A stretch of 34,660 bases of DNA from Gammaproteobacteria bacterium. GTDB taxonomy: Bacteria; Pseudomonadota; Gammaproteobacteria; JAJPIJ01. The notes under the pieces were generated by a model. The model had not been told where the DNA came from, did no database searches, and was given only the letters and a program-made list of their open reading frames with translations. The position numbers and the translations under genes are program-made. The stretch covers positions 1-34,660 of the forward strand of contig JAJVHZ010000039.1 of assembly GCA_022072255.1 (NCBI GenBank), in the 5' to 3' direction. Positions 1 through 34,660 of this stretch are shown one piece after another. The first letter of the stretch is position 1. Each line of letters begins with the position of its first letter.

Positions 1-729
1 GCGGCCCGCGCCAATCGGGTCACCGGCATCGCGGTGCCGGCGATCCACCGGGGCAACTGGGAGCGTGTGCTGGCGCTATGCGCCTCGCAGGCGGGCCTGT
101 ATCCGGCGTTGGGCATGCACCCCGTATACATCGGGCAGCATCGCGAGGACCACCTGCACGATCTGGGGCGCCTGCTGGTGCAGGAGCGCGCCGTGGTCGC
201 CGTCGGCGAGATTGGCCTGGACTACTACGTCGAGGGGCTGCCCCGGGATCGCCAGCAGCACTTATTCGAGCGGCAGCTCGAGATCGCCCGCGACGCCAAT
301 CTGCCGGTGCTGCTGCACGTGCGCAAGGCGCACGACGCGGTGCTCGCGGCGCTGAAACGGATCCGGGTCAGGGGCGGGATCGCCCATGCCTACAACGGCA
401 GTCTGCCGCAGGCGCGGCAATACATCGATCTCGGCTTCCGTCTCGGCTTCGGCGGCACGCTCACCTACGAGCGCTCACGCCACATTCGTGGACTCGCCCG
501 CGAGCTGCCGCGCGAGGCGATAGTGCTGGAAACCGATGCGCCCGACATGGTCGTCTCGCAACATCGCGGCGAGCGCAACGCTCCTGCCTACCTGCGCCAC
601 TGCCTCGAGGCACTGGCCGAGGTGCGCGGCGAGGACCTCGAGCTGCTCGCGGCCGTCACCACCCGCAATGCCCGCGCCGTGCTTGGCCTGGGCGAGGCGG
701 CTCACGCCGCCGGCGGCGTGAGCCGGTAG
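1..729 (+). CDS. TatD family metal-dependent hydrolase (5' end cut by window)
   Basis: The reading frame is open from base 1 to a TAG at 727-729, so the gene begins upstream of the window; the GTG at 34 is an internal codon, because the residues before it continue the family fold. TatD enzymes are TIM-barrel metal-dependent hydrolases, often reported as 3'-5' exonucleases or deoxyribonucleases acting in the cytoplasm. Visible family motifs in order are ALGMHPVY, VGEIGLDYY (metal-ligand Glu), LLHVRKAH (ligand His), GIAHAYNG (ligand His) and ETDAPD (ligand Asp). The N-terminal HxH metal motif would lie before base 1. The gene converges on the next one, and their 3' ends overlap by 28 bp. Family assignment is firm; the substrate, and which TatD paralogue (TatD, YcfH or YjjV type) this is, are not settled. 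Confidence 0.9.
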   Translation, partial: AARANRVTGIAVPAIHRGNWERVLALCASQAGLYPALGMHPVYIGQHREDHLHDLGRLLVQERAVVAVGEIGLDYYVEGLPRDRQQHLFERQLEIARDANLPVLLHVRKAHDAVLAALKRIRVRGGIAHAYNGSLPQARQYIDLGFRLGFGGTLTYERSRHIRGLARELPREAIVLETDAPDMVVSQHRGERNAPAYLRHCLEALAEVRGEDLELLAAVTTRNARAVLGLGEAAHAAGGVSR

Positions 730-1277
730 AGGACCTCGGCGGTATTGCCCGTGCCGGTGTAGGTCAGTTCCTCGCACAAGGCGCGCAGCATGGCGATGCC
801 GCGCCCGCGCCCGCGCTGAGTCACGCGATTCGGACCGGCCGTGCGCACCAGCTCGCCCGCGTGATCGAAGCCGGGCCCACTGTCGGTGACGGCGATGCGC
901 AGCGCATCGCCGCCTGGCTCCGGCGCCCGCTCGCGGGTGATGCGCACGGTGAGGTGGCCGTTGCACAGCGATCGCAGACGGGCATCGCGCAGACGGTAGT
1001 ACTCCATGAAGCCGTCCTGCGTGGCCTTGAGCGATGAATCCAGGCCCAGCAGTCCGTGATCGATTGCGTTGGTGACGAGCTCGCGGAGGATCGCGAAGAC
1101 ATCGGATCGGTGATGTCCGCCGATGGCGGTGTCCGTCAGCAGCTGCATGACCGCCGGGACCGGGTCGGCGCGGGCGATGGCGTCGGCCTCCATGCGCAAC
1201 TGCAGCGCCAGGGCGGGCGCCGCGGCAGCGGGGCCGGCGGCAGGCCGGCGCAGGTTCCTCTGTAAGGGCCGCGTCAT
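702..1277 (-). CDS. Anti-sigma-factor-type ATP-binding protein (HATPase_c_2, RsbW-like)
   Basis: A 191-residue protein with a GHKL ATP-binding fold like the stand-alone serine kinases RsbW and SpoIIAB. Visible motifs are the N box ELVTNAIDHG (residues 66-75), the G1 box DSGPGFD (132-138) and the glycine-rich G2 region around 156-164 (GRGRGIAML). There is no histidine phospho-acceptor domain, so it is not a complete sensor kinase. Proteins of this family bind sigma factors or anti-sigma antagonists and may phosphorylate the latter; no such partner gene is adjacent. I chose the ATG at 1277 over a TTG at 1382 that would add a 35-residue Arg-rich tail. Neither start has a good ribosome-binding site. 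The ATG start is divergent from the small membrane protein at 1479. The 3' end overlaps the TatD gene by 28 bp tail to tail. Confidence 0.75.
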   Translation of the reverse strand: MTRPLQRNLRRPAAGPAAAAPALALQLRMEADAIARADPVPAVMQLLTDTAIGGHHRSDVFAILRELVTNAIDHGLLGLDSSLKATQDGFMEYYRLRDARLRSLCNGHLTVRITRERAPEPGGDALRIAVTDSGPGFDHAGELVRTAGPNRVTQRGRGRGIAMLRALCEELTYTGTGNTAEVLYRLTPPAA

Positions 1278-1478
1278 GGGTCGTTCGTCGTACGGATCTC
1301 GCGTCGCGCCGGCAGCGTCGAACCTCCGCCCCGGTCGCGCGCGTCTTCTTCTCTGCGAGCTTTTCGGCCGGCCCGAGGCCAAACTTTAGGCGCGCGGGGA
1401 CTCCGTCCCGTGCGCGGCGGGGATCGCCGACCGGTGGCCGGACTTGTCCGGCGCCGCACCCGCCGCTAGGGTGTGGGC

Positions 1479-1883
1479 ATGCCTCGTGCCGGACAGATTA
1501 CGCGCGTGCTGCTGGCGACCGTCCTCGCCTACCTCCTCGCCACGCTGGTGCGGACCCGGTTCATAGAACCCGACGCCGTGGCACGGCTGTGCACCGTGGC
1601 CGTGGCCGCCCCGGCCTGGTGCGTCATCCGCCAGGCCCTGGTCATGGGCTTCGTGTACAACGCGTACGGGTGGCTCAGCGTCGGCACGGCGCTGCTCGCG
1701 GCCGGCACCGGTTGGCGGGCACTCGCCTGGGCGGGTCTCCTCGCCGGCGTGTTCGGCGGCGTGCTCTACCGGTTCGACCCGGCCGGCGCCGGACTGCTCT
1801 TGGCGGCGCTAGTGCTGGCGCGGGGCGCGCATCCAGGCGTGCAGAACGGTCAGCGCGAGCGCGGCGCTCGTTACGCACCATAG
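1479..1883 (+). CDS. Small hydrophobic membrane protein of unknown function
   Basis: A 134-residue, strongly hydrophobic protein with about four predicted membrane segments: residues near 7-25, 40-60, 65-85 and 85-110. It ends in an Arg-rich polar tail. The ATG at 1479 is preceded by a TAGGG-like ribosome-binding site about 8 bases upstream; a GTG at 1473 would add only two residues. I do not recognise a family. It converges on the GH17 enzyme gene, whose 3' end it overlaps by 75 bp, so the polar tail is encoded opposite the last codons of that gene. The overlap could mean that the true product is shorter, but no earlier stop exists in this frame. A role in envelope glucan metabolism would be guesswork based only on the neighbour. 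Confidence 0.55.
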   Translation: MPRAGQITRVLLATVLAYLLATLVRTRFIEPDAVARLCTVAVAAPAWCVIRQALVMGFVYNAYGWLSVGTALLAAGTGWRALAWAGLLAGVFGGVLYRFDPAGAGLLLAALVLARGAHPGVQNGQRERGARYAP

Positions 1884-3476
1884 CCACGCCGCGCCGTTGC
1901 GCGGCCCCTCCAGCACCATGATGAGCCCCGCGGCCGCGAGCGTGATGGCCGCGAGCATGGCCTCCTCGATGCCGGGCGAGTCGATCCGGATGGGCATCGC
2001 CCAGTACTGCAGGCAGAGCGCGGTCACCGGCAGCAGCACGGTGGCGACGGGGAAGTCCCGGAAACGCCCGTCGAGCGCCAGTCCGAGACTGACGTAGGCG
2101 ATGCCGAACAGCAGCCCCAGGCGCAGCACGCTGTCCAGCCGCGCGCCGGCGAGGGCCGCGCGCAGCGGCCGGCGGCCGTTCCACACCTCGCCCAGCACCT
2201 GCGCCCCCGGCAGGCAGGCCGTGGCCGCTGCGCTCCCGGAGCACCGGCGCGCGATGTTGACGATGACGCGCAGGTACAACCACCAGCCGCACAGCAGCGC
2301 GGCCAGGGACCACGCCCACTCCGCGGCGCTGCGATTGGCGGGCAGATGGTAGCGCCACTGGGCGTAGGCCACCGCGCCGCCCGCCAGGCCGGCGATGGCA
2401 AACAGGGCGGATCCGCGGCCGCGTAGCGACCGCGAGACCGCGCCGGCGCCGGCAAACAGCAGCGCGCCCGCGATCGCCGCGTACCAGCCGGCGCGCCAGC
2501 GCCGGTCCTCGATCACCGATCCCTGCAACGGATACTTCGGCCGGCCCGCGGCATCGAACAGGCCCCAGTAGCCGCCGACCGTGCCCTCGGCGGCCCGCTT
2601 CCACGGCTGGTCGTAGGCCTCGATGATGTTGTAGGGCAGCTCATGCGCGCTGGCATAGGCGACGAATTCGCGCACGAAGCGGGCGGCATTGACGACCCCG
2701 GGCCTGGCGCCCTCGCGCTGGCGGCCCTGCGTCGGCCAGCCGGTCTCGCCAATGAGCAGGGGCTTGCCCGGAAACTCCCGCTGCATCTGCGCATGGACGT
2801 CGCGCAGGTGCTGCAGCGCGGCCTCCACGGCGACCGGGTCGTCCTCCCAGTACGGCAGGATGTGGATGGTGATGAAATCCACCGCGTCGGCGAGCGCGGC
2901 GCCGCGGCGCCAGAACTCCCAGACGTCGGCATAGGTGACCGGCAAGTCCGTCTCGCGCCGCACGCGCCCGAGGTATTCGCGCAGCACCTCCACGGGCTGC
3001 TCGCGCCGGAGCAGCACCTCGTTGCCCACCACGATGGCGTCGATGACGTCGCGATCGCGCCTCGCGATGGCGATCGCCGTGGCGAGGTCCTCTTCGTTGG
3101 CCCGCGGATCGCTCCCTATCCAGATCCCGAGCAGCACGCGCAGGCCGAGCCGGCGCGCGATCGGCGGCAGCGCCGCCATGCCGCGCACCGAAGAATAGGT
3201 GCGCACGCACTTCGTCTCCGCCGCCAGCACGGCGAGATCGGCCTCGATCTGCGCCGCACTCACGCCTTCCGGCGTGATCTGCGGCCCCTGCCGCGGCGTG
3301 TACGACACGCAGGCGAGCCTGCCTGCGGGCACGTCGGGCAGAACGACCGGCCGGCCGTTGCGCCAGTGCTGCGCGAGTTGGGCGGCGGCGATGGCGAGCA
3401 GTACGGCGCAGATGGCGATGGACTGCGCGCGTGTCGGCCGGGATGCCGGCGCGCGCTCGGGAAGCGGCGTGGACAT
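1809..3476 (-). CDS. Membrane-anchored glycoside hydrolase family 17 (beta-1,3-glucan-active)
   Basis: A 555-residue protein. One membrane anchor lies near residues 18-36, followed by a GH17 (beta/alpha)8 catalytic domain at about 50-310, then a C-terminal membrane domain of several helices (about 325-550). Catalytic signatures are visible: VVGNEVLLR with the likely acid/base Glu153, and IGETGWPT with the likely nucleophile Glu244. GH17 enzymes hydrolyse or transglycosylate beta-1,3-glucans. Bacterial membrane-bound members occur beside or fused to NdvB-type glucan synthases and remodel periplasmic cyclic glucans. Here no glycosyltransferase is adjacent, and the C-terminal helices take the place where a GT2 domain is fused in NdvB. 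Start: ATG at 3476. A GTG at 3548 would add 24 residues but gives a poorer signal-anchor; neither has a strong ribosome-binding site. The catalytic domain is predicted to face the periplasm. Confidence 0.85.
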   Translation of the reverse strand: MSTPLPERAPASRPTRAQSIAICAVLLAIAAAQLAQHWRNGRPVVLPDVPAGRLACVSYTPRQGPQITPEGVSAAQIEADLAVLAAETKCVRTYSSVRGMAALPPIARRLGLRVLLGIWIGSDPRANEEDLATAIAIARRDRDVIDAIVVGNEVLLRREQPVEVLREYLGRVRRETDLPVTYADVWEFWRRGAALADAVDFITIHILPYWEDDPVAVEAALQHLRDVHAQMQREFPGKPLLIGETGWPTQGRQREGARPGVVNAARFVREFVAYASAHELPYNIIEAYDQPWKRAAEGTVGGYWGLFDAAGRPKYPLQGSVIEDRRWRAGWYAAIAGALLFAGAGAVSRSLRGRGSALFAIAGLAGGAVAYAQWRYHLPANRSAAEWAWSLAALLCGWWLYLRVIVNIARRCSGSAAATACLPGAQVLGEVWNGRRPLRAALAGARLDSVLRLGLLFGIAYVSLGLALDGRFRDFPVATVLLPVTALCLQYWAMPIRIDSPGIEEAMLAAITLAAAGLIMVLEGPRNGAAWLWCVTSAALALTVLHAWMRAPRQH

Positions 3477-3672
3477 GCAAGCTGTTCGTGGGCGGTGAAC
3501 GACGCCGCAGTCTCGCGAAACTGTCGCCGCGCTGCAAGTCAGGCGCACCGGCCGCCGAATTCGCCGGCATCGGGCGCGCGCAGACGAACACGCGCCGAGG
3601 CACGCATGCCCGCGGCCGGGGCCGCGCGCAGCGCGGTCGGCGGAGGCGATCGGGCAGATGTGTCGGACGCCC

Positions 3673-4524
3673 CTACGTCGCGCGCCGCGCCTCGACGATC
3701 GCGGCCAGCAGCACCAGCACCACGCCCGTGAATTCGCGCCCGCTGAGCTCGTCCACGCCGAGCAGCACGGCCGAGAGCACCGCCACGAGCAGCTCGAGGA
3801 TGATCAGGATCGAGGCGCGGCCCGCCGCCATGTGGGTCACGCCGAACTGCATGCCGATCGTGGCGAGCAGCACCCACAGGCCATAGCCGGCGGCGCCAGC
3901 CATCGCCGGTGCGGACGACGGGATCGTCGAGGGCGCCTGCGTCAGCAACGGCAGCGCCGCGAGCGCGGCAGTGCCCAGCAGCATCGCCGCCGACTTGCTG
4001 GCGACGGGGGCGCGCTGGCGGGCGCGGAATACCAGATTGTTGCCGGTGAACGCCAGACCGCAGGAGATCGCGAGCAGGTCCGTCCAATGCACCCGCAGCG
4101 TCAGCAGTGCCTGGGCGCCGAGGATCAGCGCAGCGCCGCTCAACGCGGCGATCACGCAGGCGCTGCGCGCCGCATCGATGTGTTCGCCGAGAAACAGCCG
4201 GCCGCCGATCACGCCCCATGCGGGCAACAGGTAGAACAGCACCATCACCCGCACGATCTCGCCATGGATCATGGCGGTGGTGTAGGCCAGATTGGCCCAT
4301 CCGCCCAGCAGCGCGATGGCGAGCAGCCAGCGGCCGTCGCCACGCCACTGCACACGCTGCCGCAGCAACAGCGGCAGCAGGCAGGCGCCGGCGGTGCCGA
4401 AGGCGACGAAGGCGAGGGGCAGGCCCGCCATCCCGATGCCGTGCAGCGCGCGCAGCGGCAGCCAGGCGAGCCCCCACATCGTGGCGGCGAGCACGAGCGC
4501 CGTCAGTGGAACCGCCGGCCTCAC
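3673..4524 (-). CDS. EamA/DMT-family inner-membrane transporter
   Basis: A 283-residue protein with ten hydrophobic segments arranged as two EamA repeats of about five helices each (roughly 1-140 and 148-280), the architecture of the drug/metabolite transporter superfamily. Family-typical features include the N-terminal WGLAWLP motif and, near the end of each repeat, a FLGEHI or LGVDELSG segment preceding the last helix. The substrate cannot be predicted: family members export amino acids, metabolites or drugs. The GTG start (4524-4522) overlaps the TGA of the upstream small gene as GTGA and has no ribosome-binding site of its own, so translation is probably coupled to that gene. It is followed after 196 bp by the GH17 gene on the same strand. 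Confidence 0.88.
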   Translation of the reverse strand: MRPAVPLTALVLAATMWGLAWLPLRALHGIGMAGLPLAFVAFGTAGACLLPLLLRQRVQWRGDGRWLLAIALLGGWANLAYTTAMIHGEIVRVMVLFYLLPAWGVIGGRLFLGEHIDAARSACVIAALSGAALILGAQALLTLRVHWTDLLAISCGLAFTGNNLVFRARQRAPVASKSAAMLLGTAALAALPLLTQAPSTIPSSAPAMAGAAGYGLWVLLATIGMQFGVTHMAAGRASILIILELLVAVLSAVLLGVDELSGREFTGVVLVLLAAIVEARRAT

Positions 4525-4757
4525 GCCGCCGCGTGGCCGAGGCCGGTGAATGCCGCGGCGCGCCCGCTCACCTGCCAGCGCCGTCGGTGACCGTCATCGG
4601 GCTGCGGCAGGCAGGGCCCCGCCTGCAACCACGACCAGCGGCCGTGCACCGTCGCGAAGACCTCGCGCCCGTCGAAGGGCGGCGTGGCGAGGCTCACCTG
4701 CCAGCGGCGGCCCTGCCGGCGGCCGAAGCGGAGCGTCGCGCGCCATTGGTATGTCAT
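4521..4757 (-). CDS. Small Arg/Trp-rich protein coupled to the EamA transporter
   Basis: A 78-residue basic protein with several Trp and Arg residues, including a repeated RRWQVS motif (residues 17-22 and about 59-64). It has no membrane segment, signal peptide or recognised domain. The frame stays open further upstream to 5246, but that extension runs antisense to the conserved Cys-rich gene at 4911-5327, so I place the start at the ATG at 4757. Its stop TGA overlaps the GTG start of the transporter gene (GTGA), a typical arrangement for coupled genes and the main reason to believe in this small gene. The duplicated RRWQVS segments may form a short internal repeat or a beta-hairpin. Function unknown. 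Confidence 0.5.
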   Translation of the reverse strand: MTYQWRATLRFGRRQGRRWQVSLATPPFDGREVFATVHGRWSWLQAGPCLPQPDDGHRRRWQVSGRAAAFTGLGHAAA

Positions 4758-4910
4758 CCCCGAAGTGTACCCGACCGGCGTCGGTGACGGGTGCGGGAGG
4801 CCGATGGTCGAGCCGGCGACGCCAGCCCGGCACGTCAAGGGCGCCCCGCGCCGCCAGCGACCGCCGATGGCGCGTGTCCGGATCGGCCGTGGGTCCGTTA
4901 GACTTGGCGC

Positions 4911-5327
4911 ATGCGCGGCGGCGACGAGAACGAAGACGGTCCGGTCCTTTGCTGGCGTTGCGGCCACCCGTATACCGGGGACAGCCGCAGCGTACCCAGG
5001 GCGGAGGAGTGCGCCGCCTGTCACGCCGACCTGCACGTCTGCCGCATGTGCGAGTTCTACGATACGCGCGTGGCCCGCAGTTGCCGCGAGACGATCGCAG
5101 AGGAGGTCAAGGACAAGGAGCGTGCGAATTTCTGCGGCTACTTCAGGATCAGCGCCGCGCGTGGCCCCGCCGCCACGGATGCGACCGCCGCCCGGGCGCA
5201 GCTCGATGACCTCTTCGGCATCGGTGGCGGGCAGGCTGGCGCCCACGGCACTCCCGGGGCCGCCAGACAGGCGCTCGACGACCTGTTCAGCCTCGGGGAG
5301 TCCGGCACGCGCGACAAGCAGTCATAA
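4911..5327 (+). CDS. Cys-rich zinc-ribbon-like conserved protein
   Basis: A 138-residue soluble protein. Residues 14-52 carry three CxxC pairs (CWRCG, CAAC, CRMC) plus further Cys residues at about 62 and 75, enough to bind one or two zinc ions in a ribbon or rubredoxin-like fold. The central segment (CEFYDTRVARSCRE, then EEVKDKERANFCGYF) has the look of a strongly conserved core. The C-terminal third is Ala/Gly-rich and low in complexity but contains the motif LDDLF twice (QLDDLFGIG and ALDDLFSLG), about 27 residues apart, possibly short linear binding motifs for a partner. The start is ATG at 4911; a TTAGACT sequence about 11 bases upstream might be a -10 element, giving a nearly leaderless message. 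Role unknown; protein-protein or nucleic-acid binding are both open. Confidence 0.72.
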   Translation: MRGGDENEDGPVLCWRCGHPYTGDSRSVPRAEECAACHADLHVCRMCEFYDTRVARSCRETIAEEVKDKERANFCGYFRISAARGPAATDATAARAQLDDLFGIGGGQAGAHGTPGAARQALDDLFSLGESGTRDKQS

Positions 5328-5439
5328 GCGCCGCATCCGCCCATACCATGTTGCGGAACAACAGGATGGGCGCGTCCCGGCGCTGGCCCTGGGCCGCGGG
5401 TTTGTGCTACAAATCGCCCCCTGGGGGCAGGAGGGGCTC

Positions 5440-5733
5440 ATGAGCGACAACCGGTTGCTGGAGCGCATCACCGTCGATGCCCGCGTGCTGGGAGGCAAGC
5501 CCAGCGTTCGCGGTCATCGTCTGGCCGTCGAACACCTGATGGGCATGATGCTGTCGGGGGATACCGTCCATGACGTGCTGGTCGCCTACCCGTGGCTGGA
5601 ACTGGCGGACCTGCACGCCTGCCTGATCTACACCGGCCGTTCGGTGGCCGGCGAGCGTGTCTATCCCTTCGGCCTCCACGGCATCGCGAATGAGACTGCT
5701 GCTGGACACCTCGATCCCGCAAGGCGCCACTGA
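5440..5733 (+). CDS. DUF433 antitoxin-like protein
   Basis: A 97-residue protein of the DUF433 family, small helix-turn-helix-like proteins found as the antitoxin partner of PIN-like toxins. Family features are ITVDARVLGGKPSVRGHR (residues 10-27), the following helices LAVEHLMGMMLSGDTVHDVL, and YPWLELADLHACLIY. The ATG at 5440 has a strong ribosome-binding site (CAGGAGGGG, about 5 bases upstream). The last 44 bp overlap the start of the DUF5615 gene in another frame, so the two are translationally coupled, antitoxin first as is usual. Autoregulation by binding its own promoter in the 112-bp upstream gap would be expected from related systems but is not demonstrated by sequence. Confidence 0.85.
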   Translation: MSDNRLLERITVDARVLGGKPSVRGHRLAVEHLMGMMLSGDTVHDVLVAYPWLELADLHACLIYTGRSVAGERVYPFGLHGIANETAAGHLDPARRH

Positions 5734-6052
5734 GGCGCTGGTGGCCGCCGGCCACGACGTCGCCTGTGTCAGCGCACTCCCCAAGGGCGCCGCGTCGACC
5801 GACGCCAAGGTCCTGGAACATGCCGCCCGCCAGGGTCGCATCCTCGTCACGCGCGATCAGCAGTTGGGCGAGCATGAACTGCTGCTCGGACACGAGCACC
5901 GTCTGCTGCGGGTAGGCAATTTCAAACTCGCCGATCAGGCCGCGGCCATCCTGCAGGCGTTGGCCGAACACGGTGCGGAGATGGAGCGCGGCGCGGTCGT
6001 CACCGTGGAACCCGGGCACGTGAAGGTCCGCCCGTTCACCGAGGGAAGCTGA
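5690..6052 (+). CDS. DUF5615 PIN-like toxin candidate
   Basis: A 120-residue protein of the DUF5615 (PIN-like) family. Acidic positions expected of the PIN metal site are visible: LLLDTSIP with Asp6, STDAKVLEHA with an Asp near 38, and ILVTRDQQL with Asp near 56. PIN-fold toxins are metal-dependent endoribonucleases; activity of this subfamily is inferred from the fold, not proven. I chose the ATG at 5690, which gives the usual MRLLLD start of the family and overlaps the DUF433 gene by 44 bp; an upstream in-frame start at 5657 would add 11 non-conserved residues. Together with DUF433 it forms a type II toxin-antitoxin-like pair. Confidence 0.82.
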   Translation: MRLLLDTSIPQGATEALVAAGHDVACVSALPKGAASTDAKVLEHAARQGRILVTRDQQLGEHELLLGHEHRLLRVGNFKLADQAAAILQALAEHGAEMERGAVVTVEPGHVKVRPFTEGS

Positions 6053-6279
6053 CGCGCGCCGGCGCGACGCGCGCTCGATCCGCGACCGCTGCGCCCCGGG
6101 TGCGGTTCGCGCCCACTCACCCTCACGGGCATCGGGCGGCACGATCGCCGTGTTGCCGCTGGCCGTCCGCGGCAGGCCTGATATCGGTGTTGCGACAGCA
6201 ACGGCCCGCCGACTGGACGCGCGCGAGCGCGGACGGATATAGTCGAGGACATTTTTCTTCCCGCAGTCCCGCTGCCCCT

Positions 6280-9200
6280 GTGACGCGCAAGCAGAAGGGC
6301 GACGCCATCCGCGTGGTGGGTGCCCGCCAGAACAATCTCAGGAACCTCACGCTCGACGTTCCGCTGAACGAGCTGGTGGTCGTCACCGGCGTGTCCGGCT
6401 CGGGCAAGTCCTCACTGGTGTTCGACACGGTGTACGCCGAGGGCCAGCGGCGTTACGTCGAGACCTTCTCGCCGTACGCGCGGCAGTTCCTCGATCGCAT
6501 GGATCGGCCGCAGGTCGATCGTATCGACGGCATACCGCCGGCCATCGCCATCGACCAGACCAACCCGGTGCGCACCTCGCGTTCCACGGTCGGCACGATG
6601 ACCGAGCTCAACGATCACCTGAAGCTGCTGTTCGCGCGCGCCGCGCAACTGTTCTGCAGCCGCTGCGCGCGGCCGGTGCGGCGCGACACGCCGCAGAGCA
6701 TCTGCGCGGACCTGCAGGCGCGCGCCGCCGCCGCGGGCGACCCGCGCCTGCTCATCACCTTCCTCGTCGAAGTGCCGGGGAATTTCAGCGACGCGGAGGT
6801 GCTGAAGCTGCTCGCCGCGCAGGGTTACGCGCGCATACACGCCCGTGGCGCGGGGGCGATCGAGGTGGTGCAGGACCGGCTGCGCGCCGGCAATGCGGAA
6901 CGGGTGCGCGTCGTCGAGGCGCTGGAGGCGGCGCTGAAGGTCGGTCGCGGCCGCGTCAACGTGCACGCACTCGCGCCGCCGGCACCCGAGCGCACGGACG
7001 GGGCCGAGGTCGCGCAGACCTGGCGCTATTCGTCCGATCTGCACTGTCCGGACTGCGATCTGCACTACCGCGAACCCACGCCGGGTCTGTTCTCGTTCAA
7101 CTCCCCGGTCGGCGCGTGCGAGACCTGCCGCGGCTTCGGGCGGGTGATCGGCGTGGACTACGGGCTGGTGATCCCGGACGCGTCCAGGACGCTGCGCGGC
7201 GGCGCCATAAGGCCCTGGCAGACGCAGAGCTACAGCGAGTCGCAGCGCGACCTGGAGACGATCGCGAAGAAGCGCGGCATCCCCCTGGATGCGCCGTGGC
7301 GCGAGCTCACCGAGGCCGAGCGCGCCTGGGTGCTGGACGGCGAGCCGGACTTCGTGAGCTGGGAGAAGTCCTGGCCGGGCAGCTGGTACGGCGTGCGGCG
7401 CTTCTTCGCGTGGCTCGAGACCAAGGCCTACAAGATGCACATCCGGGTGCTGCTCTCGAAATACCGCGCCTATACCGACTGCCCCGCGTGCAACGGCGCG
7501 CGGCTGAAGCCCGAGGCGCTGCTGTTTCGCCTCGGCACGACCGGGGCGAGTGCAGGCGGGGGCGCGAAGGAGTTGCTCCGGCCGCCCGGCGTGCAGTGGA
7601 CCGAGGCGCAGCTGCGTGGCCTGCCGGGCCTTTGCGTGCACGATGTCATGCTGCTGCCCATCGATCGGGTGCGGGCCTGCATGGACGCCCTGGAGCTGCC
7701 GGCGCCGCTGGACGAGGCCACCGATCTGCTGCTCGCGGAGATCCGGGCGCGGCTGAATTACCTGGTGCAGGTCGGGCTGGGCTATCTCACGCTCGATCGG
7801 CAGTCGCGCACGCTCTCCGGCGGCGAGGTACAGCGCATCAACCTCACCACCGCGCTCGGAACCTCGCTGGTCAACACCCTGTTCGTGCTCGACGAGCCGT
7901 CCATCGGCCTGCACCCGCGCGACATGGGGCGGATCATCGAGGTCATGCAGCGGCTGCGCGACGCCGGCAACTCGCTGCTGGTGGTCGAGCACGACCCGCA
8001 GGTGATGTTCGCTGCCGACCGCCTGCTCGACATCGGCCCCGGTCCCGGCGAGCGCGGCGGCGAGGTGGTGTTCTTCGGCACGCCGGAGCAGCTCGCCTCC
8101 GCGCCGGGTTCGCTGACCGCGGACTACCTGCATGGCCGGCGCCGCATCGGCAGCGAGCATCTGGCCTGGCCGGTGACCGCCGAGACGCCGAGGCTGGAAC
8201 TGCTTGGCGCGCGCGCCCACAACCTCAAGGACATCGACGTCAGCATCCCGCTGCAGCGGCTGGTGTGCGTGACCGGCGTCTCCGGCAGCGGCAAATCCAC
8301 GCTCGTGCAGGACGTACTTTATCCGGCGCTGCTGAAGCGGCGCGGCAAGCCGACGGAGGCCCCGGGCGTCCATCGCGACGTGCGCGGCGATGCGCAGATC
8401 GCCGAAGTGGTGATGGTGGACCAGTCGCCCATCGGCCGCACCACGCGTTCGAATCCGGCGAGTTATGTCGGCGCCTTCGACGCCATCCGGGCGCTGTTCG
8501 CCGCCACGCCGCTCGCCAAGGTGCGCGGCTATACCGCCGGCACCTTCAGCTTCAACACCGGCAACGGCCGCTGCCCGACCTGCAGCGGCAACGGCTTCGA
8601 GCACGTGGAGATGCAATTCCTCTCCGACGTCTACCTGCGTTGCCCGGACTGCGACGGCCGGCGCTTCCGCGAGGAGGTGCTCGAGGTGCGGCACGGCGGC
8701 CGCGGCCGCGCGGGCCGCAATATTGCCGAGGTGCTGGGCATGACGGTCAGCGAGGCCGCCGCCTATTTCGCCGGCGAGCCGGCGGTGCTGCAGGCGCTGG
8801 CACCGCTCGTCGACGTCGGCCTGGACTACCTGAAGCTCGGCCAGCCGGTGCCCACGCTCTCCGGCGGCGAGGCGCAGCGGCTGAAGCTGGCCGGCTTCCT
8901 CGCGGCCGCGGGCAGGGGCCGTGGTCCGGCGCGCAAGGCGGCGGCGCGCGCGCGGGAGGAGCCGGGCGCCCTGTACCTCTTCGACGAACCCACCACCGGC
9001 CTGCATTTCGAGGACATCGCCAGGCTGCTGCACGCGCTGCGCAAGCTCATCTCCGCCGGCCACTCGGTGGTGGTCATCGAGCACAACCTCGAGGTCATCG
9101 GCGCCAGCGACTGGGTGATCGATCTCGGACCGGAGGGCGGCGAGGGCGGGGGCGAGGTCGTTGCCGTGGGCGCGCCCGATCAGTTGCGGCACTGCACCGC

Positions 9201-11973
9201 ATCGCACACCGGCGCGGCGCTCGGGGAATACCAGCGCAGCCTGCAGCGCCTGGCCGCGCGCGCGGCAACCGGTCACGTGCAGGCCGCGGCCCGCGGCCGT
9301 TCGGGCGGCAGCAGGAAGGCCGACAACGCCATCCGCATCCACCACGCCCGCGAGCACAACCTGAAGAACATCGACGTGCGCATCCCGCGCGGGGAGTTCA
9401 CGGTGATCACCGGGGTCTCCGGCAGCGGCAAGAGCACGCTCGCCTTCGACATCGTGTTCGCCGAGGGCCAGCGCCGCTATCTCGAGTCGCTGAACGCCTA
9501 TGCGCGCCAGTTCGTGCAACCGGCCTCGCGCCCGGACGTCGACGCCGTGCTCGGCATACCGCCGACGGTGGCGATCGAGCAGCGCACCAGCCGAGGCGGG
9601 CGCAAGAGCACGGTGGGCACGCTCACCGAGATCCAGCATTTCCTGCGTCTGTTGTACGTGAAGCTCGGCGTGCAGCACTGCCCGGACTGCGCGGTTGCCA
9701 TCGAGCCGCAGAGCGAGGAGATGATTGCCGCCCGGCTGCTGCGCGACTATCGCGGCAGGTCCGTCACGCTGCTCGCGCCCCTCATCGTCGCCCGCAAGGG
9801 CCTGTACACCGAGCTGGCGAAGTGGGCCTCCGCACGCGGCTACGAGCACCTGCGCGTGGACGGCCAGTTGCTGCCCACGGTGCGCTGGCCGCGGCTGGAT
9901 CGCTACAAGGAGCACACGATCGAACTGCCGGTGGCGGAGATCTCCGTGGCGCCGCGCGCCGAGCGCGAGCTGCGCGCGGCGCTGAGGACGGCGCTGGAAC
10001 ACGGCAAGGGCGTGGTGCACGTCGTGAAAAGGGGCCGGAGTCATGTTCCCCGTGGGAAACTGACTCCGGCCCCTTTTTCGGTCTTCTCGACGCGGCGCGC
10101 CTGCCCGTCGTGCGGCCGGAGCTTCGGCGAGCTGGACCCGCGGCTGTTCTCGTACAACTCCAAGCACGGCTGGTGCGAGACCTGCTACGGCACCGGCGAG
10201 CTGCTGCACGGCTTCGCCGAGGATCAGACCGGGGAGGAGGTCTGGTGGACCGACTACTACGAGGGCTGGCATGGCGAGACCGCCAGGCAGTGCCCGGACT
10301 GCCACGGCCGGCGCCTCAACCCGGTCGCGTGCGCGGTGCGCTTCCGCGATCTGTCGATCGCCGATGTCTCCGCGCAGGCCGTGGCCGAGGTGCGGCGGTT
10401 CTTCGACGCTCTGAAGCTGCGCGGGCGCGAGGCGGAGATCGCGCGCGACATCCTGGCCGAGCTGCGCGCGCGACTGGGCTTCCTCGAGGAGGTGGGGCTG
10501 GGCTACCTCGCCCTCGATCGCGGCGCGCCGACGCTCTCCGGCGGCGAGGCGCAGCGCATACGCCTGGCCGCGCAGCTCGGCTCCAACCTGCGCGGCGTGT
10601 GCTACATCCTCGACGAGCCGACGATCGGGCTGCATACGCGCGACAACCGTCTGCTGCTCGATACGCTGACGCGGCTCAAGGACAAGGGCAACACGCTGCT
10701 GGTGGTCGAGCACGACGAGGACACCATCCGCTGCGCCACGCACGTCATCGACATCGGTCCGGGCGCCGGCACCCGCGGCGGTCGCATCATTGCCGAGGGC
10801 ACGGCGCAGGACCTGCAACGCAATCCCGAGTCGCTGACCGGACGCTATCTCGCCGTGCCGCTCGCCCACCCGCTGCTCGAGCATCGCGGCACGAGTGCGG
10901 CGACCCCGGCGCTGACCGTGCGCGGCGCCAGCCTGCACAACCTGCGCGAGATCGACGTGCGCCTGCCGCTGCAGCGCCTGGTGTGCGTGACCGGCGTCTC
11001 CGGCAGCGGCAAGAGCACGCTCGCACGCGAGGTGCTGCGCGAGAATCTGCAGCGTCTCGTCCATGCCCGGCGCGGCAAGGCGCCGCTGCCTTACGGGTGC
11101 GACGGCATCGAAGGCCACGAGCAGATCGCGCGCGTGCTGGAGGTGGATCAGGCGCCGATCGGCAAGACCCCCCGTTCCTGCCCGGCCACCTATGTGGGCT
11201 TCTGGGACGACATCCGCCGCATCTACGCGCAGGCGACCGAGTCGCGCATGCGCGGCTGGACCGCGAGCCGGTTCTCCTTCAACACCGCCGGCGGGCGCTG
11301 TCCCGCCTGCGAGGGGCAGGGCGTGACCACCATCGAGATGAGCTTCCTGCCGCAGGTGAAGGTGACCTGCGAGTCGTGCAGGGGCGCGCGCTTCAATCCC
11401 GAGACCCTGGCGGTGCGCTACAAGGACAGGACCATCGGCGAACTGCTCGCGATGAACGTCGACGACGCGCTCGAGTTCTTCGGCGCGCACGTGAAGATCC
11501 AGCACGCGCTGCGACTGCTGCAGGACGTCGGCCTGGGTTATCTCACGCTCGGCCAGCAGAGCCAGACACTCTCCGGCGGCGAGGCGCAGCGCATCAAGCT
11601 GGTCACCGAGCTGGCCAAGGTCCGTCTCCCGCTGCCCGCGCCGCGCGGCCGCGCGGCGGCGGCCAGGAACACGCTCTACATCCTCGACGAGCCGACCGTC
11701 GGCCTGCACATGGCCGATGTCGAGAAACTCATCCGCGTGCTGCATCGCCTCGTCGATGCCGGCAACACGGTGGTCGTCATCGAGCACAATCTCGACGTAA
11801 TCGCCGATGCCGACTGGATCGTCGATCTCGGCCCGGAGGGCGGTGAGGCCGGTGGCCGCATCGTCGCCGAGGGCCCGCCGTCCACGATGGCGCGCAAGGC
11901 GAAGACCTCGCACACCGGCCGCGCACTGGCCGAGTTCCTGAGCCGCCATGCGGCGGCCCGCGCCGCGAGTTGA
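6280..11973 (+). CDS. Tandem ('dimeric form') UvrA excinuclease ABC subunit A paralogue
   Basis: A 1897-residue protein made of two complete UvrA halves (about 1-985 and 1020-1890), twice the usual UvrA length of about 940. Four Walker A motifs GVSGSGKS/T start at residues 37, 666, 1045 and 1572. There are four LSGGE(V/A)QR signatures and four Walker B motifs of the DEPxxGLH type. CxxC zinc modules such as CPDC...CETC, CPTC...CPDC, CPSC...CETC and CPAC...CESC are present. UvrA recognises damaged DNA as a dimer in nucleotide excision repair and loads UvrB; this fused class is a paralogue whose exact role is unclear. The first half has a full-length insertion region, while in the second half the segment between CETCYGTG and CPDCHGRRL is shortened. 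A 51-bp palindrome at 10027-10077 adds 17 residues (1250-1266) in frame. The start is a GTG at 6280 without a clear ribosome-binding site; a GTG at 6100 is possible but adds a non-conserved Arg-rich tail. Confidence 0.92.
10027..10077. repeat. 51-bp REP-like palindrome inside the tandem UvrA gene
   Basis: Two perfect 17-bp inverted arms (10027-10043 and 10061-10077, left arm AAAAGGGGCCGGAGTCA) flank a 17-bp centre. The centre itself contains a TTCCC/GGGAA stem (46-50 and 54-58 of the 10000 block) around a CGT triloop. The element is exactly 51 bp, divisible by three, has no stop in the gene frame, and encodes residues 1250-1266. The A-tract, GGGG, then GAGTC pattern resembles the short palindromic repeats mobilised by REP-associated Y1 transposases in many Proteobacteria; that link is from memory of the motif class. 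No second copy is visible in this window. Confidence 0.8.
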
Positions 11974-12047
11974 CGGGGCTCAACGACGCGCCGGCGCGCC
12001 GGTGGGAACATGGTGCCTTCCGCATCGTCGATCGTGAGGAGGAGGCC

Positions 12048-13667
12048 ATGGCCAATCGGAAACTGATCTTCGGATCCGCGGCCCGCGAAAAGGTTCTGCG
12101 CGGCGCCTCGGCGCTGGCCGACGCCGTGCGCGTCACGCTGGGGCCGCGATCCAAGTCGGTCCTGATCGAGCGCGCCTGGGGACGTCCGCTCGTCTGCAAC
12201 GACGGCGTCACCATCGCCAAGGAGATGAGTCTGGAGGATCGCGAGGAGAATCTCGGCGCGCAGATGATGCGCGAGGCCGCCGAACGCACCGGGGATGCGG
12301 TCGGCGACGGCACGAGCACCTCGACCGTTCTCGCCCACGCCATCTTCGCCGATGGGGTGCGCAACGTGACCGCCGGGGCGAGCGCGATCGACATCAAGCG
12401 CGGCCTGGATGCCGGCCTGAAGGTCGCGGTGGAGGCGCTGAAGGCACTGTCGCGCCCGGTCACCACCCGCCTCGAGCGCGCGCAGGTTGCCGCCATCTCC
12501 GCGCACAACGACCAGTCCATCGGCGAGATCGTGGCCGACGCCGTCGAGAAGGTCGGCAAGGAGGGCATCATCACCGTGGAGGAGTCCAAGACCACCGAGA
12601 CGCATCTCGAGGTGGTCGAGGGCATGCAGTTTGACCGCGGCTACATCTCCCCGTATTTCGTCACCGAGCCGGAGAAGATGGAGGTGCTGCTGCGCGATCC
12701 CTACATACTGCTGAGCGAGAAGCGCATCGGCCACCTGCAGGAGCTGCTGCCGCTGCTGGAGGAGGTCGCCAAGAGCGGGCGCGCGCTGCTGGTCATCGCC
12801 GAGGACGTCGAGGGCGAGGCGCTGGCCACGCTCGTGGTCAATCGCATACGCGGCATCTTCTCCTGCGCGGCCGTGAAGGCGCCGGGCTTTGGCGATCGGC
12901 GCAAGGCCATGCTCCAGGACATCGCCGTGCTCACCGGCGCCACCGTGGTGTCCGAGGAGATCGGGCTGAAGCTCGAAAATGTGACGCTCAACGATCTCGG
13001 CCGTGCCGAGCGCGTCGTCATCAGCAAGGAGAACACCACCATCATCGGCGGCGGCGGCGACAAGACGATGATCACGGCGCGCTGCAACGAGATCCGCGCC
13101 CAGATCAAGGACACCAAATCCGACTACGATCGCGAGAAGCTCGAGGAGCGGCTCGCCAAGCTGGCTGGCGGCGTTGCGGTCGTGCGCGTCGGTGCACCGT
13201 CGGAGTCCGAGATGAAGGCCCGCAAGGATGCCTTCGACGATGCCATCAGCGCCACCAAGGCCGCGAGCGAGGAAGGCATCGTCCCCGGCGGCGGGCTGGC
13301 GCTGTTGCGCGCGATGCCGGCGCTGGAGGCGGCGGCCGCGAGCCACGACGGCGACGAGCGCACCGGGCTGCACATCCTGCACAATGCGCTGGAGGCGCCG
13401 GCCCGGCAGATCGCGCACAACTCCGGGGTCGACGGCGGCGTGGTGGTGAACGCGATGCGCCAGGGGCAGGGCAACTACGGTTTCGACGCCGCGCGCGGCG
13501 TGTACGGGGATCTGATCGAGGCGGGCATCATCGATCCCACCAAGGTCGTGCGCGTCGCGCTGGAGAACGCGGTGTCGGTTGCGAGCGTGCTGCTGCTCAC
13601 GGAGGCGACGATGACCGAGATCCCGGAGAAGAAGGAGCAGTCGCGCGCGGCGCCGGAGGCGATGTAG
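12048..13667 (+). CDS. groEL: GroEL-family chaperonin (60 kDa), stand-alone paralogue
   Basis: A 539-residue group I chaperonin, aligning with E. coli GroEL without gaps through most of its length. Key ATPase positions are kept: Asp52 in [18 protein letters not shown] at 86-94 with Asp87, and Asp398 in [18 protein letters not shown] follows. The apical domain retains DRGYISPYF and [16 protein letters not shown]. GroEL assembles into tetradecamers in the cytoplasm and folds proteins with GroES. Three differences stand out: no groES gene lies before it, the C-terminus ends in [12 protein letters not shown] rather than the usual GGM repeats, and the ATP-loop reads TST instead of TTT. A strong ribosome-binding site (GAGGAGGAGG) precedes the ATG at 12048. 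The gene starts 74 bp after the tandem UvrA stop and may be co-transcribed with it. It is likely a secondary chaperonin beside a canonical groESL elsewhere. Confidence 0.95.
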
Positions 13668-13727
13668 CGGGACCTGCTCGTGCCCAGCGCGGCAATCGGC
13701 GGCCGCCCGCGGGCCGCAATGACGCCG

Positions 13728-14183
13728 TCAGCGGCGGACCTGCCGCCGCTTCTCGCGCTGCTGCCCGTGGCGGATCAGGCCGGCGAGGTTGTTCATCGAT
13801 TCGGCGACGAGTTCGATGAGGTCGTCGAGCGCCAGTATGCCCTGGAGCGCTCCGGAGGAATCGGTCACCGGCAGGCGGCGCACGCCCCTCTCGGACATGC
13901 GCTGCACCGTGTACCAGAGGTCGTCCTCGGTGGTGGCCAGGACGAGGTCGCCGGACATGACGTCCTTGACGCTGATGGCATCGAGGTCCACGTCCGCGGC
14001 GAAGGCGGCGACCACCAGATCGCGATCGGTCACCACGCCGATCGGCCTGGTGACATTGCCGTCCTTGGACACCACGACGACGGCGCCCACGTGCTGCTCG
14101 CGCATGATGCCCGCGGCCTCGCGCAGCGGGGCATCGCCATCGACCACGATCACTTCGCGATTACAGACTTCACCGACGCGCAT
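13728..14183 (-). CDS. Two-CBS-domain protein
   Basis: A 151-residue cytoplasmic protein made almost wholly of a pair of CBS domains (about 5-65 and 72-130), forming one Bateman module. Typical strand-helix motifs are AAGIMREQHVGAVVVV, PIGVVTDRDLV, VKDVMSGDLV, QRMSERGVRRLPVTD and LQGILALDDLI. Such modules bind adenosine nucleotides such as AMP or ATP, or S-adenosylmethionine, and act as energy sensors. Small stand-alone CBS proteins are frequent in stress gene clusters. The short C-terminal tail is very basic (QQREKRRQVRR). The ATG at 14183 has a good ribosome-binding site (GGGAGGG, about 5 bases upstream). It lies 119 bp downstream of the MlaF-like gene on the same strand and converges on groEL. 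Confidence 0.9.
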   Translation of the reverse strand: MRVGEVCNREVIVVDGDAPLREAAGIMREQHVGAVVVVSKDGNVTRPIGVVTDRDLVVAAFAADVDLDAISVKDVMSGDLVLATTEDDLWYTVQRMSERGVRRLPVTDSSGALQGILALDDLIELVAESMNNLAGLIRHGQQREKRRQVRR

Positions 14184-14302
14184 GATTGCCCTCCCGGTTC
14201 AGGGGAATGGAAAGGAGAATTGCAGTCTTTCACCGACCGGCCGTGGGGGCGGTGATACAGATCAAGTCGCCGGCACGCCGGGGCGTTGCCGGGGGGCGCT
14301 CC

Positions 14303-15130
14303 TCAGGAGGCGCGCCGCAACTGGCGCTGATGCAGCTCCGGCATGTGCTCGAAATAGGGCCGGATGATGGTGGAATCCGATGCCTCGAAACCGGCAAAGT
14401 CGCCGTCGAAGTGCACGTGGCCCTGGTGCAGCATGACGATGCGTGGCCGCAGCCGGGTCAGCAGGTCCTTGTCGTGGGTGATGATGACGGTGGTGCGCGC
14501 CACGCCGCGCTGGTCGCTCGTGGAGTGCGTGGTGGCGATGAGGTCATGGATCTGCGCGGAACTCACCGGGTCGAGTCCCGTGGTCGGCTCGTCGTAGAAG
14601 ACGACCGCGGGGTCTATGGCGATCGCGCGCGCCACGGCCAGGCGCTTGGCCATGCCGCCGGAGAGCGTCTCGTGATCGCGCCCGAGGAAATCATCGCCGC
14701 CCGGCAGTCCGACAGATTTCAGCGCCGCGCGGGCGATCGGCCGGATCTCGCTGTCGCGCAGCCGCCCGATCTCGCGCAGCCACAGGGCGATGTTGTCGTA
14801 CACCGTGCCCGTGAACAGCGCATTGCGCTGGAACACCACGCCCCAGTGGGCGTGTATGCGGTCGCGGTCGTCCTGGGCAAGGGCGTGGATGTCTCGCAGC
14901 GGCATGTCGGCGAGATCGTGATCGGCGACCAGCACCCGGCCCCGGTCCGGGTTGAGCAGTCCGAGGATGTGGTTGAGCAGCACCGTCTTGCCGCAGCCGG
15001 AACCGCCGACCAGGGCGACCACCTGGCCGCGGCGGATGTCGATGCTGATGCCTTCCAGGACGGGGTGGCCGAAAAACGCCTTGTGAAGGTCCTCGACGGT
15101 GATCTCCAGGCCTTCCGGTGTGGATCCCAT
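14303..15130 (-). CDS. ABC transporter ATP-binding protein, MlaF/Ttg2A-like, orphan
   Basis: A 275-residue ABC ATPase. The Walker A motif GGSGCGKT is at about residues 42-49, a Q-loop region reads GVVFQRNALFTGTVYDNIA, the signature is LSGGMAKRLAVARAI, Walker B is VVFYDEPTTGLDP, and an H-loop reads VIITHD. The Q-loop and signature wording are those of MlaF, the ATPase of the Mla phospholipid transport system that maintains outer-membrane asymmetry. No MlaE permease, MlaD (MCE) or MlaC gene is next to it, so it must act with partners encoded elsewhere or has been co-opted. The C-terminal end after the H-loop is of MlaF type without an extra domain. Start at ATG 15130; a longer Arg-rich N-terminus (to 15319) is open but not conserved-looking. 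Its promoter must lie in the 476-bp divergent region shared with the Lon-like gene. Confidence 0.87.
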   Translation of the reverse strand: MGSTPEGLEITVEDLHKAFFGHPVLEGISIDIRRGQVVALVGGSGCGKTVLLNHILGLLNPDRGRVLVADHDLADMPLRDIHALAQDDRDRIHAHWGVVFQRNALFTGTVYDNIALWLREIGRLRDSEIRPIARAALKSVGLPGGDDFLGRDHETLSGGMAKRLAVARAIAIDPAVVFYDEPTTGLDPVSSAQIHDLIATTHSTSDQRGVARTTVIITHDKDLLTRLRPRIVMLHQGHVHFDGDFAGFEASDSTIIRPYFEHMPELHQRQLRRAS

Positions 15131-15606
15131 GCTAGTTCCGAAGCAGCGGCAGAGTCGCGCGAATCGCCGGAACGATTGCACGGATCGGGCCAAGGCTGCA
15201 AGCGTCGTCCGACGGTCGCGTTGCGGTACTCGCGCCGGAAGGGCGCCTGCGGCCGCATGAGTCCGACGCCTGGCCGGAACTGAGCGGTAACGGCGCGCGT
15301 TCGGGCCAGATCGCGCCACGGCGCGATCGCTGCGGAACCCGATATGCCAGTCGACCTGCAGACCGGCGTGAGGTTCCTACGCCGCGGATTGCTCGGGGCG
15401 GATAGGCGGCAACCGTGCAGACCGGCACCGTGCGTCGCTGTTCGGCAACAGACCGATGACATCACGCCGGCGCGGCCGGGGGTGAATCGAGCGCGCCCGC
15501 GCGGGTGGATCCCGATCGCGCCTTCGGTACACTTGATGTCGCGAAGGCCCGGGTGTATGAGCTGGCCCGTATCCCGTCCATGCGGAAGATCAACAGAAAG
15601 GACATC
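15131..15606. promoter_or_regulatory. 476-bp divergent control region between the ABC ATPase and LonB-like genes
   Basis: This is the longest non-coding stretch in the window. It must hold promoters for the minus-strand ABC and CBS genes and for the plus-strand protease, USP-like and possibly quinone reductase genes. I see one clear palindrome (15309-15328), a possible -10 (TACACT near 15528) for the protease gene without a convincing -35, and a ribosome-binding site AGAAAGGA (15595-15602) before the GTG at 15607. I see no coding potential that looks conserved. Confidence 0.5.
15309..15328. promoter_or_regulatory. Perfect 8-bp-arm palindrome, candidate operator
   Basis: GATCGCGC and GCGCGATC arms are separated by the tetranucleotide CACG. 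It sits 179 bp upstream of the ABC gene start and 279 bp upstream of the Lon-like start. There is no T-tract, so a transcription-factor site is more likely than a terminator. In GC-rich DNA an 8-bp inverted repeat can arise by chance. Confidence 0.3.
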
Positions 15607-18078
15607 GTGTCGACCCCACCCGCCCTTGCCCCCGAGGCGCTGTATCGACCCTGCAAGCTCGACGGCCTGACCTTCGTCACCACCGAGGATCTCGCCGATC
15701 TGGAGGCGGTCGTCGGCCAGGCCCGCGCCCGCGAGGCGGTGGAGCTGGCCGTGGGTGTGCGCAGGCGCGGCTACAACCTCTACGTGCTGGGTCCGCCGGG
15801 TCTCGGCAAGCGGACCTTCGTGAGCCGGGCGATCGCCGCCACCGCCAGCGACGAGCCTGCCCCCGAGGATTGGTGCTACGTCAACAACTTCAAGCAGCCG
15901 CATCGGCCGTGTGCCCTGCGCCTGCCACCCGGCTGCGGCAATCGTCTGCGGCTGGAGATGCAGAAATACATCGAGGAGCTGCGCGCCTCGATCCCGGCCA
16001 TCTTCGAGAGCGAGGAGTACCGCACGCGCGTGGAGCAGATCGAAAGCCAGGTCGGCGAGCGCGAGGGCCGGATATTCGAAGAGGTGGGCACCGAGGCCGG
16101 CAGCCAGGGCCTGGCGCTCATCCGCACGCCGGGCGGGTTCTCATTCGCCCCCATGCGCAACGGCGAGGTGTTGGGCGCGGAGGAGTTCTCCAAGCTCGGC
16201 GACGAGGAGCGGCATGCCATGGAAGCCAGGGTGCTGGCGCTGCAGGAGCGTCTGCAGGACGCCATCAGGCAGGTGCACCTGCTGCACAAGGAGAAGCGCG
16301 AGCGGATCCGCGAGCTCAATCGCGAGATGACCAGCCTCGCGGTCGGCGCGGTCACCGACGAGTTGCGGAAGAGACATGCCGGGCTGCCGCAGGTGAACGC
16401 CTATCTCGACGAGGTCGAGGCCGACGTGCTGGAGAACATCGACGATTTCCGGCGCGGCACCGAGGGCGAGTCGGAGCCGGGCTTCGTGGGCCTGCGCGCC
16501 TCCGAGCCGCCGTCGTTCCGGCGCTACACGGTCAACGTCATCGTCGGCAACGGCGAGAAGGCGACCGGCGCCCCGATCGTCTTCGAGGACTTTCCGACCT
16601 ACCAGAATCTGCTGGGCCGCATCGAGCACGTCTCGCGCCTGGGGACGCTGGTCACCGACTTCGCGCTCATCAAGCCCGGGGCGCTGCATCGCGCCAACGG
16701 CGGCTACCTGCTCATCGATGCGCAGAAGTTGCTGACGCAGCCTTTCGCCTGGGCGGGACTGAAGCGCACGTTGGCGAGCGGACAGATCCGCATCGAGTCC
16801 CTCGGCGAGGTGTACAGTCTCATCAGCACCGTGGCGCTCGAGCCGGAGCCGATCCCGCTCAGTCTGAAGGTCGTCATCTTCGGCGAGCGGCTGCTGTACT
16901 ACCTGCTGCTCGCCTACGACCCGGAGTTCGGCGAGCTGTTCAAGGTGGCGGCCGATTTCGAGGACGAGCTGGAGCGCGACGCCGGCCAGGAGGCGTTGTA
17001 CGCGCAGCTCGTCGCCACCGTGGTTCGTCACGAGCGGCTGCTGCGGCTGGATCGCGGCGCGGTGGCGCGCGTGATCGAGCAGGCCTCGCGCTGGGTCGGC
17101 GACAGCGAGCGGCTCTCCACGAGCCTGGAGGACCTCGGCAACCTGCTGCGCGAGTCCGATTACTGCGCGCGCAGGGCGGGCGCGCAGACGGTCGCCGCCG
17201 AGCACGTGACGCAGGCCATCGAGGGCCAGCGCCGCCGCAGCGGGCGGCTGCGCGAGCGCATACAGAGCGCCGTCCTGCGCGGCGAGCTGATGATCGACAC
17301 TGCCGGCGAGCGCATCGGCGTGGTCAACGGCCTGTCGGTGGCCCTGGTCGGCGATCACGCCTTCGCCCATCCGACGCGCATCACCGCCACCACGCGGCTC
17401 GGTGACGGCGAGATCATCGACATCCAGCGCGAGGTGGAGCTCGGCGGCCCCATACACTCCAAGGGGGTGCTCATCCTCGCCTCGTACCTGGCCTCGCGTT
17501 ACAGCGGGGATCGTCCGCACGCGCTGTCCGCCAGCCTGTCCTTCGAACAGACCTACGCCGAGGTCGAGGGCGACAGCGCCTCGGTGGCCGAGCTCGCCGC
17601 ACTGCTGTCCTCGCTGGCAGCGGTGCCGATCCGCCAGTCGCTGGCGGTGACCGGCTCGGTCAATCAATACGGCGAGGTCCAGCCGATCGGCGGCGTCAAC
17701 GAGAAGATCGAGGGCTACTTCGACATCTGCCAGGCGCGCGGTCTGAGCGGGCAGCAGGGCGTGATCATCCCGGCGACGAACGTCAGGCACCTGATGCTGC
17801 GGGCCGACGTGGTGCAGGCAGCGCGCGAGGGAAGGTTTCACATCTACCCGATCGGCCAGGTCGACGAGGCGATGGCGCTGCTGACGGGCGTGACGGCTGG
17901 CGAGATGGACGGCAGCGGCGTGTTCCCGAAGGACAGCATCAACGCCCGCGTCGCCGCGCGGCTGACGGAGCTCTCGCTCATGCGGCAGGCCTACGCCAAC
18001 ATGCCGGTGCGGGTGAAGACGGTGCGCGGGCGCAAGAAGGCGCCGGCGGCCCCGCCCAGGGAAAAGCCGGGGAGATAG
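15607..18078 (+). CDS. LonB-like ATP-dependent protease (AAA+ and Lon C-terminal peptidase)
   Basis: An 823-residue protein. Its order is an N-terminal AAA+ segment with Walker A GPPGLGKRT (62-70), a long charged coiled-coil insertion (about 150-260), the rest of the AAA+ domain, and a C-terminal Lon peptidase domain (about 560-770). The catalytic dyad is intact: Ser657 in GDSAS and Lys700 in GGVNEKIEG, 43 residues apart as in E. coli Lon. It lacks the Lon substrate-binding N-domain and belongs to the group annotated as Lon-related or AAA_32 proteases. Degradation of misfolded or regulatory proteins in the cytoplasm is expected. I chose GTG 15607, which has AGAAAGGA just upstream and yields the family-like APEALYRPC start; ATG 15580 would add nine residues. 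The next gene begins 4 bp after the stop. Confidence 0.9.
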   Translation: MSTPPALAPEALYRPCKLDGLTFVTTEDLADLEAVVGQARAREAVELAVGVRRRGYNLYVLGPPGLGKRTFVSRAIAATASDEPAPEDWCYVNNFKQPHRPCALRLPPGCGNRLRLEMQKYIEELRASIPAIFESEEYRTRVEQIESQVGEREGRIFEEVGTEAGSQGLALIRTPGGFSFAPMRNGEVLGAEEFSKLGDEERHAMEARVLALQERLQDAIRQVHLLHKEKRERIRELNREMTSLAVGAVTDELRKRHAGLPQVNAYLDEVEADVLENIDDFRRGTEGESEPGFVGLRASEPPSFRRYTVNVIVGNGEKATGAPIVFEDFPTYQNLLGRIEHVSRLGTLVTDFALIKPGALHRANGGYLLIDAQKLLTQPFAWAGLKRTLASGQIRIESLGEVYSLISTVALEPEPIPLSLKVVIFGERLLYYLLLAYDPEFGELFKVAADFEDELERDAGQEALYAQLVATVVRHERLLRLDRGAVARVIEQASRWVGDSERLSTSLEDLGNLLRESDYCARRAGAQTVAAEHVTQAIEGQRRRSGRLRERIQSAVLRGELMIDTAGERIGVVNGLSVALVGDHAFAHPTRITATTRLGDGEIIDIQREVELGGPIHSKGVLILASYLASRYSGDRPHALSASLSFEQTYAEVEGDSASVAELAALLSSLAAVPIRQSLAVTGSVNQYGEVQPIGGVNEKIEGYFDICQARGLSGQQGVIIPATNVRHLMLRADVVQAAREGRFHIYPIGQVDEAMALLTGVTAGEMDGSGVFPKDSINARVAARLTELSLMRQAYANMPVRVKTVRGRKKAPAAPPREKPGR

Positions 18079-18082
18079 GCCG

Positions 18083-18856
18083 ATGGCCGAGGCGATGACC
18101 GACAAACCCGTCCGCCGGCTCGCGCTGGTGGGCGAGAGCGGGCGCGTCGATTCCGAGCTGCTGCGGCTGGCGGCGATGTTCGCGGAGCCGGCGCGCGTGG
18201 ACGAGCTGCTCGGCCTGTTCGTCGAGGACGTGACGCTGATCCGCGCCGCGGAGCTGCCGGTGACGCGCGAGATCGGCGTGGTCTCCGGCCGGGTCCGCGA
18301 GCTGGACCCGGGCGGTGTGCTGGCACTGATGCAGCGGCAGGCCGACATCCTGCGCGAGCAGCTCGCCGCGATCGCCGCGGAACTGCAGCTGCCGCTGTCG
18401 TTCCGGATCGCGCGCGGCCGGCTGCTCGAGCAGGCGATGCTGCTGCTGCCCACGGTGGACATGCTGTTCGTGTGCGCCCGCCAGGGCAGGGTGATGTCCG
18501 CACGTCCGGCCGCGGCACGCGACGGCACGGTCTCGGCGCTGATCGAGCCCGGCAACGACTCCGGGCGCGTGCTCGACGCGGCGTGGCGCCTGGCCGGCGG
18601 CCGGCCCGATCGCCTGCTGTGCATCGTGCCGGCACGCGCGGACGTCAGCATTCATGCGGTGCGCCGGCTCGTCGCCGATCGCATCGGCACGCGTCCGGAG
18701 GCGGTGCACGTGCTGGCGCACACGGGCGCCGTCGAGGACCTGTCCAGGTCGATGCGCAGGTACCGGTCCTCCGTGCTGGTGCTGTCGGCCGCCGCCGCCG
18801 GCGCGCTCACCGAAGAACTGGGCGCATTGTTCGACTCGGTCCTGTTCGTCTCCTAG
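18083..18856 (+). CDS. USP-like protein of the Lon-protease operon
   Basis: A 257-residue soluble protein beginning 4 bp after the protease stop (GGAGATAGGCCGATG), so almost certainly co-translated with it. The N-terminal half has a short Rossmann-like strand (RRLALVGES), a segment LLGLFVEDVTLIRAAELPVTREI (about residues 42-64) reminiscent of universal stress protein domains found beside such proteases, and a long amphipathic helix. The C-terminal half has alternating strands and helices (DMLFVCA, DRLLCIVPA, SSVLVLSA), suggesting a second alpha/beta domain. The classical USP ATP-binding loop (GxxGxxxxxxxGS) is not evident, so nucleotide binding is doubtful. The co-occurrence suggests an adaptor or regulator for the protease, but that is inference from position. 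Confidence 0.7.
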   Translation: MAEAMTDKPVRRLALVGESGRVDSELLRLAAMFAEPARVDELLGLFVEDVTLIRAAELPVTREIGVVSGRVRELDPGGVLALMQRQADILREQLAAIAAELQLPLSFRIARGRLLEQAMLLLPTVDMLFVCARQGRVMSARPAAARDGTVSALIEPGNDSGRVLDAAWRLAGGRPDRLLCIVPARADVSIHAVRRLVADRIGTRPEAVHVLAHTGAVEDLSRSMRRYRSSVLVLSAAAAGALTEELGALFDSVLFVS

Positions 18857-18951
18857 CCCGGGTTCGGGAAAACCGTCGCGGCGTGGTTGCCTGCGTGTCC
18901 AGCGAGTGTCGATAATCCGGGTCTTGCGACGCACGAGGAGCGGCACTCACC

Positions 18952-19926
18952 ATGACCTACGCGATTCGATTTGCGGAAACCGGCGGACCGGAGGTGCTGC
19001 GGGCCGAGGACGTCGCGGTGCCGCCGCCGGCGGCCGGCGAGGCGACGGTGCGCCAGCAGGCGGTGGGCGTGAACTACATCGACATCTATCACCGCACCGG
19101 CGCGTATCCGGTGCCGCTGCCCTCGGGCATCGGCGTGGAGGGCGCCGGCGTGGTGGCGGCCCTCGGTCCCGGCGTCACCGGCATCGCCGTCGGCGATCGC
19201 GTGGGCTACGCGGGCGGGCCGCCGGGCTCCTACGCCGAAGTGCGCAACCTGCCGGCCGATCGGTTGGTGAAGCTGCCCGACGGCGTCGGCTTCGAGCAGG
19301 CGGCGGGGATGATGCTGAAGGGCCTCACGGCGCAATACCTGCTGCGGCGGACCTACCGCGTGCAGCCGGGCGACACCATCCTGGTGCATGCGGCCGCGGG
19401 CGGCGTCGGCCTCATCATGTGCCAGTGGGCCAGGGCGCTGGGCGCCCGCGTCATCGGCACGGTGGGCTCGGATGCCAAGGCGGAGCTGGCGCGCGCGCAC
19501 GGCTGCGATCATCCCGTGGTGTACACGCGCGAGGACTTCGCCGAGCGCGTGCGCGAGCTCACCGGCGGGGAGGGCGTGCCCGTGGTCTACGACTCCATCG
19601 GCAAGGACACCTTCATGGATTCGCTCACCTGCCTGCGGCCGCTCGGGATGATGGTGAGCTTCGGCAACGCCTCGGGCGCGGTGCCGCCGTTCGACACCGG
19701 GGTTCTCGCGCGGCTGGGATCGCTGTTCCTCACGCGCCCGACGCTGTTTGCCTATGCCGCCAGGCGCAGCGACCTGCTGGCCATGGCCGCGGAGCTGTTC
19801 GAGGTGGTCGTCTCGGGCAAGGTGCGGATCGACGTCGCGCAGCGTTATCCACTGCGCGAGGCGGCGCAGGCGCATCGCGATCTCGAGGCCCGCCGCACCA
19901 CCGGCTCCACGGTCCTCACGCCCTGA
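18952..19926 (+). CDS. qorA: NADPH:quinone oxidoreductase, zeta-crystallin type
   Basis: A 324-residue medium-chain dehydrogenase/reductase without structural zinc. The N-terminal GroES-like domain (1-125) has VNYIDIYHRTGAYPVPLPSGIGVEGAGVV in pieces characteristic of Qor, and the Rossmann domain carries HAAAGGVGLIMCQWA (about 145-159) as the NADPH-binding glycine motif. FMDSLTCLRPLGMMVSFGNASG follows, as in E. coli QorA. The enzyme reduces quinones one electron at a time with NADPH in the cytoplasm and is linked to oxidative stress. An ATG at 18952 follows GAGGAG by about 11 bases. It lies 95 bp after the USP-like gene and might be read from that operon or from its own promoter. Identity to the family is firm; physiological substrate is not. 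Confidence 0.92.
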   Translation: MTYAIRFAETGGPEVLRAEDVAVPPPAAGEATVRQQAVGVNYIDIYHRTGAYPVPLPSGIGVEGAGVVAALGPGVTGIAVGDRVGYAGGPPGSYAEVRNLPADRLVKLPDGVGFEQAAGMMLKGLTAQYLLRRTYRVQPGDTILVHAAAGGVGLIMCQWARALGARVIGTVGSDAKAELARAHGCDHPVVYTREDFAERVRELTGGEGVPVVYDSIGKDTFMDSLTCLRPLGMMVSFGNASGAVPPFDTGVLARLGSLFLTRPTLFAYAARRSDLLAMAAELFEVVVSGKVRIDVAQRYPLREAAQAHRDLEARRTTGSTVLTP

Positions 19927-20001
19927 TGCGCGGTCGCCGCCGCGTGGCTCGAAGGTTCTGGCGCGTCGAGGCGCCTGTGCGGACGGGCTGAGGAGACGAT
20001 C

Positions 20002-20271
20002 ATGAAGACTCGGGAAGGGGTTTCGATACCGGTGGGGCTGGTGGTCCTGGAGGCCATCGGCCTGGTGCTGATCGCGCTCGGCCTGGTGAAGATCGCGAGC
20101 GGCACCGACCTGCTTCCGGAGGTCATGCGGTTCGGCAACTACCCGCTCGTGTTTCTGGTCGTCGGAGTGGCGCTGCTCGTGCCGTTCAACGTGCACATGA
20201 TCAGGATCATCATGACACGCGCCGCCGCGACGCGGCCTACCTCCTCCAATCCTCCCGACCGGAATTTCTGA
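20002..20271 (+). CDS. Small two-helix membrane protein, DUF1418 (YbjC)-like
   Basis: An 89-residue protein with two membrane helices (about residues 10-30 and 46-68) joined by a short polar loop (ASGTDLLPEVMRFGN), then a polar tail. The layout and wording (IPVGLVVLEAIG in the first helix, LLPE in the loop) resemble E. coli YbjC of the DUF1418 family, recalled from memory; the match is moderate. A ribosome-binding site GAGGAG lies about 7 bases before the ATG. The stop is one base before the ATG of the next gene (TGACATG), so the two are probably one operon. Function unknown. Confidence 0.68.
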   Translation: MKTREGVSIPVGLVVLEAIGLVLIALGLVKIASGTDLLPEVMRFGNYPLVFLVVGVALLVPFNVHMIRIIMTRAAATRPTSSNPPDRNF

Positions 20272-20272
20272 C

Positions 20273-20764
20273 ATGAACGACACCGCCATGCTCGCCGGCT
20301 ATTTCGCGGCCCACGCCGTCTGGAGCGTCTCCGGGGGCGAGACGATGATCCCGCTGCTCGCCTTCGAGAAGTTCATCGGCATGCGCGAGCTGACACGACT
20401 GGAGAACCCCGATGCGGGCGAGGCGGTGAAGGCGGGGCACGAGTGGCTGCAGAGCAATCCCGATGCCGCCCTGCGCGCGGTCCTGATCTTCGACGGCTAC
20501 GTCACCCGCGAGTCCGGCGAGAAGGCCGACGCCCTCATCATACAGGCGCGCCTGTACGGCAAGGAGCCGGGCTCCTTCACCATGACGGTTCCCTACCGGA
20601 ACGCGAGACACGAGAAGGGTTTTCTGATCTTCCGCCCGAGCGTGGAGCAGTTGAGCGATGCGCAGACGAGCATCGCCGATCTCTCCCAGGCCTTCTTCCG
20701 CGGCGTCAATCAGCACCGGCAGGCCGCGCCGGTGTGGGCCCGGCACTTCGATCCCCAGGCCTGA
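20273..20764 (+). CDS. Conserved-looking hypothetical protein
   Basis: A 163-residue soluble alpha/beta protein, start ATG at 20273 one base after the stop of the preceding small membrane gene, so translation is likely coupled. There is no signal peptide or membrane segment. Segments such as AVLIFDGYVTRESGEKADALIIQARLYG in pieces suggest a mixed beta-sheet core, and VEQLSDAQTSIADLSQAFFRGVNQH near the C-terminus a long helix. I do not recognise a named domain or catalytic motif. It ends 128 bp before the convergent end of the DUF1631-like gene. Confidence 0.65.
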   Translation: MNDTAMLAGYFAAHAVWSVSGGETMIPLLAFEKFIGMRELTRLENPDAGEAVKAGHEWLQSNPDAALRAVLIFDGYVTRESGEKADALIIQARLYGKEPGSFTMTVPYRNARHEKGFLIFRPSVEQLSDAQTSIADLSQAFFRGVNQHRQAAPVWARHFDPQA

Positions 20765-20800
20765 GTCCGCCCGCGCAGCGCGGGCCCCGTCACGGCAACC

Positions 20801-20819
20801 GCACGGCGAAACGCCGTGC
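20801..20819. terminator. Strong hairpin in convergent gap, terminator-like
   Basis: A perfect 8-bp stem (GCACGGCG and CGCCGTGC) with an AAA triloop lies between the convergent ends at 20764 and 20893. A second hairpin (CCCGCG, CAG loop, CGCGGG) sits at 20770-20784, just after the plus-strand stop. No T-run follows either stem on either strand, so intrinsic termination is only probable. Confidence 0.4.
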
Positions 20820-20892
20820 CGTCCAGGCGATGACGCCGAAGCAATCGACCGTCAGCGCCGCGCAGGCGAGCAGGCTCGCCCGGAAAGGGGAA

Positions 20893-21981
20893 TCAGGATC
20901 TCGAGGTGCTGATCGCGTCCGTGAGGCCGGCAGCGAGCCCCGCGTAGAAGGCGCCCAGGTTCTGCACACTGTCGGCCAGGGCATCGTTGACGAGCGCCTG
21001 GACGTTCGCACCCGATGGCCAGTGACGAAGCATGGCCTCCGCCGCGAGCGCACAAACGACGGCGATGCCGAGGGGGTCATTCGCCTCCGTGACCGGTGCA
21101 TCGGTCAGCCGCGCCAGGCCGCGCTCCCACTGCCGCATCGGCTCGCAAGAGGGCGCGTCCTCGAGGACGCGGCCGAGCTCCTCGGAGTCCAGCGCCGCGC
21201 TCAACCCGACAGTCGCAGTGAGGTCGGCGACGGCGCTCGCGGAGCCCTGCGGGTCGTCCTGGCTCGTGTAGCGGCCCGGGTCGAAGGCGCATTCCGCCTG
21301 CGTGGCGAGGCAGGCCGCGATCTCGCTCGCCAGCTTTTCCCTCGACATGACGAAGCTCAGGTAGCAGTCGTCGAGCTGATGCTGCATCGTCTTCTCCGAT
21401 TCGCTGCTCAGACGGGCGAACAGCCGCGAGTCGAGCCCGTCCATCAGCGCGACGGCCCACTTCGTTCCCAGGTCCAGGGCTATGGCCCGGCAGCGGGACG
21501 CGGTATCGGTCAGGGGCTCCGGTATGCTTCGAGCGGGTGTTGCCGCGGGCGGAGCGGCGGGAGTTTCCGGGTCCGAACGCACCTGCGTCAGGCGGGCAGC
21601 GACCGGACGGGGCTTGGCACGTCCCTCGGCGATCAGGGCGCGCAGCAGCCCCTCGATGACGCTCGGGCCCGGCTCGAGCAGCCTCGCGGTGAAAAAATTG
21701 CCGTCCGCGCCGATGACCGCCGCCCGGATGGGGAGTATGCGCCAGATCTCGCCAGTGCGATGCGAGATGTGTATGACTATCTTCCGGCCGGACTTGAGAC
21801 GGTCGGGAGACAGCACCGCCGGTCCGGCCAGCATCAGGCGCATCTCGGTGGCACAGAGCTGCGTGATCCAGCAGGCCGCGCCATAGGTGCAGAACCCGGT
21901 CACCAGCGCGCCGAGCCAGACGGCGTAGCGCTGTCCGCCTGTATCCTCGACCCGGGGCGTGCTCTGTTCCGACTGTTGCAT
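20893..21981 (-). CDS. Uncharacterised protein, weakly DUF1631-like, next to kinase
   Basis: A 362-residue protein. A hydrophobic stretch near residues 21-40 may be a membrane segment. A beta-rich region follows at about 45-115 (GRKIVIHISHRTGEIWRILP, then ARLLEPGPSVIEGLLRALI), which could be PilZ-like. After a Pro/Ala-rich linker (about 125-160), a helical C-terminal region begins with LDSRLFARLSSESEKTMQHQLDDCYLSF, which recalls the N-terminal part of the DUF1631 family of Pseudomonas and relatives. It sits 84 bp downstream of the Ser/Thr kinase gene on the same strand, so it could be the kinase's co-transcribed partner or substrate. The ATG at 21981 has no obvious ribosome-binding site. Both domain suggestions are tentative. 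Confidence 0.6.
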   Translation of the reverse strand: MQQSEQSTPRVEDTGGQRYAVWLGALVTGFCTYGAACWITQLCATEMRLMLAGPAVLSPDRLKSGRKIVIHISHRTGEIWRILPIRAAVIGADGNFFTARLLEPGPSVIEGLLRALIAEGRAKPRPVAARLTQVRSDPETPAAPPAATPARSIPEPLTDTASRCRAIALDLGTKWAVALMDGLDSRLFARLSSESEKTMQHQLDDCYLSFVMSREKLASEIAACLATQAECAFDPGRYTSQDDPQGSASAVADLTATVGLSAALDSEELGRVLEDAPSCEPMRQWERGLARLTDAPVTEANDPLGIAVVCALAAEAMLRHWPSGANVQALVNDALADSVQNLGAFYAGLAAGLTDAISTSRS

Positions 21982-22065
21982 AGGTGTCGACGCGTACTGC
22001 CCGCTCGTTTTCCGTCCTTCCCCGGGGTATCGGAACGAATCGAGGGAACTTGAACGGGCTGCGCG

Positions 22066-23352
22066 CTATCCAGGTATCGAAAGGCGTTCGATCGTGGCCG
22101 TCAGGCGCACGATGACCGTGCGCAGGAAGGCGCGCAGGAACTTGATCTGGCACTCCGAGGAGGTCTTCTTCATGACGGTGGGGTTGAACTGCATCAGGGT
22201 GATGCGCGTCTTCGCGACGATCGACGCGGCGCGCTTGGTGCGCATCAGGTAACCCATCTCACCGATGCAGTCGCCCTGGTGCAGGGCGCTCAGCTCCTTG
22301 TCTCCCTTGCGGACCGCGGCCTCGCCGTCGACGATGACGTAGAAGGATTCGTCGAGTTCGCCCTCGACGATGATCTGCTTGCCCGCTTCGGCGCTGATCC
22401 ATATTCCAACGTTGACAAGCTCGCGCAATTCCGCGTCCGTGAACTCCTGGAAGAACGGCAGCCTTCTCACGCAGGCGAACCGCTCGTCGATGTCGATCTG
22501 CCTGGCCGCCTTCATCAGCAGCCGCTCGAAGGCGTTGCTGAGGTCGGTGGCCAGATCGAGCGCGGAGGCGTAGCGGTCGGAAGGGTTCTTCGCGAGCGCC
22601 CTGGCGACGATCGCCTCGAGCAGCTCGTCGAGTTCCGGCCGATGCTGCCGTATCGGTGGCGGGTCCTCGTTCATGATCTTCTGGATGAGGAGCGGGAAGT
22701 TGTCCGCGGCGAACGGACTCCGACCGGTCAGCAATTCGTACATGATCACGCCCAGCGAGAACACGTCGGTCCGGGCGGTAAGGGTCTGATCGCTGATCTG
22801 CTCCGGGGACATGTAGCGCGGCGAACCGGCCACGCCCAGCACCATCGTCTGATCGGAATCGGTGCGGTTGAGGTAGGCGATGCCGAAGTCGCCGATCTTC
22901 ACCTCGAAATCCCCGGAGACCAGGATATTCCCGGGCTTGATGTCGCGATGGATGATCCCCTGCCGGTGCGCGTAGTCCAGCGCCTTGGCGCATTTGAAGA
23001 TGACCTCGATCACCCGGCCGAGGGGCAGCAGACCCTCGGGCCTGCACGCGGGCTTCAGCGTCGCGCCGCCCTCGATGTATTCCATGACGATGTAGCAATT
23101 GTCGCCGTCCACGCCCGCGTCGAAGATGCGGACGATGTTCGGATGGGTGAGCAGCCCCGCCGTACGGGCCTCGTTGAAGAACATCTTGCGGAACCGCGCA
23201 CCGGACTCCTCTTCCCTGAGCTGCTCGGCGTGCGCGATCTTGATGGCCACGGGCTGGTCGGCATAGGGATCGTGGCCAAGGTAGACGGTGCCCATGCCGC
23301 CGCGGCTGATCTCCCTGCTGATTATGTACTTGCCTACCTTGCCGAATGCCAT
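22066..23352 (-). CDS. Hanks-type Ser/Thr protein kinase fused to a cyclic-nucleotide-binding domain
   Basis: A 428-residue soluble protein. The kinase domain covers about residues 9-275: glycine loop SRGGMGTVYLG (16-26), ATP lysine Lys38 in VAIK, helix-C Glu61, catalytic HRDIKPGN (135-142, Asp137), DFG 155-157, and activation segment with SPRYMSPEQ. The C-terminal domain (about 295-400) is a cNMP-binding beta-roll with ESFYVIVDGEAAV, and the phosphate-binding cassette GEMGYLMRTKRAASIV with the expected Glu and Arg. There is no membrane segment, unlike PASTA kinases. The architecture suggests kinase activity controlled by cAMP, cGMP or a related nucleotide, the domain order being reversed from eukaryotic PKG. 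An ATG at 23352 is preceded by GGAGA about 9 bases upstream. The 84-bp gap to the next gene suggests an operon. Confidence 0.93.
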   Translation of the reverse strand: MAFGKVGKYIISREISRGGMGTVYLGHDPYADQPVAIKIAHAEQLREEESGARFRKMFFNEARTAGLLTHPNIVRIFDAGVDGDNCYIVMEYIEGGATLKPACRPEGLLPLGRVIEVIFKCAKALDYAHRQGIIHRDIKPGNILVSGDFEVKIGDFGIAYLNRTDSDQTMVLGVAGSPRYMSPEQISDQTLTARTDVFSLGVIMYELLTGRSPFAADNFPLLIQKIMNEDPPPIRQHRPELDELLEAIVARALAKNPSDRYASALDLATDLSNAFERLLMKAARQIDIDERFACVRRLPFFQEFTDAELRELVNVGIWISAEAGKQIIVEGELDESFYVIVDGEAAVRKGDKELSALHQGDCIGEMGYLMRTKRAASIVAKTRITLMQFNPTVMKKTSSECQIKFLRAFLRTVIVRLTATIERLSIPG

Positions 23353-23561
23353 AAACGACTATCTCCGGGCCGGGTGCGCGATGCCGGCCCGGCGCTGCGG
23401 TCACGATAACCCGAAGCAGCCCGGTTCAGCACTTCCCGGGTGTCTGCTGGAGCACATATCGGCCCGGTCGGCGCATTGTTGAGGTTGGCAGCGCGAGCCG
23501 CTCCCATCCGATGGGGGAGGCGAATGCAAGGCGATGGACAGTGGCGGTGACAGCGGCACGA

Positions 23562-23903
23562 TCAGCCGGCCGGCGCCGGCAACGGGTTCGCCCGACGCCA
23601 TGCGGCGGCGAGGCGTGCGTACAGCTGCGGCGCGCCCACGAGGAGGTCCTGCAGGTCCGCATAGCCGCGACTCACGGCCTGCTGCATGAGCCACGCGGCC
23701 TGGGCGCGGATGTCGCGCTCCATGAAGCCGCGTAGTTCTCCCGCCGCGGCATGCGCGTCCGTCGACGGCACCTCACCGCCGGCGATGACGATCAGATGAG
23801 CGGCGGACGGGCGAACGCGCACGGCGCTGATCTGCAGCGCGCGCATCGCCGCCCCTACGCCAGGCGTGCGCGCTGAGGCCGGGTACGCGTCTTGACTGTT
23901 CAT
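23562..23903 (-). CDS. Small hypothetical protein
   Basis: A 113-residue, Ala-rich soluble protein with no signal peptide, Cys motif or recognised domain. Predicted structure is a short beta-strand pair (SAVRVRPSAAHLIVIAGG) followed by a long helical C-terminal half with several Trp, Tyr and Arg residues. The ATG at 23903 has a clear ribosome-binding site (GGAGAG, about 6 bases upstream), the best argument that it is expressed. It lies 209 bp upstream of the kinase gene on the same strand and could belong to the same transcript. The 250 bp before it, up to the DUF2784 gene, hold nothing recognisable. Confidence 0.5.
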   Translation of the reverse strand: MNSQDAYPASARTPGVGAAMRALQISAVRVRPSAAHLIVIAGGEVPSTDAHAAAGELRGFMERDIRAQAAWLMQQAVSRGYADLQDLLVGAPQLYARLAAAWRRANPLPAPAG

Positions 23904-24153
23904 CGTTGCTCTCCTGGCGGGCCTTGGATGACCGTCAGGGGGGCCTGAGCAAATGACAGTCCATGTGCGTTAACTCCGCGATCCGGCTTGGGATCTGCTC
24001 ATTGAGCCGCGTGTGAACGCGCATCGCAGGCCGCGACCATCGGTGGTCGGGAACGCGCGCCGCGAACTCTCGTGGCGTTGCACCTACCCCCGGCGGGGGG
24101 AAAGACGCGAGGCGCGCGCCGGCGCAAGCGCGTACGGACTTTGCCGCCAGGGA

Positions 24154-24564
24154 TCAGGCGGCATCGCGCCGGCGGCGGGGCGGGAAGAGAAACCAGCTCG
24201 CCAGCACCAGCAGGCCGAAGGCCGTGTAGACCGTGGTGAACACCCAGGCCGGCGCCTCGTAATAGAGGATCCGCTGCAGCCAGTACTGGATGAAGCTGCC
24301 GGCATAGGCCGTCTGCCCCGTCTGGCGGCGCAGCCACATCTCGAGATCGGTGAGCGGACAGACCAGGCCGAGGCAGCTTGCGGCGACCACGAAGGCGATC
24401 GCGGCGAGGTGGCACAGCCGGAACCAGAGATTGTTCACCCAGCGCCAGCGCGCCAGGTTGCCGATGACGATGATCACCAGGCCGAAGACCACGAACGCGA
24501 CCACGCCCGTGTGCACTACGAGGACCGCATCGGCCAGGAGCTGGTACCACGCCGCCGTGCTCAT
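24154..24564 (-). CDS. DUF2784 inner-membrane protein
   Basis: A 136-residue membrane protein with four hydrophobic segments (about 8-35, 45-70, 85-100 and 107-128). Family hallmarks of DUF2784 are an N-terminal LADAVLVVHTGVVAFVVFG, the central CPLTDLEMWLRRQTG motif (about residues 69-83), and GSFIQYWLQRILYYEAP after it. Function is unknown in the family. The gene lies 63 bp downstream of the 5-formyl-THF cyclo-ligase gene on the same strand and may be co-transcribed, though no functional link is apparent. Confidence 0.85.
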   Translation of the reverse strand: MSTAAWYQLLADAVLVVHTGVVAFVVFGLVIIVIGNLARWRWVNNLWFRLCHLAAIAFVVAASCLGLVCPLTDLEMWLRRQTGQTAYAGSFIQYWLQRILYYEAPAWVFTTVYTAFGLLVLASWFLFPPRRRRDAA

Positions 24565-24627
24565 TGGAACGCAGCGCGCTGCCGCCGCAGCCCGATCACC
24601 GTGTGGCCGCCGCCCGTGCGCTGCCGG

Positions 24628-25347
24628 CTACTTCGCCGGTGGATCCGTGGCGAGCTCGTGCGCGAGACATGCCGGCGAGCTGTAGCCGCCAGGTCGATGC
24701 GCGACCTTCGGCGGCTCGAGCAGCGCGAGCCGCCCGTCCTGCCGCTCGTAGACGCCGCGCTCGGTGACGACGTAATCCATCGGGATGTCGAACCACTGCG
24801 GGACTATGCTCTCGAGGCGCGCGAACTCGAAGCTCACGCCGATCGCCACGGGGTGGCCGGGCTGTCGTGCGCGCAGCGCGGCGAGCGTGCGATCGAAATA
24901 GCCGCCGCCGTAGCCCAGGCGATAGCCGGCGGCGTCGAATCCGTTCATGGGCACGATCGCGGCATCCGGCTCCACGGGCTCGCCGGCCGCGGGGTAGGGG
25001 ATGTCGTACACCCCTTTGGCCATCGCGTCACCGGGCTTCCACAGGCGGAAGATCATCGGCTGCCGCGGCGCAAGCACCACGGGCAGCGCGGTCCGCGCAC
25101 CCGCGTCGCGCAGCCTGCGGGCGAGGAAGCGCGCGTCGTACTCGTGCTTGTGGGGCCAGCAGAACGCGACGACCCCGCGCCGTAGTCCGGGAAACGCGCG
25201 CTCCATGTGCGCATCGATCGCGGTGCGGCAAGCGGTGAGCGCCGCCGCATCCACGGCGAGGCGCGCCGCGATCAGGCGCGCCCGCTCGGCCTTGCGCCAC
25301 TGCTTCAGTTCGTCACTGGTCATGGTTAAGGGGAATGGTAACTCCAT
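24628..25347 (-). CDS. 5-formyltetrahydrofolate cyclo-ligase family protein
   Basis: A 239-residue cytoplasmic protein of the 5-FCL (YgfA) family, which converts 5-formyl-THF to 5,10-methenyl-THF with ATP. Visible features are an Arg/Lys-rich N-terminal helix (LKQWRKAERARLIAAR), a segment VVAFCWPHKHEYD, the signature RLGYGGGYFDRTL (nucleotide-binding loop), and a C-terminal FDIPMDYVVTERGVY strand. Length is slightly longer than the typical 180-200 residues because of a C-terminal tail. I prefer the ATG at 25347, preceded by AAAGG with an 8-base spacer; the ATG at 25323, giving MTSDELKQ, has no ribosome-binding site. In other bacteria the gene often follows 6S RNA and zapA, which are not seen here. 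It is divergent from the outer-membrane barrel gene. Confidence 0.85.
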   Translation of the reverse strand: MELPFPLTMTSDELKQWRKAERARLIAARLAVDAAALTACRTAIDAHMERAFPGLRRGVVAFCWPHKHEYDARFLARRLRDAGARTALPVVLAPRQPMIFRLWKPGDAMAKGVYDIPYPAAGEPVEPDAAIVPMNGFDAAGYRLGYGGGYFDRTLAALRARQPGHPVAIGVSFEFARLESIVPQWFDIPMDYVVTERGVYERQDGRLALLEPPKVAHRPGGYSSPACLAHELATDPPAK

Positions 25348-25550
25348 CAGCGGTGCCTTTGCCCGTGCGACCCGCAGGCATTCGATTCCACAGCATGCCG
25401 CCGCCCTTGGCAACCGCGGATACGGTGCCGTTGCGGCCACCGGACATCCGCCCACAGGATTTGGTGGAAGGAAGTTCGGTAACTACAGAATGGCAATGGC
25501 CTTTCCCATGCATTAAACTTTGACGAGGAACCTCTTGGGGGGAGGCAGAA

Positions 25551-26957
25551 ATGGACCACATCCGCGCCGGTTCGGGCGCGCTGATACTCACGCTCGCCTG
25601 TGCAACGCAGGTCGCCGCCCAGTCCGTCATACCCGGACCCGGGACGTCGACTGCGATCCAGGGTGAACTGCAGAGCGCGGTGCAGACGCCGCCGCAGCAG
25701 ACGACCGCCGCCCTGGTCGAATTCATCTGCCCGCCCGGCAACCTGCTGAGCAGCGACCTGCAGACGCGCTGCAACGAGATCGCCATCGGGATACTCGGAT
25801 CGCGCGGCCAGGGCGGCGACCTCGGCGGGGCGCTGGCCGGGCTGCAGGGGATGGCGCCGGAGGAGAACTCCGTCATCCAGACCATCGAGGTGGACGGCGC
25901 GGGGAGCAGGGATGAAGAGGTGCGCCAGCGCCTGGAGCGGCGGCGGAAGAAGGACCAGGACACCGGGGCGGTCACCATGACGCTCAACGGGCGGCCGCTG
26001 CCACCCGGGGAGGTGCCCGGTGCGGAGCACGGCGGCGGAGCCAGCGCCGACTACCCCTACAGCGGGCGGTGGGGCGTGTTTCTCAACGGCAACTTCGGGT
26101 TCGGGGACAAGGACGACTCCGCCCGCGAGACGGGATTCCGAACGGACTCCTACGGCGTCACCGGCGGGGCGGACTACCAGCTCACCGACCAGTCCATCGT
26201 CGGACTGGCGCTCGGCTACACGCGCCAGGACACCGACCTGAATGCCGACAGCGGCTTTCTGGAGACCGACAGCGTCTCGGTGACCGCCTACGCGAGCTAC
26301 TTCCCCTCGGCGCGATCGTACGTGAACGCGATACTGAGCTACGGTCACAACGACCACGATCAGAAGCGCACCATCGCCTACACCATCGCCTCGCCGTTCA
26401 CGCCGACCGGCACGGCGGTGATCAACCAGAGCGCCCTCTCCGACACCACCAGCCGCGACCTCGGCGGCAGTCTCGAGGGCGGCTACGACTTCGTGCGTGG
26501 CAACTGGACGCTGACCCCCTATGGACGGCTCAACGTCGCGGATTCCTCCATCGACGGGTATACCGAGCACATGTCCGATCCGGGCGGGCCCGGCAGCGGG
26601 CTGGCGCTGCAGATCGAGGATCAGAGCTTCATGTCGATCACCACCGCGTTCGGCGGCCGCCTCACGACGGTATACAGCGGGAAGCGCTTCGATCTCTTTC
26701 CACAGGTGGGCGTGGAATACGTGCACGAGTTCGACAACGACAACGAGGACACGCGCGGCCGGCTGGTCGACGATACCAGCGGCTCGATCTTCCTGCTGCC
26801 GACGGATTCGCCCGATCGCAATTACGGCAACGTCACCGCCGCCCTGACCGCCGACTTTCGCAATGGCTGGTCTGGCCACGTGCTCTACCAGGGGCTGGTC
26901 GGCTACGAGGACCTCAACCTCAATCTGTTCGAGATCGGCGCGCGCCTGCAGTTCTAG
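25551..26957 (+). CDS. Outer-membrane autotransporter-type beta-barrel protein
   Basis: A 468-residue exported protein. A signal peptide covers residues 1-23 or so (hydrophobic LILTLACATQVAA, cleavage before QS). A linker domain follows (about 24-160) with two Cys residues (FICPPG and TRCNEI) likely to form a disulphide, and a highly charged stretch RQRLERRRKKDQD. From about 165 to the end, alternating amphipathic strands (WGVFLNGNFGFGDKDD, YGVTGGADYQLTDQSIVGLALGYT, and so on) match the autotransporter beta-domain, ending in a terminal Phe as BAM substrates require (ARLQF). There is no long passenger, so the short N-terminal domain is the only cargo candidate. A strong ribosome-binding site (GGGGGGAGG) precedes the ATG. 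It converges closely (29 bp) with the lipoprotein gene. Confidence 0.88.
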   Translation: MDHIRAGSGALILTLACATQVAAQSVIPGPGTSTAIQGELQSAVQTPPQQTTAALVEFICPPGNLLSSDLQTRCNEIAIGILGSRGQGGDLGGALAGLQGMAPEENSVIQTIEVDGAGSRDEEVRQRLERRRKKDQDTGAVTMTLNGRPLPPGEVPGAEHGGGASADYPYSGRWGVFLNGNFGFGDKDDSARETGFRTDSYGVTGGADYQLTDQSIVGLALGYTRQDTDLNADSGFLETDSVSVTAYASYFPSARSYVNAILSYGHNDHDQKRTIAYTIASPFTPTGTAVINQSALSDTTSRDLGGSLEGGYDFVRGNWTLTPYGRLNVADSSIDGYTEHMSDPGGPGSGLALQIEDQSFMSITTAFGGRLTTVYSGKRFDLFPQVGVEYVHEFDNDNEDTRGRLVDDTSGSIFLLPTDSPDRNYGNVTAALTADFRNGWSGHVLYQGLVGYEDLNLNLFEIGARLQF

Positions 26958-26986
26958 CTCATCGCTACGGCGCCGCCGCAGGCCCG

Positions 26987-27850
26987 TCAGCGCGCGGCCC
27001 CGGCGGCGTCTTCGCCCAGGCGCGCGACCTCCCCGAGGACCTGGGGCCACAATCGTGTCCAGCAGCAGCCGTGGTCCGCATCGCCGTACACCCGCAGTTG
27101 CGCCCTGGCCTGGCGGCGGACGACCGGTTCGATGAGCGCCGCCGGCACGTTCCGATCGCGGCCGCCGGCCAGGTGCAACTGCGCGATGGTGGGCGGCAGC
27201 GGCGCGCGGCGTGCGGGATTGAGCGAGCCGGTCAGCGGTGCATAGCCGTGCAGTTGCGTCCAGGCATCGGTGTCGAGGTTGCCGGCGATGGTGATCAGCG
27301 CCCGTACGTTCGCCAGGCGTTCGGCCAGCAGCATCGCCAGCGTGCCGCCGCCGCTGTAGCCGATCAGCACGAGGCGGCGGGCGCGGTAACGCGCCGCGAC
27401 CCGCTGTACCGCCCCGGCCATGCTGGCCACGACCGCCTCCGAGTACCGCGCGCTCGTCCACATGCGCGGGTTGCAGCGGCTCGCGGATCCCAGGCCGTGA
27501 TAGCACGGACGGCCCACCAGCACCGCCGGCGACGGATCCGCGCGCAACAACTCGAGCGCGACAGGCTCCGACGGTGTCGGGTCCTCCGCGACGCGCGTCC
27601 CGGCGATCCATGGACTGCCGTCGCTCTCCAGGTAGACGCGCAGGGATTCCCCGCTGGCGGCGAGCGCACGCGAGTAGATCGCGTGCGCGTAGCCCTGGCC
27701 TTCGATGATCTCCCGATGCAGACCCAGATCGTGAGCGACAGCGTCATAGCGCGCCGCGGGCGTGGACGCGCATCCGTGCGCCGCGATCGCCGCCGCGCAC
27801 AAGGCGGTACGAAACCGGCCTGCGGTCCCGCCCGCGCGGCGCTGCTTCAA
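26987..27850 (-). CDS. Alpha/beta-hydrolase lipoprotein
   Basis: A 287-residue protein. The N-terminal basic-hydrophobic signal ends in a lipobox-like AAHGCAS with Cys27, so the product is probably a lipoprotein. The alpha/beta-hydrolase core shows the nucleophile elbow GYSGGG, then a likely acid in AGGRDRNVP and the catalytic His in DADHGCCW. Upstream, VLVGRPCYHGLG looks like the oxyanion-hole region. The substrate (ester or lipid) is unknown. The start must be a TTG at 27850: it overlaps the TGA of the upstream FecR-domain gene (TTGA), there is no ribosome-binding site, and no ATG or GTG lies early enough to retain the signal peptide, so translation is coupled. Confidence 0.82.
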   Translation of the reverse strand: MKQRRAGGTAGRFRTALCAAAIAAHGCASTPAARYDAVAHDLGLHREIIEGQGYAHAIYSRALAASGESLRVYLESDGSPWIAGTRVAEDPTPSEPVALELLRADPSPAVLVGRPCYHGLGSASRCNPRMWTSARYSEAVVASMAGAVQRVAARYRARRLVLIGYSGGGTLAMLLAERLANVRALITIAGNLDTDAWTQLHGYAPLTGSLNPARRAPLPPTIAQLHLAGGRDRNVPAALIEPVVRRQARAQLRVYGDADHGCCWTRLWPQVLGEVARLGEDAAGAAR

Positions 27851-28551
27851 GGCAGGCGCGGTGCCGTGCGCGGGACGATCAGGCGGCGGGTGGTCTGGAT
27901 CTGACGCAGCAGCGTGTCGATCCGCTGCGTCTGCACCAGGCGCGGCGGCGAGGGCGGGCTGTGCGCGTCGGGGATCACGGTCTCGTAGCGGGGCTTGTCG
28001 ATGACGACGCTGCCGTACCGGTTGGAGACTTCGATGGCAGTGGGCCTGCCGGCCTCCTCCGGCTCCATCAGCGCGATGGATGCGGAGGTCGGCGTGACCT
28101 CACCGATCACGTGCGTGCCACGTATGCCGATGGTCGCCACCGGCGTGTTGAGCGTCACCGCCTGCGGCTTGTGCCGGGCGATGAGACCGCTCACGAACCG
28201 GAATACGCCCTTGAGGATGTCGGTCTGCATGACGCTGGTATCGTCGCCGGGTTTGTAGACGTACTGTCCCACGTTCATCTCCGAGCTCGAGCCCAGCGCG
28301 AAGCGGGCATTGTCCGAGAAGCGAAGCTCCACGCTGCTGTCGGCGGCGGTGGTGATGCGATCGCCCGCGTACACCGCGGCCCCCTGGACGAGCGCCCGTC
28401 GCGCCTCGGCGCCGCGCTGCGCATGCACCTCGCCGCTCGCGTCGGTCACCTCGGCCGCAGTCTGCCCGGCATGGGCGATATCCGTCATCACGACTGCGAG
28501 GAGCAATGAGACTCCGATCCACAGCCGTCCAGGCACGCCGCCTTCCTTCAT
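27847..28551 (-). CDS. FecR-domain periplasmic protein
   Basis: A 234-residue protein with a signal peptide (about 1-28, hydrophobic LWIGVSLLLAVVMTDIAHA). A FecR domain occupies about residues 45-170, with the family progression ALVQGAAVYAGDRITTAADSSVELRFSDNARFALGSSSEM read in pieces and the core VTLNTPVATIGIRGTHVIGE. This is the free-standing periplasmic type of FecR domain, not an anti-sigma factor with an N-terminal cytoplasmic tail. Its C-terminal tail is Pro/Arg-rich. The ATG at 28551 has a clear GGAGG about 5 bases upstream. It overlaps the downstream lipoprotein gene (TTGA) and probably forms a two-gene envelope operon with it. No sigma factor or TonB receptor gene is adjacent, so iron signalling is unlikely. 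Confidence 0.87.
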   Translation of the reverse strand: MKEGGVPGRLWIGVSLLLAVVMTDIAHAGQTAAEVTDASGEVHAQRGAEARRALVQGAAVYAGDRITTAADSSVELRFSDNARFALGSSSEMNVGQYVYKPGDDTSVMQTDILKGVFRFVSGLIARHKPQAVTLNTPVATIGIRGTHVIGEVTPTSASIALMEPEEAGRPTAIEVSNRYGSVVIDKPRYETVIPDAHSPPSPPRLVQTQRIDTLLRQIQTTRRLIVPRTAPRLP

Positions 28552-28846
28552 CGTTCCTCCAGGTGATCCCCGTCCGGGCCTGTAACTGAAAGTAGCAGAT
28601 GGCCGCCGATGTGCAAACGTCGCGTTCGTCGCCGGGCGGGAACAATGGGCGGGATGTCGCAGGCAACCATCAGGATGCCGGCCGTCCAGGTATCAGCTGC
28701 GCATTCCTCGCCATTGCACTGGCGCTGAATCCCGTCGCCAGCATCATGCTGAAGATTGGCACGAGACGGCTGGGCAGTCTTGGCGCGTGCGCCCTCGATC
28801 GGGCATGCCGGCGGTGCGCCGGCACGCCAGCAGCGGGCCGCGGCTC

Positions 28847-30019
28847 TCAGTCCGCCAGTGCCTGGTGCAGATCCGCCTTGATGTCCTCGACCGCCTCGAC
28901 ACCGACGGAGAATCGCACGAGACCTTCGTCGATCCCGGCGCGCGCTCGTTCCGCCGCGCCCATGCCGCGATGACTGGTGGCGGAGGGCAGCGTGGCCAGC
29001 GACTCCATTCCGCCGAGACTGACGGCATGCAGCACGAGCTCGAGGCGATCCAGAAAACGCTGCGCCGCGGCCTTGCCGCCATCGATCTCGAAGGACAGCA
29101 GTCCGCTGCCGGCCCGCATCTGGCGCCGGAACAGTTCGTGACTGCCCGCGCCCAGTCCCGGGTAATAGACGTGGCGCACGCGCGGGTGAGCCGCCAGCCA
29201 CTCCGCGATTGCGCGCCCGTTGCGGTTGTGCGCCTCCATGCGCAGGGCGAAGGTGCGCAGCCCGCGCAGGATGAGCCATGCCTCCATCGCGTTGACCGTG
29301 GCGCCGAGATTCTTGTGCAGGGCGCGCGCCTCGGGGGCGAGCGATTCGCGGGCGACGACGCAGCCGCCGATCATGTCGGAGTGGCCGTTCAGATACTTGC
29401 TGGTCGAGTGCACCACGAGATCCGCCCCGAGCGCGAGCGGGCGCTGGTTGTAGGGCGTGGCCACCGTGTTGTCGACGATGACCACCGCGCCGGCGGCGCG
29501 CGCGGCGGCGACCGTCGCGGCGATGTCGGTCAGGCGCAGCAGCGGATTCGACGGGGACTCCAGCAGCACCACGCCGGCACGGCCGACGGCCGCGAGCCAG
29601 GCATCGTCGTCACGGGCGTCGACGTTCTCGACCGTCGCGCCGTAGATCGAGGCGAACACCCGCAGCAGTTCGACGCTGCCGCCGTAGAGGTCCTGCGGCG
29701 CCACGATCGGGCCGCCGCGGTGGCGCAGCGCGATCGACAGCGCGCAGTGCACCGCCGCATTGCCGGAGCTGGTGACCAGCGCCTCGGCGCCGTCCTCGAG
29801 CTCCGCATAGGCCTGCGCGAGGACGTCGACCGTGGGATTGCCGAAGCGCGAGTAGGCGTAGCCCTTGCGTCTGCCGGCGAACAATTCCTCGGCCTGCGCC
29901 GAGGTTCCGAGATGGAAGAGCGTGCTCTGTACGATCGGCGCCTGGAACGGGCCCAGATCCGCGCCGTCGTGATCGGAACCGAGATGCGCGCAGATCGTTT
30001 CAATCGAAGGAGAGGTCAT
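28847..30019 (-). CDS. Cys/Met metabolism PLP-dependent enzyme (cystathionine gamma-synthase/lyase type)
   Basis: A 390-residue fold-type I PLP enzyme of the trans-sulfuration family. Visible active-site residues are YSRFGNPT with Tyr56 and Arg58, SSGNAAV around 84-90, Tyr112 in LYGGS, Asp183 in VDNT, and the PLP lysine Lys208 in STSKYLNGHSD. C-terminal LGGMESLATLPSATSHRGM and GLVRFSVGVE are also standard. The family includes cystathionine gamma-synthase, gamma-lyase and methionine gamma-lyase, so the reaction is not fixed by sequence. Position 87 is Asn in SSGNAA where Met is usual. The ATG at 30019 is preceded by GGTGA with an 8-base spacer; ATG 30034 would add five residues. No sulfur-assimilation genes are adjacent, although the persulfide dioxygenase is 0.8 kb away. 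Confidence 0.9.
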   Translation of the reverse strand: MTSPSIETICAHLGSDHDGADLGPFQAPIVQSTLFHLGTSAQAEELFAGRRKGYAYSRFGNPTVDVLAQAYAELEDGAEALVTSSGNAAVHCALSIALRHRGGPIVAPQDLYGGSVELLRVFASIYGATVENVDARDDDAWLAAVGRAGVVLLESPSNPLLRLTDIAATVAAARAAGAVVIVDNTVATPYNQRPLALGADLVVHSTSKYLNGHSDMIGGCVVARESLAPEARALHKNLGATVNAMEAWLILRGLRTFALRMEAHNRNGRAIAEWLAAHPRVRHVYYPGLGAGSHELFRRQMRAGSGLLSFEIDGGKAAAQRFLDRLELVLHAVSLGGMESLATLPSATSHRGMGAAERARAGIDEGLVRFSVGVEAVEDIKADLHQALAD

Positions 30020-30299
30020 GGCACGAGTCACCATACCAGAATTCGAACGGAGCGAAATTGATCGTGCACCTCGCCGATGCGACGTGATTATTCCGCGGCG
30101 CGACAGACACCGTCCGCTGGCGGCCGGCGGCCGCCGTGCGCCGCTCCAGGCTTGCCCCCGGCCAGTGCGTGCTGCGACGGTGATACCCGGGCATGGCGGG
30201 CAGGACCGCGGGATCGCTGCCCGGCGGGGCGACGCGATCGGCCGCGATCAGCGCGAAGGCCGAACCGGTCTCGCGCCGGCACCAGCGGCCGCGACAGCC

Positions 30300-30632
30300 T
30301 CAATGGGCGACGCTCGACGAGAATACGTTCAGGACGATGACCCCGCCGATGATCATGCCCATGCCCAGGATGGCCGGCGCGTCGAGCCGCTGGCCGAAGA
30401 AGACCCATCCGATGATGGCGATGAGCGCCACGCCCACGCCCGACCATACGGCATAGGCCACGCCGACGGGGATCACCTTGAGGGTGAGCGAGAGGAAATA
30501 GAACGCGGCGCCATAGCCGACGGCGACGATCACCGACGGCAGGGGCCGCGTGAAGCCCTCCGAGGCCTTCAGAAAGCTGGTACCGGCGACCTCGGCGAGG
30601 ATCGCGGCGGAAAGTAGCAGCCACTTGGACAT
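30300..30632 (-). CDS. emrE: EmrE-like small multidrug resistance (SMR) transporter
   Basis: A 110-residue protein with four membrane helices. It aligns with E. coli EmrE residue for residue: the essential Glu14 in AILAEVAGT, Tyr60 and Trp63 in AYAVWSGVG, and the [14 protein letters not shown] segment. EmrE works as an antiparallel homodimer in the inner membrane, exporting quaternary ammonium compounds and other cations in exchange for protons. The ATG at 30632 has a clean GGAGG about 9 bases upstream. It is divergent from the persulfide dioxygenase gene (173 bp). The 280 bp between its stop and the PLP enzyme start hold nothing I recognise. Confidence 0.93.
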
Positions 30633-30805
30633 GCTGACGAACCTCCTGGCGGCAGTGGATCGGTCGAGCAGGGATGATACACCGCGGCCCGCGCCTCCAC
30701 AGCGACCGGCGGCGCGCGCCGGCACGGCGGTTGTGCGCGCGCGCTGCTGGCGGGTAGGATTATCCCTCGACCGGGCCGAATTATCCGTTCCAGCAGGAGG
30801 GAAGG

Positions 30806-31846
30806 ATGATACTTGAAACCGTCGCCACGGGTGGCTGCCGATCGTATCTGGTCGGTTGCCCCGACAGTTGCGCCGCGGCGCTGATCGATCCGGAGCTCAG
30901 CCGGATCGATCGCTACCTCGGTCTGGCGGCGCACAACAGCCTGCGCATCCGTTTCCTCATCGACACCCACACGCACGCGGATCACTACTCGGCGACCAGG
31001 GAGATGGCGCGCCAGCTCGAGGTGCCCGTGGTCATGCATCGCCACAGTCCGGCGCCGTTCGTCGCGATGCGCCTGGAGGACGACGAGCTGCTGGCGGTGG
31101 GCAGGCTGCGCATGCAGGCGATGTACACGCCGGGGCACACGCGCGATTCGATCTGCGTGAAGGTCGGCGACTGCCTGTTCACCGGCGACACGCTGCTGTC
31201 CGGCGCCACCGGCCGCACCGATCTGCCCACCGGCGACCCGGATGCGCTCTACGACAGCCTGTTCAACGGCATCCTGCGGCTCGATCCGGCGTACAAGGTC
31301 TACCCCGCCCACGATCACGAGGGCAACGGCCCCACGACGCTCGGCCGCGAGCTCGCGGTCAATCCCCGTCTGCAGCATCGCGAGCGCGCGGCGTTCGTGG
31401 AGAACATGCGTAATCTCAGCCTCACGATGCCCGCTCATCTCACCGAGGCGCTCCGTACCAACATGAGCGGCGGCAAGACCGTCGATCAACTGCTCTCCGA
31501 GGCCACCGCGAAGGTGCCGTTCATGTCGCTCGCGGAACTGAGGAACCGTGTCGAGGCCGGCGCCGGCGAGCTCGACGTGCTCGACGTGCGCGAACGCGAT
31601 GCCTACGAGCAGGGCCACATCCCCGGCGCCCGCCTGCTGCCGCGCGGCCAGCTCGAGCTGCGCGTGAACAAGGAATTGCCCGACCCTACCCGGCACGTGC
31701 TCACCTACTGCGCGCTCGGCCTCATCTCGACGCTGGCGGCGGCGACGCTGCGCGAGATGGGCTTCCAGCGCGCGGTGGCACTGGACGGCGGCATGGCCGC
31801 CTGGCGCGACGCCGGCTATCCGGTCAGGACCGGCGCCGAACCGTAA
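30806..31846 (+). CDS. Persulfide dioxygenase (ETHE1-type) fused to rhodanese
   Basis: A 346-residue protein in two domains. Residues 1-220 are a metallo-beta-lactamase fold of ETHE1 type with THTHADH (His55, His57, Asp59, His60), [21 protein letters not shown] and YPAHDHEG. The ETHE1-like GRTD motif separates it from glyoxalase II. Persulfide dioxygenases oxidise glutathione persulfide to sulfite and glutathione with iron. Residues about 240-340 form a rhodanese domain with DVRE and DGGMAAW motifs and catalytic Cys302. The Cys loop reads CALGLIS, where active rhodaneses usually have Arg at the sixth position and here it is Ile, so sulfur transfer may be weak or altered. Ribosome-binding site CAGGAGGG lies about 5 bases before the ATG at 30806. 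Domain order matches known PRF fusion proteins. Divergent from the SMR gene. Confidence 0.9.
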
Positions 31847-31960
31847 CGCGTCGGGATCCCCCGCCGTGGCTGCGCGCCGCAATGCATCGCGTGGAGCCCG
31901 CTGTTGTCCATGGGCAATGCTTGATGTTCCGGCAATGCCAGTGCCTGCATTCCCCGGCGC

Positions 31961-31974
31961 GGAACTTGAGTTCC
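31961..31974. promoter_or_regulatory. Palindrome upstream of the EF-hand gene, candidate operator or ECF promoter
   Basis: GGAACT and AGTTCC arms are separated by two bases, 108 bp upstream of the ATG at 32082. The first seven bases also match the GGAACTT -35 of sigma-E-type promoters, with TTCAG about 17 bases beyond as a poor -10. The two readings exclude each other only partly. Confidence 0.3.
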
Positions 31975-32081
31975 CGGACTATTCTTCAGGTTACGGGACG
32001 TGGCTGCAGCGACAGGCAACGTACCCGGGGCAGGATTGCATTTTCGTATTCTGGGCGTTTGCCAACAGTGGGGTATTTCTT

Positions 32082-32648
32082 ATGAGCAAGTCCAAACGGG
32101 GCATCGCGTTCGTGGTCGGCAGTCTGATGCCTGCCCTCGTCCATGCGGGAGCAATCAACCCGGAGGAGAATCCTTTCCGGATGGAGGAGCTCGTGCAGGG
32201 GAACATGTTCGATCAAGGCGCCGAAGAGCAGATGCTCGCGCAGGGATATTGCGGCGGGATGCCGGGGTGGCAGGGCGGTTACGGTGGCATGAACTGCGGC
32301 GGCGACATGGCTGGGATGCGCGGCGGCACGATGTGCGGTCCCATGATGGGCGGCGGGATGATGGGCGGTCCCATGATGGGTGGCGGGATGATGGGTGGCG
32401 GAATGATGGGTGGCGGGATGATGGGTGGCGGGATGATGGGCGGTCCCATGATGGGCGGCGGGATGATAGGTGGCGGAATGGGGATGATGCGAATGATGGA
32501 TACGGACCAGGACGGCAAGGTCTCGAAGGAGGAGATGGCCAAGCAGCAGGAATGGATGATGAAGGCGCTGGACGCGGACGGCGACGGTCAGCTCGACGCC
32601 TCCGAGATGATGGGCATGGGGCACAGGCGGCGCATGAACCCCGAATGA
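32082..32648 (+). CDS. Exported EF-hand protein with Met/Gly pentapeptide repeats
   Basis: A 188-residue protein. A signal peptide covers residues 1-22 (FVVGSLMPALVHA). A short acidic region follows, then a Gly/Met/Cys-rich stretch (about 55-137), which includes nine MMGG(G/P) pentapeptides at about 88-132. Two canonical EF-hand calcium loops come last: Asp140-Glu151 (DTDQDGKVSKEE) and Asp164-Glu175 (DADGDGQLDASE). Export to the periplasm or outside is expected. Calcium binding by the loops is well supported; methionine-rich repeats often bind Cu(I) or Ag(I), which is inference here. GGGG 9-12 bases upstream of the ATG may be the ribosome-binding site. The frame extends further upstream without a good start. 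The gene converges on the methyltransferase gene. Confidence 0.82.
   Translation: MSKSKRGIAFVVGSLMPALVHAGAINPEENPFRMEELVQGNMFDQGAEEQMLAQGYCGGMPGWQGGYGGMNCGGDMAGMRGGTMCGPMMGGGMMGGPMMGGGMMGGGMMGGGMMGGGMMGGPMMGGGMIGGGMGMMRMMDTDQDGKVSKEEMAKQQEWMMKALDADGDGQLDASEMMGMGHRRRMNPE
32343..32477 (+). repeat. Nine tandem 15-bp coding repeats (MMGGG/MMGGP)
   Basis: Nine units of 15 bp, each encoding Met-Met or Met-Ile then Gly-Gly-Gly/Pro, with little third-position variation (ATGATGGGYGGYSSS pattern). The Pro-containing units are the second and seventh. Near-identical units make copy-number change by slippage likely, always in frame because the unit is a multiple of three. Confidence 0.85.
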
Positions 32649-32672
32649 GGCTTGTCGGGCCCCTGCGCTGCC

Positions 32673-32729
32673 AGGCCTGATGGGCCTTTGACGAGGCCGG
32701 TGACCGTCGAGACCCGCCGATCACCGGCC
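32673..32729. terminator. Hairpins in the gap between convergent EF-hand and methyltransferase genes
   Basis: A 5-bp stem AGGCC/GGCCT with loop TGATG (32673-32687) followed by TT lies 25 bp after the EF-hand stop. A second, perfect 9-bp stem (GGCCGGTGA 32695-32703, TCACCGGCC 32721-32729) with a 17-base loop lies 9 bp from the methyltransferase stop. Neither has a real T-run, so termination is plausible but unproven. Confidence 0.4.
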
Positions 32730-32737
32730 CGTTGATC

Positions 32738-33607
32738 TCAGCGACGCGTGATCACGACCTCGAGATACTCGCCCGGGAGGACCAGCGTCTCGTCGCCCGA
32801 GCGGTTCAGGCGGCCGAGCAGTCCCAGCAGGTCGCGCGTGAGGGCCTCGCGCCCTTTCTCGTCGAGCGCGGCGAAGGCACGCTGCGTCGGTCCGTAAAAG
32901 GTGCGGAACACCTCCAGCCAGTGTGCCGGCGTGCGATAGCGGAAGACGAAATGCCGGCGCGCGACACGGATGTCGGCGGCTTCGTGGCCGAACAGCTCCG
33001 CGAGGCGATTCTCCGTGCCCCACAGCAGCGGCGACTTCACCCCCGGCGGCGGCGGCACGTGCCGGCCGATGGTCCTGAAGAGCTGGCCGAGGAATCCTTC
33101 CGGGGTCCAGTTCGCCAGTGCGATACGGCCGCCCGAGCGACACACGCGCAGCATCTCGCCCGCGGCCCGTTCCTGGTCCGCGGCGAACATCACGCCGACC
33201 ACGGACATCACCACGTCAAATGAGGAGTCGGCGAACTCGAGTTGCTCGGCGTCGCCCACCTTGAACGTCACCGGCAGACGCTCGGCGGCGGCGCGCTCCC
33301 CTGCCCGGGTGACCAGCGCAGGGACGTAGTCGATGCCGAGGACGTCGCACCACCGCCGCGCTGCGGCCAGCGCCGCGTTGCCGCTGCCGCAGGCCACATC
33401 CAGAACGCAATCGCCGGCGCGCAGATCGACCGCCTCGCACAGGGATTCGGCGACGATGGTCAGGGTCGCGCCCACCACCGAGTAATCGCCCGAGGCCCAC
33501 GTCGCCTGCTGCCTCGTCTTGACGGCCTTCAGATCCACGGGCGCCGGCGTGGTGGTGACGCCGGTATTCAGGTGACTCTTCACTGCATGAGGTATTGCCA
33601 TTGCCAT
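32738..33607 (-). CDS. Class I SAM-dependent methyltransferase
   Basis: A 289-residue cytoplasmic methyltransferase of the UbiE/Methyltransf_11 kind. Motif I VLDVACGSGNAAL binds S-adenosylmethionine, VLGIDYVPALV carries the acidic end of strand 2, VGDAEQLEFADSSFDVVMSV covers motifs II/III, and EMLRVCRSGGRIALANWTPEG is the post-motif strand. The N-terminal 50 residues before motif I contain a helical cap (QQATWASGDYSVVG). The substrate is not predictable; small-molecule or lipid methylation are equally open. The ATG at 33607 is preceded by GGAGAG about 5 bases upstream; a longer frame to 33706 lacks one. It is divergent from the AraC-type regulator (232 bp), which may control it. Confidence 0.88.
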   Translation of the reverse strand: MAMAIPHAVKSHLNTGVTTTPAPVDLKAVKTRQQATWASGDYSVVGATLTIVAESLCEAVDLRAGDCVLDVACGSGNAALAAARRWCDVLGIDYVPALVTRAGERAAAERLPVTFKVGDAEQLEFADSSFDVVMSVVGVMFAADQERAAGEMLRVCRSGGRIALANWTPEGFLGQLFRTIGRHVPPPPGVKSPLLWGTENRLAELFGHEAADIRVARRHFVFRYRTPAHWLEVFRTFYGPTQRAFAALDEKGREALTRDLLGLLGRLNRSGDETLVLPGEYLEVVITRR

Positions 33608-33839
33608 GATTTCTCTCCAAGCCAGTATTGAACATTGTCGCGGGGTGGCGGGCGTGAGGCCGGCTTGGCAAGTCCGTTCCGCGCCGCCATCACGTACAAT
33701 TGCCACCCTGCGGCGCGCATTCTAGGAGAGCGGCACGGGCCCCCTCCATGACCCGCCGTCCGCGGTTCTTGCCGGACAGTCCGGCATTTCTGCAAGCGCG
33801 ACGGCCAGGTTCGTTCATGCGTCCACGGGGAGGCAGACC

Positions 33840-34660
33840 ATGGGTGCCGATGCGTTGTCGGACGTGCTGCGTACTGTGAGGCTGACCGGCGCGGTGTTTT
33901 TCGACGTCGACGCCTCCTCGCCGTGGGCGGCCGAGGCGCCCCCGGGTCGGCTGCTCGCGCCCTACGTCATGCCGGGCGCGCAGCACCTCATCGAATATCA
34001 CGTGGTCACCAGGGGTTCGTGCTGGGGCGGACTCGTCGGCGAGCCGCAGGTGCAGCTCAAGGCCGGCGACGTGATCGTCTTCCCGCACGGCGACGCGCAC
34101 GTCATGTCGAGCGCACCGGGGATGCGCGCGCCGGTCGACGCGAATGCGGTGCCGAAGCCGCCGCATCCGCCGCTGCCGATCAGGATCCGCCAGGGCGGCG
34201 GCGGACCCGACGGCTCGCGCGTGATCTGCGGCTTCCTCAGCTGCGACGCGCGCCCCTTCAATCCGCTGCTCGCGACCCTGCCGCGCGTGCTGCACGTGAG
34301 CGAGCAGCCCGGGGAGGACTGGCTGAGCCACTTCGTGCGCTTCGCATTGCACGAGGCAAACGAGCAGAGCGCCGGCGGGGAGTGCATGCTCGCGTGCATG
34401 AGCGAGCTGATGTTCGTGGAGGTGGTGCGGCGATATCTGAGATCGCTGCCGCCGGATCAGACCGGCTGGCTTGCCGGCCTGCGCGATCGGCACGTGGGCC
34501 GCGCGCTGTCGCTGCTGCACGGGCAACCGGCGCATCCCTGGACGCTCGATGAGCTTGCCCGGCAGGCGGGGACTTCGCGTTCCGTGCTCGCGGAGCGGTT
34601 CCAGCACTTCGTCGGCCAGCCGCCGATGCACTATCTCACGCGCTGGCGCATGCAGGTGGC
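33840..34660 (+). CDS. AraC-family regulator with N-terminal cupin (3' end cut by window)
   Basis: The frame runs from ATG 33840, with GGGGAGG about 6 bases upstream, to the window end without a stop, giving 273 visible residues. The N-terminal domain (about 10-200) is the Cupin_6/AraC-binding type: LLAPYVMPGAQHLIEYHVVTRG, then LKAGDVIVFPHGDAHVM. After a Pro-rich loop, the C-terminal AraC helix-turn-helix begins near residue 220: DRHVGRALSLLHG, then WTLDELARQAGTSRSVLAERF and VGQPPMHYLTRWRMQ. The second helix-turn-helix is cut off. Cupin_6 regulators often control a divergent oxidoreductase or detoxification gene; here the divergent neighbour is the methyltransferase. Ligand unknown. Confidence 0.9.
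   Translation, partial: MGADALSDVLRTVRLTGAVFFDVDASSPWAAEAPPGRLLAPYVMPGAQHLIEYHVVTRGSCWGGLVGEPQVQLKAGDVIVFPHGDAHVMSSAPGMRAPVDANAVPKPPHPPLPIRIRQGGGGPDGSRVICGFLSCDARPFNPLLATLPRVLHVSEQPGEDWLSHFVRFALHEANEQSAGGECMLACMSELMFVEVVRRYLRSLPPDQTGWLAGLRDRHVGRALSLLHGQPAHPWTLDELARQAGTSRSVLAERFQHFVGQPPMHYLTRWRMQV

Follow-up and report, generated by a model that had tools for sequence, protein, structure and literature searches.

Gene and domain organization at the locus

The window (the whole stretch of 34,660 nucleotides analyzed here) carries a gene for a Ser/Thr protein kinase with a C-terminal cyclic-nucleotide-binding (CNB) domain (Table 1). A sequence-only reading of this DNA had placed the gene at positions 22066-23352, and we found this call to be right (minus strand, 428 aa); a simple codon model backed it with a score of 216.9. 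When we compared the translated protein with Pfam, Pkinase matched residues 10-262 (E 7.1e-50, 170.3 bits at a cut-off of 31.7) and cNMP_binding matched residues 320-394 (E 3.1e-12, 46.7 bits at a cut-off of 27.5). Thus, the domain order is indeed the reverse of that in PKG, as had been proposed. The peak 19-residue hydropathy was 1.2 and the protein therefore has no evident membrane segment.

A copy with 94% identity and the same neighbours is present in a sister species (L006). Comparison of the two copies yielded dN/dS ratios of 0.14 for the whole gene, 0.13 for the kinase part and 0.17 for the CNB part, and it can be seen that the window gene is under purifying selection. Sixty-one relatives (42-94% identity) aligned with the window protein over its whole length. 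Because of these full-length relatives and the syntenic sister copy with its dN/dS of 0.14, the kinase-then-CNB order is far beyond chance. Upstream of the kinase gene, a small open reading frame (23562-23903) had no Pfam match and its counterpart was not called in L006; this frame is probably spurious.

Table 1. Positions of the kinase gene, its predicted parts and its downstream neighbour in the window
Feature	Position	Strand	Basis
Ser/Thr protein kinase with C-terminal CNB domain	22066..23352	-	ORF, 428 aa, ATG start; Pfam
PknB-type kinase domain, residues 10-262	22567..23325	-	PF00069, 170.3 bits; PknB as best solved match
Activation segment from DFG to SPE, residues 155-184, including Thr169	22801..22890	-	80-protein alignment; model
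CNB domain (N-terminal helices, beta-roll, long C-helix), residues 288-428	22069..22491	-	PF00027; AlphaFold2; VIA-align
Predicted phosphate-binding cassette GEMGYLMRTKRAAS, residues 364-377 (E365, R374)	22222..22263	-	sequence, alignment
Co-directional downstream neighbour of the kinase, 362 aa, candidate partner	20893..21981	-	84-nt gap

Several other genes of the window were also inspected. On the plus strand, positions 6280-11973 encode a double-length UvrA-like protein of 1897 aa with ABC_tran, UvrA interaction and DNA-binding domains, directly followed by a Cpn60/TCP1 chaperonin-family protein of 539 aa (12048-13667). An antisense frame of 1845 aa (6412-11949), for which Pfam gave no match, resembles a high-GC shadow. 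A CBS-pair protein (13728-15130, minus strand) lies beside an ABC ATPase, and a Lon-like protease with LonB AAA and LonC helical domains is encoded at 15553-18078 on the plus strand.

Distribution of the kinase-CNB family

A pattern scan with one genome per species yielded 38 loci. By title, these were mostly gammaproteobacterial or proteobacterial MAGs with four Thiotrichaceae, and they also included one Rhodocyclaceae MAG, the named strain Methylohalomonas lacus and four entries titled Klebsiella pneumoniae. Stretches taken from related genomes brought the sample to 80 full-length proteins in 52 loci (window included), and after 40 further loci it rose to 121 distinct full-length proteins. 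In a sample of the class, 151 of 369 genomes gave a match with E 1e-60 or better; in many, this match covered the kinase domain only. At least 71 of these 369 genomes had a full-length match, picked by hand as spanning the model almost from its first to its last position; this count rests on match length and not on the cassette. In a sample of the phylum, 5 of 398 genomes (our own included) matched at E 1e-95 or better and all five belong to this same class. Taken together, the kinase-CNB family is common in part of one bacterial class.

Two distant full-length matches outside the 121 proteins (L057, L062) have lost the cassette and kept the kinase half, which indicates that some relatives manage without a ligand. 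The four MAGs titled Klebsiella pneumoniae are the sources of L007, L013, L040 and L043; since the kinases of L007, L013 and L040 branch among uncultured gammaproteobacteria, these titles are probably wrong.

Kinase half

The sequence-only reading had described an intact Hanks kinase, and Lys38, Asp137 and DFG (155-157) were located exactly at the positions named, within a domain that scored above the Pfam cut-off. Our alignment indicated that the Gly-loop, K38, E61, HRD137, N142, DFG155 and E184 of the SPE motif are all present in the window protein, and K38, E61, H135, R136, D137, N142, D155, F156, E184 and D196 are kept in all 121 full-length family proteins. As the third letter of the DFG motif, 77 of these proteins have Ser and 44 have Gly; the window copy has Gly. 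A degenerate kinase is ruled out by the intact catalytic motifs, and DFS in place of DFG is a trait of the family. In the activation segment, the position of Thr169 is occupied by Thr in 71 of 80 full-length proteins.

The best solved sequence match of this half was Mycobacterium tuberculosis PknB (182.6 bits, residues 9-274). A Foldseek search with the full-length model pointed in the same direction: the best 24 matches were all PknB or PknA, and M. tuberculosis PknB (5u94) was matched at E 1.6e-24 with 38% identity over 271 alignment columns. These matches speak rather against an AGC-type kinase domain like that of PKG. The NCBIfam model PknB_PASTA_kin (NF033483) covered residues 7-282 only and scored 294 bits, whereas 450 bits are required; Pfam gave no PASTA match in the window protein. 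From its motifs and nearest relatives, we infer that the window protein is a catalytically competent PknB-type Ser/Thr kinase.

Cyclic-nucleotide-binding half

An intact-looking cyclic-nucleotide cassette had also been claimed for this protein, and both diagnostic residues were recovered within the cassette sequence (Table 1), the Glu as E365 and the Arg as R374. Together with the beta2-beta3 glycine G343, these residues give the window CNB the canonical cassette features in the alignment. The cassette deviates once, with Ile363 at a position where 76 of 80 proteins carry Phe. G343, G364 and E365 are present in all 121 family proteins and R374 is present in 118 of them, the three exceptions being Lys, Ser and His. 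By eye on the alignment, G343 corresponds to PKA Gly169, a glycine that in canonical CNBs is reported to be conserved together with the cassette arginine (PMC2246266). With E365 invariant and R374 nearly so, the natural reading is that cyclic-nucleotide binding continues in the family and that the window CNB would still bind such a ligand.

At the position beside the cassette arginine (375), 81 of the 121 proteins have Thr, 26 have Ser and 4 have Ala. The family consensus is RTAT; the window cassette reads RAAS, and the window and L006 proteins are among the four with Ala375. We take an RT or RA motif as a hint at the ligand only, because cAMP-responsive CNBs with RT exist, HCN being an example. 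Table 1 of Kannan et al. (2007; PMC2246266) gives RTAT/RT as PKG-like and RAAT/RA as PKA-like consensus motifs.

The Foldseek search with the full-length model gave kinases only among the best 50 matches, and for this reason the CNB was modelled and searched alone. AlphaFold2 predicted the isolated CNB (33 family members) with a pLDDT of 92.6 and a pTM of 0.85. In VIA-align, this model superposed on GlxR with cAMP (Z 18.1, rmsd 2.3, 138 aligned residues) and on CNB-B of PKG I (Z 16.6, rmsd 2.1, 122 aligned residues), and among the best 50 matches ligand-bound CNBs were found at Z-scores from 18.1 to 15.4. The solved relatives include cGMP-bound CNBs and the cUMP-bound PycTIR. When the CNB profile was used, the best solved sequence matches were PKG and PKA regulatory chains, for which the scores of multi-CNB chains are sums. 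The C-helix of the model is long (residues 399-425). The full-length prediction (62 family members) reached a mean pLDDT of 87.3 and a pTM of 0.66; in this model, the activation loop (164-173) is of low confidence and the linker around residues 281-290 is of moderate confidence (pLDDT 65). With these values for the linker and for the whole model, the interdomain arrangement is not readable.

Cyclic-nucleotide machinery of the genome

The sequence-only reading had suggested a genome search for adenylate or guanylate cyclases. This search returned five class III cyclase hits (PF00211) and one class I adenylate cyclase N-domain (E 7.1e-69). Three of the five class III hits (L001-L003) keep Lys and Asp, which we take to be adenylate-type residues, and L005 looks divergent. 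The genome also gave 23 CNB hits, four of which belong to the present kinase family. In 39 of 56 related genomes (our own included) PF00211 was matched. A full-length kinase-CNB match was found in at least 15 of the 56, counting our own genome and those of L057 and L062, and all of these genomes had PF00211 (hypergeometric probability 0.0015, which ignores genome size and kinship).

Paralogues and history of the window copy

Four full-length paralogues of the family are encoded in the genome: a pair on contig 6 (L074), a fourth copy on contig 16 (L075) and the window copy on contig 31. One of these paralogues stands at 59% identity to the window protein. The pair represents the common locus, at which two family kinases lie about 2-3.6 kb apart with pgi/CBS genes between them on the opposite strand. 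Of the 52 loci, 30 have pgi next to a family kinase and 22 have a CBS-domain gene next to one; in L013 and in the window, members of the same CBS cluster lie further off. In a loose BLAST clustering, the CBS protein encoded at 13728-15130 groups with the CBS gene of the kinase-pgi locus.

In the tree, the window copy and that of L006 join the second pgi-locus kinase of the same genus (support 100/95), and we therefore regard the window copy as a duplicate of this kinase. The duplicate was found in one genus only among the genomes examined. Its stem branch is longer than that of the pgi-locus paralogue (0.86 vs. 0.42), and its dN/dS between the sister species is higher (0.14 vs. 0.09). Thus, the window copy is somewhat relaxed, but still constrained.

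The wider neighbourhood of the pgi locus varies by lineage and contains complex I-type membrane subunits, SCO/PCuAC and Psd genes, or likely phosphonate-synthesis genes. Other copies of the family adjoin riboflavin-synthesis/nusB/pgpA genes, a Mur ligase and a flavoprotein, a T2SSE-type ATPase, or a LysM-transglycosylase. A single operon partner for the whole family was considered and rejected, since the pgi/CBS genes lie on the opposite strand and the neighbourhood depends on the lineage. We read the recurrent pgi locus as shared ancestry and not as proof of a pathway. As a separate observation, genes for a PEP mutase, a TPP enzyme and a nucleotidyltransferase adjoin the first of the two pgi-locus kinases in L014 (590-4168) and equivalents in 17 loci, in most cases together with an aminotransferase gene; this cluster likely serves phosphonate synthesis. 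Elsewhere in our genome (G000, contig 51, 2400-21887), five Hanks-kinase matches without a CNB match were found within about 20 kb.

Linkage to DUF1631 proteins

The fourth copy (L075) lies 70 nt downstream of the gene for a DUF1631-GGDEF-EAL protein. In ten genomes, a co-directional gene for a DUF1631 protein was found directly upstream of a family kinase with a gap of -8 to 121 nt (L075, L077, L140, L150-L154, L157, L158), and all ten proteins are PF07793 hits. L075 and L077 had been taken as paralogue loci, and L140 and L158 because hits of a previous search led to them; among the other 38 of the 40 added loci, which were chosen by match rank, the linkage was seen in six. The number of DUF1631 genes per linked genome ranges from one to about seven; in G069 and G200, the gene adjoining the kinase was the sole one found.

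Four linked proteins were scanned whole by Pfam (L075, L140, L150, L152) and GGDEF and EAL matches were obtained for all four. PilZ was matched in one of these (L140), and it was also above the cut-off in L115, the G002 protein of L158. GGDEF and EAL motif patterns were found in none of the ten linked DUF1631 proteins. In two of them, which were read through, these domains look degenerate; L153 keeps DDFG.

The gene that follows the window kinase (20893-21981) adjoins the kinase in L006 too. It lies on the opposite side of the kinase from the partner in the linked loci. Its product shares 26% identity (E 2.8e-28) with a protein of the same genome (L117) that scores 42.3 bits for DUF1631 at a cut-off of 33.7, and it gave weak matches (E 5e-5 to 7e-4, one genome) to three linked proteins. 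For this product, Pfam gave no PilZ match and, with E values up to 1 admitted, none to DUF1631 either. These similarities identify the product as an apparent distant relative of the N-termini of DUF1631 proteins. Since RxxxR does not occur in its first 120 residues, c-di-GMP binding by this product is doubtful. As a lead only, we name the DUF1631-like neighbour as the foremost candidate for a partner or substrate of the window kinase.

Discussion

We consider it reasonably probable that the window protein is a soluble PknB-type kinase whose activity is switched by a cyclic mononucleotide bound to the single C-terminal CNB, with cAMP as the likelier ligand. Ligand binding would shift the connecting helices between CNB and kinase and in this way switch kinase activity, and autophosphorylation of the activation loop would then lock the active state. 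The direction of control is a guess, and we would favour activation by release of inhibition. A single bacterial polypeptide would thus do a PKG-like job with the opposite domain order. The proposal of the sequence-only reading, direct second-messenger control of protein phosphorylation in a bacterium, is supported in part.

Among the alternatives, a ligand other than cAMP (cGMP, cUMP/cCMP or a cyclic dinucleotide) is possible, but we regard it as doubtful. Such a ligand would fit the family consensus, which is PKG-like and not the PKA-like RAAT, and the cGMP and cUMP found in solved relatives; in addition, Bd1971 is activated by cAMP and cGMP alike (PMC6717892). However, the window copy itself departs from this consensus with an Ala375 that only four of 121 proteins share, and the cyclase repertoire of the genome, with three of five class III hits of the presumed adenylate type plus the class I N-domain, argues for cAMP. 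It is rather unlikely that the CNB binds its ligand but sets dimerization, location or partner choice, and that control of the kinase is left, as in PknB, to autophosphorylation of the activation loop alone. HRD motif and activation loop are arranged in the kinase half as is usual for PknB-type kinases, and the CNB combines a long C-helix with good superposition on CRP-type proteins, which are dimers held by such a helix; CRP and Bd1971 are described as dimerizing through the C-helix (PMC6717892). In Bd1971, however, the CNB governs the activity of its own catalytic part (PMC6717892). This precedent speaks against the dimerization reading. In PKA and PKG, too, it is catalytic activity that the CNB governs.

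The sequence history of the window copy bears on a further explanation, according to which this copy is a drifting duplicate and the job is still done by the pgi-locus paralogue. The longer stem branch, the restriction to a single genus among the genomes examined and the higher dN/dS would agree with drift, and the protein departs from strong family consensus at R63 (H), I363 (F), P391 (S/A) and K396 (Q). Nevertheless, this explanation is very improbable: all catalytic and cassette residues are intact in an open frame, dN/dS lies well under 1 for each domain, and the sister species retains the gene together with its neighbour.

Cyclic-nucleotide control of Ser/Thr protein phosphorylation is textbook knowledge for eukaryotes. 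Like PKG, the window protein combines a kinase and a CNB in one chain; Plasmodium PKG chains are the best solved matches of the CNB profile and the family shares the RTAT cassette of PKG, from which the window copy differs (RAAS). Unlike PKG, in which tandem or multiple CNBs precede the kinase, the window protein carries a single CNB at its C-terminus and its kinase half is PknB-like. Because of this closeness to PknB, and with a single CNB, we do not favour a rearranged PKG, and the family looks like an independent design of PKG-type logic. With PknB and other bacterial Hanks-type kinases the protein shares the kinase fold and motifs (38% identity to 5u94). PknB itself has a membrane segment and extracellular PASTA domains, whereas the window protein carries a CNB and gave no PASTA match. 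A CNB wired to an enzyme instead of to DNA binding is also found in Bd1971 (cNMP-EAL) and mycobacterial Pat (cNMP-acetyltransferase), to which the window CNB is related by a CNB-profile score of 54.8 bits (Bd1971) and a weak NCBIfam match of 31.7 bits (Pat). The output enzyme differs, being a Ser/Thr kinase here, and in Bd1971 the CNB is N-terminal (PMC6717892).

Bacterial kinases with a CNB have been mentioned in print before. Row 23 of Table 1 of Kannan et al. (2007; PMC2246266) lists an 'Other_bacterial' family of bacterial CNBs joined to various domains including 'kinases', but this row names neither a kinase type nor a function. The existence of Planctomycetota kinases with a CNB is implied in PMC11032199. 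The main text of PMC2877116 contains none of the terms 'cNMP', 'cyclic nucleotide' and 'cAMP', and section 9 of PMC12189002 names messenger-controlled bacterial kinases, with no cNMP-controlled Hanks kinase among them. Among the open-access titles and abstract beginnings listed, we found neither functional work on a CNB-bearing bacterial kinase nor a demonstration of cyclic-nucleotide control of a bacterial Hanks kinase.

The kinases of this conserved family, often present in several copies per genome, have the residues that both halves need; through them, a connection of cAMP with the bacterial phosphoproteome, and perhaps with c-di-GMP signalling, can be tested directly. For the latter, we put forward a tentative and on balance unlikely scenario: one branch of the cAMP-gated kinase family may act on a DUF1631-GGDEF-EAL protein with lost catalytic motifs, so that the signal would run from cAMP via phosphorylation to a c-di-GMP receptor-like protein, and the window locus might be a slimmed version that has only a relative of the N-terminal part of this partner. 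If true, this would establish a phosphorylation bridge between two messengers, cAMP and c-di-GMP.
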